Origin: Bacteroidota bacterium
Lineage (GTDB): Bacteria > Bacteroidota > Ignavibacteria > Kapaibacteriales > HRBIN21
DNA: 64,000 nt
Assembly (NCBI GenBank): GCA_030550395.1
Contig: JAUQPL010000007.1
Location: 2,283-66,282 of the forward strand
Direction: 5' to 3'
In this document: positions 1 through 64,000 of the stretch, in pieces
How the letters are laid out: each line of letters begins with the position of its first letter
Position numbering within the stretch: position 1 is the stretch's first letter
Notes under the pieces: generated by a model
Databases searched by the model: none
What the model was told of the DNA's origin: nothing
What the model saw: the letters and a program-made list of their open reading frames with translations, nothing else
Position numbers and translations under genes: made by a program

Positions 1-300
<300 letters not shown>

Positions 301-304
301 GCCG

Positions 305-1423
305 ATGGATTCCAGACAGCTGCGCCAAGCATTGGTTCAGACAGCCACAGAGCGCTTGCAGCAGCTTCGGGAGCAATTACAGCGGCAGCGCCTGGATGCA
401 GTCTATGTGACGTATTTGCCGCATATCCGCTACTTGACAGGATTTTCTGGTACGGCAGCTCAGCTTTTGGTGACTCTCGAGGCGGTGCATTTTTTGACCG
501 ATGACCGCTATGAGGAGCAGGCCCGACAGGAACTGTTCCCCTTACCCGGTTTAGTCCTCCACATTAGCCGGGAGCCAATGGCAACCCTTGCTCAGCAAGG
601 GGCATTGGTAGGGATTGAGCGTGTTGGATTTCAGCCATCTTACCTGAGTTACGCACTGGTTTTGCAGGCGCGGCGGCGATGGCGTCCCTGTCGCTTTGTG
701 CCACTCCGGGATGTGCTCGAAGAGCTCTTTATTGCGAAGGCACCTGTGGAGGTGGAGCTGATAAGCCGTGCGGCGCGGATTGCCTCCCGTGTCTACGAGG
801 CAATCTTAGAGCGCGTCCGGGTAGGGATGACCGAACAAGAGCTGGCGGCAGAGATTTCCTACCTTGCTCGCTATATGGGGTCGGAGGGAGATGCCTTTGA
901 CATTATCGTTGCCAGTGGGGAACGGAGTGCATTGCCCCATGGGCGGGCTTCCTTGCGGCGTCTCCGTGCCAACGAGTTCGTGACGGTAGACTTCGGGTGT
1001 ATTGTCGGGGGCTATGTTTCGGATATGACGCGCACGTTCGTACTCGGGCGAGCCACGGCAGAGCACCGGCGGGTGTATCAGGTAGTGCGGGAGGCGCAGC
1101 AGCGGGCTCTTGAGTCCCTCCATGCAGGTATCCCGGCACGGGAAGCCGATGCTGTGGCACGCCGTGTCATTGAGGCGGCGGGCTTTGGGGCGTATTTTCG
1201 TCATAGTTTAGGACATGGCATTGGGCGCAGCGTCCATGAGCCGCCGGCGCTTTCGCCGCGAGCTCCTCGGCGGCAGCGGTTGCCAGCGGGCGCTGTCGTA
1301 ACGATAGAGCCAGGGATTTATCTGCCCGGATGTTTCGGTGTCCGAATTGAGGATGATGTCCACGTTGCTGCAGATGGGGTATCCCTGCTGACAACGGCTT
1401 CACCGGAGTTGGTCAGCGTCTAA
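305..1423 (+). CDS. M24B aminopeptidase P / Xaa-Pro peptidase family
   Basis: About 372 residues. An N-terminal creatinase-like domain is followed by a pita-bread M24 metallopeptidase domain. The five expected dinuclear-metal ligands are visible: Asp in VTVDFG (about residue 228), Asp in SDMTRT, His in HSLGHGIG (about 301), Glu in TIEPGIY (about 333) and Glu in RIEDDV (about 348). The family removes N-terminal residues before proline or cleaves Xaa-Pro dipeptides. Length and layout resemble the shorter PepQ/YpdF-like members. The ORF track starts at 257 inside guaB; the ATG at 305 avoids that overlap and is preferred. Whether it acts as PepP or PepQ cannot be read from the sequence. Confidence 0.88.
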   Translation: MDSRQLRQALVQTATERLQQLREQLQRQRLDAVYVTYLPHIRYLTGFSGTAAQLLVTLEAVHFLTDDRYEEQARQELFPLPGLVLHISREPMATLAQQGALVGIERVGFQPSYLSYALVLQARRRWRPCRFVPLRDVLEELFIAKAPVEVELISRAARIASRVYEAILERVRVGMTEQELAAEISYLARYMGSEGDAFDIIVASGERSALPHGRASLRRLRANEFVTVDFGCIVGGYVSDMTRTFVLGRATAEHRRVYQVVREAQQRALESLHAGIPAREADAVARRVIEAAGFGAYFRHSLGHGIGRSVHEPPALSPRAPRRQRLPAGAVVTIEPGIYLPGCFGVRIEDDVHVAADGVSLLTTASPELVSV

Positions 1424-1433
1424 TCCCGGTGCC

Positions 1434-2723
1434 ATGGAGGCAGAACGGCAACGCCTGTTGGTTATCGCTTACTATTTCCCGCCCATGGGAACCAGTGGTG
1501 TGCTGCGAGTGACCAAATTTGTCAAGTACCTTCCCGATTACGGCTGGGAGCCGATTGTGCTGACGGCGACCCCCTCAGCGTTTTTTGCTTTTGACCCAAC
1601 GCTGTTAGCGGAGGTAGAGGCACGCGGGATCCGAGTCTATCGTACTCCCGATGACGGGACTCCTCAGTGGATTCGTCGCCGAGCGGCTGCCGATGGTACC
1701 GTGCCTTTGCCGAATCAGCGGCTCCATACGCTTTGGTCTCGTTGGAGCCAATTCCGCTGGATTCCCGACCGCATGATCCGCTGGAAGCAGCAAGCCTTGG
1801 AACTGGGATGGCGTCTGGTGCGGGAATACAAGCCGGCAATCCTTTTCGCTACAGCACCTCCGTTTACGGATCTGCTGGTGGCTGCCTCTTTGGCGGAGCG
1901 TTCGGGACTTCCTTACGTTGTGGATTACCAAGACCCATGGGTTGGTGATCCCGAGCGCTGGTACCCCACTCCCTGGCATCGTCGCCGGCACTATCACTTG
2001 GAGCGATCGGTCCTGACCCATATGGCGGCAGCGACTGTTGTGACGCGTGGACTGAAGGAGAATCTACTGCGCCATTATCCCGATCTCCTCACACACAACG
2101 ATGTCCATATCCTCTGGCATGGCTATGATAGCGAAGACTACGCTGCCGTTGGAGCCGTACAGCCACCATCCGACCGCTTAGTGATTAGTTTCGTTGGGGT
2201 GCTCAAGCATGGGAATCCGCAGACAGTGCTGCAGGCAGTGGTGCGCTTCCTACGCGATCGCCCGATGGCTCGACAGCATCTGGAAATTCGCTGGGTCGGA
2301 ATTGTTCGCCCCGAGCACCACCGGATGGTGGAAGAGTTAGGGCTAAAACCAAATGTTCGCTCCGTTGGGTATGTTCCCCATCGGGAAGCCATTCGCCAGA
2401 TGCTGCAGGCGCATGTTCTGTGGGTGGAGAACCGTCCGATGGGGTCGCCCTTGAAGTTGTTCGAGTACTTCGGGGCACGGCGGACACTGCTTGCCTGTGC
2501 ACCGGCGCATTCGCCCATCCATCCTCTCTTAGAAGCCAGTGGTGCTGCTTATTGGGCAGAACCTGGAGATGTAGAGAGTATGACTCGCCATCTTGCTGAG
2601 CTCTACGAACGATGGAAAGCCGGTGAATTGCCGGTACCTTCAGAGGAGTTTGTTCGTCCTTTTGAGCAGCGGGTTCTTACAGGTGAACTGGCGCGTCTTT
2701 TAGGGCTTCATGCGGCGTTGTGA
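1434..2723 (+). CDS. Glycosyltransferase, GT4-like
   Basis: A 429-residue GT-B type protein. The N-terminus reads LLVIAYYFPPMGTSGVLR, typical of GT4-like enzymes whose first Rossmann strand is followed by a PP-G-G loop. The C-terminal half holds a donor-binding-like region (VISFVGVLKHGN and SPLKLFEYFGARR), where the Glu of LFEYF matches the usual nucleotide-sugar contact. The family transfers sugars to cell-surface lipids or polysaccharides on the cytosolic face. It follows the peptidase by 10 bp and stands apart from any recognisable polysaccharide operon, so acceptor and sugar are unknown. Confidence 0.8.
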   Translation: MEAERQRLLVIAYYFPPMGTSGVLRVTKFVKYLPDYGWEPIVLTATPSAFFAFDPTLLAEVEARGIRVYRTPDDGTPQWIRRRAAADGTVPLPNQRLHTLWSRWSQFRWIPDRMIRWKQQALELGWRLVREYKPAILFATAPPFTDLLVAASLAERSGLPYVVDYQDPWVGDPERWYPTPWHRRRHYHLERSVLTHMAAATVVTRGLKENLLRHYPDLLTHNDVHILWHGYDSEDYAAVGAVQPPSDRLVISFVGVLKHGNPQTVLQAVVRFLRDRPMARQHLEIRWVGIVRPEHHRMVEELGLKPNVRSVGYVPHREAIRQMLQAHVLWVENRPMGSPLKLFEYFGARRTLLACAPAHSPIHPLLEASGAAYWAEPGDVESMTRHLAELYERWKAGELPVPSEEFVRPFEQRVLTGELARLLGLHAAL

Positions 2724-2809
2724 GCAGGTGTCAGTATTAATGGTGATTCGGCTCAGCGATAGTGGCTGCAAGCGGAATGTAAATTTTCTGTCCATTGGGA
2801 AGGCAGAAG

Positions 2810-3754
2810 ATGCGTGGTGCCGAACTCTGGACAGCTATCACTGAGCTCAAGCATCGGAAGGGCGCTCTCATTTTAGCGCATAACTACCAATTGCCTGAAG
2901 TCCAGCAAATTGCAGATGTTGTAGGAGATTCTCTGGCTTTGGCGCAGGCAGCGGCACGGAGTTCCGCGGAGCTTATTGTCTTTTGTGGAGTTCACTTCAT
3001 GGCGGAAACGGCGGCAATTCTCTGTCCTGAGAAACGAGTTCTCTTACCGGACCTGGAAGCTGGCTGTTCGCTGGCAGAGTCTATTACAGCGGAGCAGCTG
3101 CGGGAGTGGAAGGCGCAGCATCCCAATGCTGTTGTAGTTGCCTATATCAATACTTCGGCGGCGGTAAAGGCAGAGAGTGATTGGATCTGCACTTCCGCTA
3201 ATGCTCGGAAGGTCATCGAGGCGATTCCCTCGGACCAGGAGATTCTGTTTGTGCCGGATATGTTCTTAGGGGCATGGCTGCGAGCACAGACGGGGCGCCC
3301 AATTCGGTTGTGGATGGGTGAATGCCATGTCCATGCTGCTATGCACCCGGAAGATGTCCAAGCTGCGTTAGCGGAGCATCCGGAAGCGGAGTTCCTCATC
3401 CATCCTGAGTGCGGCTGTATGTCGTCAACGCTATATGCCTGCTCGGCGGGCACTATCAATGGGCATAAAGTCACTGTTGCTTCGACGGATGGGATGCTCC
3501 GCTATGTCCGCTCCTCTGCGGCGGAGGAGTTTGTCATTGGTACGGAAGTCGGGCTCCTGTACCGTCTTCAGCAGGAGAACCCGCACAAGCGCTTCTATGC
3601 CCTGAAACCGGATGCCGTCTGTCCATACATGAAGCGTATTACCTTGGACAAGGTTTTGCGGTCGTTGGAGGAGGAAATCTATCGGGTTACGGTGCCGGAA
3701 GAGATTGCGCATCGGGCGCGGAGGGCGCTCCAGCGGATGTTGGCGTTAGGATAG
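2810..3754 (+). CDS. nadA: Quinolinate synthase
   Basis: About 314 residues. It condenses iminoaspartate with dihydroxyacetone phosphate to quinolinate in de novo NAD synthesis, using a [4Fe-4S] cluster. The N-terminal LILAHNYQLPEVQ motif is typical of NadA. Three candidate cluster cysteines are at about residues 59 (FCGVHFMAE), 201 (HPECGCMSS) and 271 (DAVCPYMK), one in each of the three similar sub-domains. The track starts at a TTG (2795); the ATG at 2810 gives a more usual start, and both are possible. No nadB or nadC is in the window. The gene converges on the DUF4159 gene with a 3 bp gap. Confidence 0.93.
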   Translation: MRGAELWTAITELKHRKGALILAHNYQLPEVQQIADVVGDSLALAQAAARSSAELIVFCGVHFMAETAAILCPEKRVLLPDLEAGCSLAESITAEQLREWKAQHPNAVVVAYINTSAAVKAESDWICTSANARKVIEAIPSDQEILFVPDMFLGAWLRAQTGRPIRLWMGECHVHAAMHPEDVQAALAEHPEAEFLIHPECGCMSSTLYACSAGTINGHKVTVASTDGMLRYVRSSAAEEFVIGTEVGLLYRLQQENPHKRFYALKPDAVCPYMKRITLDKVLRSLEEEIYRVTVPEEIAHRARRALQRMLALG

Positions 3755-3757
3755 GCT

Positions 3758-4426
3758 TTATTGCGTCAGAACCCACACGATGATGTTGGTGCCGAACTTG
3801 AGAGCCTCTTCTCGCTTTTCTGGAGGATCCTTGTGAATTTCCGGATCAGCCCAACCGTCGCTGGGATTGCTTTCGTAGGTGTAGAGCACGCAGAGCCGAC
3901 CTTCGTGGAAGATGCCGAAAGCTTGAGCTGGTTTTCCGTCGTGTTCGTGCGTTTTGGGGGTCCCGTGAGGAAAGTGGAAGTGGCAATGGAAGAGACCGTA
4001 CGAGAAGGGGAGCTCAACGAACTCTTTGTCAGGGAATACTTTACGCATCTCACGGCGGATGGCTGTGTCCAATCCGTAGTCGTCATCGATGTAGAGAAAC
4101 CCACCATTGAGGAGGTATGTTCGGAGCCGGCGGGCTTCCTCGGGGGTAAAGACTACGTTGCCGTGACCGGTGAGGAAGAGCATGGGATATTGGAAGAGGG
4201 CATCGCTAGAGAGGTCAACAGCTTCAAAGACAGGTTCAACGGAGATGGTGGTGTTCTGCTGGACAAAGCGGAGCAGGTTTACTTCTGCGGAGGGGTCGTT
4301 GTACCAGTCTCCACCACCGTTGTATTTAAGGCGGGCAATCTTGAAGGCGCCTTTGGGGGTCTGAGCCACAAGGCTAGGTCCACAGAGAAGGAGAGCGCAG
4401 AGGGCGATTCCAATTCCTTCCCGCAT
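3758..4426 (-). CDS. Exported DUF4159-family protein
   Basis: A 222-residue protein with a cleavable-looking signal peptide (IALCALLLCGPSLVAQ). It then has the DUF4159 pattern: ARLKYNGGGDWYND near the start, YPMLFLTGHGNVVFT in the middle, and GGFLYIDDDYG with a following HFHFPHG segment. The family is common in Bacteroidota, Planctomycetes and relatives. Its fold resembles a glutamine-amidotransferase-like sandwich, but its function is unknown. The gene is monocistronic as far as can be seen, divergent from murF and convergent with nadA. The opposite strand carries an open frame of identical length, which I treat as a shadow. Confidence 0.85.
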   Translation of the reverse strand: MREGIGIALCALLLCGPSLVAQTPKGAFKIARLKYNGGGDWYNDPSAEVNLLRFVQQNTTISVEPVFEAVDLSSDALFQYPMLFLTGHGNVVFTPEEARRLRTYLLNGGFLYIDDDYGLDTAIRREMRKVFPDKEFVELPFSYGLFHCHFHFPHGTPKTHEHDGKPAQAFGIFHEGRLCVLYTYESNPSDGWADPEIHKDPPEKREEALKFGTNIIVWVLTQ

Positions 4427-4502
4427 TAGAGCATCCGCAGAGTTAGCTATGTGGTAAGCAAAGACGTTGTCCGGCGGTTTTCATGGTGTAGAGTTAGGGG
4501 CC

Positions 4503-4510
4503 TAATTTTG
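4503..4510 (+). promoter_or_regulatory. Bacteroidota-type -7 element in front of murF
   Basis: The sequence is TAATTTTG followed by CA, matching the TAnnTTTG -7 consensus of Bacteroidota primary-sigma promoters. No convincing TTTG -33 element is present at 19-21 bp; a GTTTTC around 4477 is the nearest. Transcription would begin near 4515. This argues against the track's TTG start at 4513 for murF and for the ATG at 4537. Confidence 0.72.
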
Positions 4511-4536
4511 CATTGTCTAAAAGCAACGCGCAGCGC

Positions 4537-5979
4537 ATGGAGCCTTGTATTCCTGGCGTGGGGTGGTCTGGCGGGGAGTTGTGGCGACTTTTCCCGGAGG
4601 CAACGGAGGTGGTGGAGCTGGAAGAGCGATTGCAGGGGCTGACGGTGGATTCGCGGTGTCCGGTTGCCGGAGGTATCTTTGTGGCCTTGCAGGGGAAGCG
4701 GGTAGACGCTCATACGAAGTTGCCGGAGGCCTTTGCTGGCGGTGTCCGCCTTGCGATTGTAGACCAAGCCGTGTGGAACCATTTCCCTGTGGATTGGCGA
4801 TCGTACCGCTGTCTTCCCGTTGTCAGCCCCCGGAAAGCTTTGGCGGAGTTAGCGCGAGTGCACCGCCAGCGTTTTCAAATTCCAATCATTGCTGTGGTCG
4901 GTTCGGCTGGGAAGACGACAACCAAAGAGCTCATTGCGGCGGTACTAGCTCAGCGCTTCCGGGTGCTGAAGACGGTGGGGAATGAGAATAACCAGCTTGG
5001 AGTTTCTCTGACGTTGCTCCAACTCCGAGCCGAGCACGAAGTTGCCGTCCTTGAGCTAGGAACGAACTCCTTCGGTGAGATTGCCCGTTTGTGCCAGATA
5101 GTACAGCCGACGCATGGTGTTGTTACGGCAATTGGTGAAGAGCACTTAGAATTCTTGGGAACTCTTGCTGGTGTTGTGCAGGAGGAAACAGCTTTAGTGC
5201 GCTTCCTTCGGCACCGTGGGGGGAAGGTCTTTGTGCCTGCGGAGGAACCTTTACTTCCAGCGGAGGATATAACGTTCGGCTTAACTCCGAGGGCGGATGT
5301 CTGGGCGGCTATCTCCTATGATGAAGCTGGATACCCTATTCTCCAACTCCACTACGGTGGTGAGCTTGTAGAATGCCGCCTCAGGCTTGTTGGGGAAGCG
5401 GCGGCACGGGCAGCGGTGGCGGCTGCGGCTGTTGCCTGGGAAATGGGACTTTCCGCAGAAGAGCTCAGGGAGGGGCTATCTACATACCGTCCATCATTTC
5501 CCCCTGATGGGGCGGCGCGCATGCTCTTGGTCCACCTTCCCAATGGAGTTCGGTTTCTCAATGACACATACAATGCCAATCCTCTGTCCATGCGCTATGC
5601 GTTGGAGACGCTCCGACGCCTGCCGTGTCCGGGGCGGCGATGGGCAGTGTTAGGCGATATGTTGGAGTTGGGAGCAGCGACTTCGGCGGCACACCGGATG
5701 GCTCTTGAGCAGGCTTGTGCAGTAGCCGATTGCGTCTGCCTCTTAGGCGATACCTTCGCAAGCTTTGCTCCAGCGTTTCCCAATGTCCGAGTGTGTAGTT
5801 CCCACAGGGAGGCAGCTGAATACTTATGGCAATGGGTGCAGCCGGGCGACCTAGTGTTGCTGAAGGGGTCAAGGAAGCTACAAATGGAGCGAATTCTTAG
5901 CCTGTATCGGCAGCGGTTGGATGCTAAGGTGGAGCACCATGCTGTACCATTTGGCGGCGTGGATATGGAAGACCTTTGA
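4537..5979 (+). CDS. murF: UDP-MurNAc-tripeptide--D-Ala-D-Ala ligase
   Basis: About 480 residues. It is the ATP-dependent cytosolic ligase that adds D-Ala-D-Ala to UDP-MurNAc-tripeptide, the last soluble step before MraY. The N-terminal substrate domain contains VDSRCPVAGGIFVALQG. The ATP-binding domain has the P-loop GSAGKTTTKE (about residue 124), then NENNQLGV and ELGTNSFGEI. The C-terminal domain contains LNDTYNANPLSM and VLGDMLELG, all typical of MurF. The ORF track begins at TTG 4513; the promoter just upstream makes the ATG at 4537 the better start. The gene overlaps mraY by 41 bp, so the pair is translationally linked. Confidence 0.95.
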   Translation: MEPCIPGVGWSGGELWRLFPEATEVVELEERLQGLTVDSRCPVAGGIFVALQGKRVDAHTKLPEAFAGGVRLAIVDQAVWNHFPVDWRSYRCLPVVSPRKALAELARVHRQRFQIPIIAVVGSAGKTTTKELIAAVLAQRFRVLKTVGNENNQLGVSLTLLQLRAEHEVAVLELGTNSFGEIARLCQIVQPTHGVVTAIGEEHLEFLGTLAGVVQEETALVRFLRHRGGKVFVPAEEPLLPAEDITFGLTPRADVWAAISYDEAGYPILQLHYGGELVECRLRLVGEAAARAAVAAAAVAWEMGLSAEELREGLSTYRPSFPPDGAARMLLVHLPNGVRFLNDTYNANPLSMRYALETLRRLPCPGRRWAVLGDMLELGAATSAAHRMALEQACAVADCVCLLGDTFASFAPAFPNVRVCSSHREAAEYLWQWVQPGDLVLLKGSRKLQMERILSLYRQRLDAKVEHHAVPFGGVDMEDL

Positions 5980-7069
5980 TCCACCGGGGTTTGGAGTGTT
6001 CCAGTATGTAACCTTCCGTGTAGCGGCGGCGGCGATTACGGCACTTGTCCTTTCGTTCGTGTTTGGTCCCCCGATTATTCGCTTCCTCCGACGCCGGCAG
6101 CTCCATGAAAGGGGAAAGCCTGAGCTTCAAGGGGTGGGGAACCATGCCGGCAAACAAGGAACGCCGACGATGGGAGGAATTCTTGTGCTGCTGGCTATCC
6201 TCATTCCAACGCTGCTCTGGGCAAACTTGAGTAATGGGATGGTTATTGCCATTCTTGTGGTGACGGCTTGGTTGGGATGGGTGGGCTTCGTGGATGACTA
6301 TCTCAAAGTTGTCAAGCGTTTGCCCAATGGACTTATTGGGCGTTACAAATTGCTGGGGCAAGTCACTATTGCGCTCGCTTTGGGAGTGGCTATTGTCTGC
6401 TGTCCAGAATGGTTTTCTAGTAGCTACCCGGCAGTGGCAACGCAGACGACAGTGCCCTTTCAGAAGAACGTGAACTTGGACTGGGGGGTGCTCTACATTC
6501 CGATGGTCATCTTTGTGATCACGGCAACCTCTAATGCGGTTAACCTGACAGATGGCTTGGACGGACTGGCAATTGGGACAGTGGGGATAGCGGCGTTGGC
6601 AATGGCTTTAATCTGCTACGTTTCGGGCAATGCTGTCTTTGCCAAGTACCTTAACATCATGCATCTGCGGGGTGCCGATGAGCTGAGCATCTTCTGTGCT
6701 GCGATGGTTGGGGCGGCGATGGGATTCCTCTGGTTCAACACTTACCCGGCACAGGTCTTTATGGGGGACACCGGTTCATTGGCGCTGGGGGGAGCGCTGG
6801 GAGCATTGGCTGTCTTGGTCAAGAAGGAACTGCTGCTTCCTATCCTTGGGGGCGTCTTCGTGCTGGAGGCGCTTTCAGTTATCCTGCAGGTGCTCTACTT
6901 CAAGTATACGAAGCGGCGCTATGGGCAGGGGCGTCGTCTCTTCCAGATGGCACCTTTGCACCATCATTTTGAGCGCTGCGGATGGCACGAAGCACAGGTA
7001 GTTGTCCGTTTCTACATCATCGCCGTGATTTTGGCTATTGTAACGATGACAACTTTCAAGGTACGCTGA
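5939..7069 (+). CDS. mraY: Phospho-N-acetylmuramoyl-pentapeptide transferase
   Basis: About 376 residues with ten or so hydrophobic segments. It transfers phospho-MurNAc-pentapeptide to undecaprenyl phosphate, giving lipid I at the inner membrane. Family motifs are GKQGTPTMGG (about residue 75), the Asp pair in VDDYLK (about 122), NAVNLTDGLDGLAIG (about 199), NTYPAQVFMGDTGS (about 270) and MAPLHHHFE near the end. The start is set at MLYHLAAW, the usual MraY beginning, rather than the track's upstream 5921. It follows murF directly, but no murD, ftsW or murG follows, so the usual dcw cluster is broken after mraY. Confidence 0.96.
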   Translation: MLYHLAAWIWKTFDPPGFGVFQYVTFRVAAAAITALVLSFVFGPPIIRFLRRRQLHERGKPELQGVGNHAGKQGTPTMGGILVLLAILIPTLLWANLSNGMVIAILVVTAWLGWVGFVDDYLKVVKRLPNGLIGRYKLLGQVTIALALGVAIVCCPEWFSSSYPAVATQTTVPFQKNVNLDWGVLYIPMVIFVITATSNAVNLTDGLDGLAIGTVGIAALAMALICYVSGNAVFAKYLNIMHLRGADELSIFCAAMVGAAMGFLWFNTYPAQVFMGDTGSLALGGALGALAVLVKKELLLPILGGVFVLEALSVILQVLYFKYTKRRYGQGRRLFQMAPLHHHFERCGWHEAQVVVRFYIIAVILAIVTMTTFKVR

Positions 7070-7088
7070 AGAAACCGAGGGGGAGGTC

Positions 7089-8096
7089 ATGAAATGTGCC
7101 CTTCTGACCGGTGGAGGAGATTGCCCGGGGATGAACGCCTTTATTCGGGCGGTGGTGCGAACGGTGCTGAATCTAAGTCCTGAAAGCCAAGTGTGGGGAG
7201 TTGTGGATGGCTGGAGAGGATTGGTGTTCGGACAGTATCGCCTTTTGGGCAAGCGGGATGTCTCCGGTATTGCTGCCTTAGGAGGGACGATTCTGGGAAC
7301 GATGCGGTTCCCAGAGCTGGCAACGAATGTTGAATTCCAAAAGCAAGCTGCTCGGAATCTGGAGGAGGGGGGATTTGACTACCTCTTCGTTATCGGCGGC
7401 AACGGGAGCGTGAAGGCAGCATGGACATTAGAGCAAATCCTGCGCCGTAACAGCTGGCGCACCCGTATCCTGGTAGCCCCTGGTTCGATTGACAATGACG
7501 TTTGCAACAATTACGGTACCTCCATTGGCTTCTACAGTGCACTGGAGCGGAGTTTGGAGATGCTGAGCTGGATTCGGGATACCGCTAGCTCCCATCGTCG
7601 TGTCTATCTTATCCGCTCCATGGGACGGGATTCGGCGTATTTGGCGTTTTATGCTGGTATCATCGGGGGAGCTGAGTATGCCATTCGTCCGCATGAAACG
7701 GTGGATTTTGAACATCTGGCAGAGATTGCAGCGCAGCGCGACCGTGATACGATTATCGTTGTGTCCGAGGCGTACCCGAAGTCGCTGCGGGAAATCCAGG
7801 AGATTCTGGAGGGAATCTTCCGTCGCCGGGGAATTGAGCGAGAAGTTCGTGCTGTGGATATGAGTTACTTCCAGCGGGGGGGAAAAGCCTCTGTTACGGA
7901 TATTCTCCGGGCCAGTTGGTTAGGATACCGGATGGTGTGCGATGCGCTGCGGGGGGCTCCCAGTGGCTTCTATGCGGCATACTATATCGGGCATGTGCAG
8001 GACCCGCTCCCTTTGGAAATTGCCGCTGATGATGCGCGCACGAACCATTTGGACATTCCGCCAGAGGTCATCCGGATGGCGCTGGCGCTGCGATGA
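7089..8096 (+). CDS. 6-phosphofructokinase family, unusual phosphate-donor motif
   Basis: A 335-residue PfkA-type protein, expected to phosphorylate fructose 6-phosphate in glycolysis. TGGGDCPGMNA opens the nucleotide site. PGSIDNDV contains the catalytic Asp (PGTIDNDI in E. coli), SMGRDS carries the sugar-phosphate Arg, and QRGGKAS is near the end. The nucleotide motif reads GGNGS where ATP-dependent enzymes have GGDGS. The Asp normally associated with Mg binding is therefore Asn, and the donor (ATP or pyrophosphate) is uncertain. A strong Shine-Dalgarno (GGGGGAGG) precedes the ATG. The stop overlaps the next start by ATGA. Confidence 0.85.
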   Translation: MKCALLTGGGDCPGMNAFIRAVVRTVLNLSPESQVWGVVDGWRGLVFGQYRLLGKRDVSGIAALGGTILGTMRFPELATNVEFQKQAARNLEEGGFDYLFVIGGNGSVKAAWTLEQILRRNSWRTRILVAPGSIDNDVCNNYGTSIGFYSALERSLEMLSWIRDTASSHRRVYLIRSMGRDSAYLAFYAGIIGGAEYAIRPHETVDFEHLAEIAAQRDRDTIIVVSEAYPKSLREIQEILEGIFRRRGIEREVRAVDMSYFQRGGKASVTDILRASWLGYRMVCDALRGAPSGFYAAYYIGHVQDPLPLEIAADDARTNHLDIPPEVIRMALALR

Positions 8097-8911
8097 GGAG
8101 GCTGTGGGTTTACAGCAGTGTTCTTCGTCTCGGGTTAAGCGCTGCTCTGATGTACCGGGCGAATTTTCTCTTCACGGCTGGATTAACTGTGCTCGTTGGT
8201 GTGGCGGTACAGCTTTTCCTCTGGTCGGCTGTCTACGGTTGGGGGCGCCAGCAGACATTTGCTTCCATCCCTTTTGCTCAAATGGCGCTCTACATTGCGT
8301 GTGCGACACTAAGCCTTGGGCTGACGCGCTCTGGACGGGTAGAGCGAATGGTGGCCGAAGAAATCCGGACTGGAGAGCTGGTGCGATATCTCCTCAAGCC
8401 GGTTGGACATGTGCCATATATGCTTTCCATGGCACTGGCAGAGCGAGCAGTTACGTTCCCCGTTGTGCTTGCGCTAGCATTGATTGCTATGTGGATAGCA
8501 CTGCCGGAATTGTCTTTCCAGTTGGCTATTGGCCAACGCCTGGTATGGGCTGTTCCGTTTCTGCTGCTGGGTATGACGCTCAATTTCCTGATGGGACTTG
8601 GGATTTCCTATGCGGCTTTCTGGCTCGATGAGGTGTGGACACTCCACGTGGTCAAGGACATCAGCCTATGGTTTCTTTCAGGGCAGTTAGTCCCCTTGCT
8701 GTTGTTGCCTTCTGGACTGCGGCAGCTATCGGAGTGGCTTCCCTTCCAATACATTGCGTACGTACCAGCGGGGATTCTATCGGGGTTGATTCCGATGGAG
8801 GCGGTCTTCGTGCTTCTGGGCCGGGCACTGCTGTGGTGTGTTCTGCTTTCGTCACTGGTAGCGATGCTGTGGCATGTCGGGCTGCGGCGCTTCGGAGCAT
8901 ACGGAGGCTGA
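8093..8911 (+). CDS. ABC-2 type permease (COG4587-like)
   Basis: A 272-residue integral membrane protein with about six hydrophobic segments. The cytosolic loop reads IRTGELVRYLLKPVGH, characteristic of ABC-2 permeases of the COG4587/COG3694 type, which form pairs with a partner permease and an ATPase. It overlaps the phosphofructokinase stop by 4 bp and is followed after 3 bp by the second permease. No ATPase subunit is adjacent, so the ATP-hydrolysing partner must be encoded elsewhere. The transported substrate is unknown. Confidence 0.8.
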   Translation: MRRLWVYSSVLRLGLSAALMYRANFLFTAGLTVLVGVAVQLFLWSAVYGWGRQQTFASIPFAQMALYIACATLSLGLTRSGRVERMVAEEIRTGELVRYLLKPVGHVPYMLSMALAERAVTFPVVLALALIAMWIALPELSFQLAIGQRLVWAVPFLLLGMTLNFLMGLGISYAAFWLDEVWTLHVVKDISLWFLSGQLVPLLLLPSGLRQLSEWLPFQYIAYVPAGILSGLIPMEAVFVLLGRALLWCVLLSSLVAMLWHVGLRRFGAYGG

Positions 8912-8914
8912 GAT

Positions 8915-9700
8915 ATGCTCTTTGCGCTCCGACTCTGGTTTCTCTTCTGCGGGCAAGCGCTGAGCCGAGAGATGGAGTACCGTCTCCACTTATGGTTGAG
9001 CTTCCTCATAGACGTGGTTTGGTACGCCGTTCAAGTGGGGCTCTTTGAGGTCATCTACCTGCACACATCGACGGTGGCTGGCTGGACACGGGCGGAGATG
9101 GCTGTCTTTTTGGGAACGCTCTTTGTGGTAGATGCACTGAATATGGCGCTTTTTTCCACCAACTTTTGGCGCATTCCGCAGTATGTGCTCACCGGTGAGC
9201 TGGACTTCTTTCTCCTGAAGCCCGTCTCGCCGTTCTTTTTGGTTTTCCTGCGCTATCCGAATGTGGCCTCTTTTCTGAACTTGGCGGTGGCGTTGACGGT
9301 ATTGGGATATGGTTTGAGTCAAGTTCCGCTGCCATCGGTATGGTCTGCGGCGGTGTATCCGGTCTTTATCGTTAACGGGTTGCTGTGCATGCTCAGCTTT
9401 CAGGCGCTCATCGGAGCAATAGCTATCCGCATCTTTGCGGCGGAGGGGATTCAGCAGACATTCCACATCCTGTACCAGTTCGGTATGAAGCCCGATAGCA
9501 TTTACACGCCTGTGGTGCGGCGGATTCTGCTGTATGTGTTCCCGATGGGGTTGGTCGCATCTGTGCCGGCACAGGTCGTGCTGGGAAAGGCGTCGTGGGA
9601 ACTCATAAGCACAGGGCTCTTCATCCCACCACTGCTTTTGGTGGGTAGTCGGTGGGTCTTCCTTCGGGCGTTGCGCTACTATACGGGGGCCAGTGCCTGA
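8915..9700 (+). CDS. ABC-2 type permease (COG3694-like)
   Basis: A 261-residue membrane protein with about six transmembrane segments. It is the likely heterodimer partner of the preceding permease. The loop VLTGELDFFLLKPVSPFF is the counterpart of the GELVRYLLKP loop in its neighbour and marks the ABC-2 coupling region. Its last stop base overlaps the coaBC ATG (TGATG), so the two are translationally coupled, although no functional link between export and CoA synthesis is evident. The substrate is unknown. Confidence 0.8.
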   Translation: MLFALRLWFLFCGQALSREMEYRLHLWLSFLIDVVWYAVQVGLFEVIYLHTSTVAGWTRAEMAVFLGTLFVVDALNMALFSTNFWRIPQYVLTGELDFFLLKPVSPFFLVFLRYPNVASFLNLAVALTVLGYGLSQVPLPSVWSAAVYPVFIVNGLLCMLSFQALIGAIAIRIFAAEGIQQTFHILYQFGMKPDSIYTPVVRRILLYVFPMGLVASVPAQVVLGKASWELISTGLFIPPLLLVGSRWVFLRALRYYTGASA

Positions 9701-10938
9701 TGAAGCGGTTGCAGGGACGAAGGGTTGTGGTAGGGGTGACAGGGAGCATCGCTGCTTACAAGGCGCCGTTCGTCGTGCGAGAACTCCAGCGCCAGGGTGC
9801 AGAGGTGCGCGTGGTTGTTAGCTCGTCTGCACTGCAGTTCGTTACAGAAGCAGCATTGGGGGCTTTCGCGCCTGTTGTGAGTCAAGTGTTCCCTTCGGGA
9901 CTTTCTGGGAGTTGGCATATAGAGTGGGCGCGTTGGGCTGAGGTCATGCTCATTGCCCCCTGTTCGGCAACGACGTTAGGGAAGTTGGCCGCAGGGATTG
10001 CCGACACGGCGCCCACATTGGTTGCAAGTTCATTGCCGCGGACAACTCCACTGGTGTTGGCCCCAGCTATGGATAGCGAACTGTGGGAGCAGCCGGCAGT
10101 CCAGCGGGCTGTTGCTCGGTTGCGGGAGGACGGTGCTTGGATAATTCCCCCGGCTGTTGGGGAGTTAGCCAGTGGTACCGTTGGTATTGGCCGATTGCCA
10201 GAGGTGGAGACCCTTCTGGGCACAGTGGAGGGAGCTTTAGTGACGGGAGTCTTGACGCCGTCCCGTCGGCGGATATGGGAAGGGCGGCGCGTGCTTGTGA
10301 CAGCAGGACCGACCCGCGAGCCGATAGATGCGGTGCGCTATCTTACCAATGCCTCCAGCGGGCGTATGGGCTACGTTATTGCCGAGGCGGTGCGCGATCG
10401 GGGAGCATCTGTTGTCCTGGTGTCGGGTCCGACGAACTTGTCCGTACCTGCAGGGATTGAATTCCAGTCTGTAGAAACAGCCGAGCAGATGCTTGCTACC
10501 GTTGTCCAATGGCAGGAATGGGCGGATGTCATTATTGCCGCTGCTGCTGTGGCAGATTATACGCCCGTGGAGCCGCAGGCGGGCAAGATCAAAAGGAGCG
10601 AAGGGGAATTTCTGCTGCGCTTGCGTCCAGCAGTGGATGTGCTGGCAAATCTTAGTGCTCGCCGTCGTGCTGGGCAGATGTTGGTTGGTTTTGCCCTGGA
10701 GGTAGAGGCAGAGTGGGTTGCGGCTGAGCAGAAACGCCAAAGTAAAGGTGTAGATTTGCTGGTACTGAATTGTCTCCGCTGGGGGCGCAGTGGTTTCGGC
10801 GGAGAGGAGAATACGATTGCCCTTTTTCTCCCTGACGGGCGCATTCGGATGTTCCCACCTCGATCAAAGCGTGTCTGTGCGGAATGGATTGCCAACGCGA
10901 TTGAAGAGTTCCTCCAATCCACGCAATTACTCCCATGA
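9700..10938 (+). CDS. coaBC: Bifunctional phosphopantothenoylcysteine decarboxylase/synthetase, atypical CoaC half
   Basis: About 412 residues. The N-terminal flavoprotein half (CoaC, about 1-185) starts VVVGVTGSIAAYK and keeps the catalytic His in SWHIEWARWAE. However, the PxMNxxMW motif reads PAMDSELW, and the ACG motif that carries the reductive Cys reads ASG (ELASGTVGIG). The C-terminal half (CoaB) is standard: TAGPTREPIDAVRYLTN then ASSGRMG, AAAVADY, GKIKR and GFALEVE. It joins cysteine to phosphopantothenate and decarboxylates the product in CoA synthesis. The start at 9700 replaces the track's 9652, which lies inside the permease. The stop overlaps the TetR gene start. Confidence 0.92.
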   Translation: MKRLQGRRVVVGVTGSIAAYKAPFVVRELQRQGAEVRVVVSSSALQFVTEAALGAFAPVVSQVFPSGLSGSWHIEWARWAEVMLIAPCSATTLGKLAAGIADTAPTLVASSLPRTTPLVLAPAMDSELWEQPAVQRAVARLREDGAWIIPPAVGELASGTVGIGRLPEVETLLGTVEGALVTGVLTPSRRRIWEGRRVLVTAGPTREPIDAVRYLTNASSGRMGYVIAEAVRDRGASVVLVSGPTNLSVPAGIEFQSVETAEQMLATVVQWQEWADVIIAAAAVADYTPVEPQAGKIKRSEGEFLLRLRPAVDVLANLSARRRAGQMLVGFALEVEAEWVAAEQKRQSKGVDLLVLNCLRWGRSGFGGEENTIALFLPDGRIRMFPPRSKRVCAEWIANAIEEFLQSTQLLP

Positions 10939-11594
10939 CAGAGAAGAAAGCGAAGCGGCAGCTTCTCCTGGATGCGGCGGCAGAGATCTTTGCTCGCAAG
11001 GGCTACCATGCAACGCGGGTCTCCGAAATCGCAGAGCGAGCAGGGGTAGCCAAAGGAACAGTCTACGAGTACTTCCGCACCAAGGAGGAACTCTTCTACG
11101 CCCTTTTGGATAGCTGGTTGACCCAGTTTGAGCATGAGTTGAGTGAGCAGTTGACCGGAGTTGCTGATCCTCTCCAGCAAGCCGATATAGTCCGGGAGGC
11201 AGCAGTGATGTTCTACTGCCGTCATGCAGCTCATGCTCCTATATTTCTGGAATTCTGGGCTCATGCCCTGCGCAGTATTGATAGCCGTTTTCTGGAGCGT
11301 ATCCGCCGTTTCCGCCAATTCCTGCTAGACTTGGGGTGCCGTTTGACAGGGGAGCTGGTCGCCCGCGGTGTTTTCCTCCCCGTTGACATCCCTTCGGTGG
11401 TATATCTGGAAGCCGGCATTTCGGACGGGATCTTCCTGTTGTGGGTGCTTTCGGGGCGGAATTTCCCGTTGGAGCGGGCGTATGTCTTCCGGCAGTCGGT
11501 GTTAGGACTTGGACTGCTTTCCGATGCCGCTCGGAAGCAATTACAAGGGAAGCTTCGGCAAAAGCTCCAAGACGGGTTTCTGTCGGAGCCATAG
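10935..11594 (+). CDS. TetR/AcrR-family transcriptional regulator
   Basis: 219 residues. The N-terminal 50 residues form a TetR helix-turn-helix: LLDAAAEIFARKGYHAT, then EIAERAGVAKGTVYEYF and TKEELFYALL. The remainder is a helical ligand and dimerisation domain without recognisable specificity. The start overlaps the coaBC stop by 4 bp. Such regulators often control an adjacent transporter or lipid gene; here it is the last gene of the rightward block, so candidate targets are the permease pair or an unlinked operon. The ligand is unknown. Confidence 0.88.
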   Translation: MTEKKAKRQLLLDAAAEIFARKGYHATRVSEIAERAGVAKGTVYEYFRTKEELFYALLDSWLTQFEHELSEQLTGVADPLQQADIVREAAVMFYCRHAAHAPIFLEFWAHALRSIDSRFLERIRRFRQFLLDLGCRLTGELVARGVFLPVDIPSVVYLEAGISDGIFLLWVLSGRNFPLERAYVFRQSVLGLGLLSDAARKQLQGKLRQKLQDGFLSEP

Positions 11595-11690
11595 GCGCAG
11601 AAGCTAAGAGAAAGCCGTAGATGGGGTCGGCACACAGAGGGGGTACTTACTCGTCTTCGGTTGGCGGGATCGAGAACGTAAGAGGGAAGA

Positions 11691-12098
11691 ATGCAGCCTC
11701 TTCTGTGGGAGCGGGTGCGGGATGTGTGGCTTTTCCAGCGACGGGCACAGTCAGGAGAGGTGGAGGTTACGGCAGGTACCATCGTCTATGGGGCATTGAT
11801 TAGAGCGTTTTTGGTCATCGTGGGAGGTCTGTCTTTGGCAAGCTTCTTCCCTGACTTCCGACGCTACTGGTGGCTTCTCCTGTTTACTCTTTGGGGTATG
11901 GTCTTCTATCCGGCCTACCGACGCTGGAGTGAGTTTACCCGCCATGTGCGTCAGCTTAAAGAGGAGTTGCTCTGCGGCTCCTGCCGTTACTTTGACGAGA
12001 CGGGACAGCTTTGTACGCTGTTGGACGAGCATGTGCGCCCGGACTATATCCCCTGTGAAGGGCTGGCATGGGAGGCTCGTAGGGAGTGGGAAGAATAG
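11691..12098 (+). CDS. Small membrane protein with C-terminal four-Cys motif
   Basis: A 135-residue protein not assigned to a family. Residues about 28-75 hold two hydrophobic segments (GALIRAFLVIVGGLSLASFF and a WWLLLFTLWGMVFYPAY stretch). The cytosol- or periplasm-facing tail then has CGSCRYFD, LCTLLDEH and YIPCEG, giving C-x2-C-x(9)-C-x(14)-C, which looks like a small zinc or iron-sulphur binding site. It lies just before nuoG, but a nuoG-proximal promoter separates them. No function is proposed beyond a possible metal-binding membrane anchor. Confidence 0.6.
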   Translation: MQPLLWERVRDVWLFQRRAQSGEVEVTAGTIVYGALIRAFLVIVGGLSLASFFPDFRRYWWLLLFTLWGMVFYPAYRRWSEFTRHVRQLKEELLCGSCRYFDETGQLCTLLDEHVRPDYIPCEGLAWEARREWEE

Positions 12099-12113
12099 TC
12101 CACAGCTGCAGCG

Positions 12114-12121
12114 TAATTTTG
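12114..12121 (+). promoter_or_regulatory. Bacteroidota-type -7 element in front of nuoG
   Basis: TAATTTTG followed by CA, identical over ten bases to the murF and bamD elements. It lies 34 bp before the nuoG ATG, giving a short leader of roughly 25-30 nt. No clear -33 TTTG is seen. Confidence 0.72.
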
Positions 12122-12154
12122 CACGTGGTGAAAAGCACATCTGCGTGAGATCCA

Positions 12155-13939
12155 ATGCCAGTAATCACCATTGATGGACACCGATTGGAAGTGCCAGCCG
12201 GCAAGACGATTATTGAAGCGGCGTACGAGAACGGACTTCAGATTCCTCATTTCTGCTGGCATCCGGCGCTCTCGGTTGCGGGGAATTGTCGTATGTGTTT
12301 GGTAGAAGTGGGTCTGCCACGGCGGCGGGCTGATGGGACACTTGAGGTAGATGAGCGTGGGCAGCCCGTTATTGCCTTCCTGCCGAAGCTGCAGATTGCC
12401 TGTGCAACACCGGTTGCCGATGGGATGGTCATTCGCACTAAAAGCGAGCGAGCTGTTCGGGCACAGGAGGCTGTTATGGAGTTTCTGCTGATCAACCATC
12501 CCTTGGATTGCCCCATCTGTGACGAGGCGGGACAGTGTAAGCTACAGGAGTACGCCTTCCGCTATAGCCGTGGCTTTAGCCGCTTTGGAGAGGAGAAAGT
12601 CCACAAGCCAAAGCGGATTCTCTGGGGTCCGACCATTGTCTTTGATGCTGAACGATGTATTCTCTGCTCTCGGTGCATTCGGTTTGCTAACGAAATTGCA
12701 AAGCAGCCGGTGCTCACCTTCGTTGAGCGGAATGACCATGTCACCATTGAGCTGTACCCGGGTACGGAGTTTGACAACCCTTATTCGATGAACGTCATTG
12801 AGCTATGTCCTGTCGGGGCGTTGACCAGCCGCGATTTCCGTTTCCGTGCGCGGGTCTGGGAGATGAGTTTTACGGACTCTATCTGCCCTGGGTGTGCACG
12901 GGGCTGCAACATCCGCGTCGGGGTGCGGAACAATGAGATTCTGCGCCTGGAACCGCGGCGCAATCTGCATGTGAATCAGTATTGGATGTGCGACGAAGGA
13001 CGGCTGACGCAATACGGCTTTGTGAATGTCAACCGGGTTGATGGACCCCATTTGCGCCGTACCGTTTCTACGGCATTGGAGCGTGCGACGTGGGAGGAAG
13101 CGTATGAGGCGGTTGCAACCGCATTGCGGCGATATAAGCCTACAGAAATTGCCGTGATTGCTTCAGGACGGCTGACCAACGAGGATGCCTATGCTGTGAA
13201 GAAATTTGCTCAGATGGTGCTCAAGACACCGCATATAGACTTTCCACGACGGGAGGATCCCTACTTTGGTGATGATTTCCTCCGGTGTCGCGATCGCAAT
13301 CCGAATACGACAGGAGTGCTTGAAATTGGGATAAAACCAGGGCCAGGTGGTCTTACTCTATCTGAACTGCCAGAGCGGGTGCGCTACGGTGCCATCCGCT
13401 GTCTTTACATCGTGGAGGAAGATCCGGTATCCCTATTGCCAGAGCTTCGGCAGGCACTGGAAGATGCCGAGGTGGTTATTGTGCACGCTTCCAACTGGAC
13501 TGAGACAGCGAAGGGCGCCCATATTCTGTTGGCAACGACCACGTACGCGGAGTTAGAAGGGACGTATACCAACATTCAACGGCGGGTGCAACTTTTGCGT
13601 CCAGCTATTGCCACGAAAGAGCGTGATCGTTTCCAGGCAGGGATGGCCGCAAGCCGATTGGATAAGTTCGGTGCCTGGAATGATCGCTGGACTCACGGAC
13701 CTCGCCGGGATTGTCGGCAAACCTGGTATCACCTTCGGGAAATTGCCCATCGTCTGGGAACGGTGTGGAAGTGGCGGCGTTCGGAGGAGGTGTTCCAGGA
13801 GATTACCCACGAGATACCCAGTTTCGCAGGGATGACATACGAACTGCTGGAAACTTACCAGGGCATTGTGCTGGGGAAGGGCCGGAATCCCGATCCGGTC
13901 CCGCCACTCCGCTATGAATCGCATGTGTTGAAGCCATAA
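12155..13939 (+). CDS. nuoG: NADH-quinone oxidoreductase subunit G (short form)
   Basis: 594 residues, shorter than the roughly 900 of E. coli. It carries the peripheral-arm iron-sulphur chain of complex I. Cluster motifs in order are the [2Fe-2S] N1b set (FCWHPALSVAGNCRMC and ACAT), the His-ligated N5 site (HPLDCPICDEAGQC), the N4 site (CILCSRC and CPVGAL) and a C-x2-C-x3-C-x27-C site (CPGCARGCN ... WMCDEG) matching N7. The molybdopterin-like C-terminal region is abbreviated, and no cofactor-binding role is expected. The nuoH start follows after 8 bp. The other Nuo subunits are not in the window. Confidence 0.9.
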   Translation: MPVITIDGHRLEVPAGKTIIEAAYENGLQIPHFCWHPALSVAGNCRMCLVEVGLPRRRADGTLEVDERGQPVIAFLPKLQIACATPVADGMVIRTKSERAVRAQEAVMEFLLINHPLDCPICDEAGQCKLQEYAFRYSRGFSRFGEEKVHKPKRILWGPTIVFDAERCILCSRCIRFANEIAKQPVLTFVERNDHVTIELYPGTEFDNPYSMNVIELCPVGALTSRDFRFRARVWEMSFTDSICPGCARGCNIRVGVRNNEILRLEPRRNLHVNQYWMCDEGRLTQYGFVNVNRVDGPHLRRTVSTALERATWEEAYEAVATALRRYKPTEIAVIASGRLTNEDAYAVKKFAQMVLKTPHIDFPRREDPYFGDDFLRCRDRNPNTTGVLEIGIKPGPGGLTLSELPERVRYGAIRCLYIVEEDPVSLLPELRQALEDAEVVIVHASNWTETAKGAHILLATTTYAELEGTYTNIQRRVQLLRPAIATKERDRFQAGMAASRLDKFGAWNDRWTHGPRRDCRQTWYHLREIAHRLGTVWKWRRSEEVFQEITHEIPSFAGMTYELLETYQGIVLGKGRNPDPVPPLRYESHVLKP

Positions 13940-13947
13940 AGGATGCC

Positions 13948-15003
13948 ATGGCAGATTTCCTTGTTCAACTTGTGATCGCCTTCGTCAAAGCCTTCCTGGT
14001 TGTCAACACCGTGCTCTTGGCGGCCGCGACATTGGTATACGTAGAGCGCCGTGTAGCGGCTTGGATTCAGGACCGCATCGGACCCAACCGTGTAGGTCCT
14101 TTCGGTTTGCTCCAGCCGTTTGCCGATGTCATCAAGCTGTATTTCAAAGAAGATTTAGTGCCGGCTTTAGCCGATCGGACATACCATCGCTTGGCGCCGC
14201 TCATTTCTATCGCCGTAGCGCTAAGCCTGTATGCCGTGATACCTATTGCCGATTCCATCATCGTCGGCGGGGAGCGCATTCCAATATCCGTTGCGCCGGG
14301 GATCAACGTGGGTGTTCTCTACATTCTGGCGATGACCTCTATCGGAGTCTATGGCATCGTTCTGGCGGGGTGGGCCTCGAACAACAAGTATTCGCTCCTA
14401 GGAGGATTGCGCTCCTCGGCACAGATGATCTCGTATGAGCTGGCCCTGGGGCTCTCCATTGTCGGTGTTGTGATGGTGGCGGGGACTTTGGACCTATCCG
14501 AAATTGTTGCTCGGCAGAAGTATGTTTGGAACATCGTCTACCAGCCTCTCGGTTTCCTGCTTTTCCTCATTGCTTCTTTTGCAGAGACCAATCGCGCTCC
14601 CTTTGACCTCCCGGAAGCGGAGCCGGAGCTGGTTGGCGGCTATCACACAGAGTACTCCGGCATGAAGTTTGGGCTCTTCTTCTTGGCGGAGTACTCCAAT
14701 ATGGTGGTGGCGTCGCTGATGATGGTGACGCTCTTCCTTGGGGGATGGCATGTGCCTTTCATCCCTGATCTTCCGCAGTGGCTGGGATTGCAGGAGGGCT
14801 CGGTGGGATTGGTCCTGTTCCAAGCAGGGGTGACTCTGTCCAAGACGGCAGTGCTGTTGTTCTTTTTCATTTGGGTCCGGTGGACAGTCCCGCGCTTCCG
14901 ATATGACCAGCTCATGCGACTGGGCTGGCGAGTGCTGCTACCTTTGGCGCTTCTCAATATCGTCGTCACCGGTGCGCTTTTGCTGTTTCTGGGGTCTGTC
15001 TGA
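13948..15003 (+). CDS. nuoH: NADH-quinone oxidoreductase subunit H
   Basis: 351 residues with eight or so transmembrane helices. It is the complex I membrane subunit that forms much of the quinone channel at the junction with the peripheral arm. Characteristic segments are [35 protein letters not shown], and [20 protein letters not shown] followed by [13 protein letters not shown]. These loops hold the conserved acidic residues near the quinone site. It lies between nuoG and nuoI with short spacers, so the three are one operon. Confidence 0.96.
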
Positions 15004-15020
15004 GTCTTATAGGGAAAGCG

Positions 15021-15518
15021 ATGAACATTACGCAGAACACGGAAGCCCAGCGGATGAGCTTTTGGGAGAGGCTGTATCTTCCCGAGATTGTGCGGGGACT
15101 GGGCATTACACTGCGGCAGATGTTTAAGCCGAAGTTCACTCGGCAATATCCCGAAGAGCGTTGGGAGCCATTGGGCTCCTACCGGGGGCGCCCAGTACTG
15201 GTATTGGATGAGGATGGCGAACGCTGCGTTGCTTGCGGACTCTGTTCCCGTGTCTGCCCAGCGCTTGCGATTGAAGTACAAGCAGCGGAAACCGAGCGCG
15301 AGAAGGAACGCTATCCGGTCAAGTTTGAGATTAACATGCTGCGCTGCATCTATTGTGGTTATTGCGAGGAAGTCTGCCCAGAGGAGGCAATTGTCATGAG
15401 CAAGGACTACGAGCTGGTCTTTGAAGACCGGGAGTCCGCCATCTTCGGCAAAGAGCAGCTGCTTGTGCCAATTGCGCAACTGCAGGATCGTTTGGAGTTC
15501 CTGCGTCGCTACAAGTAG
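15021..15518 (+). CDS. nuoI: NADH-quinone oxidoreductase subunit I
   Basis: 165 residues. A ferredoxin-like complex I subunit with two [4Fe-4S] motifs, [12 protein letters not shown] (about residue 69) and [12 protein letters not shown] (about 112), corresponding to clusters N6a and N6b near the quinone site. The N-terminal amphipathic segment ([20 protein letters not shown]) is typical and contacts the membrane arm. It is the last gene of the nuoGHI group and converges on the leftward secreted-protein gene, with 33 bp between the stops. Confidence 0.95.
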
Positions 15519-15551
15519 CATTGAGATCGGGGCAGTTTGGGGAGAGAGACT

Positions 15552-16343
15552 TCAATTCGGGCTGAGGGTGTTTCGGGAATTCCTTGAGCCGGTGTTGATA
15601 GTGCCCCAGCTGGTGTTCGTAGTTCCTATTCTGCTCGTATTGTCTGGAGTCTTGCTGGAGACGCTCAATCTGCGTATGAGCTGGATTTGACAGGGAGTGT
15701 CGTCTTGGTATTGCTTAGTGCAGCGGCTGATGCGCTCAACATGTCGGGAGAGCTCCCGGCTGAGCCGTTCAATGGGGCGAGACAGATCCTGAAGAGAGCG
15801 TCGGATATGGTTCGGGCGCTGAGCATGACGGAGTGGAGGCAGGGAGTGGGACCGGCCTGTGCTGGACTGTGTTGTAATCTGAGCTGGGGCTGTGGTGACC
15901 CTTCTTCCCTCCGTCAGCTCAGTTAGGTGTGGGCTGTAGGCGACTGGGAAATGGGGCAGAAGGAGCGTAGATGTGGAGTCTAGACACCGCGGGGACTTGT
16001 AAGGATAGGAGTCCAATGGAGCCGGTGGAAGCAAGTGGAATGGAGCGCTATTGGTAAAGGGAGGGAGGAGTTGGAAAGGGCGAGGGGGTGCTAGCTGGGG
16101 GAGTCGGTCAAACCGTGGTCCCCGGTGTTCCCGAAAACGGTCTAACCACCTCTTCCACTCTTCTTTGGGTGAATACGGTTTCCAGCGGAGGTAGAATTCT
16201 CGGCCTTTGGGTAAATGCGGTTGCCAGCGGGGGTAGAATTCCCGGCATCGGATGTCGGCTCCCTCTTCTGCTACCGCTGCGGGAGAGATTATTGCTCCTA
16301 CCCCAACGAGCGCAGACAACACTGTTCGTGCCGTCCATCCCAT
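15552..16343 (-). CDS. Secreted Pro/Arg/Ser-rich protein with 14-residue tandem repeat
   Basis: 263 residues with no recognised family. It starts with a good signal peptide (TVLSALVGVGAIISPAAVA, cleavage after AVA). The next 40 residues contain two copies of a 14-residue unit (REFYPRWQPHLPKG and REFYLRWKPYSPKE). After that come Pro/Leu/Ser-rich and Arg/Ser-rich low-complexity stretches with one SRPIERLSRELSRHVERIS heptad-like segment. The reading frame is supported by the signal peptide and by a strong Shine-Dalgarno on the minus strand (AGGAG, 7 bp before the ATG). The C-terminal half could be poorly constrained. Function is unknown. Confidence 0.55.
   Translation of the reverse strand: MGWTARTVLSALVGVGAIISPAAVAEEGADIRCREFYPRWQPHLPKGREFYLRWKPYSPKEEWKRWLDRFREHRGPRFDRLPQLAPPRPFQLLPPFTNSAPFHLLPPAPLDSYPYKSPRCLDSTSTLLLPHFPVAYSPHLTELTEGRRVTTAPAQITTQSSTGRSHSLPPLRHAQRPNHIRRSLQDLSRPIERLSRELSRHVERISRCTKQYQDDTPCQIQLIRRLSVSSKTPDNTSRIGTTNTSWGTINTGSRNSRNTLSPN
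16163..16246. repeat. 42-bp tandem repeat, two copies, in frame
   Basis: Two adjacent 42-bp units (16163-16204 and 16205-16246) share CTTTGGGTRAATRCGGTT, CCAGCGG and GGTAGAATTC blocks with a few substitutions. They encode the 14-residue unit in the secreted protein on the minus strand. The unit length is a multiple of three, so the frame is kept. Confidence 0.75.
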
Positions 16344-16457
16344 GCTTTCTCCTCTGGAGGGTGTAGCACGGGACTCCAGTGTTGTTTTTTGAGTCGCCTG
16401 CGCTCTGACGGGTTTAGTCCCCCCACGCTGTTCCCCGGCGATGGTTGCGCAGGAGAG

Positions 16458-17270
16458 TCAGCTTCCTCGCTGCTCATCTCGGTTGAAGAATGGGCGTAGC
16501 AGGTCTATGGGAATCGGGAAGAGGATTGTAGAGTTCCGCTCACTAGCAATTTCCGTCAGCGTTTGCAGGAAGCGAAGCTGCAGAGCAACGGGGTATCGCT
16601 GAATCGTTTGAGCGGCTTCCGCAAGGCGCTGGGCTGCCTGGTACTCGCCTTCGGCACTGATGATTTTAGAACGGCGTTCCCGCTCCGCTTCAGCTTGTCG
16701 TGCCATTGCCCGTTGCATCTCTACCGGAAGGTCAATCTGCTTCAGCTCCACTGCCGTCACCTTGACTCCCCAGGGTTCTGTGTGGTTGTCGATGATTTCC
16801 TGAAGGTGTCGGTTAATCGTCTCCCGCTCTGCCAGAATTTCATCCAGTTCCGATTGCCCCAACACACTGCGGAGCGTGGTCTGGGCAATTTGGCTAGTAG
16901 CGAATAGGTAGTTCTCCACGACGTTGACGGCTTTCTCAGGGTCTACAACGCGGAAGTACACAACGGCGTTGACCTTGATAGAGACATTGTCCCGCGTAAT
17001 GACGTCCTGGGACGGGACCTCCATGGCGACGGTGCGCAGGCTTACCTTTACCATCCGGTCAATGAACGGAATGAGCAAAATGAGTCCCGGGCCCTTTGAG
17101 CCGATGAGGCGTCCCAAGCGGAAGACCACTCCACGCTCATACTCGTTGAGGATGCGCAGAGATGAGCTGAGAACAATCAACGCCAACAGAATGAGGACGA
17201 GCAATTCCATCGTCAACAGTCCTCCGAGTAGTTCCACAATTGCTACGACGAGCTTGACAAGGAGCTCCAT
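16458..17270 (-). CDS. Slipin (SPFH/band-7 membrane protein)
   Basis: 270 residues. An N-terminal hydrophobic hairpin ([16 protein letters not shown]) is followed by an SPFH/band-7 domain ([44 protein letters not shown]) and a helical C-terminal region with many Glu, Arg and Ala ([19 protein letters not shown]). Slipins oligomerise on membranes and are usually encoded beside an NfeD protease, as here. The gene overlaps the upstream NfeD gene by 28 bp. An internal ATG at 17210 is an alternative start that removes the overlap. Confidence 0.92.
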
Positions 17271-18553
17271 GAGCGAGAGTGCTCAAGGGGTTCAACGTGG
17301 AGCAGAAAACCTTCGCGAGCGACGACTCGGACGTATGTCCCTGGTTCGATCGGCTGCCGAGCCGACGCCCACCAGAGTTCTCCTAAGAGACGCACGCGCC
17401 CACGGTGTTCGGGAGTAATACGCTCTACAACCTCTGCCGTTAAGCCAATGAGTCCTTCGCCTCCACTATAGGGACGGCGCATCTGAGCTTGGATTCCCTT
17501 CCCCAGCACCCAGGTGAAGAAGACAACACTTCCGAGAACCGTCGGTAGAATGACTGTCCAAGAAATGCGGAGGAATTCCGCCGGGGAGTCTATCAGCATA
17601 ATGGAGCCCAAGAGCAACGAGATGATTCCCGCAATGGTTAAGAGTCCGTAGCTGGTGATTTTCAGCTCCAGCAAGAATAAGACAAGGGCAACGGCGATGA
17701 GGGCTAAACCCGCATAGTTAATGGGCAGCATTTGTAGAGCATAGGCACCCAGGATGAGGCAGATGGCGCCGACGACTCCAGGGACAATAGCGCCGGGGTT
17801 GTACAGTTCAAAGAGCAGTCCATAAAGACCCAGCATGAGGAGGATGTATGCGATGTTCGGATCACTCAACAGAGCCAACAGGCGTTGGCGCCAATTCATG
17901 GGGACGTGTTTGCGATGGGCTTGTGCTGTATGCAGAATTTTCGTGCCCGAAGGTAGCTCAACGGAACGTTCCTCCAGAGCTGTAAGCAGCGAGTCCAGTG
18001 ATGGGGCGATAAGATCGATAACCCGTTCGCGCAGAGCCTCACGCTCCGTACTGGAAATGCTACGGCGAACAGCATCCTCTGCCCAACGCACGTTGCGCTT
18101 ACGCTGTTGCGCAATGGTGCGAGCAAAAGCAGCGGCATCGTTTGTGATCTTGTCTGCCATGATGGAATCTCCGGTTTCTCCACCGAGCCCAACAGGGTGG
18201 GCTGCTCCGATGTTTGTCCCCGGTGCCATGGCGGCAATGTGGGCTGCCAGGGTGATGAAGACACCAGCAGATCCGGCCCGTGCGCCGGATGGAGCAACGT
18301 AGACGACCGTAGGAACCTTTGCTTGGAGGAGGGTCTGGACAATAGTGCGAGTTGCTTCCAACAGCCCGCCTGGGGTATTGAGCTGGAGGATCACAGCTTC
18401 TGCCGCCTGCTCTTCGCCCATGCGAACAAGCATGGTGATATACTCAGCCGTTGCTGGGTTAATTGTTCCGTCAACCGTTCCGATGAGGACAACCTGTCCC
18501 AATAGCGTTACGGCGCTGCATCCCAGTGCAAGCGCTGTGTGTAAGAAGCGCAT
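17243..18553 (-). CDS. NfeD-family ClpP-class membrane serine protease
   Basis: About 436 residues. The signal peptide begins [15 protein letters not shown], chosen over the track start because the upstream 51 residues are not protein-like. The protease domain has the catalytic Ser in [10 protein letters not shown] and a Lys in [11 protein letters not shown], giving the Ser-Lys dyad of this family. Four or five transmembrane segments follow, then a C-terminal NfeD OB-fold ([22 protein letters not shown]). The family cleaves the C-terminal hydrophobic region of slipin partners, and a slipin overlaps its 3' end. A possible -7 element (TAATCTTG on the minus strand) lies at 18587-18594. Confidence 0.9.
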
Positions 18554-18675
18554 GGATACTTCGTGCCCCAACGTTGGATTGTTGCACAAGATTACGAAAA
18601 AAACATCACCGCGACTGCACGAGCGAAACAGGAGCATTGTTCGTCTCTGCTGGTGGAGCAGCTCGGAGGGACGCC

Positions 18676-19317
18676 ATGCGGTTGACTTGGGGGATGGCAG
18701 TGGCATTGCTCGTGATTGGTTGCGCTACTCCACGGGGTAGTTACCGCGATTACTTCGGCTTCCACAATGAACCTCCGGCTCAGCCTTCGGAGCAGAGCAA
18801 GCAGTCGTCTGTAGAGGGATATCCCCAGTGGCGGGGCAGGGAGGTGGAGACGTACGTCGTTTTTGTTCCCGGAGGAGTATACAGCGATTGGTATGCCCCA
18901 TGGTATCCGTACCCTCTACACTACTGCGCTCCGAGAGCTTATTGGCACTTCAGGTCTTGGCATTGCTGGTGGTGTTACCCCTACCCCGCTCCACCGGTTG
19001 TTGTCGTGGTCCCGCAGGAGCCGGAACCGCCGAGGAAGGTCCGAACCTTTGGTCCTGCGCGGGGGAATGTAGAGAGAGTGCAGGCAGATGATGTGCAGGC
19101 AGAAGCAGGGGGTGGGCGTATGCGGAGCAAGAGTAGCGGTTCGGCAGTGGAGGAGAGGAAGAAGGAGCAGCGCTCTCCCGGCCGCACAGGGGAGGAGGGT
19201 GGGCGAGCGCGAATGCGGGGTGAGGAATCCCAGCGCGAAAACCTGCGTGCTGTGGAGGTAGGTGCCGAAGATAGCAGCGCCTCCGCTGGCGGAGGACGGT
19301 CGCGGCGAAAACCGTAG
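18676..19317 (+). CDS. Hypothetical lipoprotein
   Basis: About 213 residues starting MRLTWGMAVALLVIGC, a lipoprotein signal with LVIGC as lipobox. The mature protein has a Trp/Tyr/Pro-rich middle (SDWYAPWYPYPLHY and HFRSWHCWWCYPYPAP) and then a charged, low-complexity Arg/Glu/Ser/Gly tail. No family is recognised. The track's start at 18526 lies in the divergent NfeD gene region and is rejected. It converges on xseB with a 5 bp gap. It may be a surface or envelope lipoprotein. Confidence 0.65.
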   Translation: MRLTWGMAVALLVIGCATPRGSYRDYFGFHNEPPAQPSEQSKQSSVEGYPQWRGREVETYVVFVPGGVYSDWYAPWYPYPLHYCAPRAYWHFRSWHCWWCYPYPAPPVVVVVPQEPEPPRKVRTFGPARGNVERVQADDVQAEAGGGRMRSKSSGSAVEERKKEQRSPGRTGEEGGRARMRGEESQRENLRAVEVGAEDSSASAGGGRSRRKP

Positions 19318-19322
19318 TAGAA

Positions 19323-19595
19323 TTACTCTTCGAGACCTTCAGGCTCTATTGTTCGGCTGGGAGCTTCTTCTTCCGCCGGGAAAGTGCTACTGCGGATTTG
19401 GATAATCCGCAGCTCCGCCTGTGCTAAATAGGTGCGGCAGGAGGCGATAAGCTGCATTGCTTCCTCGTAAAGCTGGAGGAGCTGTTCTATGGGAAGCGTG
19501 CCCCGGTCCAGTTGGGCAACGATTTCTTCCAAGCGGGCAAGCTGAGCTTCAAAAGAGGGGGAGGGTGGAGTGCTGTTTGTGTTCGGCTTTTCCAT
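19323..19595 (-). CDS. xseB: Exodeoxyribonuclease VII small subunit
   Basis: 90 residues. The core FEAQLARLEEIVAQLDRG, then LPIEQLLQLYEEAMQLIASC, is the XseB helical hairpin that packs on the large subunit. An acidic disordered tail follows. It overlaps the 3' end of xseA by 47 bp in another frame, so the two subunits are probably coupled. The enzyme degrades single-stranded DNA from both ends. Confidence 0.92.
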   Translation of the reverse strand: MEKPNTNSTPPSPSFEAQLARLEEIVAQLDRGTLPIEQLLQLYEEAMQLIASCRTYLAQAELRIIQIRSSTFPAEEEAPSRTIEPEGLEE

Positions 19596-20817
19596 GGGCT
19601 GCTGTTGGGGAATGTTCGCTATCCTCGGAAAGGACGGTTATGAGACGGGCAAGAGCTCGTTCTCGGAGGCGGATGATTTCCACCTGGCGTATCCCGCGAA
19701 GAGAAGCTTCTGCGGGTATGGACTGTCCGCGAAGGCGCAGCAATGCGAAGCCGCGTCGAAGGGGGGCCAGGGGATGGAGGCTTTGGCAGTGGGCTTCCAA
19801 TGCTATAAGACGCTGGTGGAATTGAGATATCGCACGGTCTACGGCATGCTGGAGACGGTCGGAAAGCTCATCAATGTCCTGCATCAGTGTCCGAATCCGT
19901 TCCGGTAGGCGGCGGAGGGCAGAATGGTGGGCGAACCACTCTACGCGGGTGTGGGCGAATTCAAAGCTGCGCTTGACATCCTGCCAGAGGCGCTGCTCCA
20001 GAGAGCCAAGCCAGTCGAAGAGCGCCTGCTGTCCGAACTGAGAAACAAGTTCAGCCGCTGCTGTGGGTGTCGGTGCCCGAACGTCGGCGACAAAGTCAGC
20101 AATCGTGTAATCAACCTCGTGTCCGACGGCGGAGATAACGGGGATGCGGGAGTTGTAGATCGCTTCAGCAACCTCGATGGTGTTAAATGCCCAGAGATCT
20201 TCCAGGGATCCGCCTCCACGACCCACGATAAGGACTTGGGCATCTGTCTGGTTGAGCTCAGCAATTGCCTGGGCAATGTCAGCGGGGGCGTGTTCGCCCT
20301 GGACCAGCGTGGGGCGAAAATAGACCGTCGCAGCGGGCATACGGCGGCGGAGCGTGGTCAGCATATCGTGGATGGCAGCTCCGGTTGGCGAGGTAGCAAT
20401 CCCGATACGCAGAATAAACCGTGGGAGAGGGCGCTTCCGTTCTGGTGCGAACCAGCCGCGAGCATGGAGCTCCTGCTTGAGGCGTTCAAAGGCTTCGTAT
20501 AGACTCCCGATTCCGTCCGGACGCAGGCTCCAGCAGTCTAACTGGTACTGCCCACGCTGCGGGCGTACCGTCACGCTCCCTTCGGCAATGACACGCATAC
20601 CGTCGTGTGGCTCAAAATTCAATGGGCGTCCGCGCCAGAACACACAAGCGATCTGCGCCCCTTCATCTTTGAGCGTGAAGTAGCGATGCCCGGACGTGTG
20701 GAGCTTGTAGTTGGAAATCTCCCCGCGGACTCGGACGTACGGGAAGCTCTCCTCCAGCAGAAGCTGGAGTTGCTGCGTCAGTTGGCTTACGCTCAGCGTC
20801 GGAAGCTCCACTTCCAT
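19549..20817 (-). CDS. xseA: Exodeoxyribonuclease VII large subunit
   Basis: About 422 residues. The N-terminal OB-fold binds DNA (VRVRGEISNYKLHTSGHRYFTLKDE). The catalytic region has GRGGGSLEDLWAFN and AVGHEVDYTIADFVAD, then RAPTPTAAAEL, all diagnostic of XseA. The C-terminal half is a long helical coiled coil that carries XseB subunits. The ATG at 20817 and a GTG at 20820 are both possible; the hppA stop lies across them, so translation is coupled. The unit reads hppA, xseA, xseB. Confidence 0.95.
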   Translation of the reverse strand: MEVELPTLSVSQLTQQLQLLLEESFPYVRVRGEISNYKLHTSGHRYFTLKDEGAQIACVFWRGRPLNFEPHDGMRVIAEGSVTVRPQRGQYQLDCWSLRPDGIGSLYEAFERLKQELHARGWFAPERKRPLPRFILRIGIATSPTGAAIHDMLTTLRRRMPAATVYFRPTLVQGEHAPADIAQAIAELNQTDAQVLIVGRGGGSLEDLWAFNTIEVAEAIYNSRIPVISAVGHEVDYTIADFVADVRAPTPTAAAELVSQFGQQALFDWLGSLEQRLWQDVKRSFEFAHTRVEWFAHHSALRRLPERIRTLMQDIDELSDRLQHAVDRAISQFHQRLIALEAHCQSLHPLAPLRRGFALLRLRGQSIPAEASLRGIRQVEIIRLRERALARLITVLSEDSEHSPTAAHGKAEHKQHSTLPLF

Positions 20818-22937
20818 CACTGGAATAACTGCAGGCTAAAACGGACGAAGAAGGGGACGAAGACCAGACTCAAAATTGCCATCAGCTTGATGAGGATGTT
20901 GAGCGAAGGACCGGAAGTGTCCTTGAACGGATCGCCGACCGTGTCTCCGATGACAGCAGCTTTGTGAGCTTCAGAACCCTTGCCGCCGAGGTAGCCTTTC
21001 TCAATGTACTTCTTCGCATTGTCCCAGGCTGCTCCTGAATTTGCCATGCTCGTTGCTAATGCCACGCCGGAGACGATGGCGCCAATGAGCACGCCGGAGA
21101 GCATTTTCAGTCCGAAGAGGAAGCCCACTACCAAGGGGGTTCCTAAGACAAGCAGTCCTGGTGCGATCATCTCTCGCAGCGAAGCTTTTGTAGCGATATC
21201 CACGCACTGTCGGTAGTCGGCTCGGGCGGTTCCTTCCAGTAATCCAGCAATCGTACGGAACTGACGCCGGACTTCCTCAATCATGTCGAAAGCAGCCCGT
21301 CCGACTGCCCGCATCGTCAGGGCGGAGAAAGCGAACGGAAGCACTCCACCGATGAGGAGTCCTGCCAAGACCCATGGGTCCAAGAGACTGGTTGTGTGGA
21401 GGATGTCCAGCTCAGGGGCAAACTCCTGTGCTCGGGTGATGAAGGCAGAAAACAATGCCAATGCTGTCAGAGCGGCCGAGCCGATGGCAAATCCTTTGCC
21501 GATGGCAGCGGTCGTGTTGCCAGCCGCGTCCAGCACATCGGTCCGTTTCCGTATCTCTGCTCCCATCCCACCCATCTCGGCGATCCCGCCAGCATTATCG
21601 GCTACGGGACCGTAAGCATCAATGGTCAATGCCGTTGCAATGGTTCCTAACATTCCCAACGCAGCAACCGCCACACCATACATACCCCCGAGCGTGTAGC
21701 CAACAACAGCGGTCAACGCCAGCAGTAGAGCAGGAATGACAGTGCTGGTGTATCCAACGGCTAAGCCTCCAATCATGACCGTTGCTGCCCCTGTGCGGGC
21801 CGAATCGGCTAACTGTTGGACGGGGCGGAAGCGATTGGAGGTAAAGTAGTCGGTCACAATCCCTGTCAAAAGCCCTGTTATCAAGCCGACCAGGACACAG
21901 AAGAAAATCCCCAGCGCCGTGTATTGCTGCCCGAAAATGGTGAAGGTCTCCGGTAGCATAGCCTGCGAGCTGATATAGACTCCAATTGCCAGCAGTCCTG
22001 TTGCGATCAGCAGGCTGCGACGCAGTGCGTTTTCTACGTCAGCCTCTGTCTGCACGCGGGTGAGCAGCACGGCAATCAAGCTGCAGAGAACACCGATTGC
22101 GCTAATAGCGAGGGGAAACAGGAGAGCGGGCAGATTCTCAGGAAATGCTACTGCTCCAATCACTAAAGCCGCACATGTACTCTCGGCAACAGAGCCGAAT
22201 AGGTCGGCCCCCATTCCGGCGATATCCCCTACGTTGTCCCCGACGTTATCGGCAATGACGGCAGGATTGCGGGGATCGTCCTCTGGGATGCCTGCTTCCA
22301 CCTTGCCGACCAAGTCTGCGCCCACGTCAGCGGCTTTCGTATAAATCCCTCCGCCGACGCGGGCAAACAAAGCTACGCTGGACCCCCCCAGGGCAAAGCC
22401 GGAGAGAACTTCCATGACTGTGCGCCTTTCTACTCCGTGGAGGAGAGCATCCAGTCCCAGGTAGACCAGGACTAATCCCACAATGGCGATCCCTGCCAGA
22501 CCGAAGCCCATAACGGCTCCGGAGTGAAACGCCGTACGGAAGGCATGGGATAGCGAAATCCGTGCCGACGCCGCCGTACGGACATTCCCGTGTGTAGCAA
22601 TCCGCATTCCAATGAATCCAGCCAGAACCGAGCAGAAAGCTCCACATAGAAACGCCAGTGCCGTGTAAATCCCCTCTCGCACCGGTGTCATAGGGTCATC
22701 GATGAGCAGCGTGATGAGGATAGCGAATCCCAGCATGTACAGCGCCAGCACGCGATACTCACGCAGGAGGAATGCCATAGCACCTTCAGCAATAGCGCTG
22801 GCGATATCCCGTAGGCGGTGTGCTTCTTCTGCCGAAGCTGCACCTGCCTCGACGGAGACCGCCAGCACACGCTGTCGGAAGGCAAATGCTACCCCTAACG
22901 AAAGTAACCCTGCTGCAAGAAGGAGCCCTACAACCAT
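20817..22937 (-). CDS. hppA: Membrane-bound ion-pumping pyrophosphatase, K+-dependent type
   Basis: 706 residues with about 16 transmembrane helices. It hydrolyses pyrophosphate and pumps H+ or Na+ across the inner membrane. The substrate motif [20 protein letters not shown] and the Asp-rich [14 protein letters not shown] are present. The region after them reads [21 protein letters not shown]. The Ala after GNTTA marks the K+-dependent subfamily, since K+-independent enzymes have Lys there. The choice between H+ and Na+ is not resolved by this motif. It heads the hppA-xseA-xseB unit and is divergent from tRNA-Val. Confidence 0.95.
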
Positions 22938-22980
22938 AGCCCTATCCTCGGCTAAAGGAACCCATTCCTGGCTTGTTCTG

Positions 22981-22988
22981 CAAAAATG
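22981..22988 (-). promoter_or_regulatory. Possible -7 element of hppA
   Basis: On the minus strand this reads CATTTTTG, one mismatch from TAnnTTTG, about 44 bp before the hppA ATG. It abuts the tRNA-Val element on the other strand, so the two promoters would be back to back. Confidence 0.35.
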
Positions 22989-22989
22989 C

Positions 22990-22997
22990 TAATTTTG
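22990..22997 (+). promoter_or_regulatory. -7 element of tRNA-Val
   Basis: TAATTTTG followed by TAATG, ending 12 bp before the first base of the tRNA. The same 13 bases occur before tRNA-Glu. It matches the TAnnTTTG consensus. Confidence 0.75.
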
Positions 22998-23009
22998 TAA
23001 TGACGACAC

Positions 23010-23083
23010 GGGCTCTTGGCGCAGTTGGTCAGCGCGCTTCCTTGACATGGAAGAGGTCGCTGGTTCGAATCCAGCAGAGCCCA
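23010..23083 (+). tRNA. tRNA-Val (anticodon GAC)
   Basis: 74 nt cloverleaf. The acceptor arm pairs GGGCTCT with AGAGCCC. The anticodon stem CTTCC/GGAAG encloses the loop TTGACAT with anticodon GAC, which reads GTC and GTT. The T arm contains GGTTCGAATCC. The discriminator base is A and CCA is not encoded. It is a single gene with its own promoter. Confidence 0.95.
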
Positions 23084-23388
23084 CAAGGGGAATGGAGGCA
23101 CGAATGAAGTTTCGCCAGGAGTGGTGGCTTCCCCGTGCAGCGGAAATTCGCTATAGTGAGCCTATTGCCTGGACGTAAGAAGGAAATGGCCCCCGCAGTG
23201 ACAATCCATGCCATAGGATGCTTATGCCACCGGGTGATAACGATGGTTGCCACGCGCCGAAGATGGTGCAGACTCAGAAAAGGAAGTTTCCGGCCTCCAG
23301 TTGGGGTGGTGTTTTTAGGAAAAACGCATAGGCCAGGGCGCTGATGTACAGTGCTGCTTGCAGCTGGAGAGGAGCGCCGGATAGGAGC
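23084..23388. other. Intergenic stretch without a supported gene
   Basis: About 300 bases between tRNA-Val and the end of the citrate synthase gene. The ORFs listed here have no protein-like composition or family match. A 24-codon frame starting at 23104 has no support. I see no RNA fold or repeat that stands out. Confidence 0.5.
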
Positions 23389-24684
23389 TTACTGCCGTGG
23401 GACCAGGGAGTGAGCGGTCATCTGCTCCAGTTCCTGCAACGTCACGGATTTCGGACGCATGATGGGGGTTCCCAGAATGCGATGGGTTAAGGTCTGAGCA
23501 CAGATGCCCAGAGCGCGGGAGACACCGAACATGACAGTGTAGAACTCAGACTCCCGCATACCATAGGCGTAGAGGAGCGAACCAGAAATGGCATCCACAT
23601 TGGGCCAGGGGTTCTTTGCCTTGCCGTGACGTTGGAGGACTTGCGGAACGATGCGGTAGAGCTGTTCAACCAAGGCGATCAGCTCGTGCTGCAGGTTATA
23701 TCGCTGGGCGAATTGTCGGAAGAGGGTAAAGCGGGGGTCGGGAACCCGCAGGACAGCATGTCCATAGCCGGGGATGACATGCCCGCCCTGGAGCCAGGAC
23801 CATACGTACTGCTCCACAGCTTCGTCGCTGGGATTAGTCCCGAGCGTGTCTATCATCTGTAGGAGGAAGCGCAGGCATTCTTGGTTTGCAAGTCCGTGCA
23901 GAGGTCCGGCCAGTCCATTCAAGCCGGCGCTAATTGCGTAGAAGGGATCAGAGAGGGCAGAGGCGACGGTATATCCAGTCATTGCGCTAACATTTCCCCC
24001 TTCGTGGTCGCTGTGCAGAACGAGGTAGAGGCGAATCAAATCCCGGAACTGCCCCGTGGGATCAGGTAGCCCCAAGAGAGTGGCGTAGTTTGAAGCCCAG
24101 TCCAACTCCGGATTGGGAAGCAGTGGTTCGCTCCGGTGGAAGCGGAGGCGGTAGATACCAGCGGCCAACGTCGTGAGGCGTCCCAGGAGAGTTAAGCAAT
24201 CATCCAGCCAGAACTTCCATAGCTCGCTGCGGGGAACGCCCTGCTGAAATGCCTGGCGGAAAGTAGACTCGCGCTCCATCGCTAACACACCGAGGCTAAG
24301 CATAGCCATCGGGTGGCTGTCCGATGGAAGTGCTCGTAGGACGTTCCAGACATAATCTGGAACCGTGGCTCGCTCGGCAAGGATTTGACGAAGTGAGGCA
24401 GTTTGGTCAGCTGTGGGAAGTTCGCCAGTGCAGAGAAGCCAGAAGATCTCCTCGGGAGTCCGGTCCGCCAGCTCAGCGATGGGAATATTTCGGATGCGGA
24501 GCCCTTCGTTTGGGAGCACCACCGATGTTTCGCACAGCAAAGCGGGGACTCCGCGCATACCACCGATGATTTGTTCTGCTCGGATTTCGGCGACGGCGGT
24601 ACCACCATATTGCGAAAGGAATGTCCGAAGACGATGCTGCCATTCAGGGGCGAGCTCTGTCAAGCGTTGAAGCAGAGGATGCAT
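23389..24684 (-). CDS. gltA: Citrate synthase, mitochondrial-like type
   Basis: 431 residues. It condenses oxaloacetate with acetyl-CoA at the entry of the TCA cycle. Active-site segments are LHSDHEGGNVSA, GPLHGLANQE, the catalytic His in VIPGYGHAVLR and the catalytic Asp in NVDAISGSLL. These sequences resemble the eukaryotic mitochondrial enzyme more than the hexameric E. coli GltA. The gene stands alone, leftward, with its own candidate promoter. No other TCA cycle genes are nearby. Confidence 0.93.
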   Translation of the reverse strand: MHPLLQRLTELAPEWQHRLRTFLSQYGGTAVAEIRAEQIIGGMRGVPALLCETSVVLPNEGLRIRNIPIAELADRTPEEIFWLLCTGELPTADQTASLRQILAERATVPDYVWNVLRALPSDSHPMAMLSLGVLAMERESTFRQAFQQGVPRSELWKFWLDDCLTLLGRLTTLAAGIYRLRFHRSEPLLPNPELDWASNYATLLGLPDPTGQFRDLIRLYLVLHSDHEGGNVSAMTGYTVASALSDPFYAISAGLNGLAGPLHGLANQECLRFLLQMIDTLGTNPSDEAVEQYVWSWLQGGHVIPGYGHAVLRVPDPRFTLFRQFAQRYNLQHELIALVEQLYRIVPQVLQRHGKAKNPWPNVDAISGSLLYAYGMRESEFYTVMFGVSRALGICAQTLTHRILGTPIMRPKSVTLQELEQMTAHSLVPRQ

Positions 24685-24728
24685 AGGACTGCGTCGTGTT
24701 TAGTACGACCGCAAGGAGAGCAGTTGTG

Positions 24729-24736
24729 CAAACTTA
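24729..24736 (-). promoter_or_regulatory. -7 element of citrate synthase
   Basis: The minus strand reads TAAGTTTG, an exact TAnnTTTG match, about 45 bp before the citrate synthase ATG. It is divergent from the tRNA-Glu promoter about 70 bp away. No -33 element is evident. Confidence 0.5.
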
Positions 24737-24807
24737 GAAAAGTTCATGCGAATAGCCTTTGATGTGCATCAGCGTAGAGTGGAGGGAGGTGGAAACGAAA
24801 GAAGGCG

Positions 24808-24815
24808 TAATTTTG
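24808..24815 (+). promoter_or_regulatory. -7 element of tRNA-Glu
   Basis: TAATTTTG followed by TAATG, identical over 13 bases to the tRNA-Val element, ending 10 bp before the tRNA. Confidence 0.75.
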
Positions 24816-24825
24816 TAATGTCGCT

Positions 24826-24900
24826 GGCGCATTCGTCTAGCGGTTAGGACACCGCCCTCTCAAGGCGGAAACGGGGGTTCGACTCCCCCATGCGCTACCA
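24826..24900 (+). tRNA. tRNA-Glu (anticodon CTC)
   Basis: 75 nt including an encoded CCA. The D arm TCGTCTAGCGGTTAGGACACC is typical of bacterial tRNA-Glu. The anticodon stem CCGCC/GGCGG encloses CTCTCAA with anticodon CTC (codon GAG). The T arm is GGGGG-TTCGACT-CCCCC. The acceptor pairs GGCGCAT with ATGCGCT, so the first pair is a G-U wobble. A second Glu tRNA reading GAA must be encoded elsewhere. Confidence 0.93.
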
Positions 24901-24914
24901 AGTGGTACGGATAA

Positions 24915-25373
24915 ATGCACCGAGGGCAGAAGGCACCACCATTTGTACTGTTGGACGAGCAGGGGGAACCGTGGGATGGAACGACGCTGCAAGGTCGGTG
25001 GGTGGTGCTGCTCTTTTATCCGCGAGATTTTAGCCCAGTGTGTACGGCACAATTGTGTCAGTACCGGGACCGGTGGGAGCTTCTGGCATTGCCGGAAGTT
25101 GTGGTGGTGGGGATCAGTCCAGACACGGTTGAGCGACATCGGCATTTCCGAAAGCGGTATCGGCTTCCGTTCCCGCTGTTGGCGGACCCTACCCTGGGGG
25201 TTTTCCGTAAGTACGGGATGCTCACACTGGGGATGATGCCGGCTCGGGGGGTCGTCGTGATCGATCCGGAGGGGACGATTCGCTACCGATGGCGGAGCGT
25301 GACAGGGCTGCGATATCCATCGGCGGAGAGTCTGCGGCAGGTAGTGCAGCGGCTGCAAGCGGGACAAATATAG
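24915..25373 (+). CDS. Peroxiredoxin, BCP/PrxQ-like
   Basis: 152 residues with a thioredoxin-like fold. It reduces peroxides in the cytosol. The peroxidatic Cys is in FSPVCTAQLC. The second Cys five residues later is the PrxQ-type resolving Cys, forming an intramolecular disulphide. The resolving Cys should be recycled by thioredoxin. The ATG lies 14 bases after the encoded CCA of tRNA-Glu and no separate promoter is visible, so the mRNA may be released by tRNA processing. The next gene follows after 11 bp. Confidence 0.9.
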   Translation: MHRGQKAPPFVLLDEQGEPWDGTTLQGRWVVLLFYPRDFSPVCTAQLCQYRDRWELLALPEVVVVGISPDTVERHRHFRKRYRLPFPLLADPTLGVFRKYGMLTLGMMPARGVVVIDPEGTIRYRWRSVTGLRYPSAESLRQVVQRLQAGQI

Positions 25374-25384
25374 GTGGTGGAGCA

Positions 25385-26488
25385 GTGAAGTTGCGCAGTC
25401 CAGAAGTACAAGAGCTTATGGAGCCGTGGCTGAGGGAGCAGGAGTGGATGTGGCTTCGGGAACGTGCGGGGGAATGGGCGGAAGCGGACGTGCTCCCGGA
25501 GGATGTGATAGTGTGGATGCACAGGAAAGGCTTCTTCAAGCTATTTGTGCCGGCGGCGTTCGGAGGACGGGCGGTTTCTCTGACAGAGGCGATTCAGCTC
25601 TACGAGGCGTTGGCGCAGGCGGACGGCAGTGTTGCGTGGCTGGTGCAAATTGGAGCGGGAGGGGGGTTCTTTGTGCCTTCATTTGAGCCGGCGATTGCAG
25701 CAGAATTGTTTGGTCCAGAGCAGGCGGTCTTAGCGGGTTCGGGAGCTATTGGAGGGTATGCGCGTCGGGTTACTGGGGGATATCGGGTCAGTGGGCGATG
25801 GCGGTATGCCAGTGGGGCGCAGTATGCTACCTTCTTTACGGCAAATGCCCGGATTGAGGGCAGTGATGCAATTCGGGCATTTGTCTTCTTGCCCCATCAG
25901 GTACGGCTGGAGCGTGATTGGCGTGCTCTGGGGATGCGGGCGACTTCAACGTGGAGCTTCGCCGTAGAAGACGAGTTCGTTCCTGAGGAGCTGAGCTTTG
26001 TTGTTGGGCAGAAGCGCTGGGAGCCAGGGCTTGGGGTTTATGAGGTCCCGTTCGGGTTGTTTGCGACAGCTTCTATCGGTGCTGTCGCCATTGGGCTAGC
26101 GGAGGCCTGCCTTTGGGAGCTGGACAATGCGGGAAGGTTTTCCGGGAAGGGTCAAGTTCGGCAGTGGTGGCAGCGGTGGGGGTATGCTCATCAGCTCTTC
26201 CACAGTATTGTAGCGCAGGTAGAAAAGGACGCAGAGGTCGGAAGATTAGGGCCTGTACAGGCACGGCGTGCAGAATGGCTTCTGCAAGAGGCAGTGCAGG
26301 TTGTGCGCCGTCTCCTTCTTGAGTTGCTTCCCTTGGCGGGGATGTGCGCTGTTGTAGAAGGGGAAACACTGGGTCGCTTCGTGCGGGATTTTCTGACGGT
26401 CTGCCAACATCGAGCGCTGTGGTCGTGGCAGTGGGGGATGCTGTCATGGGGGCAGGAGCAGGACTTGGTGGACTCTTCCGCTTGTTAG
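25385..26488 (+). CDS. Acyl-CoA dehydrogenase-family flavoprotein
   Basis: About 367 residues from the GTG at 25385, which has AGGTGGTGGAGC just upstream. The track start (25289) lies inside the peroxiredoxin gene. The fold reads as an acyl-CoA dehydrogenase: GFFKLFVPAAFGGRAVSL then EALAQADGSVAW in the helical N-terminal domain, YRVSGRWRYASGAQYATFF in the middle beta-domain and RALGMRATSTW nearby. WRYASG and the class of substitutions resemble the flavin-dependent monooxygenase-like branch as much as true dehydrogenases. The usual catalytic Glu is not obvious. The substrate is unknown. Confidence 0.75.
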   Translation: MKLRSPEVQELMEPWLREQEWMWLRERAGEWAEADVLPEDVIVWMHRKGFFKLFVPAAFGGRAVSLTEAIQLYEALAQADGSVAWLVQIGAGGGFFVPSFEPAIAAELFGPEQAVLAGSGAIGGYARRVTGGYRVSGRWRYASGAQYATFFTANARIEGSDAIRAFVFLPHQVRLERDWRALGMRATSTWSFAVEDEFVPEELSFVVGQKRWEPGLGVYEVPFGLFATASIGAVAIGLAEACLWELDNAGRFSGKGQVRQWWQRWGYAHQLFHSIVAQVEKDAEVGRLGPVQARRAEWLLQEAVQVVRRLLLELLPLAGMCAVVEGETLGRFVRDFLTVCQHRALWSWQWGMLSWGQEQDLVDSSAC

Positions 26489-27672
26489 ATCGGCGTCTGA
26501 CGCGGGTAGGCGAGCAGGGGTTTTTCCGCTTTTCGCGCGTGGTCGCCTTCGGGAGCGTTTTTCTCGGGAGTATGGCGTTGACGTTATCCTTGGCGATTTT
26601 GGAGGGATTTCAGCGGACCTTGTATGAGCAGGCGTTGCGTTTCACATGGCATGTACAGGTGCGAATGTTCGGGGGGCGGATGTTTGCCTACGACGGTGTC
26701 GTGCAGCGTTTAAAGCAGTGGTTTCCTGGCGCAATTGTAGCGGCAGTACGGGAGCGAGAAGCTTTGCTGCGCGGGAAAGGGGGGATAGAGGGAGTGCTCC
26801 TACGAGCACTGACAATTCCACCGGAGCGAAGTCCAGTAATGCTCCAGGCCGTAGAAGGGCGGTGTGGCTTTGCGTCCGACACGGCAGCCGAGCTTTTGCT
26901 TGGGCAAGCGCTGGCGCGCAAATTAGGCGCGCAGGTAGGAGATACGCTGATAGTCGTGACAGCAAGTGGAGAAGGGCTGCAGCCGGTGTTTCAGCGTTTC
27001 CGTGTTGCCGGTGTTTACCGTAGTGGGCTTATGCGATATGAGGAGCTCTACGTTTACCTTCCCTTCGCCCGGGCAGGGACTCTCTTGCGGGTGCCGGAAT
27101 TTGCGGCAACGGGGGTGGACATATTGCTCCCGGGAAGCCAGATAGAGGAGCTGCGTTCTGCCGCGGCGAGGGCAGAGCGAGAACTGGGCTTCCCCTTCTA
27201 TGCCTTGAGCCTGTATGAGCTTCATCAACCGATTTTCGCCTGGATTGAGCTCCAGCGAGTTCCAATCCCTTTGGTGTTGGGGTTAATGAGTCTGGTGGCG
27301 GTCTTCAACGTATTCACGTTCTTAGTGCTCCTGGTGGTGGAGCGAACCTCCAGTTTGGCGATCTTGCAAGTGTTGGGTATGGCGGGGAAGTGGCTCCGGG
27401 CATTCCTCCTTTGGCAGGGGATTCGCTTGAGCTTGTGGGCCGCAGTGGCAGGGTGTGTGGTCTCCTTGATCTTCGCTGTGCTCCAGACGCGCTTTGGCAT
27501 CATCCGCTTACAGGGAGCACTCTACTATGTGGATACTCTGCCGGTGGCATTTGTGTGGTGGCACCCTATTGTCGTCATAGCTGTTGCCGTGCTGCTTGCC
27601 GTGGGGGCAAGTGTGCTTCCTACAGTCTTGGTGCGCCGGTTACCGGTGACAGCACTTCTGCATTTTCGGTAG
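26446..27672 (+). CDS. FtsX/LolC-like ABC transporter permease
   Basis: About 408 residues. One transmembrane helix near the N-terminus (VVAFGSVFLGSMALTLSLAIL) is followed by a large periplasmic MacB-like domain of about 220 residues and three C-terminal helices (VLGLMSLVAVFNVFTFLVLLVV and two more). This is the LolC/LolE layout: lipoprotein release from the inner membrane with a LolD ATPase. No ATPase is adjacent. ATG 26446 overlaps the preceding gene by 43 bp; the longer track start at 26344 is not membrane-like. Substrate assignment to lipoproteins is by family resemblance only. Confidence 0.78.
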   Translation: MGAGAGLGGLFRLLDRRLTRVGEQGFFRFSRVVAFGSVFLGSMALTLSLAILEGFQRTLYEQALRFTWHVQVRMFGGRMFAYDGVVQRLKQWFPGAIVAAVREREALLRGKGGIEGVLLRALTIPPERSPVMLQAVEGRCGFASDTAAELLLGQALARKLGAQVGDTLIVVTASGEGLQPVFQRFRVAGVYRSGLMRYEELYVYLPFARAGTLLRVPEFAATGVDILLPGSQIEELRSAAARAERELGFPFYALSLYELHQPIFAWIELQRVPIPLVLGLMSLVAVFNVFTFLVLLVVERTSSLAILQVLGMAGKWLRAFLLWQGIRLSLWAAVAGCVVSLIFAVLQTRFGIIRLQGALYYVDTLPVAFVWWHPIVVIAVAVLLAVGASVLPTVLVRRLPVTALLHFR

Positions 27673-27677
27673 GGGGT

Positions 27678-27704
27678 TCAAGATTTCGCTCCACGTGCCG
27701 ATAC
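27678..27704 (+). promoter_or_regulatory. Sigma-28 (FliA)-type promoter of the flagellar operon
   Basis: A -35-like TCAA at 27678-27681, then exactly 15 bp, then GCCGATAC at 27697-27704. The enterobacterial sigma-28 consensus is TAAA-N15-GCCGATAA, so ten of the twelve bases match with the canonical spacing. Transcription would start near 27711, giving a leader of about 65 nt before the first flagellar gene. Confidence 0.6.
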
Positions 27705-27727
27705 TCTTTACCGCCACGCTGCGGGAA

Positions 27728-27744
27728 GGGAAGGATACCTTCCC
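27728..27744 (+). promoter_or_regulatory. Perfect inverted repeat in the flagellar leader
   Basis: GGGAAGG-ATA-CCTTCCC, a 7-bp perfect palindrome with a 3-base centre, lies between the sigma-28-like promoter and the first flagellar gene. It could be an operator or an RNA hairpin in the 5' leader. No T-run follows it, so a simple intrinsic terminator is unlikely. Confidence 0.5.
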
Positions 27745-27777
27745 GGAGGAGATGTCGGACCCGTTGGAAGCAGCAGG

Positions 27778-28554
27778 ATGCTGCAGGCGCTCTATACCGC
27801 TGCACTGGGTATGATGCCGCGGCTGACGCGGCTGGAGGTTACAGCCAATAACATTGCGAACCTTTCCACCCCCGGTTATAAGCGTGAGGCGCTCTTCCAG
27901 CGAGCACTGATTGAGGCCCGACAGAACCTCTTCCACGTACCCGGCGATGTTGAAGCCGCTGATGTGCCCATCACGAGCCTGACGGACTACCGTCCTGGTC
28001 CGCTCCAAAAGACTGGAAATCCTCTGGATGTCGCCCTGGACGGACCGGGCTTTTTCGTGGTGGAGGATGCATTGGGACGGCTCTTTGTTACGCGCCGTGG
28101 ACGTTTCCTACTGAGAGCCGATGGAATGGTGGTCACGCCAGAGGGAAAGCGGGTGCTTGGAGTTGGAGGGATGCCTTTACAACTCTTGCAGGAACGGGTA
28201 TCTCCGGGGGAAGGCTCTTGGACATCGGAGGCATTGGTAGAAATCTCCGCCGAAGGGGAGTTGCGCTATCGTTCGCTTCCGGTTGGGACGTTCTGGATCG
28301 TGACGGTTCCGCCTGAAATGCTACAACGCGCCGATGGAGTGGAATTCGCTCTCCTTCCCAATGCATCCTTGCAGAGCCTATCGCCGGGCGAGTATCGGCT
28401 TATGCAGGGCTATGTAGAAAGCGCCAATGTGAATGCAGTAGAGGAGCTGATACAGCTGATAGAGCTACAGCGCCAATTTGAGATAGGGCAGCGAGTTATC
28501 CGCGTCAGCGACAGCACGTTGGAACGGAGCATCGGTATTGCACGGATGGTCTAA
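27778..28554 (+). CDS. flgF: Flagellar basal-body rod protein FlgF-like
   Basis: 258 residues. The N-terminal rod motif ANNIANLSTPGYKREAL and the C-terminal helix motif QGYVESANVNAVEELIQLIELQRQFE define the axial rod/hook family. Internal segments include GNPLDVALDGPGFFVVE. It comes first in the flg operon and is followed by a clear FlgG, so it is the proximal rod FlgF. No signal peptide is expected because rod proteins use the flagellar export apparatus. Confidence 0.85.
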   Translation: MLQALYTAALGMMPRLTRLEVTANNIANLSTPGYKREALFQRALIEARQNLFHVPGDVEAADVPITSLTDYRPGPLQKTGNPLDVALDGPGFFVVEDALGRLFVTRRGRFLLRADGMVVTPEGKRVLGVGGMPLQLLQERVSPGEGSWTSEALVEISAEGELRYRSLPVGTFWIVTVPPEMLQRADGVEFALLPNASLQSLSPGEYRLMQGYVESANVNAVEELIQLIELQRQFEIGQRVIRVSDSTLERSIGIARMV

Positions 28555-28572
28555 CCAGGTAGAGAGACGGCC

Positions 28573-29364
28573 ATGGAAAAAACCCTGCGCACAGCGGCAA
28601 CGGGTTTAGCAGCCCAGCAGCGTTTCATAGAGATCATCGCCCATAACCTGGCCAATGTCAATACGACAGCATATAAACGCGTGCGCCCGGAGTTCCAGGA
28701 CCTTCTCTACGAGCGGCTCCGTACCATGGGGACCAGTTCAGTCCAGGGGGTGGTGGAGAGTCCCCATGAGGTGCAGATTGGGAGCGGGACAGAATTGGTT
28801 GCGACAAGGCGTGCTTTTTCTCAGGGCGATATCCAACCAACGAATAACCCGTTGGACCTGGCCATCAATGGTGATGGGTTCTTTGTGGTGCGCCGTCCCG
28901 ATGGTATGCTGCTATACACTCGGGATGGTTCGTTCCGGCTGGACCGAGAAGGACGAGTTGTGACCAGCCATGGTTATCTGTTGGAGCCTGGGATTATCGT
29001 TCCCGAGGATACCACAGAACTGCGCATTAGCCGAGATGGTGTTGTAAGCATCCTGACCAGCGATGGAACAACGGAGCAGGTGGTAGGGCAGTTGCAACTG
29101 GCTCGGTTTGTCAACCCTGCAGGGCTACGCGCTGTGGGGGAGAATCTCTACGCCGAAACTGTTGCCTCTGGACCTCCGATTCTGGAAACCCCTGGGCAGG
29201 GAACAGCTGGGGAGATTTTGCAGGCACATTTGGAGAGCTCCAACGTGGAATTGGTGGAGGAGATGGTCAACCTCATTATGGCGCAACGTGCCTATGAACT
29301 GAATGCAAAGTCCATCCGTACGGCTGACGAGATCTTGCAGACAGCAGTCAATCTGAAGTCGTAG
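28573..29364 (+). CDS. flgG: Flagellar distal rod protein FlgG
   Basis: 263 residues, the usual FlgG length. N-terminal AHNLANVNTTAYKRVRPEFQDLLYERLRT, with the typical FlgG segment after the Asn-rich motif, then FSQGDIQPTNNPLDLAINGDGFF. The C-terminus ends SSNVELVEEMVNLIMAQRAYELNAKSIRTAD, matching FlgG closely. It forms the distal rod that passes through the P and L rings. It lies 18 bp after flgF with a Shine-Dalgarno-like AGGTAGAGAG. Confidence 0.95.
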   Translation: MEKTLRTAATGLAAQQRFIEIIAHNLANVNTTAYKRVRPEFQDLLYERLRTMGTSSVQGVVESPHEVQIGSGTELVATRRAFSQGDIQPTNNPLDLAINGDGFFVVRRPDGMLLYTRDGSFRLDREGRVVTSHGYLLEPGIIVPEDTTELRISRDGVVSILTSDGTTEQVVGQLQLARFVNPAGLRAVGENLYAETVASGPPILETPGQGTAGEILQAHLESSNVELVEEMVNLIMAQRAYELNAKSIRTADEILQTAVNLKS

Positions 29365-29386
29365 GCGTAAGGTAGAGGGGAGCACC

Positions 29387-30076
29387 ATGTGTGGAATCCG
29401 GGTAACACTGACATTGCTCCTGGTAGGGCAGTCGGCATTGGGGCAAGGGATGGTGGAGAGAATAGCTCAGACGGCGAGGGAGTGCGTCCAGAAATGGGTG
29501 GGGGAGTTACCGGTAGATATCCGCTGGTTCTCCGAACCTCGGCATCTCCAGCCGTATATGGGCGTACCAGAGCTGCGGTGTTTGAGCGATAGTACACTCC
29601 TACAACAGGGTCGGTTTGTCTTTGAGGTGTGGTCCCAGGGGCAGTGGGCGGGGCGGTTTGTTCTTCCAGCGGTTGTCCGAGTGTATGCACCGGAGGTCCG
29701 TCTACGAAAGGCGGTGGAGGCAGGGGAGCCAGTAACGGAAGTGGAGCAGACTTTCCGTTGGATGACTCTGGCGGAGTATTGGCAGCGGGTGCCACCGGAG
29801 GAAGTTGCTTACCTTCGGGCACGGCGCCGGTTAGCGGCGGGACAGGTGTTGCTGCGGACGGACTGCCTGCCGCGGGCGGGCGTACGGCGCGGAGAGCTTG
29901 TCACGTTGTATGCGCAGGTGGGAGCCGTCCAGGTGCGGACGATAGCCCAAGCACTGGAGGATGGGGCACCGGGAAGTTGGATCCGTGTCCGCCGTGAGGG
30001 AGCCGGGCGGATCCTGCGTGCCCGTGTGGTGGATGAGAAGACAGTGGTGGTTGAACAAGGGCTATTGCAGCCATGA
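29387..30076 (+). CDS. flgA: Flagellar P-ring assembly chaperone FlgA
   Basis: 229 residues. A Sec signal peptide (TLTLLLVGQSALGQG) and a C-terminal SAF-like domain (RRLAAGQVLLRTDCLP, RRGELVTLYAQVGAVQV, DGAPGSWIRVRR) fit FlgA, the periplasmic chaperone that helps FlgI form the P ring. Its place between flgG and flgH supports the call. Sequence outside the SAF region is divergent. GGTAGAGGGGAGC precedes the ATG, and the stop overlaps the flgH ATG by 4 bp. Confidence 0.82.
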   Translation: MCGIRVTLTLLLVGQSALGQGMVERIAQTARECVQKWVGELPVDIRWFSEPRHLQPYMGVPELRCLSDSTLLQQGRFVFEVWSQGQWAGRFVLPAVVRVYAPEVRLRKAVEAGEPVTEVEQTFRWMTLAEYWQRVPPEEVAYLRARRRLAAGQVLLRTDCLPRAGVRRGELVTLYAQVGAVQVRTIAQALEDGAPGSWIRVRREGAGRILRARVVDEKTVVVEQGLLQP

Positions 30077-30639
30077 TGAGGGCCCTGATTGTAAGCCTTC
30101 CCGTGCTCAGCACACTGTTATGGGCGCAGTGGGGCGTGTATGGTGCTCGCTCGTTGACCTCGGACCTGAGGGCTGCAGCGGTTGGGGATGTGGTGACCAT
30201 TCTCGTGGTGGAGGATGCGCAAGCAAGCAATGTCGCGCAGACGGGAGAGCAACGCCGGAGTGAGTTACACCTGGGCATCCAGGGTTCATACAACCGCTTC
30301 GGTTTCCAGGCTGGAGGACGATTCCAAAGTGGCTCTGACATCCGTGGACGAGGGGAAACGTCACGGATGGAACGGATTCGCGCACGACTGACGGCGCAGA
30401 TTGTGGCAATTGATACGCTGGGCAATCTGGTCGTGGAAGGACAGCGCACAACGCGTATCAACGGTGAGGAGCAAACGATTCGGATCCGCGGGAAGGTGCG
30501 TTCGCTGGATATCTTGCCGGACAACACCGTGCCCTCGTATGCCTTAGCGGAGCTTGTGCTCATCTACGAAGGTGAGGGGACAGTCTCGCAAGCACAGGAA
30601 CCCGGTCTGATTGTCCGCCTGTTACGCTTGTTGTTCTAA
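30073..30639 (+). CDS. flgH: Flagellar L-ring protein FlgH, without lipobox
   Basis: 188 residues. The FlgH core is recognisable: SLTSDLRAAAVGDVVTILVVE near the N-terminus, ETSRMERIRARLTAQIVAI in the middle and GNLVVEGQRTTRINGEEQTIRI with VRSLDILPDNTV near the end. It should form the outer-membrane L ring. The signal region (LIVSLPVLSTLLWAQWG) contains no Cys, and the whole protein lacks one, so it cannot be an N-terminally lipidated protein like the enterobacterial FlgH. It is also about 40 residues shorter. Confidence 0.88.
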   Translation: MMRALIVSLPVLSTLLWAQWGVYGARSLTSDLRAAAVGDVVTILVVEDAQASNVAQTGEQRRSELHLGIQGSYNRFGFQAGGRFQSGSDIRGRGETSRMERIRARLTAQIVAIDTLGNLVVEGQRTTRINGEEQTIRIRGKVRSLDILPDNTVPSYALAELVLIYEGEGTVSQAQEPGLIVRLLRLLF

Positions 30640-30652
30640 TTGGGAGGCAGCA

Positions 30653-31741
30653 ATGCGGTGGCTTGTTGGACTGGCAGTCAGTGTGGCAATCCTCTGGGCA
30701 GCTCGGCTCAAGGATATCGCTACCATTGAGGGTGCCCAAGGGATTCCTTTGGTCGGCTATGGGTTGGTGACGGGGCTCAATCAGACGGGGGATTCGCCTC
30801 GGGCAATCTTTACGGTGCAGTCGGTGGCGAATCTGCTCCGGCGCTTCGGCGTCAACGTTGTCCCGCAAGCTGTGCGCACACGGAATGTTGCAGCAGTGAT
30901 AGTAACAGCCACCCTTCCGGCGTTTGCCAAGCCGGGTATGCGGTTGGATGTCCAGGTCTCCTCGCTTGGGGATGCTGAATCGCTCCAAGGGGGAATCCTC
31001 CTGCTGACCCCATTGGCAGCGCCCGATGGGACGGTTTACGCCACAGCGCAGGGAGCTGTTTCCGTCGGTGGGTACGAGTTCCGAGCGCTGGGCTCCCGCA
31101 CGCTTCGCAATTTCGTTGCCTCAGGCCGGATTCCCGGCGGAGCGATCGTAGAGCGGGAAGCCGTCTCCGATGTGCTGGTCCAGCAGCAGATCCGTATCCT
31201 GCTGCATCAACCGGATTTCACACTGGCTCAGCGGGTTGCTGAGGCAATTGGACGGCTTCCTGGATTAGCAGCAGGGGCTGTCTCCGTAGTGGATGCCGCA
31301 GCCGTTGCCGTTCGTGTCCCTGGAGGGCAGAGCCGGGACCAAATCATGAGACTCATCGCTAGCATAGAAAACGTTGAGGTTGCACCGGACCCACCTGCCC
31401 GGGTAGTCATCAACGAGCGAACTGGCACGATTGTTGTTGGTGCTCATGTGCAACTCCTGCCAGCCGTTGTGGCCCATGGCGGACTGGAGGTCCAGATCCA
31501 GCGCCAGGTGATCATTAGCCAGCCCCAGCCTTTGACATTGGGCAGGACAGAGGTGGCAGAGGTTGCAACTATTACAGTGCAACAGGAGCAGAGGAAGGCG
31601 ATGCCCTTACCAGCAGCAGCAACGGTACAGGATGTGGCAAACGCTCTGAATCTGCTAGGTGTGACCCCGCGTGACCTCATCGCTATTTTGCAGGCACTCA
31701 AAGAAGCGGGAGCATTGAACGGAGAGCTCATCATCCAGTGA
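30653..31741 (+). CDS. flgI: Flagellar P-ring protein FlgI
   Basis: About 362 residues. Signal peptide MRWLVGLAVSVAILWA, then ARLKDIATIEGAQGIPLVGYGLVTGLNQTGDS, typical of FlgI. Conserved internal segments are NVAAVIVTATLPAFAKPG and VGAHVQLLPAVVAHG. It forms the periplasmic P ring around the distal rod with FlgA as chaperone. The start at 30653 is chosen over the track's 30611 because it begins the signal peptide and follows GGGAGGCAG. The stop shares a base with the next start. Confidence 0.95.
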   Translation: MRWLVGLAVSVAILWAARLKDIATIEGAQGIPLVGYGLVTGLNQTGDSPRAIFTVQSVANLLRRFGVNVVPQAVRTRNVAAVIVTATLPAFAKPGMRLDVQVSSLGDAESLQGGILLLTPLAAPDGTVYATAQGAVSVGGYEFRALGSRTLRNFVASGRIPGGAIVEREAVSDVLVQQQIRILLHQPDFTLAQRVAEAIGRLPGLAAGAVSVVDAAAVAVRVPGGQSRDQIMRLIASIENVEVAPDPPARVVINERTGTIVVGAHVQLLPAVVAHGGLEVQIQRQVIISQPQPLTLGRTEVAEVATITVQQEQRKAMPLPAAATVQDVANALNLLGVTPRDLIAILQALKEAGALNGELIIQ

Positions 31742-32601
31742 TGTCCAGCGCGGTTCAACATCCTGTGCCCACGGATGCGACGGTGCAGAAGCCGTTGTGG
31801 GGACAAAATCCGGAACAACGGCAGCAACTGGAGTTTGTGGCCAGGGGCTTTGAGGCTCTCCTGCTCTACCAGCTTCTGCGCCCTTTGCAGCAGCCTCTCT
31901 TCGGAAGTATGAGTGACTCTGGGGAAGCTGAAGGCTTGGGGACGGGTGGACTTGACGAAGTGGTACTGTTTCCGTTTGCAGAGTTCCTCTCCTTCTTCGG
32001 GCAGGGGATTGGAATTGCACGGTGGCTTTACCGGTATTGGACCGGCGAAGAGCTGCCTGTGCACGGAAGTTCTCTATCGGCTCCCCGACGGATTCCGTCC
32101 TCGTCTCCTCAACAGGTGCCTCAAGAAAGGGAGGGTAGTCCAGCAGAGTCTGTTCCAGAAAGGGTGGTTGACCGTATTCGGGCGGCGTTGCGGCCCTATT
32201 GGGAGTGGATTCAGCAAGTAGCGGAGAAGGCGAACTTACCTTCGTCGTTGGTGGCGGCGGTCGTGTGGGTGGAGTCGGCCGGTAACCCTCAGGCGGTCTC
32301 GCCTGCGGGGGCGCAAGGACTGATGCAGCTTATGCCGCAGACGGCTCGTATGCTTGGGGTGACAGATCCGTTCGACCCCCGGCAAAACCTTGAGGCAGGA
32401 AGCCGATACTTACGGCAGCTTATGGAACGCTTTGGGGAGCTCCGGTTGGCGTTAGCCGCTTACAACGCCGGACCTGGGCGAGTGCAGCGCTACGGTGGTA
32501 TTCCACCGTTTGCCGAAACACAAACCTATGTGCGACGGGTCATAGAACTGTATCGCCACTTAGAAGCAGGGAGGGCTCCAGGGGCTCCAGCTCCGCTGTG
32601 A
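31741..32601 (+). CDS. flgJ: FlgJ-type rod-binding protein fused to SLT lytic transglycosylase
   Basis: About 286 residues. The N-terminal part (about 20-110) has the rod-binding FlgJ domain (FEALLLYQLLRPLQ then an acidic Gly-rich stretch). After a Pro/Ser linker the C-terminal 130 residues form a GH23 lytic transglycosylase: Glu in VVWVESAGNPQAVSP, GAQGLMQLMPQTARMLGV, YLRQLMERFG and LALAAYNAGPGRVQRYGG. In enterobacteria this second half is a glucosaminidase-type domain. It should open peptidoglycan for the rod. A GTG at 31738 is an alternative start. Its 3' end overlaps the convergent tnaA by 62 bp. Confidence 0.85.
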   Translation: MSSAVQHPVPTDATVQKPLWGQNPEQRQQLEFVARGFEALLLYQLLRPLQQPLFGSMSDSGEAEGLGTGGLDEVVLFPFAEFLSFFGQGIGIARWLYRYWTGEELPVHGSSLSAPRRIPSSSPQQVPQEREGSPAESVPERVVDRIRAALRPYWEWIQQVAEKANLPSSLVAAVVWVESAGNPQAVSPAGAQGLMQLMPQTARMLGVTDPFDPRQNLEAGSRYLRQLMERFGELRLALAAYNAGPGRVQRYGGIPPFAETQTYVRRVIELYRHLEAGRAPGAPAPL

Positions 32602-33946
32602 AGTGGCGTAGAAAAGGGGATGCTGAAAGGAGCTGAAGACCCCGGAGATGCTGGCGCTGGGCAAACAGATCTGCGAGAGCATCGGCGACATACTCTAAGT
32701 GGCTCTGCGTGTAAACGCGCCGTGGCACCGCCAGGCGGACCAATTCCAGCGGGGGAGCGATGTGACGACCGTTGCTGTCTCGTTTTCCGAGCATCAGTGA
32801 GCCTACTTCTACTGCCCGGACACCGGCATGCACGTAGAGCGCACACACGATGGCTTGCCCGGGGAAGTGTTCTGCCGGAATATGCGGCGCGAAGCGTGCA
32901 GCATTAACGAAGACAGCGTGTCCACCAGGTGGTTCAATGATGGGGACACCCCGTTGACGGAGCTGTTCAGCAAACCATGCGATGGTGTGGATGCGGTAGT
33001 GCAAATAGTCTTCCTGGAACGCCTCCTGCAGACCCTGAGCAATTGCTTCCAAATCGCGTCCGGCTAAGCCTCCGTACGTCGGAAATCCTTCCCAGAGGAT
33101 GAGCAATTGCTCAATGCGCCGTGCAAGGGAAGCATCGCGGACAGCGAGAAAGCCTCCAATGTTGACCAGCCCATCTTTCTTCGCGCTCATGTAGCATCCA
33201 TCGGCTATTGCGAAGATTTCTCGGGCGATTTCCCAAGGGCTGCGGTCGGCGTACTCGGGTTCCCGGAGCTTGATGAAGTAGGCGTTTTCTGCAATGCGGG
33301 AGGCGTCTATAATGAGCGGAATGCCGTAAGGGTCAAGGGTAGCTTTCACTTCTTGGACGTTGCTCATGGAGACGGGTTGACCTCCGAGGGTGTTATTGGT
33401 AAGGGTCAGGAAGCAGGCAGGGATGCGCTCAGCGCCGGTGCGGTGAATGAGCTCTTCCAGGCGCTTTACGTCCATATTGCCCTTGAACGGATGAAGGGTT
33501 TCAGGAGAGAGGGCTTCCGCAATAGGAAGGTCAAGGGCGGTTGCACCGGTGTATTCGATGTTGGCCCGAGTGGTGTCAAAGTGCGTGTTACTGGGGATCA
33601 CTTTGCCGGGGCCACCCAGGATCGTACAGAGGATGTGCTCGGCAGCTCGTCCTTGGTGGACAGGGAAGATGTGCGGCATTCCTGTAAGGGCGTTGACAAC
33701 CTCCAGGAAACGGTAATAGCTCCGGGCACCGGCGTAGGATTCGTCGCCTTGAATCATCCTTGCCCACTGTTGATCGCTCATGGCACCGGTGCCGGAGTCG
33801 GTTAGCAGGTCAATGAGGACATCTTCCGACCGGAGTCGGAAGACGTTATAGCGAGCTTGGCGGAGTAGGCGTTCGCGCTCGGGGCGTGTGGTCCTGTGGA
33901 TGGGTTCTACGACCTTGATGCGGAAGGGCTCAATCACTGCTCGCAT
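32540..33946 (-). CDS. tnaA: Tryptophanase
   Basis: About 468 residues, the usual length. It is a PLP enzyme that cleaves L-tryptophan to indole, pyruvate and ammonia. The PLP Lys is in SAKKDGLVNIGG. Other segments are FPVHQGRAAEH, THFDTTRANIEYTGA and LTLTNNTLGGQPVSM. At the position where tyrosine phenol-lyase carries Arg (MERG), this protein has AVEVGS, like tryptophanase AVEIGS, which favours tryptophanase. The start at 33946 gives the normal N-terminus (IEPFRIKVVEPI). No tnaC-like leader or tnaB transporter is seen. Confidence 0.9.
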   Translation of the reverse strand: MRAVIEPFRIKVVEPIHRTTRPERERLLRQARYNVFRLRSEDVLIDLLTDSGTGAMSDQQWARMIQGDESYAGARSYYRFLEVVNALTGMPHIFPVHQGRAAEHILCTILGGPGKVIPSNTHFDTTRANIEYTGATALDLPIAEALSPETLHPFKGNMDVKRLEELIHRTGAERIPACFLTLTNNTLGGQPVSMSNVQEVKATLDPYGIPLIIDASRIAENAYFIKLREPEYADRSPWEIAREIFAIADGCYMSAKKDGLVNIGGFLAVRDASLARRIEQLLILWEGFPTYGGLAGRDLEAIAQGLQEAFQEDYLHYRIHTIAWFAEQLRQRGVPIIEPPGGHAVFVNAARFAPHIPAEHFPGQAIVCALYVHAGVRAVEVGSLMLGKRDSNGRHIAPPLELVRLAVPRRVYTQSHLEYVADALADLFAQRQHLRGLQLLSASPFLRHFTAELEPLEPSLLLSGDTVL

Positions 33947-33975
33947 GGGCTGTAGGAAGATGTGGGACGTGCGTG

Positions 33976-33983
33976 CAAAAATA
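33976..33983 (-). promoter_or_regulatory. -7 element of tnaA
   Basis: The minus strand reads TATTTTTG, an exact TAnnTTTG match, 30 bp before the tnaA ATG. This position also argues against the longer track start at 34162. Confidence 0.5.
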
Positions 33984-34025
33984 GCCGGCTTCCAAGGGGC
34001 GGGCACTGATAGAGAGCACGCTGCT

Positions 34026-35102
34026 TTATGAGGCGCGAATGAAATATTTGCCTGGCAGTTGCCGGACCAGTCCGCGGAATTCCAACTCCAGCAAATGTGC
34101 CAATGCTTCCTGGACCGGTATTTGGGCGCGTTCGGCCAAAAGGTCCACATGCAGTGGCTCATTGCTCAGGGATTGGTAGAGGCGTTCTTCTACAGGAGAG
34201 GAGAACGTCGGGGCGGTTGGAGAGGGAGCAAGGCTGAGCAGGCCTAGGTCAGCCAGGAACTGTTCTGGGGAGAGGGCGGGGGTTGCAATCTGGCGATGGA
34301 TCAGCAGGTTTGTGCCTGCACTCTTTTCCGAGGTAATATTGCCGGGAATAGCGTAGACATCGCGCCCTTGATCAAAGGCAAACTGTGCAGTGATGAGGGC
34401 TCCGCCGGGGATGCCGCTTTCTACAACGAGCACGGCACGAGCCAGTCCGCTGATGATGCGGTTCCGTTGGGGGAAATATGCGGGCAAGGCACGTCTGCCA
34501 GGTTCGTACTCGCTGAGCACGGCACCGCCCTGTGCTACGATTTGCTCGGCAAGTCGGGCCGCAGATGAAGGTTGGATGCGGTCCAGACCAGAGGCAACAA
34601 CAGCGTATGTTAGTCCACCGGCTTGCAGTGCCCTCTGGTGGGCGATGGTATCAATTCCTTGGGCTAAGCCGCTGCAGACAACGGCTCCTGCGCGAACGCA
34701 GGCTTCGCTGAAGCGTTCAGCACAGAGTTTGCCGTAGAGGGTACAGCGCCGTGTCCCGACAATGCTGATCACGGGGACAGTCTCCGCCTGAAGGCGTCCC
34801 CACACGTAGAGGATGAGTGGTGGATATGAGATGTGCCGCAGAAGGGGTGGATACTCCGGATCTGGAAGGGCAAGGGGACGAATACCCAGTTGTTCACATC
34901 GGCGGAGGATCTGTTCGGCGCGACGCTCTGCTTCGGCAAGGGCAGAGCCACTGAAGAGGTGAAGTTGTCGGAGAGCCCCGCCGTGGAAGGCTTGTTGGAG
35001 ATGGGACAGGTCGGAGTAGGTCTGTAGCAACTGTTGGATTGTTTTGGGGGAAAGTCCATCAACGCAGCAGAGGGTGAGGACTTCGGTCGTGCGCCAGCTC
35101 AT
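34026..35102 (-). CDS. dprA: DNA processing protein DprA
   Basis: About 358 residues. It loads RecA on incoming single-stranded DNA in natural transformation. The Rossmann-like core has SIVGTRRCTLYGK, CSGLAQGIDTIAHQRAL, SEYEPGRRALPAYFPQRNR and VVESGIPGGALITAQFA with YAIPGNI. A C-terminal winged-helix domain (EERLYQSLSNEPLHVDLLAERAQ) is present and an N-terminal helical region precedes it. The ATG at 35102 follows the era stop by a few bases. It is the last gene of the long leftward block. Presence of dprA does not by itself show competence. Confidence 0.93.
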   Translation of the reverse strand: MSWRTTEVLTLCCVDGLSPKTIQQLLQTYSDLSHLQQAFHGGALRQLHLFSGSALAEAERRAEQILRRCEQLGIRPLALPDPEYPPLLRHISYPPLILYVWGRLQAETVPVISIVGTRRCTLYGKLCAERFSEACVRAGAVVCSGLAQGIDTIAHQRALQAGGLTYAVVASGLDRIQPSSAARLAEQIVAQGGAVLSEYEPGRRALPAYFPQRNRIISGLARAVLVVESGIPGGALITAQFAFDQGRDVYAIPGNITSEKSAGTNLLIHRQIATPALSPEQFLADLGLLSLAPSPTAPTFSSPVEERLYQSLSNEPLHVDLLAERAQIPVQEALAHLLELEFRGLVRQLPGKYFIRAS

Positions 35103-35106
35103 CGGC

Positions 35107-36030
35107 TCAATAGCCCAGGAAGTGGAGCATGGTCTTGTTATTGCGCCAGCGTCCACGTACCTTGACGAAGAGTTCCAGATAAATGGGCACTCCCAGGTAT
35201 GCCTCAATAGCCTGGCGAGCGCGCTGCCCCAAGAGCTTGAGGCGTTTGCCTCCAGAACCAATGAGGATGATTTTCTGCGATTCTCGCTCCACGATGATAT
35301 CGGCAGCGATGTACCATTTGCCGTGCTGGCGCTCTTTGAACTCCACGATGGATACTTCCGTTGAGTATGGGACTTCGTGCCGGTACAGCAGGAAGATTTG
35401 TTCCCGGATCAGTTCGGCCACGAAAAAGCGCTCTGGCTGTGTGCTCAGGAGTTCAGGGTCGTAGAGAAAGGGGGATTCAGGGAGGTAGCGTTCGAGGGTG
35501 GAGAGCAGTTCATCAACGTTTGCGTTTTTGAGGGCGGAGATGGGCACGAATTCTTGGAACAGCTTTGTTTCGGCATAGCGTTCGATGATAGGCAGTACTT
35601 CCGCCGTGGTATGGAGCAAATCAATCTTGTTCAGGGCAACAATGACGGGTTTGCGTAGCCGTTGGAGGGCTTCGCTGACATCGGGGGTCAGAACAGCATC
35701 GGGGGTTGGCTGTTGCGTGACATCGACGACCAATACAACGACGTCAGCGTCTTTGAGGGAGTCATGGACGTATCCCATCATGGCGCGGTGGAGTTCGTAG
35801 CGTGGCTCTAGGACACCGGGGGTGTCTAAGAAGAGGATCTGCTTCCGCTCATCCGTGTAGATGCCGATGACTTGCTTCCGGGTAGTCTGGGGTTTGGGGG
35901 TAACGATGGAGAGTTTCGTCCTCAGTATCGTGTTCAGTAGGGTGGACTTCCCTACGTTGGGTTTACCGATGATTGCGGCAGAGCCTGCGCGGGTAACCAC
36001 CGAGGCAGTAGCTATCCGAGGTTCAGTCAT
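35107..36030 (-). CDS. era: GTPase Era
   Basis: 307 residues. The GTPase domain has G1 GKPNVGKST, G3 DTPG and G4 NKID, with PQTTRKQVIGIY in switch I. The C-terminal KH domain includes IIVERESQKIILIGSGGKRLKLLG. Era binds the 3' end of 16S rRNA and assists 30S assembly. It overlaps the phoU stop by 4 bp, and dprA follows after a few bases. The pairing with phosphate-transport genes is probably a transcriptional arrangement. Confidence 0.96.
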   Translation of the reverse strand: MTEPRIATASVVTRAGSAAIIGKPNVGKSTLLNTILRTKLSIVTPKPQTTRKQVIGIYTDERKQILFLDTPGVLEPRYELHRAMMGYVHDSLKDADVVVLVVDVTQQPTPDAVLTPDVSEALQRLRKPVIVALNKIDLLHTTAEVLPIIERYAETKLFQEFVPISALKNANVDELLSTLERYLPESPFLYDPELLSTQPERFFVAELIREQIFLLYRHEVPYSTEVSIVEFKERQHGKWYIAADIIVERESQKIILIGSGGKRLKLLGQRARQAIEAYLGVPIYLELFVKVRGRWRNNKTMLHFLGY

Positions 36031-36722
36031 GGCTGCGGTGGAGAGGGTGGATGTGATTGCGATTCTTCCAGTTGTCGGTGGCGTACCAGACGAGCTTCGG
36101 TGAGGAAGATAACGTTTTCGGCGATATTCGTTGCGTGGTCTGCCATCCGCTCCAGGGCGCGCAACACAATGATGAGCTTGACTCCTGGGCGGATCGACTG
36201 GCTGTCGTGCTCCATTAGCTCAATGAGTTGGGTGGTGATTTCGCGCTCTAACTCATCAACGGTGGCGTCCAGTGGGAGCAGGTGCTTTGCCAATTCCGCA
36301 TCGGCATTGACGAAGGCATCCAAACTGGTTTTTACCATCGTAAAGGTTGCCCTGGTCATCCGCTCCAGGCCGACGTGCTGGGCTAAGGCCTGGATTTGTG
36401 GGATATCCAAGGCAATTCGGGCAATGTCTATGGCTATATCGCCAATGCGCTCCAGCTCATTGTTGATTTTGAGAGCTGCCAGCAGGAGTCGTAAATCGCT
36501 GGCGACAGGCTGGTGAAGGGCGAAGATACGTTGGCACTGGCTGTCAATTTTGATGTCCAGTGCATCCACTTTCTCGTCGCGCTCAATGACCAGTTGTCCC
36601 AGGACTGTGTTCCCCTCCAGGAGGGCACGGAAGGCGAATTCTACTTGCTCTTCCACAATGCTGCCCATGCGAATGAGACGGGTCCGGAGCTTGTCCAGAT
36701 CTTCTTCAAAACTGCGGTGCAT
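36027..36722 (-). CDS. phoU: Phosphate-transport regulatory protein PhoU
   Basis: 231 residues, all-helical, made of two three-helix repeats. It starts HRSFEEDLDKLRTRLIRMGSIVEE and has conserved E-x-x-x-D/E metal-contact motifs around INNELERIGDIAIDIARI and RALERMADHATNIAENVIFL. PhoU restrains Pst uptake and signalling to the PhoR kinase. It follows pstB by 27 bp and overlaps era by 4 bp. No phoR or phoB is in the window. Confidence 0.95.
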   Translation of the reverse strand: MHRSFEEDLDKLRTRLIRMGSIVEEQVEFAFRALLEGNTVLGQLVIERDEKVDALDIKIDSQCQRIFALHQPVASDLRLLLAALKINNELERIGDIAIDIARIALDIPQIQALAQHVGLERMTRATFTMVKTSLDAFVNADAELAKHLLPLDATVDELEREITTQLIELMEHDSQSIRPGVKLIIVLRALERMADHATNIAENVIFLTEARLVRHRQLEESQSHPPSPPQP

Positions 36723-36749
36723 GAGGTTCCTCTCGTTGTCGGTAGAACT

Positions 36750-37523
36750 TTAGCCGAAGCGTCCTGTGATGTAGTCTTCGGTTTCTTTCCTCTGGGGGTT
36801 CGTGAAGAGCTCTCGGGTACGGTTGTATTCGACGAGACGTCCTAAGTAGAAGAAGCCAGTATAATCACTGATGCGGGCCGCCTGTTGGATGTTGTGGGTT
36901 ACCAAGACGATGGTATAGTCGCGCTTGAGCTCTTCGATGAGCTCTTCAATTTTGGCGGTGCTGATAGGATCTAAGGCAGAGCAGGGTTCGTCCATGAGAA
37001 GGACTTCGGGGTTGACGGCGATTGCCCGGGCAATGCAGAGCCGCTGTTGCTGTCCGCCGGAGAGCTCTAAGGCAGAGTGGTGCAGACGGTCTTTGACTTC
37101 GTCCCAAAGGGCGGCTCGGCGGAGGCTTTGCTCAACGATTTCGTCAAGTTCAGCTTTAGAAGGTCTGCCATTGAGGCGGAGTCCAAAGGCCACATTATCG
37201 TAGATGGACTTTGGGAAGGGGACCGACTGCTGGAAGACCATGCCAACGCGACGGCGCACTTGTACTACGTCCACGTTGGGGTCATAGATGTTAATGCCGT
37301 CAATCTCTACCCGTCCAGTTGTGCGAGCATTGGGAATCAGCTCGTTCATACGGTTGAGGGCACGCAGAAAGGTGGATTTCCCGCATCCCGAAGGTCCGAT
37401 GAACGCGGTGACGCGATTGGCATAAATCTCCAGCGTCACGTCCTGCAGAGCGTGTTTGTGTCCGTAGTAGACGTTGAGCTCAAATGTGCGAATCTTAGGC
37501 TGTAACGGGATGGGCGCTGCCAT
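36750..37523 (-). CDS. pstB: Phosphate ABC transporter ATPase
   Basis: 257 residues. Walker [10 protein letters not shown], signature [16 protein letters not shown], Walker [17 protein letters not shown] and the switch His in LVTHNIQQA. These match PstB closely, including [22 protein letters not shown]. It powers high-affinity phosphate import through PstC/PstA at the inner membrane. It lies 3 bp after pstA. Confidence 0.97.
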
Positions 37524-37526
37524 ACC

Positions 37527-38459
37527 TTACCGGTTCATAAGCTGCCGTCGGCGCATGTTCAGACGTAGAAGGATAGCGGTTAAGTTCAGCGCAAAGGTTG
37601 TCAATAGAAGCACAACCGTTGTTGCATACTGGAGCGGGCGGGTTGCCTCCACGTCAGGGGATTGGGTAGAGAGAACGAACAAGTGGTACCCCAGCTCCAT
37701 GAACTGGCTTGTCAGCCCCTTGGGGAGCTCCGGGAGTGAATATGCGGCACCCACAAACATGATGGGAGCGACTTCACCAGCACCGCGGCTGACGGCTAAG
37801 ATGGAACCGGTCAGGACGCCAGTGAAAGCGTGGGGGAGCACGACACGGCGAATCATTTGCCAGCGAGTTGCCCCCAGTGCGAGCGCTGCCTCGCGGAGTT
37901 GACGGGGGACACTCCGGAGCGCTTCTTCAACGGAGACAATAACCACTGGCAATGTGAGGACGGCTAATGTTGCCGCAGCCCAAATGAGAGCAGGCTTCCC
38001 CCACATCAGCTCCAACCCTAAGAGGCGGTCAATTCCCTTGCCTACAAATTGGACGAAGAATCCCAGTCCGAATAGCCCGAAGACAATGGAGGGGACCCCT
38101 GCCAGTGTGTTCACGCCAAAACGTACCCATCGAGTAAAGGCAGCATCTTCGCGGGCGTATTCAACTAAGTAAATGGCCGTCACTGTTCCGACGGGCACCC
38201 CCAACAGAGTCATCAGAATGACCAGGAGTACGGTTCCATAGATTGCCGGGAAAATGCCCCCTTCGGTGTTGTTGTTCCGTGGTGCTTCTGTGAGGAACTC
38301 CCATGTCACATGCGGTAGACCGCCAATGGAGAAGTGACCCAGGAGCGAGATGCTGAGGCCTAGCAGGCAACAGGCAGCCAGAGCTGTCGTTGCCACAAAT
38401 GCTACTCCTACAAGTGTTTGCCAGCTCCATTCTCTCTGGAAGCCGTATCGTTGGGTCAT
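37527..38459 (-). CDS. pstA: Phosphate ABC transporter permease
   Basis: About 310 residues with six transmembrane helices and the EAA coupling loop (EEALRSVPRQLREAALALGATRWQ). VTWEFLTEAPRNNNTEGGIFPAIYGT is the periplasmic loop typical of PstA. The start at 38459 (MTQRYGFQ) is chosen over the track's 38486, which lies in the pstC 3' end. It is separated from pstC by 10 bp. Confidence 0.96.
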   Translation of the reverse strand: MTQRYGFQREWSWQTLVGVAFVATTALAACCLLGLSISLLGHFSIGGLPHVTWEFLTEAPRNNNTEGGIFPAIYGTVLLVILMTLLGVPVGTVTAIYLVEYAREDAAFTRWVRFGVNTLAGVPSIVFGLFGLGFFVQFVGKGIDRLLGLELMWGKPALIWAAATLAVLTLPVVIVSVEEALRSVPRQLREAALALGATRWQMIRRVVLPHAFTGVLTGSILAVSRGAGEVAPIMFVGAAYSLPELPKGLTSQFMELGYHLFVLSTQSPDVEATRPLQYATTVVLLLTTFALNLTAILLRLNMRRRQLMNR

Positions 38460-38469
38460 GGTGCCCTCT

Positions 38470-39657
38470 CTACGTCGTAAGCCCACGGAAGCGCTTCAGA
38501 AGACGCTGCCGAACCCACAGTTCGGCGATGGAATTGAGTGTGAAAGTGACGGCAAAAAGCAGCAAGCCGATAAGGAACAAGATGCTGTAATGCAATGAGC
38601 CCCAGACGACTTCACCCATTTCCGCCCCGATCGTTGCAGCCATCGTGCGCACTGGCTCCACAGGGCTCCAGGACAGGAGTGGAGCGTTCCCACTAGCCAT
38701 AAGCACGATCATCGTTTCACCGAAGGAACGTCCGAATCCCAAGAGCACGGCGGCGAACAGAGCCGGTGTTGCCGCGGGCACTAGGATGCGGGCTACTACC
38801 TGCCATGGTCTTGCTCCCAACGCCAGACCTGCCTCCCAGAGCTGACGTGGAAGATTGGCGAGCCCATCTTCGGCAATTGTGAAGATCACCGGTACGATGG
38901 CAATGGCCAGCCCAATTCCGGCAACAAAAGCGTTGAGCCGATACGTCGTGCCTAGAGTTTCCTGGACAAAACTGCCAACAACCATGAGACAGAAAAAGCC
39001 GATGACAACGGATGGAAAACCTGCCAGCAGCTCTACAATCGGTTTGATTGCCTCCCGAAGCCATAGGGGGGCAAAGAAGGCTACAAAGATGGCTGCCAGG
39101 ACCCCAATCGGTGTGGCAAGGAGCAGTGCTATCACTGTCACCTTCAGGCTCCCTGTAATCAGCGGTAGCAGGCCGTACTTAGGTTGGGCAGAGACCGGTT
39201 GCCATGTTGTGCTGAGCAGGTTCTGTAGGAGCGGTAAAGGCTGTTGGGACGGGGTGTTCCCTGCCGCAGGGGAGGACAAACGTTCTGTGGTCGGCTGTGC
39301 AGGCTCTGCTTCTGGGTTATATACCTCCGGAGAAGCAGCCTCAGGCGGTTCAGCCCCATAAACTTCAGGGGTAGCTTGGGAAGGGGGAGACGGATATGTG
39401 TCATGGGCTGAGAAGACCCCTATTGCTTCCCGAGCAATAAAAAGGAAGATAAGCCCGATGACAGCGATAGTACTAAAGGCAATCAGACGGGTTAGCTGTT
39501 CTGCTATCCATTCTCCCCAACGAAAGAAGCGCCTCTGGGTGAAACTGTGGGATGTTCGGAGAGGGGATTCCGTCAGTGTGTCACGATCAACGTTTTGCGC
39601 CTTGAGGTCGGCGGATGGGGAAGTAGCCAACTTCGGAGACGACGCGCTGTCCGTCAT
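38470..39657 (-). CDS. pstC: Phosphate ABC transporter permease with Pro-rich periplasmic insert
   Basis: 395 residues, longer than the usual 300-320. After a Ser/Thr-rich cytosolic tail and one transmembrane helix comes a Pro/Glu/Ser-rich segment of about 65 residues, with a repeated PEVY motif (TPEVYGAEPPEA, SPEVYNPEAEP). Five more helices with the coupling loop EDGLANLPRQLWEAGLALGARPW complete the protein. The permease core is normal PstC. The ATG overlaps pstS by 71 bp; I see no later ATG that keeps the first helix. Confidence 0.93.
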   Translation of the reverse strand: MTDSASSPKLATSPSADLKAQNVDRDTLTESPLRTSHSFTQRRFFRWGEWIAEQLTRLIAFSTIAVIGLIFLFIAREAIGVFSAHDTYPSPPSQATPEVYGAEPPEAASPEVYNPEAEPAQPTTERLSSPAAGNTPSQQPLPLLQNLLSTTWQPVSAQPKYGLLPLITGSLKVTVIALLLATPIGVLAAIFVAFFAPLWLREAIKPIVELLAGFPSVVIGFFCLMVVGSFVQETLGTTYRLNAFVAGIGLAIAIVPVIFTIAEDGLANLPRQLWEAGLALGARPWQVVARILVPAATPALFAAVLLGFGRSFGETMIVLMASGNAPLLSWSPVEPVRTMAATIGAEMGEVVWGSLHYSILFLIGLLLFAVTFTLNSIAELWVRQRLLKRFRGLTT

Positions 39658-40441
39658 CGCTGAGTACCCAATCTATGAAGGCTTTCAACTCACCCGTGGG
39701 GCGCTCACGTAGGTAGAAGTAGAGGAAGCGGCTGATGGGGTACCGTCCGGAGACTACATTCTCAAAGGTAGGCAAGAGATAGGGTTTTCCAGGGGCTTCG
39801 GCAATGGCGACTTCTTTAACATTTTTAGCATAGGCAGCCCCGCCGTACCCAATTCCCCAGCGGTCTTTGGCGATAGCGTTGACCAGAGCCGCTGTACCAG
39901 GCATGTGCTGCGCTGTGGGGGAAAAGTCTTGACCCTGCAATACGTGCTCTTTAAAAAACTCGTAGGTTCCCGAGTTGTTCTCACGGCTGTAGAGGATAAT
40001 CCGGGCGTCCGGACCTCCAACCTGTTTCCAGTTTGTGATTTTGCCGGTGAAGATGTCTTGAACTTGCTGGATTGTGAGCTTACTTACGGGGTTTGCAGCG
40101 TTCACGTAAACCGCCAACCCGTCTCGAGCAACACGGACTTCCACCCCACGGCTTCCGTACTTGCGCCGGAGTTGTTCAATTTCCGCCGGACGGAGCGGGC
40201 GGGAGGAGGCACAAATATCGGTTGTGCCGTTAAGCAAAGCAGCAACGCCTGTCCCCGAGCCACCACCTGTGACTTGGAAGCGGACTCTCTCTCTGTGCGG
40301 ATAAAGCTCGGTCCAGCGCTGGCAGAGGATGACCATAGTATCGGAGCCTTTAATGGTGATGGTCGGTCGCTGAAGGGCGGCAACGGTAAGGAGAGCTCCA
40401 ATGCCAAGTGCTGTAGCTACGGTTGTGCGGGGTCGCCACAT
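39587..40441 (-). CDS. pstS: Phosphate-binding protein PstS
   Basis: About 284 residues. The signal peptide VATALGIGALLTVAALQ leads to a periplasmic binding protein: IKGSDTMVILCQRW, FQVTGGGSGTGVAALLNGTTDICASSR for phosphate contacts, IFTGKITNWKQVGG and SRENNSGTYEFF. No lipobox Cys is evident, so it is likely soluble. The ATG at 40441 gives the cleaner signal peptide; the longer track start at 40498 is possible. A weak -7-like TAAGTTCG (minus, 40471-40478) fits the later start. Confidence 0.94.
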   Translation of the reverse strand: MWRPRTTVATALGIGALLTVAALQRPTITIKGSDTMVILCQRWTELYPHRERVRFQVTGGGSGTGVAALLNGTTDICASSRPLRPAEIEQLRRKYGSRGVEVRVARDGLAVYVNAANPVSKLTIQQVQDIFTGKITNWKQVGGPDARIILYSRENNSGTYEFFKEHVLQGQDFSPTAQHMPGTAALVNAIAKDRWGIGYGGAAYAKNVKEVAIAEAPGKPYLLPTFENVVSGRYPISRFLYFYLRERPTGELKAFIDWVLSDDGQRVVSEVGYFPIRRPQGAKR

Positions 40442-40513
40442 TGTGGACAACCAACACCGTGGAACACGTGCGAACTTAGCTGTTGCTACCGGGGCCATTG
40501 GTGAATGGGAATG

Positions 40514-41194
40514 TTACGTTTTGGTAACACGCCGTCGTGCCTCCTCCACAAGGGCAGCCGTGGCGCTTGTGCCTAATCGGGAGGCGCCGGCCTTGAGTAA
40601 GGCAATGGCTTGGTCGTATGTACGAATACCCCCGGAAGCTTTGATGCGAATCGAGTTGGGGAGGGTGGACCGGAGTCGGTGGACATCCTCTACGGTTGCC
40701 CCACGGGAGAGCACCCCGGTGGAAGTCTTGATAAAATCCGCTCCCGACTGAGCTGCCAGTTGAGCAGCATGGAGCTGCTGCTCAGGGCTGAGCAATCCGC
40801 ATTCAATGATGACCTTTAGGAGTCCGCCACGGCGGTGTACAATGGAGGCAGTGGCAGCGATTTCAGCTTCTACTTCCTTGTCTTCTCCATTGAGGAATGC
40901 AGCGAAGTTCAAGACCATGTCCAATTCACGGGCACCACTTGAGACGGCCTCCTCGGCTTCGGCGATCTTTGCCCGGCGGGATGTGACGCCGAGAGGGAAT
41001 CCAACCACCGTGCAGACGACAACAGGGCTTGTGCGCAGAAGCCGATACGCCAGTGGCACATAGTAGGGTAGTACACAGACACTGGCACATCCCCACTGTA
41101 GTGCTTCAGCGCACAGTTGCTCTACGTCGGCTGTCGTTGCCGTAGGTTTCAGGAGCGTGTGGTCAATGACCGAGGCTAATTCTTCCGCCGTCAT
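40514..41194 (-). CDS. deoC: Deoxyribose-phosphate aldolase
   Basis: 226 residues. It cleaves 2-deoxyribose 5-phosphate to glyceraldehyde 3-phosphate and acetaldehyde. The Schiff-base Lys is in DFIKTSTG and the second active-site Lys in IKASGGIRTYDQA. The N-terminus reads IDHTLLKPTATTADVEQLC, usual for the short bacterial DeoC. It overlaps the PerM-like gene by 4 bp and lies 73 bp before pstS, so it may be read with the pst genes. Confidence 0.96.
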   Translation of the reverse strand: MTAEELASVIDHTLLKPTATTADVEQLCAEALQWGCASVCVLPYYVPLAYRLLRTSPVVVCTVVGFPLGVTSRRAKIAEAEEAVSSGARELDMVLNFAAFLNGEDKEVEAEIAATASIVHRRGGLLKVIIECGLLSPEQQLHAAQLAAQSGADFIKTSTGVLSRGATVEDVHRLRSTLPNSIRIKASGGIRTYDQAIALLKAGASRLGTSATAALVEEARRRVTKT

Positions 41195-42426
41195 GGTGTC
41201 TGGGATACTTCAGGGAAACGGATAGATGCAGCTTGGGCGTTTTGGCGCCACTCGTTAAAAAGTAGCATTGCAACGGCCGTTGTTGGAACAGCAATCAGGA
41301 GTCCGACAAAGCCGAAAAGGGAGCCAAAGAGAATGAGGGAGAAGATGAGCATCACTGGATGGACCCCGACGCGCTTGCCCAGCAGGCGAGGTTCTACAAT
41401 GTAGGCGTTCAGGAAGTGCAGACCGTTGATGATAAGGGCAAAAAGGAAAAAGTCCCGGAGGACATCGGGCGGTTGGGCGATGAGGATAGCAATCGCCCCA
41501 GCACCGAGGGTAATCAGAATGCCAAAGTATGGGATAGGGTTGAGCAGGCCGCTCAACAGTCCTAACATGACCCCGTACGGGATGTCAAGGAGGACATAGA
41601 GCAGACCCGAAAGCAACCCGATGAGGGTAGAGATGAAGATAACCCAACTGATGTATGTCCGCACAATGGGACTGCTCTGCCGCAAAATCTCCAAAGCTCG
41701 GGGAGCTTGGTGGTGCAGCACCTCTACCACTACTGCTCGGAGCCGTGGGAAATCCTTCAGCAGGTAAAACATCACAATCGGCAGCAGGAGGAGGTTGACA
41801 ATGTGGGTTAAGATACGGGAAAGGCCCGAGAGCACGCTTAGCAGCGAGCTCATAAGGGTCTGGAAAGCCTGTCCAAGGCGAGGCAGGATTTCCTGCTGTA
41901 AGATGTGCTGGGCTAGCTCTGGTGGGATGCCGTAATTGGCCAATATCCGGAAAAAGCGCCGACTCTCCAAAAAGGAGGTCACACTGTTGTACAGGTTTGA
42001 AAGTTGCCGTACCAGCGTGTCCAATTGGCTAAAAATGGTCGGGAAGATGAGCACGGAAAGGAGACCGATGCCTCCAAGAAGAGTTAAGACGATAGCGGCT
42101 GCGCTGAGCCAGCGCGGGATCCCGCGTTGTTCTAATCGTGTGAGCAGAGGGTCGAACAGATAGCCTGCTAGCAGGGCAACGGCGAAAGGAAGAAGGAGCA
42201 GACCCATGCTGCGAAGGAGCCACAGCACAAAGGCAAGCACAAGTAGCCAAAGGAAGTGGCGGGCGGGGGCAAAATGGTTCCGGTACGGGAAAAGCAGAGC
42301 GAGCGCAAACACCAGGAGCACCAAAGGGAGGGTTGCTAAGTCTGTCAAGAGGAGGAAGCCAATAAGAGCTGCTCCTGCCAGTGCCAGAGGGAGCCATCCA
42401 TAGGAAGGAGGGGCCGGCAGTGTCAT
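41191..42426 (-). CDS. AI-2E/PerM-family membrane protein
   Basis: About 411 residues with about eight transmembrane helices and a central amphipathic region (LDTLVRQLSNLYNSVTSFLES). The C-terminal signature is VMLGLLSGLLNPIPYFGILI followed by PRLLGKRVGVHPVMLIFSLILFG. The family includes the AI-2 exporter TqsA and other efflux-like proteins, so the substrate is unknown. The start at 42426 avoids the upstream gene. The stop overlaps deoC by 4 bp. Confidence 0.9.
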   Translation of the reverse strand: MTLPAPPSYGWLPLALAGAALIGFLLLTDLATLPLVLLVFALALLFPYRNHFAPARHFLWLLVLAFVLWLLRSMGLLLLPFAVALLAGYLFDPLLTRLEQRGIPRWLSAAAIVLTLLGGIGLLSVLIFPTIFSQLDTLVRQLSNLYNSVTSFLESRRFFRILANYGIPPELAQHILQQEILPRLGQAFQTLMSSLLSVLSGLSRILTHIVNLLLLPIVMFYLLKDFPRLRAVVVEVLHHQAPRALEILRQSSPIVRTYISWVIFISTLIGLLSGLLYVLLDIPYGVMLGLLSGLLNPIPYFGILITLGAGAIAILIAQPPDVLRDFFLFALIINGLHFLNAYIVEPRLLGKRVGVHPVMLIFSLILFGSLFGFVGLLIAVPTTAVAMLLFNEWRQNAQAASIRFPEVSQTP

Positions 42427-42436
42427 TGCGAAGGTA

Positions 42437-42862
42437 TTAGCGCTGTGGAGCAACGGGGCAGAACTGTTCAAACCATTGCTGGAGCACTGCGGCTACAGTC
42501 TCCGGGGTGCGAGATTGAATGTCCTCCCGATGGAGCATAGCAACCAACCGACCGTCCTGCAGTAGGGCGAAAGAGGGAGAAGAGGGCGGTTGTCCGACGA
42601 GGTACTCCCGTAGGCGAGCAGTTGCCTCTCGATCTTGCCCGGCAAAGACTGTAACCAGATGCTCGGGACGAGGTCCACGATGGAGGGCAAGCGCAACGGC
42701 AGGACGAGCAATCCCCCCTGAGCATCCGCAAAGAGAGTTGATGAAAACCAGCATCGTACCCTTGCGTTGCATGGCGGCGTTTACTTCCTCCGGGGTGCGC
42801 AGCTCTTCAAAGCCCAGTTGCCGGACATCACGACGGATCTGTTCTACTAAAAGGTCCCACAT
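42437..42862 (-). CDS. Bacilliredoxin, BrxA/BrxB (YphP/YqiW) family
   Basis: About 141 residues from ATG 42862. The thioredoxin-like core carries the CGC active-site motif in NSLCGCSGGIARP, typical of this family, and the C-terminal part ends with a helix (ETVAAVLQQWFEQF). In Bacillus these proteins remove bacillithiol from S-thiolated proteins. Whether this organism makes bacillithiol is not shown here. It heads the leftward block ending at dprA. Confidence 0.88.
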   Translation of the reverse strand: MWDLLVEQIRRDVRQLGFEELRTPEEVNAAMQRKGTMLVFINSLCGCSGGIARPAVALALHRGPRPEHLVTVFAGQDREATARLREYLVGQPPSSPSFALLQDGRLVAMLHREDIQSRTPETVAAVLQQWFEQFCPVAPQR

Positions 42863-43007
42863 TGGCGTTCGAGCAAGTGTGTAACATTTGGGGAGCAACA
42901 CCGTAGAAGACGATACCATGCAGCGCTTCGTGGAGAGCCCATGGTGGCCGATGCCCAAAAAGCGGGGTTTCTACGTCTTTGCGCATGCCCCGTAACGGAG
43001 GTATAGC

Positions 43008-46000
43008 ATGGTTGAGTATCCGCTGTTGACGTATCGCTCTCTCCAGCGCCGACTTGTCCGGACGCAAGTAAAGGAGCTCCTCTCCCGCCTGCTGTGGGCA
43101 GAGGCAAAAGCAGGGATCGTTGCTGTAGGAATACTGCTGGGGATTGTTAGTGTAGAAGCAGTCTTCTTTGCTACATCGTCAGTACGGCAGCTCTTGTGGT
43201 ATGGATGGTTGGGTGCAACGGGTGCATTAATTGTCGGGGCAGCGCTTCCGACGGTGGCACGTCTGCTGGGTGTGCTGCCGCGAGAACCTTTGGATAAGCT
43301 GGCGCTGCGGATTGGACGCTACTATCCGCACATTGGCGACATGCTCTGCAACGTGCTCCAACTCGTCAACCGATTAGAGCAGCAGCGGGGGACATCGGCG
43401 GAACTGGCATTGGCGGCTTTTGCTCAGGTGGCGCAGCGGGCGCAGGAGATAGATTTTGATGTTATCCTGGACCGGCGCCGAACATGGCGTTCTGTCCTGC
43501 TCTTCTTCGGCATTGTCGGGATAAGCTCTTTGATCGGGGGTGTGGCACCGTTGCGCTCGGCATTCCATCGGCTGGTGATGTGGGAACGGTCATTTCTGCC
43601 TCCACCACCGTTTCAGCTCCGAGTTGAGCCCTTGAAGGCCGTGGTCGTCCGAGGAACACCGGTCACGATCCAAGTGCGGGCCGAAGGAATACCCCCGACG
43701 GTTGTGCGCCTTGTGCTCCTACCGGCAGAAGGGGAACGTCAGCTGCGCGAGCTGTCGGCACAAACGCCGGGGAATTTTGTTGCTGACATTGGTCGGGTGA
43801 TGAGTTCCTTGCGGTTCTATGCGGTCGCTGACTGGATGGGGTACGAAGTCAGAAGCCCGGAGGGGAGTATTCGCGTGGTGGATCCGCTCTTGATCCGCTC
43901 TCTTTCGTGTGAGATTCGTCCACCGGCGTATACGCGGCTTGAACCGATGCGGTTAAACGAGCAGGGTGGAGAAGTCGCCGTTCCCCGGGGCTCGGTGGCT
44001 TGGGTAACAGTTGAGGCGAACAGGGCATTGCAGAGTGCAGAGATACTGTTTGCACGTCCAGAGGATACCCTCCGCTCCCCGCTTCGGGTCTCTGGTCGCT
44101 TGGCACAGGGGAGCTTTCCGATTGCGACTTCAGGGGCTTGGACTGTGGTGCTGCAAGACAGTGAGGGGCAGAGGAACACCAATCCGCTCTGGTATCGCCT
44201 TACTGTCCTGGAAGATGCTCCTCCGCAGATCTCATTCATTCAACCGACGAGCGATGTTGAGCTATCCGAGCAGCAGATTCTCCCCATTCGGGTTGCCGTA
44301 AGCGACGATTATGGGTTTTCGAGGCTATTACTGCACTACCGTTTGGCTTCCTCCCGTTATGTGGCTTCGCAGAAGGAATTCCGGACCCTGTCCATTCCAT
44401 TCCTTCCCTCGCTGCCGGTACAAGAGGTGCCGTACGTGTGGGATTTGAGTCCGTTGAAGCCGTCGCCAGAGGACCGGTACGAATTCTTCGTCGAGGTGTG
44501 GGACAACGATGCCATGACAGGTCCGAAATCGGCTCGGACTCCGATTCTTTCGGCAACGCTCCCTTCGTTGGAGCAGGTGCTTCGGCAGTCGGAGGGAGTG
44601 CAGCAGCGTATAGCTGAAGAGCTTCAAGAGAGTGTGCGGCAATTTGACCAGCTCCGTCAGCGGAGTGAAGAACTCCGGCGGCAATTGAGTATGCCATCGG
44701 CGCGGCAACCGCAGGCACGGTGGGAGCAGCAGCGTCGGCTTGAGGAGCTGCTCCAGCAACATCAACAGGTCCAGGAGCGTATGGAAAGGCTCCAGCAGCA
44801 GCTGGAGGATATCGCCGAGCGGTTGGAGCGGGCGCAGGCGATTTCTCCGGAGACGTTGCAGAAGTACCGGGAGTTACAGCAACTCCTGCAGCAGGTACGT
44901 TCACCGGAGCTGCAGCGTCTTATGGAGCAGCTGCAGAATGCCTTGCGGCAAATGAGTCCAGAGCAGATGCGGCAAGCCCTGCAGCAATTCCGCTTCAATG
45001 AGGCGGAGTTTCGGGCAGTGCTGGAGCGGACCCTGCGTTTGCTGAAGCGTCTGCAGGCTGAGCAGAAGCTGGAGGCTCTACGCCGGCAACTGGAGGCATT
45101 GGCGGAGCAGCAAGAGCAGCTGCATCAGCAGACGGAGCGTGCGCAGGCTCCGGAGCAGCTTTCGGAGCTGGCTCGTCGGCAAGAGGCAATCCGCGCCGAA
45201 TGGCAGCGGATACAGCAGGAATGGCAGGAGACGGAGCGTCTCTTGCAGGATGTTTTGCCGGAGACCCCTCCCGAAGCGCTCCAGGCAGCTGCTGAGCAGC
45301 TCAATGATGCCCAGGCAAGTGAGATGCTCCAGCAGGCGGAGAGGGAATTGCAGCGAGGGCAGAGGATGTCAGCACAGCAGGCACAGCGCCGGGCGGCCTC
45401 CAGGATGCGCTCGGCTGCGGCTGCCTTGCAGCGTCTATGGGATGAACTCCAGCGGAATCTAACCCGTGAGATCCAGCGCCAACTTCAGAAGGCAATGGTA
45501 GATGCCCTGGAGCTCTCGGAGCAGCAAGAGAAGCTCCTTCAGCGGACACAGTCTGTGCCTGCGGGTTCGCAGCGCTTGATAGAACTTGCTCGCCGGCAAG
45601 AGGAGCTGCGCAGTGCGGCGTCGGCTGTCACTGAGCGTGTCATGGGGGTGGCGCAGAAGTCTTTTGCTGTCACGCCGCAGATGGCGCGTGAGCTGGGCAC
45701 GGCGCTACGCGCTATGCAGCAGGCGAGAACTCAGTTATCGGAGCGTTCGCCGACATCGGCAGCACAAGCGCAACAGGAAGCAATGGAGGCCTTGAACCGG
45801 AGTGTACTGCTCCTGCAGGATGCTCTCTCGGCATTACAGGCCGCTACTTCAGGAGCATGCCCGAATCCAGGTTCAGGGCAAGGGGCCGGCGCAATGGGCT
45901 TTCTGGAGCGTCTCCAGCAGTTGGCACTCCAGCAACAAGGCATTACGCAGGCGCTTCAGCAACTTTCCCAGGGGAGGCTAACGATGGAACAGCAGGCGCA

Positions 46001-46445
46001 GTTGGCGCGTCTGGCAGCCCAGCAGGCTCAAGTGCAGCAAGCTCTGGAGGAATTGGCGCGTCAGCAGCAGGCCCTGGAAGGAAGGAAGCTCTTGGGTGAT
46101 CTACGGCGCCTTTCGGAAGAAATGCGCGAAGTCGTCCAAGAGCTACAGAGCGGGACGGTGACGGAGGAGACCGTGCGTCGGCAGCATCGGATTCTGTCGC
46201 GCATGTTGGATGCGCTCCGCTCGCTTTACGAGCGTGACTACGAACCCCAGCGGGAATCCCGCCCTGGACAAAACCTCGTTCGTCCCAGTCCTCCGGGGCT
46301 GCGTTTACCCGAGCAGCAACCCGCTCTTGTTCCGGAGCAAATCATGCCTGCCCTCCAGCAGGGCTATAGCCGAGATTATCGCCGCTTGATTGAACGGTAC
46401 TTTGACCAATTGCGCCGCCAAGGTGTGTCGAATGCAAATTGGTGA
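43008..46445 (+). CDS. Large DUF4175-like membrane protein with long Gln/Glu-rich coiled coil
   Basis: 1145 residues. Three transmembrane helices lie within the first 190 residues (GIVAVGILLGIVSVEAVFF, LGATGALIVGAALPTV, SVLLFFGIVGISSLIGG). A periplasmic beta-rich region of about 310 residues follows (FQLRVEPLKAVVVRGTPV, IRPPAYTR, ADWMGYEV), resembling DUF4175-type proteins. From about 520 to 1090 it is almost uninterrupted Gln/Glu/Leu/Arg coiled coil (QQLEDIAERLERA). The 20 or so C-terminal residues include YSRDYRRLIERYFDQLR. The function is unknown; the layout suggests a membrane-anchored scaffold. ArsC follows after 3 bp. Confidence 0.8.
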   Translation: MVEYPLLTYRSLQRRLVRTQVKELLSRLLWAEAKAGIVAVGILLGIVSVEAVFFATSSVRQLLWYGWLGATGALIVGAALPTVARLLGVLPREPLDKLALRIGRYYPHIGDMLCNVLQLVNRLEQQRGTSAELALAAFAQVAQRAQEIDFDVILDRRRTWRSVLLFFGIVGISSLIGGVAPLRSAFHRLVMWERSFLPPPPFQLRVEPLKAVVVRGTPVTIQVRAEGIPPTVVRLVLLPAEGERQLRELSAQTPGNFVADIGRVMSSLRFYAVADWMGYEVRSPEGSIRVVDPLLIRSLSCEIRPPAYTRLEPMRLNEQGGEVAVPRGSVAWVTVEANRALQSAEILFARPEDTLRSPLRVSGRLAQGSFPIATSGAWTVVLQDSEGQRNTNPLWYRLTVLEDAPPQISFIQPTSDVELSEQQILPIRVAVSDDYGFSRLLLHYRLASSRYVASQKEFRTLSIPFLPSLPVQEVPYVWDLSPLKPSPEDRYEFFVEVWDNDAMTGPKSARTPILSATLPSLEQVLRQSEGVQQRIAEELQESVRQFDQLRQRSEELRRQLSMPSARQPQARWEQQRRLEELLQQHQQVQERMERLQQQLEDIAERLERAQAISPETLQKYRELQQLLQQVRSPELQRLMEQLQNALRQMSPEQMRQALQQFRFNEAEFRAVLERTLRLLKRLQAEQKLEALRRQLEALAEQQEQLHQQTERAQAPEQLSELARRQEAIRAEWQRIQQEWQETERLLQDVLPETPPEALQAAAEQLNDAQASEMLQQAERELQRGQRMSAQQAQRRAASRMRSAAAALQRLWDELQRNLTREIQRQLQKAMVDALELSEQQEKLLQRTQSVPAGSQRLIELARRQEELRSAASAVTERVMGVAQKSFAVTPQMARELGTALRAMQQARTQLSERSPTSAAQAQQEAMEALNRSVLLLQDALSALQAATSGACPNPGSGQGAGAMGFLERLQQLALQQQGITQALQQLSQGRLTMEQQAQLARLAAQQAQVQQALEELARQQQALEGRKLLGDLRRLSEEMREVVQELQSGTVTEETVRRQHRILSRMLDALRSLYERDYEPQRESRPGQNLVRPSPPGLRLPEQQPALVPEQIMPALQQGYSRDYRRLIERYFDQLRRQGVSNANW

Positions 46446-46448
46446 CCA

Positions 46449-46862
46449 ATGCGCGTTTTGATTCTCTGCACGCACAACGCTTGCCGTTCGCAAATGGCAG
46501 AAGCCCTCCTCCGCTGGCTTACCAACGGTCGCTGCCAGGTTTACAGCGCCGGTATACAGTCGAGCATGGTGGACCCTCGGGCAGTGATGGTTCTGAACGA
46601 GATGGGAGTTCCTACAGATGGGCTTCGTTCGAAGTCCGTGGAGGAGTTCCTTGGACAGCCCTTCGATATCGTGCTCACCGTCTGCGATAGTGCCCGGGAG
46701 CATTGTCCGGCTTTTCCTGGAGCGGCGCGCATACTCCATTGGGACTTTCCCGATCCAGCACAGGCGGAAGGAACTCCGGAGCAAGTGTTAGAAGTTTTTC
46801 GCCAGGTGCGGGATGCGCTGCTTGAGCGGTTGCGCCGGGAATTGCTTCCGATGCTAGCCTGA
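46449..46862 (+). CDS. ArsC-type arsenate reductase (LMW-phosphatase fold)
   Basis: 137 residues. The phosphatase-type P-loop is CTHNACRSQMAE (C-x5-R). The later Cys pair in TVCDSAREHCPAFPG matches the Cys82/Cys89 pair of thioredoxin-coupled ArsC, and HWDFPDPAQ is also ArsC-like. The enzyme reduces arsenate to arsenite. No arsR, acr3 or arsB lies nearby, so a role in arsenic resistance needs an unlinked exporter. It follows the coiled-coil gene by 3 bp. Confidence 0.85.
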   Translation: MRVLILCTHNACRSQMAEALLRWLTNGRCQVYSAGIQSSMVDPRAVMVLNEMGVPTDGLRSKSVEEFLGQPFDIVLTVCDSAREHCPAFPGAARILHWDFPDPAQAEGTPEQVLEVFRQVRDALLERLRRELLPMLA

Positions 46863-46877
46863 GGGCAGGCGCTCCGG

Positions 46878-48047
46878 ATGCGCGTGGTGATGCTCACATA
46901 CCATTTCCTGCCGCGCATTGGTGGGGTGGAGATTGCAACGCATCAGCTGGCGACAGCGCTGGTGAGGCTTGGTGTAGAAGTCAGTGTCGTTGCTCCTCAG
47001 GGGCCCTCAGGAGCGCAGCCTCTCTATCGTCTCATTCCCCTTCCCCGCTGGCGTGGGGTCCCTCGGGCATGGCGAGCATGGGCGATGCTTGCCCGTTTGC
47101 GCCGCCGCTATCCCTTCCATATTCTTGCGGCGCAAATGCTCTATCCGGCAGGCTACGATGCATGCCGTTTTGGACAATGGGCAAATATCCCCGTTGTTGT
47201 CACGCCACAGGGAGCGGATATCCATGTTTACGAGCCGCTCGGCTACGGGCTTCGGTTGAAGCCGCAGATAGAGCGGCGCATCCGCTGGGTCCTCCACCGG
47301 GCAGCGGCGGTTGTAGTATCCAACGGTGTAATGTATCGCGAAGTGGCGCTACTGGCACCGGGGACGTCGTCAAAGATGGTCTTCATCCCGAACGGTACGA
47401 TGTTAGACCGTTTCTGCCGAGCGGAGCGCGAGGCGTTACGGCGTCGGTTTGGAGTGGCTCCTGAAGAGGTGGTTTTCATCACGGTCAGTCGGCATAGTCC
47501 TGTGAAGGGGTTGCCGATTCTCCTGCAGGCGGTGCGGCGCCTATGGCGGCAGCGGCCGCAGGGCTGGCGAGTGTGGATTGCTGGCGTTGCAACGGAGCAC
47601 CTTCGGAGGGAGCTCTCTGACTTGCCACGGGTGGAGTTGTTAGGTGAGTCACCCGTGGAGTATGGTGAACAGGGTCTTCCTCTGCAGCCGCCGACGGCGA
47701 TTGTACACCGCCTGCTGGCCGCCGATGTCTATGTTGCTCCCGCCTTAAGCGGTGGCTTTGAGCTTTCATGTGCTGATGCGTTGGCGGCGGGATTGCCGCT
47801 TATTGTCTGCCGAACCAATGGAGCCCAAGACATAGTCCGGGCGCACGGCGTGGGGCTGGTTGTCCCGCCGGCAGACCCACAAGCGATGCAGCAGGCCCTT
47901 TACTGGATGCTCCATCATCCGGCGGAGCGGCAGGAGATGGGTCAGCGCGCACGGGAAGTTGCCCGCAGCTTGGATTGGCAAGTATTGGCACAGCGATATC
48001 GTGAGCTTTTCACGTGGGTTTTGCAGCAAAGGGAATCCGATGTCTGA
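46878..48047 (+). CDS. Glycosyltransferase, GT4 family
   Basis: 389 residues, GT-B fold. N-terminal MLTYHFLPRIGGVEIATHQLA, then TPQGADIHVYEPLGYG for the acceptor domain; FITVSRHSPVKGLPILLQAVRRL and GFELSCADALAAGLPLI for the donor domain. The usual E-x7-E signature is altered to FELSCADALA. It precedes the LegB-like dehydratase with an 8 bp overlap, so both may act on surface glycans. Donor and acceptor are unknown. Confidence 0.88.
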   Translation: MRVVMLTYHFLPRIGGVEIATHQLATALVRLGVEVSVVAPQGPSGAQPLYRLIPLPRWRGVPRAWRAWAMLARLRRRYPFHILAAQMLYPAGYDACRFGQWANIPVVVTPQGADIHVYEPLGYGLRLKPQIERRIRWVLHRAAAVVVSNGVMYREVALLAPGTSSKMVFIPNGTMLDRFCRAEREALRRRFGVAPEEVVFITVSRHSPVKGLPILLQAVRRLWRQRPQGWRVWIAGVATEHLRRELSDLPRVELLGESPVEYGEQGLPLQPPTAIVHRLLAADVYVAPALSGGFELSCADALAAGLPLIVCRTNGAQDIVRAHGVGLVVPPADPQAMQQALYWMLHHPAERQEMGQRAREVARSLDWQVLAQRYRELFTWVLQQRESDV

Positions 48048-49032
48048 GCGCGTACTCGTAACGGGAGCAGGGGGATTCATCGGGAGTCACTTGGTCGAAG
48101 CCCTGGTGCGGGAGGGATACCGTGTTCGGGCATTCCTCCGCTACGTCTCCAGCGGCAGTATTGGGAATCTGGCTTGGCTGGAACCGGACGTGTTAGCGGA
48201 GGTGGAACTCGTGCGGGGGGATATTCGCGACCCCGATGCCGTCCGCCGCGCCTGTAGTGGATGCTCGGCCGTGTTGCACTTGGCAGCTTCTATCAGCATC
48301 CCGTACTCTTACGTCCACCCGCGGGAAATTGTGGAGACGAACGTACTGGGGACGCTCAATGTCCTTTCGGCATTCCTTCGGAGGGAGAGCGTGGACCGTA
48401 TTGTGGTGACCTCTACCAGTGAGGTCTTTGGAACAGCGCAGTACATACCAATGGACGAGAAGCATCCTCTGCAGACCCAATCTCCCTATGCAGCCAGTAA
48501 GGCTGCTGCCGATAAGCTTGCGGAGAGCTTCTTCTATGCTTACGGGCTTCCGGTGGTTGTTCTCCGTCCTTTTAACACGTATGGTCCTCGCCAATCTCCG
48601 AGGGCAGTTGTCCCGACGATCATTCTCCAAGCACTCCAACGGGACGAGATACGGTTGGGAAGATTGGGGACGACTCGGGATTTGCTCTACGTTGCCGATA
48701 CAGTCGCAGCGTTTTTGGCCCTGCTCCGTAGCCCTGCCCAGGACGTCGTGGGAGAGAGTTTCAATATCGGGACTGGACAGGAGGTTCGCATTGAGGAACT
48801 CTGTCGCCGGATTTGTGCCCTTGTGGGCAAGCCGGAGCTGCCCGTTTCTTGCGAGCAGCGGCGTCTCCGTCCGGAACAGAGTGAGGTCTACCGCCTCTGT
48901 GCCGATAGCCGGAAAGCGCGCCAGCGCTTGGGATGGTCTCCGCAATATGACCTGGAGCAAGGGCTTCGGCAGACGGTAGATTGGTTTACAGCCCACGCTG
49001 CTTGCTTCCGAGCAGAGGATTACCTGATCTGA
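48040..49032 (+). CDS. NAD-dependent sugar 4,6-dehydratase, LegB-like
   Basis: About 330 residues, an extended SDR. The cofactor motif is [17 protein letters not shown]. The catalytic triad region has [20 protein letters not shown], then [20 protein letters not shown] (Tyr-x3-Lys). [19 protein letters not shown] resembles LegB/GDP-mannose-dehydratase relatives. LegB makes the 4-keto-6-deoxy intermediate of UDP-GlcNAc in legionaminic acid synthesis. Without legC/legI neighbours, that pathway is not shown. The track's earlier start (47860) lies in the GT gene. Confidence 0.85.
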
Positions 49033-49056
49033 GAGCCCATCGCAGGAGTGGGACGC

Positions 49057-49064
49057 TATTTTTG
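49057..49064 (+). promoter_or_regulatory. -7 element of ltaE
   Basis: TATTTTTG, an exact TAnnTTTG match, 20 bp before ATG 49085. The track's GTG start at 49064 overlaps this element and is therefore unlikely. Confidence 0.6.
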
Positions 49065-49084
49065 TGCCAACAGAGGGGCTCCGC

Positions 49085-50116
49085 ATGATCGACCTCCGCA
49101 GCGATACCGTAACGCAGCCGACCGATGAGATGCGCCGGGTGATGGCGCAGGCACCCGTTGGAGACGATGTCTTCGGTGAAGACCCTTCCGTCAATGCATT
49201 GCAGGAGTACGTTGCCGATCTTCTCGGAAAGGAAGCAGCCCTGTTTGTCCCCAGTGGGGTGATGGGAAACCAGATTGCATTAGCGGTTCACTGCCATCCT
49301 GGGGAGGAGGTAATTGTGGAGGCAGCATCCCACATTATCACCTACGAAACGGCAGCTCCCGCTGTCATAGCCCGCGTCCAGCTTGTGGGTATCCCGTCGG
49401 CCTTTGGGCAGATGTCTCTGGAGGCTATCGAGCAGGCGATTCGTCCGCCGGAGTACTACTTCCCTCGGACAAGGCTGATTTGCCTGGAAAACACGCACAA
49501 TCGGCATGGGGGGACGGTGCTGCCCGTTGCCTACATTTATGAAGTTGCGGCATTAGCGCGGCGGTGTGGACTTGCCCTCCACTGTGATGGAGCTCGGTTA
49601 TGGAATGCATGCGTTGCCACAGGGATATCTCCCCGGCAGTACACCGAGCCGTTTGACACAGTGATGGTGAGCTTCTCCAAAGGGTTGGGGGCACCGGTGG
49701 GGTCCGCCCTAGTGGGAAGTCGGGAATTCATCGCCTCTGCTCGCAAGTGGCGTAAGCTCTTAGGTGGAGGCATGCGGCAGGCGGGAATTTTGGCAGCAGC
49801 GGCTCTCTATGCCCTCCAACACCATTGGGAACGCCTGCACGAGGACCATGAGCACGCCCGCCTTTTTGCCCAAATTCTGGCAGAATCGGCATTGGTGGAG
49901 ATTGAACCGCAGCGAGTGCAGACGAACATTGTCATTTTCCGCTATCCAGCCCCCGTTCCATTTGCTGCTTTTGCTGAAGCGTGTCGTCGGGAGGGGGTTT
50001 TGTTGAGCCAAGGGTTGCCTGGGTGGGCACGAGCGGTGTTCCATCTGCACGTAGACCGAAAGCAGGCGATGGAAGCCGCTCATCGGGTCCTTCGGGCAGT
50101 TCGCTCGTTGTTGTAG
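49085..50116 (+). CDS. ltaE: Low-specificity L-threonine aldolase
   Basis: About 343 residues, a PLP enzyme that splits threonine and allo-threonine to glycine and acetaldehyde. N-terminal [16 protein letters not shown], the [12 protein letters not shown] motif, [13 protein letters not shown], the Asp in [10 protein letters not shown] and the PLP Lys in [13 protein letters not shown] are all present. The ATG is 20 bp behind a -7 element. The following thioesterase gene starts 3 bp after the stop. Confidence 0.95.
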
Positions 50117-50119
50117 AAA

Positions 50120-50608
50120 ATGACGGGAGCAATATCCATGGCAGAACGATGGACTCCAGTAGATCCGAGTCAGTTCCAGCATCGGGTCATCGGGCGTGTC
50201 CGCTCTCATGAAGTGGACCGCCAGGGTATTGTGAACAATGCCGTGTACCTCTACTGGTTGGAAGACGCCCGAGTGGAGTACTTCCGTGCCTTGGGGCTTC
50301 CGATTGAGCAACAGACCTTTATCACGAAACACCGCTTTGTGGTTGCTCGGATTGAGATTGACTACCGAATGGCAGCGCAGTTTGACGAGGAATACGAGAT
50401 CCTCACTCGGATCGCATACGTTGGGAAGACATCCCTGGGTTTTGAACAAATGGTGCGCCGGGCATCTGACCAGGTTCTGCTGGCTCATGCGCGGACGGTG
50501 ATGGTGCATTTGAATCCGGCAACGCATCGTCCAGAGCGGATCCAGGATGCGTACCGGGCACTGATTCGGCAATATGAGGGGGAGCGGGTGCGGATGGAGC
50601 AAGGATGA
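50120..50608 (+). CDS. Hotdog-fold acyl-CoA thioesterase, YbgC-like
   Basis: 162 residues. The 4-hydroxybenzoyl-CoA thioesterase-type signature is EVDRQGIVNNAVYLYWLEDARVEYF, with the catalytic Asp near its start. Then comes RIEIDYRMAAQFDEEYEILTRI and ARTVMVHLNPAT. The family cleaves short acyl-CoA or acyl-ACP thioesters. ATG 50138 is an alternative start. It overlaps the GH3 gene by 4 bp. Confidence 0.88.
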   Translation: MTGAISMAERWTPVDPSQFQHRVIGRVRSHEVDRQGIVNNAVYLYWLEDARVEYFRALGLPIEQQTFITKHRFVVARIEIDYRMAAQFDEEYEILTRIAYVGKTSLGFEQMVRRASDQVLLAHARTVMVHLNPATHRPERIQDAYRALIRQYEGERVRMEQG

Positions 50609-52119
50609 TGACAGCAGCACGCTGGCTGGCAGCTCGCAGTATTATCGCCCGGCTTGACGTTCCGGCATACTGGCGTCAGGAGGGGTACCGTGAGCAAATC
50701 CTTCGGTGGGTGCAGCAGGGATTAGGAGGAGTTTGTCTTTTTGGGGGAACGGTCGAAGAGGCGGCTCGGGCGGCCCATGAAGTACAAGCTCTGTCGCGGG
50801 TCCCCTTGCTGGTTGCAGCTGACTTGGAGTATGGGCTTCCGATGCGCTTTTCCGGGGGAACGGCGTTTCCCCGTGCTTTTGCCTTAGCTCGGGCAGGACG
50901 ACCGGATTGGACCTCGGACATTGCCCGTGCTATTGCCCGCCAAGCGCGCTGGTGCGGAATTGGATGGAACTTTGCCCCAGTCTGTGACCTGGCAACCCAA
51001 CCGGACAATCCTGTCATTGGCATTCGCGCTTTTGGGCAAAATCCAGAGGAAGCAGTGCCGCATATCCGGGCCTGGATTCAGGCATCACAGGAGGAAGGGG
51101 TCTGGGCATGTGCGAAGCACTTTCCCGGTCACGGTGATGTCACCGTTGACTCTCATGAAGCCCTGCCCTGTGTACTTGCCAGTCAGGAGCAGATGTGGGG
51201 GCGGGAACTTGTTCCCTTCCGTCAGGCGTGTGCTACTGGGGTTGCTGGGATCATGTTGGGTCATCTGCAAGTTCCAGCCTTAGGGATTCACGAGGAGCCA
51301 GCGTCGCTGTCGGCGCAGGCAGTACAGTTTGTGCGTCAGCAGTTAGGATATGAAGGCGTCATCGTGACCGATGCCTTGGATATGGGGGCAATCACCCGAC
51401 ACTGGAGTACAGCAGAGTCCGTGGAGCGAGCTCTCCGTGCGGGAGTAGATTTGCTCCTGATGCCGCCAGAGGTGGAGGAAGCGATAGAGGTAGCAGCGCG
51501 GTTGTTGGAAAGGTCACCTGAGCTAATGCAACAGCGTCGCCGTAGCTTGCTCCGCGTTCAGCAGGTGCGTGAACGACTTTCTGTGGAGGAACGGGGATGG
51601 GAGGAGGACGGAACTGCGGCATACCTTGCCTTGCGTGTAGCGTGGGAGGCAATTGAGATTGTGGGACAATCCAGCCTCGTCCCTCTTGCTGAGGAGGCGC
51701 ACGTTGCCATTTTCGCTTGCCTTGCTGAACGTCGGCTGGAGTTGCCGACGCTATTTTTTCGCCTCTTCTCCCAGAAGACACGCTGCCCGTGTGATATGGC
51801 ATATGTTGATGCCAGCTTGACTCCTTGGGAGGAGCAGCGCCTTTTTGAATCCATCCCGGATGCTACTCATGCCGTCGTCATCCTCTTTCTTCCACCCCGG
51901 ATGGATCCGAAGGCATTTCGGCGGTGGTACGGATTCCTTGAGCACTGTGCTACTCGCTATCCAACGGTTGCCGTTCTCTGTGGCAATCCGTTCGTTCCGA
52001 TTCCACCTTCTGTGGCAGCGCTTATGAAGACGTATTCGGATACAGAGCCCAGCGTTGCGGCGGCAGCTTTGAGACTTGCGGGAGTACGACCATCCTGGCA
52101 GGCGGATGAACTGGTTTGA
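50605..52119 (+). CDS. Glycoside hydrolase family 3, NagZ-like
   Basis: 504 residues. The GH3 N-terminal barrel has CAKHFPGHGDVTVDSHEALP, where the His/Asp of GHGD is the NagZ-type general acid-base, and VIVTDALDMGAI with the nucleophile Asp. GLGGVCLFGGTVEEA and VAADLEYGLP are also family-like. NagZ removes GlcNAc from muropeptides in peptidoglycan recycling. A C-terminal region of about 150 residues (EIVGQSSLVPLAEEAHVAIFA) resembles the GH3 alpha/beta sandwich and is absent from short NagZ. No signal peptide is seen. Confidence 0.88.
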   Translation: MMTAARWLAARSIIARLDVPAYWRQEGYREQILRWVQQGLGGVCLFGGTVEEAARAAHEVQALSRVPLLVAADLEYGLPMRFSGGTAFPRAFALARAGRPDWTSDIARAIARQARWCGIGWNFAPVCDLATQPDNPVIGIRAFGQNPEEAVPHIRAWIQASQEEGVWACAKHFPGHGDVTVDSHEALPCVLASQEQMWGRELVPFRQACATGVAGIMLGHLQVPALGIHEEPASLSAQAVQFVRQQLGYEGVIVTDALDMGAITRHWSTAESVERALRAGVDLLLMPPEVEEAIEVAARLLERSPELMQQRRRSLLRVQQVRERLSVEERGWEEDGTAAYLALRVAWEAIEIVGQSSLVPLAEEAHVAIFACLAERRLELPTLFFRLFSQKTRCPCDMAYVDASLTPWEEQRLFESIPDATHAVVILFLPPRMDPKAFRRWYGFLEHCATRYPTVAVLCGNPFVPIPPSVAALMKTYSDTEPSVAAAALRLAGVRPSWQADELV

Positions 52120-53098
52120 AGGACCTCCGGAGACCGTATACGAGCGGCTCCGGGCAGCGGTGGAGCAGAGTATGTGGGAGATCACCGCGACATTACGTTA
52201 CAAGACATCCCTCCAACAGGCAGTAGAATACGTTTTGAAGCTGCCGGGGAAGCGGATGCGTCCGCTGCTGTGTCTACTGTCCTCTGCCCTGGAAGGAGGG
52301 TCTCCATGGAGAGCAGTACCAGCTGCGGCAGCGGTGGAAATCCTGCACACCTTTACCCTGGTCCACGATGACATCATGGACCGTTCCCCTCTGCGCCGGG
52401 GGCAACCGACAGTTCATGTGCGCTGGGGGGATGCCATTGCTATCCTCACAGGCGATGTTCTCGTCGGGCTGGCATACCGCTTCATAGAACGCTATGCTGA
52501 CCATCCGCGCTACTACTGGATTCTCCACACCATGACCGCAGGATTGTTGGAGGTCTCTGAAGGACAGGCCTTGGATTTAGAGCTTCCCCAGGTGGAGCGA
52601 CCAACGCTGGAGCATTACTGGCAAATGGTCGATGGGAAGACGACAGCGCTGTTCCGGTGCACCCTTCTTATTGGCGCTTGCGTGGGTGAGCTGACTCCTC
52701 AAACGCAGCATTTGGTGGAGGAATTGGCAATTCCGCTGGGGCGCGCCTTCCAACTGCAGGATGATCTGCTGGACTTAATTGGGCGGAGCGATGAGACGGG
52801 CAAGCAGCAGGGGCAAGATTTGTACGAGGGGAAATTGACGTACGCTGTAATCCGTGCGCTGGAGCTTTTGCCAGGGCACCAGTTATTGGAGCAGTATCGG
52901 CAGGCTCGGGGAGTTCCTACCTCAGCCCTGCCCCAACTTGTCCGACTCTTTCGCGAACTGGGATTGCTACAGGAGATGGAGCAGTGGATTGAGCACTACT
53001 ATGCTTCGGCTTTTGCTGTAATAGAGCAGCTGCCGGCAGCGCCGGCGCGTGAACTCCTTCGGGGGCTTGTGGAACAGCTTCGGTATCGTCGACGCTAA
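52106..53098 (+). CDS. Polyprenyl diphosphate synthase, GGPP-like
   Basis: About 330 residues. The first Asp motif is LVHDDIMD and the second is LQDDLLDLIG. GKRMRPLL and RRGQPTVH bind the isopentenyl/allylic substrates. A Phe sits five residues before the first Asp motif (FTLVHDDIMD), which in type I GGPP synthases limits the product to about C20. I therefore favour GGPP or similar over a long-chain quinone tail. ATG 52106 overlaps the GH3 stop by 14 bp and replaces the track start at 52076. Its stop overlaps that of the convergent lolA. Confidence 0.88.
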   Translation: MNWFEGPPETVYERLRAAVEQSMWEITATLRYKTSLQQAVEYVLKLPGKRMRPLLCLLSSALEGGSPWRAVPAAAAVEILHTFTLVHDDIMDRSPLRRGQPTVHVRWGDAIAILTGDVLVGLAYRFIERYADHPRYYWILHTMTAGLLEVSEGQALDLELPQVERPTLEHYWQMVDGKTTALFRCTLLIGACVGELTPQTQHLVEELAIPLGRAFQLQDDLLDLIGRSDETGKQQGQDLYEGKLTYAVIRALELLPGHQLLEQYRQARGVPTSALPQLVRLFRELGLLQEMEQWIEHYYASAFAVIEQLPAAPARELLRGLVEQLRYRRR

Positions 53099-53661
53099 CG
53101 GCGGAGGTCAATCACTTCGGTACCCGGTGGGGGCTGGAATCGGAATTCTTGAGCGGTAATCGGTGGATTAGCTCGGAAGGAGCGGATTCTCCAGCGCTGA
53201 GTCCCACCGTCTCCACGGAGTTCTACCGTCAGCGGTTTCCAGTCCCGACGGCGAAGGGTGAGGATCGCTTCGCGAAACCCCGAGGAGATGCCTTCCGATA
53301 AGGGACAGAGTACCTGGACGGTGTCGCCGGAGCGGTGTAATACGCGCAAGGGAGCTTCCTGCAGCAGTGTCGTGAAGAGCTGTTCAATGCTACTGCCGAG
53401 CGCTGCTGATGCAGAGGAGAGGATGAGCTGACGACGAGCGCGCGAGTAGCTCCACACTGTTGTTCCGTCGCTAATTAGTATGTGCCCGTTCCATTCAGCT
53501 CGGAAGCGTCTTTGCTGAGCGACGGTCAGCCAGAAAGTGGTGTTTTCCGGAGATACGGCTTCGACAGACAGGCTCCGGAGGTTGCCATAGAAGCGACGTA
53601 GTTCCTCTGCCTCGTCGGCAAAAAGAAGCAGCGGTAGAGATAGTAGCCAAGCCCATCTCAT
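53095..53661 (-). CDS. LolA-like outer-membrane lipoprotein carrier
   Basis: 188 residues. The signal peptide (WLLSLPLLLFADEA) is followed by a half-barrel region resembling LolA: TTVWSYSRARRQLILSSAS, LRVLHRSGDTVQVLCPL and TLRRRDWKPLTVELRGDGG. LolA carries lipoproteins across the periplasm to the outer membrane. It overlaps the upstream DUF3108 gene by 4 bp, and an FtsX/LolC-like permease is elsewhere in this window (26446). The similarity is moderate, as usual outside proteobacteria. Confidence 0.78.
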   Translation of the reverse strand: MRWAWLLSLPLLLFADEAEELRRFYGNLRSLSVEAVSPENTTFWLTVAQQRRFRAEWNGHILISDGTTVWSYSRARRQLILSSASAALGSSIEQLFTTLLQEAPLRVLHRSGDTVQVLCPLSEGISSGFREAILTLRRRDWKPLTVELRGDGGTQRWRIRSFRANPPITAQEFRFQPPPGTEVIDLRR

Positions 53662-54455
53662 CGCAACTTTGCAAGCAAAGGGCCACGGAGACCGGAGTAG
53701 CCTGTCAATTCAGCATCAATTGTACCGATGAGCACCTTTGTGGCAACCTTGACGGGGATTTTCCGGTCATCGTCGCTGAGCCAGATGAGGATTCGCCCTT
53801 CGCTCTTGAAGAGTCCACCCTCTACTACCAGAGGTTCAATGAGGATACAACGGAAGGTACCGGCAGCTACGGTCACGACACGCTTGCCGTGGATACGCAC
53901 GCCTAAGTCATAGGTTTTCGTGCCGTAGAAGTTCTGCAGCCGTAAGATGGTGTCTTTGGGCATGGCTGAGAGGTTCAGCGTGCGCACGTAGTAAAAAGCA
54001 GAGACGATATCGTGGACGTGACGGGGAATGGGGAATTCGCCGTCGGTAGTTATTGCCTGGCAGCGAGCGTGGTCTAATCGGGCGGTGAAATCCCGGCGGT
54101 AGTTGCCTTCACGTATGTGCTGTTCAAATTCGTATGGGAAGATGCCTCCTACATCTATGACCGTGCGATAGGAATCCCGAACCCGGTAGAGCCAGTCTAA
54201 TGCTGGGACGGAACGAACCTCAAAGCGAATGTCGTAGCAAGGACGTCCCTGGCGGTAGACTGGCTGTGGGGCGATCTGAAACACCGCTGTTCCAGCAGTG
54301 ATGAAGCGGTATTTAACGTCAAATTCCAACCGTTCCCCAAAGCCGAAAGCTTCATTAGGAACTGCCCGTGTCCAATCACCGGGCGGACACGGTGGTGTCT
54401 CTATCTGGGGTGGAGGCAGGAGAGCGAGAACAGGTAAGGTAAGCCACCAGTGCAT
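53658..54455 (-). CDS. DUF3108-family exported protein
   Basis: 265 residues. N-terminal hydrophobic export signal (LTLPVLALLPPPQIETPPC), then GERLEFDVKYRFITAGTAVFQI, typical of DUF3108. SYRTVIDVGGIFPYEFEQHIREG and LSDDDRKIPVKVATKVLIGTIDAELTGY follow. The family is found in Bacteroidota and proteobacteria and has a beta-rich structure like LolA/LolB; its role is unknown. It forms a unit with lolA, which suggests envelope work. The Cys in the N-terminal PPC is not in a good lipobox. Confidence 0.85.
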   Translation of the reverse strand: MHWWLTLPVLALLPPPQIETPPCPPGDWTRAVPNEAFGFGERLEFDVKYRFITAGTAVFQIAPQPVYRQGRPCYDIRFEVRSVPALDWLYRVRDSYRTVIDVGGIFPYEFEQHIREGNYRRDFTARLDHARCQAITTDGEFPIPRHVHDIVSAFYYVRTLNLSAMPKDTILRLQNFYGTKTYDLGVRIHGKRVVTVAAGTFRCILIEPLVVEGGLFKSEGRILIWLSDDDRKIPVKVATKVLIGTIDAELTGYSGLRGPLLAKLR

Positions 54456-54537
54456 AGGCGCATGGATCGCTGTGCGAGAGTATAGGACGCACGCCGTGCG
54501 GAGTTATCGCATCGGCGGCTCTTGAAGGGTTTCAGGC

Positions 54538-54545
54538 TATTTTTG
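54538..54545 (+). promoter_or_regulatory. -7 element of the barrel protein gene
   Basis: TATTTTTG, an exact TAnnTTTG match, 35 bp before ATG 54581. The leader would be about 30 nt. No -33 element at 19-21 bp is found. Confidence 0.5.
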
Positions 54546-54580
54546 CCGTCGCCCAGATGTACCACGGTAGCGTTACTCCA

Positions 54581-55255
54581 ATGCGCTTGTGGATTCTCGG
54601 TATCGTAGTGGGTCCTGTGGCTATCCATAGCGTCCTATCCCAAGAAGTCGCTCGGCCCTGGAGCTTCTATGCCCGCGGTGTCCGGATTGGGCTGGCCAGT
54701 ACCACAATAGGAGGAGCTGATGCAGAAAGGGTTAATGGGCAACTGGAGTTCAGTGCTGGTGGGTTTGCTATTTTTCGTATTACCCGACTTTCCTTTGGTG
54801 AACTCGGACTTCAGTTGGAGCTACTCTACAGCCGCCACAGCACGGAGCAGGAGATTTCTTTGGGTGCTGGGGGGTACACGCTGCGCTATGATCTTGCCTA
54901 TGCGGAGTTACCTTTTGGGTTGCGGATCATGCGGGACATGGAACTGTTCAAAGGCGCTCTGTATGCTGAGATTGTGCCTTCCATACGCGTGGATGGACAG
55001 GTCGAGCAGGTTACTTCCACCGGTCCCCCGAAGAAGTTAGATGCATCCCTCCACACGGCTGATGTTGGGCTTGCCATCGGTGTAGGAATGGAGCTGCCGC
55101 TGCGGCGTTCGTCGCGTCTTTTTGCGGATGATCGATTCCAGATGGGAATGTCCCCGATTCTTCGGCAGGAGCTTCCACCATCCCTTCGGGAGGAAAGGCC
55201 TGTGCGCCAGCTTCGTCGGCTGGCTTTCGGTGTTGGGGTAGGTATTGGTTTCTAA
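54581..55255 (+). CDS. Outer-membrane beta-barrel protein, hypothetical
   Basis: About 224 residues. The signal peptide is MRLWILGIVVGPVAIHSVLSQ. The mature part alternates hydrophobic and polar residues in strand-like runs (ARGVRIGLASTTIGGAD, LEFSAGGFAIFRITRLSF, LGLQLELLYSRHS, LRYDLAYAELPFGLRI) and ends in GVGVGIGF, a terminal Phe as in outer-membrane barrels. This resembles OmpA/porin-like 8-stranded barrels of Bacteroidota (PorT-like). The role is unknown. It is followed 17 bp later by the M1 peptidase gene. Confidence 0.7.
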   Translation: MRLWILGIVVGPVAIHSVLSQEVARPWSFYARGVRIGLASTTIGGADAERVNGQLEFSAGGFAIFRITRLSFGELGLQLELLYSRHSTEQEISLGAGGYTLRYDLAYAELPFGLRIMRDMELFKGALYAEIVPSIRVDGQVEQVTSTGPPKKLDASLHTADVGLAIGVGMELPLRRSSRLFADDRFQMGMSPILRQELPPSLREERPVRQLRRLAFGVGVGIGF

Positions 55256-55272
55256 CATCTGGGTGGGGAGCA

Positions 55273-58200
55273 ATGCGGAAGTGGGGCATCCTGGGTGCTG
55301 CAATTATAACCACTGTTGCGGGGGCTCAACAGTGGCAGCAGGGGGTACGTTATACGATTCGGGCGGTTCTGATACCGGCGGAAACGCTGCTGCAGGTACA
55401 CACCCGCATGGTCTACCGCAATAACTCTCCCGATACGCTGCGGGAGTTGTACGTGCATCTGTACTGGAACATCTTCGCTCCTCAGAGTTATGCCCGACAG
55501 CTGAGTCGTGAGCGGCGTCTGGAGCGGATTCCAGAACTGCCTCCTGTACAGGTGGATTCCTTCCTTGTCATCGCCTCTACTGGAGAGCGGCGGAAGGAAT
55601 ACGACGTAGACAACACCATCGTCCGGCTCCTCCTGCCCCGTCCTCTTCCTCCCGGGGATTCAGTAGAGGTCATCAGTAGCATTGCGCAGCGGGTTCCGCC
55701 GGAGGGTTTTCGGATGGGGCGCTATGAGCAGGACTACTTTATTGCCCATTGGTTTCCCTCCGTCTGTGTCTATGACCGTTATGGTTGGCACACGGAGCAA
55801 TACTTAGGGATAGGCGAATTTTACGAGGAGATTGCCGATTTTGAAGTGGAACTGACGGTGCCGGGCACGTACCTTGTGGTGCATACGGGTGTGCTCCAAA
55901 ATGCGGTAGAAGTACTTCCTCAGGAAGTGCTACGACAACTTGACCGAGCGCGGGCAGATACTGCACCAGTCCGGATAGCTGATTATGCTCTCTCTCCACC
56001 AGCGGACACTACTCCCCGAGTGTGGCGCTTCTATGCCGAGCGGGTCCGTACGGTTGCCTGGGCTGCCGTCCGGCGCTACTTGTGGGATGTACAGCAATGG
56101 GAGGGTATCCTCGTACATGTGCTCTACCCGAAGCAGTTGGAAAGCTTCTACCGGGACGAAGGTCTCCGTGCAGCTGTCCATGCCGTGCGGTACTTTTCCA
56201 CCCACTTTGGGCGGTATCCATATCCGAACATGTTCGTTGTCGTTGGAGGAACAAGCGGGGGAATGGAGTATCCGGGCATTGTCTTCATCGGCCGGGGCTT
56301 AGGTGGGGGCCTTATGGCACCGAGGACAGCAGAGGTCATTATGCACGAGATCGGACACAACTGGTACCCCATGATGGTGAATTCCAACGAGACGGAATTT
56401 GGCTTCCAGGACGAGGGCTTCAATACGTTCATCACGGCGTTGGCATTGGAATCCTTTTACGGACGGGAGCGGACAGGACTCCGACTTCCAGGGTGGCTCC
56501 GTCCATTTATAGGCTTCAGCGACGAGTACACCGGCATTGCTCTCTCCACGATCCTGTGGCAGCTGACGGGCTGGGACGAGCCGCTTTTAACCCGTTCGGA
56601 TTGGCATCGCACGGCGTGGAGCTACAGTATCAATGCCTATCCCAAGACGGCTTCATTGCTCTTCATGCTCCGAGGGGTGTTAGGGCGGGAGACCTTCAGC
56701 GAATTACTGCGGGAGTACACGCGACGCTACCAATTCCGCCATGTGTATCCGCAGGACTTTGCCCAATTGGCCGCAGAAATTGCCTCCCGTCGGCAGGGGC
56801 AACGAATGGACTTGCGCTGGTTCTTTGATCAATGGTATGCCCAAACCCCGATAGTGGATTACGCCCTGGCGGCCTTGCGGAACGAGCCAGCCCCTGGGGG
56901 AGCATGGGATGTCCGCTTCGTGGTGGAGAGGCGGGCAACGGCGATGTTGCCCGTAGAAGTTCAGCTGCGCTTGGCTGACGGGACGAAACAGCGGGTGCGG
57001 CTCAGTGAGGAGGAGTTCCTCCGGGGAGTGCCACGGGTAGAGCGCTCTCTCCGATTGCCGGCGCCGGCGGTAGAGGCGGTGCTAGATCCAGATACGGCGC
57101 TTTTGTTGGACGTCAACCGCTTGAATAATCGCAGTGGATTCTTGCCGCCGCTGAAGGCACGTTTGTTCGTAGAGGCGTTGAGCTATGAACCGCCGGAGCT
57201 CTATGCTTACGCCATCTCATGGCAGCCTGCCCTGGGGTTCAATACCCAGGACGGACTCAAAGTTGGACTTGAGGTGAGAGGAGGCTATTTGGGGCTTTTC
57301 CATCGGGTGCAGCTATCGGTGCTGCAGGGGCTTCGGTTTCGACCACACTCATTGAATGCCACGTTCTCCTGGCGTCATTTGCTCTGGCAGCTTCCGGGGC
57401 GTCCGTACGTGGAGTTTCGGGGAAGCTGGCAAGAGGGGTGGTGGCGCTTTCGAAGTGGAGCTACCCTTGACTTAAATCCGCAGCCTCCCTCTCCATGGAG
57501 GATGACAGCTCGCTTTGCCGTTGGGTATTGGCGCCGCCATGTTCGGAACTACGCGTTCCCCCAGTCACCACTGGGGATGGGACTGTGGTCGGTGGACCGA
57601 GCAGAGTTGGTGATAACGAAGGCTGCCTTGACAGTTTGGCGGGAGTTCCTCGGTTGGTCTCTCCGGTTGCGAGGCGTTGTGGAGCCTTTGTGGTATCGTG
57701 AGCCAGGGTTTTCCGCTTTGCGTCCAGCTCCTTTTACTGGTGGACGCAGTTTTTTCCGAACGACTCTGGAGATGCTTGTCCAGACGGAACCGCCAGTACC
57801 CGTGCTCCTGCGGGGAGCTATTGGGTGGTTTGCTCCCGATGATGAATCAAGGCTCTTCCCACCGATGGTGGGATTCCGTCTGGCCTCGGTCACACCGATT
57901 GAGGAATTGGAGTTGCCGCTGTATCGGTCGCCAGGCCTTGTGTCGTCGACGGCGCGGCAGCGTCGCACGGCGCCTTCTGGAGGCGCTTTCCTGCGGGGCT
58001 ATGTCCCTCAGGACAGCCTTGGGCGCACAATGGTGGCAGTCAATGGAGAGGTAGGGCTTACGCCTTTCTTGAGCCACTTGCCTGGTGTGCGGTTGCTGAC
58101 GGCTCTGCTGGATATCCGCCTCTTTGCCGATGCCGGCATCGTGGGGGATGCTTTTGCTGCTCCACGGCAATGGAGGGCAGATGCTGGGGTTAGCCTGGAA

Positions 58201-58380
58201 GTCCGCCTTCCGAGGATTCCCGGCTCCCCTTCCATACCGCTGCTGCACCGTCTGGGGATTGATGCCCTTGGGTTGGATATTCCTTTCTTTGTAACCCATC
58301 CACCGGCTGGCGAGCGCCGTTGGGCATTCCGGTGGGCACTTCGCTTCCGTTTGCTGCAGCAGGCTTTTGTGGAGTGGTGA
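55273..58380 (+). CDS. M1-family metallopeptidase with C-terminal beta-barrel-like domain
   Basis: 1035 residues. Signal peptide ILGAAIITTVAGAQQ, then an M1 aminopeptidase fold: GGMEYPG for the N-terminal amino-binding loop, and the zinc site HEIGHNWYPMM with the Glu 18 residues later in FQDEGFNTF. A Tyr in the SINAYPKTA region matches the usual transition-state Tyr zone. From about residue 630 the sequence becomes strand-like with many aromatic residues (LFVEALSYEPPELYAYAISW, LEVRGGYLGLFHRVQLSVL) and ends in VEW, as in outer-membrane barrels. Enzyme specificity is unknown. Confidence 0.85.
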   Translation: MRKWGILGAAIITTVAGAQQWQQGVRYTIRAVLIPAETLLQVHTRMVYRNNSPDTLRELYVHLYWNIFAPQSYARQLSRERRLERIPELPPVQVDSFLVIASTGERRKEYDVDNTIVRLLLPRPLPPGDSVEVISSIAQRVPPEGFRMGRYEQDYFIAHWFPSVCVYDRYGWHTEQYLGIGEFYEEIADFEVELTVPGTYLVVHTGVLQNAVEVLPQEVLRQLDRARADTAPVRIADYALSPPADTTPRVWRFYAERVRTVAWAAVRRYLWDVQQWEGILVHVLYPKQLESFYRDEGLRAAVHAVRYFSTHFGRYPYPNMFVVVGGTSGGMEYPGIVFIGRGLGGGLMAPRTAEVIMHEIGHNWYPMMVNSNETEFGFQDEGFNTFITALALESFYGRERTGLRLPGWLRPFIGFSDEYTGIALSTILWQLTGWDEPLLTRSDWHRTAWSYSINAYPKTASLLFMLRGVLGRETFSELLREYTRRYQFRHVYPQDFAQLAAEIASRRQGQRMDLRWFFDQWYAQTPIVDYALAALRNEPAPGGAWDVRFVVERRATAMLPVEVQLRLADGTKQRVRLSEEEFLRGVPRVERSLRLPAPAVEAVLDPDTALLLDVNRLNNRSGFLPPLKARLFVEALSYEPPELYAYAISWQPALGFNTQDGLKVGLEVRGGYLGLFHRVQLSVLQGLRFRPHSLNATFSWRHLLWQLPGRPYVEFRGSWQEGWWRFRSGATLDLNPQPPSPWRMTARFAVGYWRRHVRNYAFPQSPLGMGLWSVDRAELVITKAALTVWREFLGWSLRLRGVVEPLWYREPGFSALRPAPFTGGRSFFRTTLEMLVQTEPPVPVLLRGAIGWFAPDDESRLFPPMVGFRLASVTPIEELELPLYRSPGLVSSTARQRRTAPSGGAFLRGYVPQDSLGRTMVAVNGEVGLTPFLSHLPGVRLLTALLDIRLFADAGIVGDAFAAPRQWRADAGVSLEVRLPRIPGSPSIPLLHRLGIDALGLDIPFFVTHPPAGERRWAFRWALRFRLLQQAFVEW

Positions 58381-58382
58381 GC

Positions 58383-59636
58383 TTACGGGGCTATGGAGTC
58401 CTCTAATGCTTGTTCCTGCTGGAGGAAGTGCGTGCGTAGCAATGTTGCACGGTGGGGCTGACGGAGCTGCTCATAGGAATGGCTGAGGAGCTCAACGAAT
58501 TCAGTGCGGTAGTATGCCCGTTCATCCGGGTTGTCCAACTGCCACCATGCCCGCTGGCGGAGGAGAGGCAAGAGATGGCGGATAACCTCCTGGAAACGGT
58601 TTCTTTCGGCTGCTTGCCGGGCATGGGCCAGGGCTGTGTTGAGAATGGCTCGGACGCGCTCGGAATTCCTCCCGGAATTTGGAGCCGGATGACGTCTCTG
58701 GTAGTGGCTTTGGAGTCGCTCAACTAGGGTTGCTACTGTGGTGGAATCGGAGAGATCGTAGACGGGTACTCGGCGCAGGGGAGCGCCGTAGACCACGATG
58801 GAGATGGCAGAACTGTCGGCGGGGAAACCTCGGGCGTGGAGGGAGTCTGCTAACCGCGTAAGGACGCCAGCGGTTAAGTTGGTCTGCACTAAGCTAAGAC
58901 CACCACGGAGCAGCGCCAGACCCCATGGGGTATTGTAGGCGTGGAACCACCGGAGGAGCTGCTGGCGGATGAAATGGGCTTGCACGTAGACGCGGTGGTA
59001 GTCATCGCCCCAGATACCGGTCCGTGCCCGTAGGAGGCGCAGTACATTGCTGGGATTGTCAAAGCGGAGTAAGCGGAGGATGGCGAAGGCTTGGGAAAAT
59101 CCCAGTTCAGCGTAGTAGTGGATTTCGGGTATCCCTACAAGGGCTGCTAGGGTTGCCAAGTGTGCGCGAAGCCCTCGCTGCGGGCGAACATTGGCCAGTT
59201 TGTTGTACTGGCTTGTATCCGGGAAACCAGCGTCGGCAGGGGTATCACGGGGAATAGCCACAATGGTAATCCGCCCAGCTTGCAGGTCAAGGAGGAGGAC
59301 GTGGTTGGCATCGGCGTGTGGGGTGGGATCGTGGAGCCGGGAGTCAACTCCAATGAGAGCGATGGCAATGCAGTGATGACAGCGTGGGGGAAGCCCCCGC
59401 GCCGTTTCCCAGCCGATGGTCAGCTCGGCGGGCTCTGGTTTCAGTAGAGGGGAAAGAGCAGCGGAGGTGTCCGCTATAGTAGTTGCCGTGGGAGCGGTGC
59501 TTTGTGTAGCCAGGAGCGAATCCAGACGCTGTTCTGCTGCTCCGCTCCAGAGCTTATGGCTATAAAGCCAGAGCAGCACTACTCCGAGGAGCAACGTGCC
59601 AATGGCAATACCCCATACCCAGCGCTTCCGTACCAT
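58383..59636 (-). CDS. LytR-CpsA-Psr (LCP)-like membrane-anchored protein
   Basis: About 417 residues from ATG 59636. One N-terminal transmembrane helix (WGIAIGTLLLGVVLLWLY) leads to an LCP-like domain: IALIGVDSRLHDPT, HVLLLDLQAGRITIVAIPRDTP, YNKLANVRPQRG and GIPEIHYYAELGF. LCP proteins attach glycopolymers to peptidoglycan or other acceptors. The Arg-x-Asp-Thr motif after the first strand is replaced by HADAN. A long helical C-terminal part (about 130 residues) is not in the core family. Converges on the M1 gene. Confidence 0.68.
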   Translation of the reverse strand: MVRKRWVWGIAIGTLLLGVVLLWLYSHKLWSGAAEQRLDSLLATQSTAPTATTIADTSAALSPLLKPEPAELTIGWETARGLPPRCHHCIAIALIGVDSRLHDPTPHADANHVLLLDLQAGRITIVAIPRDTPADAGFPDTSQYNKLANVRPQRGLRAHLATLAALVGIPEIHYYAELGFSQAFAILRLLRFDNPSNVLRLLRARTGIWGDDYHRVYVQAHFIRQQLLRWFHAYNTPWGLALLRGGLSLVQTNLTAGVLTRLADSLHARGFPADSSAISIVVYGAPLRRVPVYDLSDSTTVATLVERLQSHYQRRHPAPNSGRNSERVRAILNTALAHARQAAERNRFQEVIRHLLPLLRQRAWWQLDNPDERAYYRTEFVELLSHSYEQLRQPHRATLLRTHFLQQEQALEDSIAP

Positions 59637-59786
59637 GTTCAAGACGGAGTGGTAGGTGGAACTGAAGAGGCCCGAACGGGATGGAAGCAAGCGATAGTAC
59701 TGCCTGAGTGTAAAGGCTCTTTAAGCTTGCAGAAACTCAGCGGAATACCAAATGGAATGGGACAGCGGTGCTGAGGCAGAGCCCTA

Positions 59787-60608
59787 TTAGCCATTTGTGT
59801 TGTCAGGATGAGAGGCAGATTCCTCCTGGCACTTAGCTTCTTCCCAGAGGGCGTCCATCTCTTTTAGAGAGAGCTCCGACAGCGGAGCCGGAGCATGTCG
59901 TTCGATATATTGGAAGCGGCGGATGAACTTATCGTTTGCCGCCTGCAGGCACTCTTCGGCGTTGAGCCCTGCAAGGCGGGCAGCATTGACCAGGGCGAAG
60001 AGCAAATCGCCAAATTCCGCGGCGATTCGTGAGGAATCACGGCTATCCAAAGCGGACCGGAGTTCATGGAGTTCTTCGGCAACTTTGTGCCAGACCTCCT
60101 CGGGGGAGCTCCAATCAAAACCGACGCTGGCGGCTCGTTCTTGCAGGCGCTGTGCTCGTAGAAGAGCGGGTAAACTCGGTGGGATGCCCTCCAGGAGGGA
60201 GTTCCGCCCTTCGCGGAGCTTGAGCTGTTCCCACCGTTGCTTGACTTGCTGCGCATCTTCGGCAGGGGTAGAGCCGAAAACATGGGGATGGCGATGGACA
60301 AGCTTTGCACTCTCGTGAGCGATCACAGTGCTCAAACGGAATTTCCCAGACTCTTCAGCAATGGCACTGTGCATGAGCACGTGCAGCAATAGGTCACCCA
60401 GCTCTCGAGCAAGCTCGGCTGTATCCCCACGGCGGATGGCTTCCACTGTTTCATAAGCTTCCTCAATCAGGAGTGGAGCGATGGAAGCATGGGTCTGTTG
60501 CCGATCCCAGGGACATTCCCGCCGTAGTAGGCGAACGATGTCCCAGAGGGCACGAAACTGTTCAATTGGGTCGTCTGGGTCGCATGGTTTCGGTACTGGA
60601 TGAGGCAT
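59787..60608 (-). CDS. mazG: Nucleoside triphosphate pyrophosphohydrolase MazG
   Basis: About 273 residues with two MazG domains. The N-terminal one has the CPWDRQQTHASIAPLLIEEAYE start and EELGD-type ELGDLLLHVLMHS. The C-terminal one has VAEELHELRSALDS and EFGDLLFALVNAARL. The family hydrolyses non-canonical NTPs to NMP and PPi. The -7-like TATTTTCG (minus, 60641-60648) lies about 33 bp before ATG 60608, which makes the longer track start at 60635 less likely. Confidence 0.94.
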   Translation of the reverse strand: MPHPVPKPCDPDDPIEQFRALWDIVRLLRRECPWDRQQTHASIAPLLIEEAYETVEAIRRGDTAELARELGDLLLHVLMHSAIAEESGKFRLSTVIAHESAKLVHRHPHVFGSTPAEDAQQVKQRWEQLKLREGRNSLLEGIPPSLPALLRAQRLQERAASVGFDWSSPEEVWHKVAEELHELRSALDSRDSSRIAAEFGDLLFALVNAARLAGLNAEECLQAANDKFIRRFQYIERHAPAPLSELSLKEMDALWEEAKCQEESASHPDNTNG

Positions 60609-60640
60609 TCGAATGCCAGCTCGAGTTTGGCACAATGGTA

Positions 60641-60648
60641 CGAAAATA
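60641..60648 (-). promoter_or_regulatory. Possible -7 element of mazG
   Basis: The minus strand reads TATTTTCG, one mismatch from TAnnTTTG. It is divergent from the bamD element, with about 40 bp between. Confidence 0.35.
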
Positions 60649-60689
60649 CGGCGTTGGGTGTGCTAAGGGACACGACAGCGGGAAAGGAG

Positions 60690-60697
60690 TAATTTTG
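60690..60697 (+). promoter_or_regulatory. -7 element of bamD, very close to the start codon
   Basis: TAATTTTG followed by CA, the same decamer as in front of murF and nuoG. It ends only 7 bp before the bamD ATG, so transcription would begin at or next to the start codon. Confidence 0.72.
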
Positions 60698-60704
60698 CAG
60701 TGCC

Positions 60705-61460
60705 ATGCCGCTTATTGTGTGCATTGCAGGATTGTGCTTTCTTGCCGCTTGTGCGGGGATTCCAGAGCCGGATGCCCGGGACGCAGAAGCTCTCTATCGG
60801 GCAGCCCTGCTGGCCTATGAGCGCAAGGAAGATGAGCTTGCCCAGAAATGGTTAGAGCTGCTGCGCACCCAACATCCTACCAGTCCGCATGCCGATGATG
60901 CCCTGTTTTTGTTAGCAGAACTGCGCTTCCGGCGAGGGGAGTATCTCATGGCGGCTTTCCATTATCAGCAGTTGCGTCAGGTATTCCCACAGAGTCCGTA
61001 CGCCCGACAGGCCCTCTATAAGACCGGGCTGGCATACGAAGCTCTGTCGCCCCCGTACGACCGGGATCAGGAATACACTCATAAAGCCTTGCAGGCGCTG
61101 GCGGAGTTTCGTCAGCTCTATCCCAGTGACTCCTTGCTGCCGGAGATAGAACGGCGGATACGGCAATTGCGGAATAAGCTTGCACAACGGGAATATAGCA
61201 TTGCCCAACTGTATCGGAAGCTGAACAGTCCAGAGTCTGCGCTCATCTATTACGACGCCCTTCTGGAGCAGTATGCGGATACAGATTTTGTGGAGCTGGC
61301 CTATGTTGGGAAAATTCAAGTGCTGATTGCGCTACAGCGCTGGCGGGAGGCGCAACAGCTCATTGAGCTTTACCGGCGGATATTTCCGGATGGAAGGCAG
61401 CGGAAGGTAGTAGAAGCATTAGCCATGAATCTCAACCATGAACGAGGAGCCACTCCATAA
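60705..61460 (+). CDS. bamD: Outer-membrane assembly lipoprotein BamD
   Basis: 251 residues. Lipoprotein signal CIAGLCFLAAC (lipobox LAAC). Then tetratricopeptide-like helical repeats: AEALYRAALLAYERKEDELA, HADDALFLLAELRFRRGEY and PQSPYARQALYKTGLAYEAL, with the BamD-typical PYDRDQEYTHKAL and YYDALLEQYADTDF. It works with BamA in outer-membrane protein insertion. The ATG directly follows the -7 element, so the mRNA may have almost no leader. It overlaps the thioesterase gene by 23 bp. Confidence 0.9.
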   Translation: MPLIVCIAGLCFLAACAGIPEPDARDAEALYRAALLAYERKEDELAQKWLELLRTQHPTSPHADDALFLLAELRFRRGEYLMAAFHYQQLRQVFPQSPYARQALYKTGLAYEALSPPYDRDQEYTHKALQALAEFRQLYPSDSLLPEIERRIRQLRNKLAQREYSIAQLYRKLNSPESALIYYDALLEQYADTDFVELAYVGKIQVLIALQRWREAQQLIELYRRIFPDGRQRKVVEALAMNLNHERGATP

Positions 61461-61986
61461 GCTGGCGGGTAAACCCCCTTCGGCATCTGCAGTGGAAATG
61501 GTGCACTTGGTGCTTCCCAACCATGCAAACCAGCTGGGGAATCTGCTTGGAGGGCAGCTCATGCAATGGATGGATATTGCGGCTGCTTTAGTTGCTATGC
61601 GCCATGCTGGCAAGGTGTGTGTGACAGCAGCCGTTGACAGCATCAGCTTTTTGGAGCCGATTCGGGTTGGACATATCGTCCACATCCTTGCTTCCGTTAA
61701 CCGAGCTTTTCGGACCTCTCTGGAGGTTGGAGTCAAGGTCTTCCGGGAGGACCCTATTAATGGGACACGGACGCATGCAGCATCGGCATACTTGACTTTT
61801 GTGGCCATAGACCAGTACGGTAAACCGTTACCTGTCCCTCCGGTAGAGCCGCAGACAGCGGAAGAGTGGCGTCGCTGGCGTGAGGCAGAATTACGCCGCC
61901 AGCAACGGCTCCACCAACGCGAGCTCCTGCGCCAACTACGACAGCATCCCAGTGAAGATGTCCCACAACAATTTCTTCAGCAATGA
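61438..61986 (+). CDS. Acyl-CoA thioesterase, YciA/BFIT-like
   Basis: 182 residues. The hotdog-domain signature is VLPNHANQLGNLLGGQLMQWMDIAAALVA, with the Asn and Asp positions expected in this family, then VDSISFLEPIRVGHIVHI and SLEVGVKVFRED. The family hydrolyses long or medium acyl-CoA. A Gln/Arg-rich tail of about 50 residues (RQQRLHQRELLRQLRQ) is extra. It overlaps bamD and the next gene, so it belongs to the bamD operon. Confidence 0.9.
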   Translation: MNEEPLHKLAGKPPSASAVEMVHLVLPNHANQLGNLLGGQLMQWMDIAAALVAMRHAGKVCVTAAVDSISFLEPIRVGHIVHILASVNRAFRTSLEVGVKVFREDPINGTRTHAASAYLTFVAIDQYGKPLPVPPVEPQTAEEWRRWREAELRRQQRLHQRELLRQLRQHPSEDVPQQFLQQ

Positions 61987-62681
61987 TGGGCCGAACCGTA
62001 CTCTTCAGTGCCATTGCTCTGCTTGTGGTCACAAGGGCTTCCGCTCAGTTTATCTACCGCTTTGCGGCTGGTGCGGGAGTTCATCCCAAGTTCGGTATCA
62101 ACGCAGGCGAGATTCCCCCGGGCACAAAAACAGGTGTTGGATTTACGGGAGTGCCCGATATATGGGCACAGGGTATCTTGCCGCTAGACCGCTACGGTGA
62201 AATCAGCGTTGGGCTGGATATTGGCTACACAAGCCATGCCTTCATTACCAAGCCGGGTGATGCAGACACCACCCACGAGGGTAATACCTTCACACAGCAT
62301 TACCGCTACCTGGGCATTGCTCCGATGTTCTATCTGAACGTGCTAGGACTTGGACTTAACATCGGGGTCCCGTTGGGGGGAACGCTCAAGAATCAGCGGG
62401 GTGACGTGGAAAAGAGTGTTTCTACGTCGGATATCGGGGCGTTGGTAGAGCTGCGTTTGGGTATCTCGGCTCCATTGGTGAAGGACCCGAAGAGCGGGCG
62501 ACTCAACTTCCAGCTGTTTGCCTCTTATGGGCTCACAAAATTGCCAGTGAAGTCGTATGAGCTAATACGACTTGGACCGAACCCGCCGGTACCAGAGCGA
62601 TATGCTCCACGGATAGCCGCTTTGGCGCTGGGCTTGAGCTATCATTTCTTCTTCGGAGTGGAACGAGCGACGGTGGAGTGA
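61983..62681 (+). CDS. Outer-membrane beta-barrel protein, hypothetical
   Basis: 232 residues. Signal peptide TVLFSAIALLVVTRASAQF, then strand-like runs ending in aromatic residues: FIYRFAAGAGVHPKFGI, YGEISVGLDIGYTSHAF, YRYLGIAPMFYLNVLGLGLNIGVPL, LRLGISAPLV and FQLFASYGLTKLPV. It ends LSYHFFFGVERATVE. No family is recognised. It overlaps the thioesterase stop by 4 bp and is followed by the aspartate kinase, so four genes may be read together. Confidence 0.65.
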   Translation: MMGRTVLFSAIALLVVTRASAQFIYRFAAGAGVHPKFGINAGEIPPGTKTGVGFTGVPDIWAQGILPLDRYGEISVGLDIGYTSHAFITKPGDADTTHEGNTFTQHYRYLGIAPMFYLNVLGLGLNIGVPLGGTLKNQRGDVEKSVSTSDIGALVELRLGISAPLVKDPKSGRLNFQLFASYGLTKLPVKSYELIRLGPNPPVPERYAPRIAALALGLSYHFFFGVERATVE

Positions 62682-62688
62682 GAAAGCG

Positions 62689-64000
62689 GTGGCCTGCTCG
62701 GGGATTCGGGTTCACAAGCTTGGTGGAAGCGTTCTGACAGACGCAGCGGGTATTCAGCAGGCGTTGCAAGCGGTCATCACTGTCCAAGCGGAGTCGGCAC
62801 TTATCGTTGTTTCTGCTTGCTCAGGTGTGACGGATACCCTTCAGGGGATAGCTCACCGCGCTGCTGCAGGGGATGCAGAGGGGGCACAACAGGCTTTGGA
62901 AGAACTTCTTGCACGGCATACGGAATACGCTCATCAGCTGCTACCAACCTCGGCGTGGGAAGAAGCGGAGAGAGCTCTTCAGAATTTGGCCGCACAGGCA
63001 ATCCAGCTGTGTCGCGGGATTGTCTACCTCCGAGAGTTGACACCGCGAACCCAGGATGCTCTGCTTGCCTTCGGTGAGTTATTTGCCAGCCAGCTCATCG
63101 CCGATGCGCTTCGCTCCCTCCTTAGCGTCCCGGTACTCCTTGCAGATGCTCGGCGCTGGGTGGTGACGGATGCTACCTTTGGGCATGCTCGCCCACAGTG
63201 GGAAGCGGTACAGCAGAGGGTGCAAACCTCCGAACTTCTGAGGCAGCTTCGGCATGGGGCTGTCGTTGTCACTCAGGGTTTTATAGGAGCAACCTCTGAG
63301 GGTGTGACGACGACCTTAGGGCGTGGAGGTTCTGACTTCTCTGCTGCCCTTTTGGCTGCTGCCGTCGGTGCAGACGAACTCGTCATATGGAAGAATGTCC
63401 CTGGCATCTTCACGGCGGACCCCAGGATTGTATCGGAAGCCCAGTTGGTGCCTGTCATTTCAGCGGCGGAAATGCGGGAGCTGGCTCTGTCAGGGGCAAA
63501 GGTGCTCCATCCGGATACAATTGAGCCGGCAGTCGCCCATGGTATTGGGGTCCGTATCCGAGGGGTCATACAGCCGGAGGTGGACGGAACTCGCATTGTG
63601 GCGCAGCGGAGGAGTGTCGCAGAGCCCTTGGCACTGGCCTGGTGTATGCCGTGTCGGGTTTGTCGGTGCCCCTCTGTGGAAGCACTGCAGCAGTGGCAGT
63701 CTTCGGTGTTCCTGGGGACTTTTTCCCGTGGGGGTGCCTTCATCGTGGTCCCCGATAGCTTGGACTCTATTCCCGAAGGATGTCAGGCATGGGGAGAGCC
63801 TCGAGTGCTGCTGTCAGTTATTGGTAGCGCTCCGGAGCGATGGGCGCTCCCGATGGTGGAACGTTTGCTGCGGGCATATCTCCCTTGTTCTGGTATGTGG
63901 TTGGGTGATTCTCCGTATGCGCTGCGCTTCCTCGTACCTCAGGAGGTATGGCATGCGGCAGTCCAAGAGCTCCATGCCGAGTTGCTCCGCTACCGTGATC
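62689..64000 (+). CDS. lysC: Aspartate kinase, N-terminal part (truncated by window; not in ORF track)
   Basis: Translating the unlisted frame from a GTG at 62689 (7 bp after the previous stop, with GAGAAAG upstream) gives 437 residues without a stop up to the window edge. Kinase motifs are VHKLGGSVL (usually KFGG), VVSACSGVTDTL, TQGFIGATSEGVTTTLGRGGSDFSAAL and VPGIFTADPR, then GAKVLHPDTIEPA. It phosphorylates aspartate at the entry to Lys, Thr and Met synthesis. After about 310 residues an unusual CMPCRVCRC cluster appears, then beta/alpha runs that resemble the ACT region. Whether homoserine dehydrogenase follows cannot be seen. Confidence 0.9.
   Translation, partial: MACSGIRVHKLGGSVLTDAAGIQQALQAVITVQAESALIVVSACSGVTDTLQGIAHRAAAGDAEGAQQALEELLARHTEYAHQLLPTSAWEEAERALQNLAAQAIQLCRGIVYLRELTPRTQDALLAFGELFASQLIADALRSLLSVPVLLADARRWVVTDATFGHARPQWEAVQQRVQTSELLRQLRHGAVVVTQGFIGATSEGVTTTLGRGGSDFSAALLAAAVGADELVIWKNVPGIFTADPRIVSEAQLVPVISAAEMRELALSGAKVLHPDTIEPAVAHGIGVRIRGVIQPEVDGTRIVAQRRSVAEPLALAWCMPCRVCRCPSVEALQQWQSSVFLGTFSRGGAFIVVPDSLDSIPEGCQAWGEPRVLLSVIGSAPERWALPMVERLLRAYLPCSGMWLGDSPYALRFLVPQEVWHAAVQELHAELLRYRD

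Follow-up and report, generated by a model that had tools for sequence, protein, structure and literature searches.

A sigma-28-type promoter element upstream of flgF and a seemingly rewired order of flagellum building in an uncultured genus of the Candidatus Kapabacteria order

The flgF operon and the element upstream of it

The window, by which we mean the whole 64,000-nucleotide stretch of DNA analysed, carries an operon of flagellar rod and ring genes that begins with flgF (Table 1). A 105-bp intergenic gap separates flgF from the gene upstream, an FtsX/MacB-like ABC permease with its stop codon at 27670-27672. Within this gap, the plus strand at 27678-27704, read directly from the sequence, is TCAAGATTTCGCTCCACGTGCCGATAC. 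It comprises TCAA (27678-27681), 15 bases and GCCGATAC (27697-27704), and 73 bases separate the end of the -10 region from the flgF ATG at 27778. Compared with the FliA pattern (-35 TAAA(GTTT), 15-base spacing and -10 GCCGATAA), TCAA-N15-GCCGATAC matches the consensus TAAA-N15-GCCGATAA at 10 of 12 bases with exact spacing, the second and the last base being different. The original prediction had placed a match of exactly this quality immediately before the flagellar operon, and our reading of the sequence and of the gap bears out both points.

Table 1. Coordinates of features at the flgF locus (positions within the window)
Feature	Position	Strand	Remarks
Sigma-28 (FliA) type promoter, predicted	27678..27704	+	-35 TCAAGATTT, 27678-27686; -10 GCCGATAC, 27697-27704
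Expected transcription start, approximate	27711	+	From sigma-28 promoter geometry, +/- a few bases
Leader hairpin 1	27722..27745	+	CGGGAAGG(GAAGGATA)CCTTCCCG; GGA in loop; candidate CsrA site
Leader hairpin 2	27770..27784	+	GCAGC(AGGAT)GCTGC; holds the flgF start codon; candidate CsrA site (CAGGAUG)
flgF, rod protein	27778..28554	+	Pfam Flg_bbr_C, Flg_bb_rod, FlgE/F/G D1
flgG, distal rod	28573..29364	+	Pfam FlgEFG family
flgA, P-ring chaperone	29387..30076	+	Pfam ChapFlgA
flgH, L-ring	30073..30639	+	Pfam FlgH
flgI, P-ring	30611..31741	+	Pfam FlgI; true start probably slightly later
flgJ-like lytic transglycosylase	31738..32601	+	Pfam SLT domain; last gene of the operon

If the sigma-28 site were real but secondary, the rod and ring operon would owe most of its transcription to a different promoter or to read-through out of the ABC permease gene. 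Several observations argue against this: no sigma-70-like promoter was found in 27500-27900, a sequence scan of the flgF gap returned no good sigma-54-like site, the best match to TGGCAY-N5-TTGCW before flgF in the genus members tested was 8/11, and the upstream gene is non-flagellar according to Pfam. However, double control is established for flgKL and fliDST of E. coli (PMC4183435), and the FlgM checkpoint (see below) argues for some FliA-independent expression of rod and hook genes. On balance, we consider a secondary role of the site unlikely.

Conservation of the element and the predicted FliA regulon

The original prediction had proposed a search for fliA and for further copies of the motif as checks. 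The genome (G000; 1.94 Mb, 99% complete) encodes FliA at C5:55336-56022, with a score of 219 bits for TIGR02479 against a curated cut-off of 189.6. Regions 2, 3 and 4 of the protein are all present, and its nearest solved structures are FliA/WhiG sigma factor chains. RpoN is encoded as well.

The consensus match alone proves nothing, because sites matching at 10/12 number 86 genome-wide against 99 for the reversed pattern, and several lie within the 64-kb window alone. Counting consensus matches was therefore dropped as evidence, as it stays at the background level. This lack of excess is the point in favor of a chance resemblance to the FliA consensus, and by arithmetic from the genome-wide count, ~0.002 such sites are expected in the flgF gap on one strand. 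It is the comparison with relatives, not the consensus, that makes the flgF site convincing as a predicted promoter. The element precedes flgF in all five genus genomes that have the gene (G000, G001, G002, G004 and G005), with AAGATTT and the -10 GCCGATAC invariant. The -35 is TCAAGATTT in four genomes and TTAAGATTT in G005, its second base being C or T and thus off consensus in each. When the gaps of the five genomes were aligned, the promoter element and the start-codon block formed the main invariant runs while the flanks diverged. Furthermore, a matrix trained on the genus sites of other genes, with every flgF site left out, placed the flgF site first among 675,458 positions (~338 kb on both strands, about a sixth of G000, in stretches chosen around flagellar genes and matches). 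The next ranks were taken by fliK, motB, a CHASE kinase and flgN, and seven of the top eight precede flagellar genes or this kinase, which has a genus-conserved site. The conservation in five genomes, the first rank under a matrix blind to flgF, and a position that fits a leader of ~67 bases make a chance resemblance extremely improbable.

The pattern search in six genus genomes gave more matches than the reversed control in five (for example, 18 vs 7 in G000 and 11 vs 3 in G001); all showed this trend, though G003 and G004 only slightly. Together with the matrix, this agrees with the proposed enrichment of the motif upstream of other flagellar genes. FliA-type sites precede fliC in G000, G001, G004 and G005 (weaker in G002), the fliC site departing from the consensus as GCCGAATA; the flgN-flgK-flgL operon, with flgN preceded in six genomes; fliK-flgD-flgE in six genomes, with an extra mismatch in two; motB-fliW-csrA in the three copies located; and fliJ and a second motA in two each. 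We also weighed whether something other than FliA, another sigma factor or a regulator, reads the flgF element, since G000 holds further sigma-70 family proteins as weaker matches. The motif set covers the standard FliA targets, namely flagellin, hook-associated and motor genes, and the motif closely resembles mapped FliA sites of E. coli such as those of flxA (TAAAGATTT...GCCGATAG) and tsr (TAAAGTTT...GCCGAAAA) (PMC4183435), which makes another reader very improbable.

Some sites of this type precede genes of other kinds. A CHASE-PAS-HisKA kinase (L045:6784-9034) has a FliA-type promoter conserved in five genus genomes; G000 yielded no MCP signalling domain, and the kinase may be a motility sensor that works apart from classical chemotaxis. 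A conserved ORF of 93-96 residues (RRFYEELAEEGLLYAFLQEHC) is preceded by a FliA-type promoter in each of four genomes (L253, L256, L257 and L207), and a glycosyltransferase gene with a FliA-like site in G000 (L053:17329, minus strand), G001 and G004 (L249, L187) is a candidate for flagellin glycosylation. In G003, matches for FlgFG, FlgL and flagellin are missing, flgE and flgN with a FliA-type site remain, and the best FliA match ends at position 187 of 224, which suggests that the flagellum has been partly lost.

Sigma-54-like sites in relatives and in the early operons

Among named records, the closest by FlgG (87-80% identity) are Bacterium HR21 and two MAGs, one of Candidatus Kapabacteria and one of Bacteroidota. 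FlgG is present in 77 of 123 genomes of the order, so flagella are common in this group and not rare as had been supposed. In other families of the order, flgF could be placed in 22 genomes. The 420 bases upstream of flgF hold no FliA-like site of at least 10/12 in any of them, and all 22 have a sigma-54-like site (N5 spacing) upstream of it, scoring 10/11 in 16, 9/11 in five and 8/11 in one. The shuffling p values for single sites are modest (0 to 0.15, one 0.8), but the site clearly recurs at similar positions. Nine named loci, some of which are probably the same genomes as the 22, agree on the sigma-54-like flgF site, with L070 as the exception. For fliK-flgD-flgE the picture in these families is mixed: most often these genes follow on from fliJ, and in some cases a FliA-like site lies internally. 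Two Kryptonia loci match the FliA consensus at 12/12, at about -401 (L072) and -361 (L073) relative to flgF; we discounted these matches, which apparently lie inside a conserved coding frame (FADKSFEE, by our own reading).

The simplest history is probably an exchange of sigma-54 for sigma-28 at flgF in this genus, a polarity that we infer. The original prediction had set the locus against the enterobacterial scheme of sigma-70 plus FlhDC; the useful contrast is instead with the sigma-54-like flgF site of the genus's own relatives. Its claim that rod and ring genes are directly under sigma-28 appears to be right, as fliA, the motif enrichment and the conservation support it.

Within the genus, sigma-54-like sites are found at early operons. 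The only perfect (11/11) match in the G000 stretches read lies before flgB, which also has a weaker FliA-like site upstream. Sites matching at 10/11 precede fliP and flhF, the latter heading the operon that holds fliA, among about thirty 10/11 matches overall in these stretches. The flhF site recurs in G001, G002, G003 and G005 and is weaker in G004.

Leader hairpins, a proposed hierarchy and known systems

The flgF leader contains two hairpins that are predicted, as candidates, to be CsrA target sites. The known CsrA consensus is RUACARGGAUGU, with GGA mostly in a hairpin loop (PMC7652899). In the flgF leader, ANGGA/CAGGAUG lies in the loop of a hairpin close to the ribosome site, and csrA and fliW are both encoded (Pfam), in the operon that a FliA-type site precedes. 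Corresponding to hairpin 1, all five genomes have an upstream hairpin of 4-8 bp with GGA in its loop, the stem being altered in two. Hairpin 2 is also present in all five; in G004 it reads GGAGC(AGGAT)GCTCC, a double change that keeps the pairing. CsrA-type CAGGAYG sites are conserved in the leaders of flgF, fliK and fliC, the one in flgF covering the start codon, and at least one [AC]AGGA[TC]G occurs in all 15 of these leaders against a background of 0.031 per 100 bases. The folding of the flgF leader is unexceptional in three of the five genomes (z -1.1 to -1.5) and exceptional in two (-2.9 and -3.0), and the leader has no Rfam match.

An ORF resembling FlgM (L042:11838-12110, minus strand) is the last gene of the fliC-fliS-fliD-flaG-fliT operon of G000, although its PF04316 score of 21 bits is below the 25-bit cut-off. 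Such an ORF follows fliC-fliS-fliD in G000, G004 and G005, and a matching one lies near fliC in G001. Directly before it, we saw neither a FliA-type nor a sigma-54-type promoter. In the late checkpoint, described as widely conserved, FlgM stays inside the cell until completion of rod and hook, and FliA is then released (PMC7064773). A FlgM that holds FliA until the hook is complete would block rod and hook genes placed behind FliA promoters, and therefore either late FlgM feedback or an extra weak promoter would be needed. Absence of FlgM as the answer to this problem was rejected, because the ORF was found in the fliC operon.

The sequences compared show the genes, the sites and how far these are conserved, and the different sites of the relatives; FliA binding, the start site, the order of expression, FlgM feedback and CsrA binding are what we infer. 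The flgF element is very probably a working sigma-28 (FliA) promoter within an RpoN, FliA, FlgM/CsrA-FliW hierarchy. RpoN-type promoters would drive the early base, flgBC-fliE..I and fliPQR-flhBA (export gate, MS ring and proximal rod), and, through the flhF operon, FliA itself. FliA would then transcribe flgF-flgG-flgA-flgH-flgI-flgJ from the element at 27678-27704 and fliK-flgDE, providing distal rod, P and L rings and hook, as well as the hook-filament junction operon flgNKL-motA, the filament operon fliC-fliS-fliD-flaG-fliT-flgM, and motB-fliW-csrA. Because flgM comes last in the FliA-dependent filament operon and no promoter of its own was found, FliA would meet no opposition at first and be held back later by FlgM feedback. 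Translation is probably timed by CsrA acting on the GGA hairpins in the flgF, fliK and fliC leaders, with FliW relieving it. The fuller proposal, to which we give an even chance, is that the distal rod, P/L ring and hook operons, which bear CsrA-type hairpins, exchanged sigma-54 for sigma-28, with the checkpoint replaced by a FliA-first order timed by FlgM feedback and CsrA-FliW.

The usual order of flagellum building thus seems to be rewired in this uncultured genus. A genus with FliA promoters on rod, ring and hook genes could not run the late checkpoint as it normally operates. The conserved CsrA-type hairpins point to another layer that may have assumed some of the timing. The sigma-54-like relatives and the sigma-28-type genus would form a natural before-and-after pair for the rewiring of flagellar gene order. 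In the literature searched, which covered few subscription papers, no description of a FliA promoter before flgF turned up. Limberger in 1996 reportedly described a sigma-28-like promoter before early flagellar genes in the Treponema fla operon, and therefore we do not claim general priority for sigma-28 before rod genes.

The genus sites resemble the class 3 FliA promoters of E. coli (fliC, tar, tsr, motA and flgKL) in their TAAAGTTT-N11-GCCGATAA shape and spacing, and share the accepted E. coli variants TAAAGATT and GCCGAAAA. In contrast, flgBCDEFGHIJ of E. coli is FlhDC-dependent class 2, whereas flgF-J and fliK-flgDE of the genus carry a FliA-type site (PMC4183435). V. cholerae flgFGHIJ likewise has a separate promoter directly before flgF, with RpoN and FliA in one hierarchy, but that promoter is FlrBC/sigma-54-dependent, similar to the other Kapabacteria families and different from the present genus (PMC7064773). 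Campylobacter jejuni also has an RpoN/FliA hierarchy, and several of its flagellar leaders, those of flaA and flgI among them, are bound by CsrA and controlled by CsrA-FliW through GGA in stem-loops (PMC4894983); in the genus, CsrA action is a prediction. The C. jejuni flgI gene is RpoN-dependent (PMC4894983), whereas flgI of the genus lies within the operon behind the FliA-type site.
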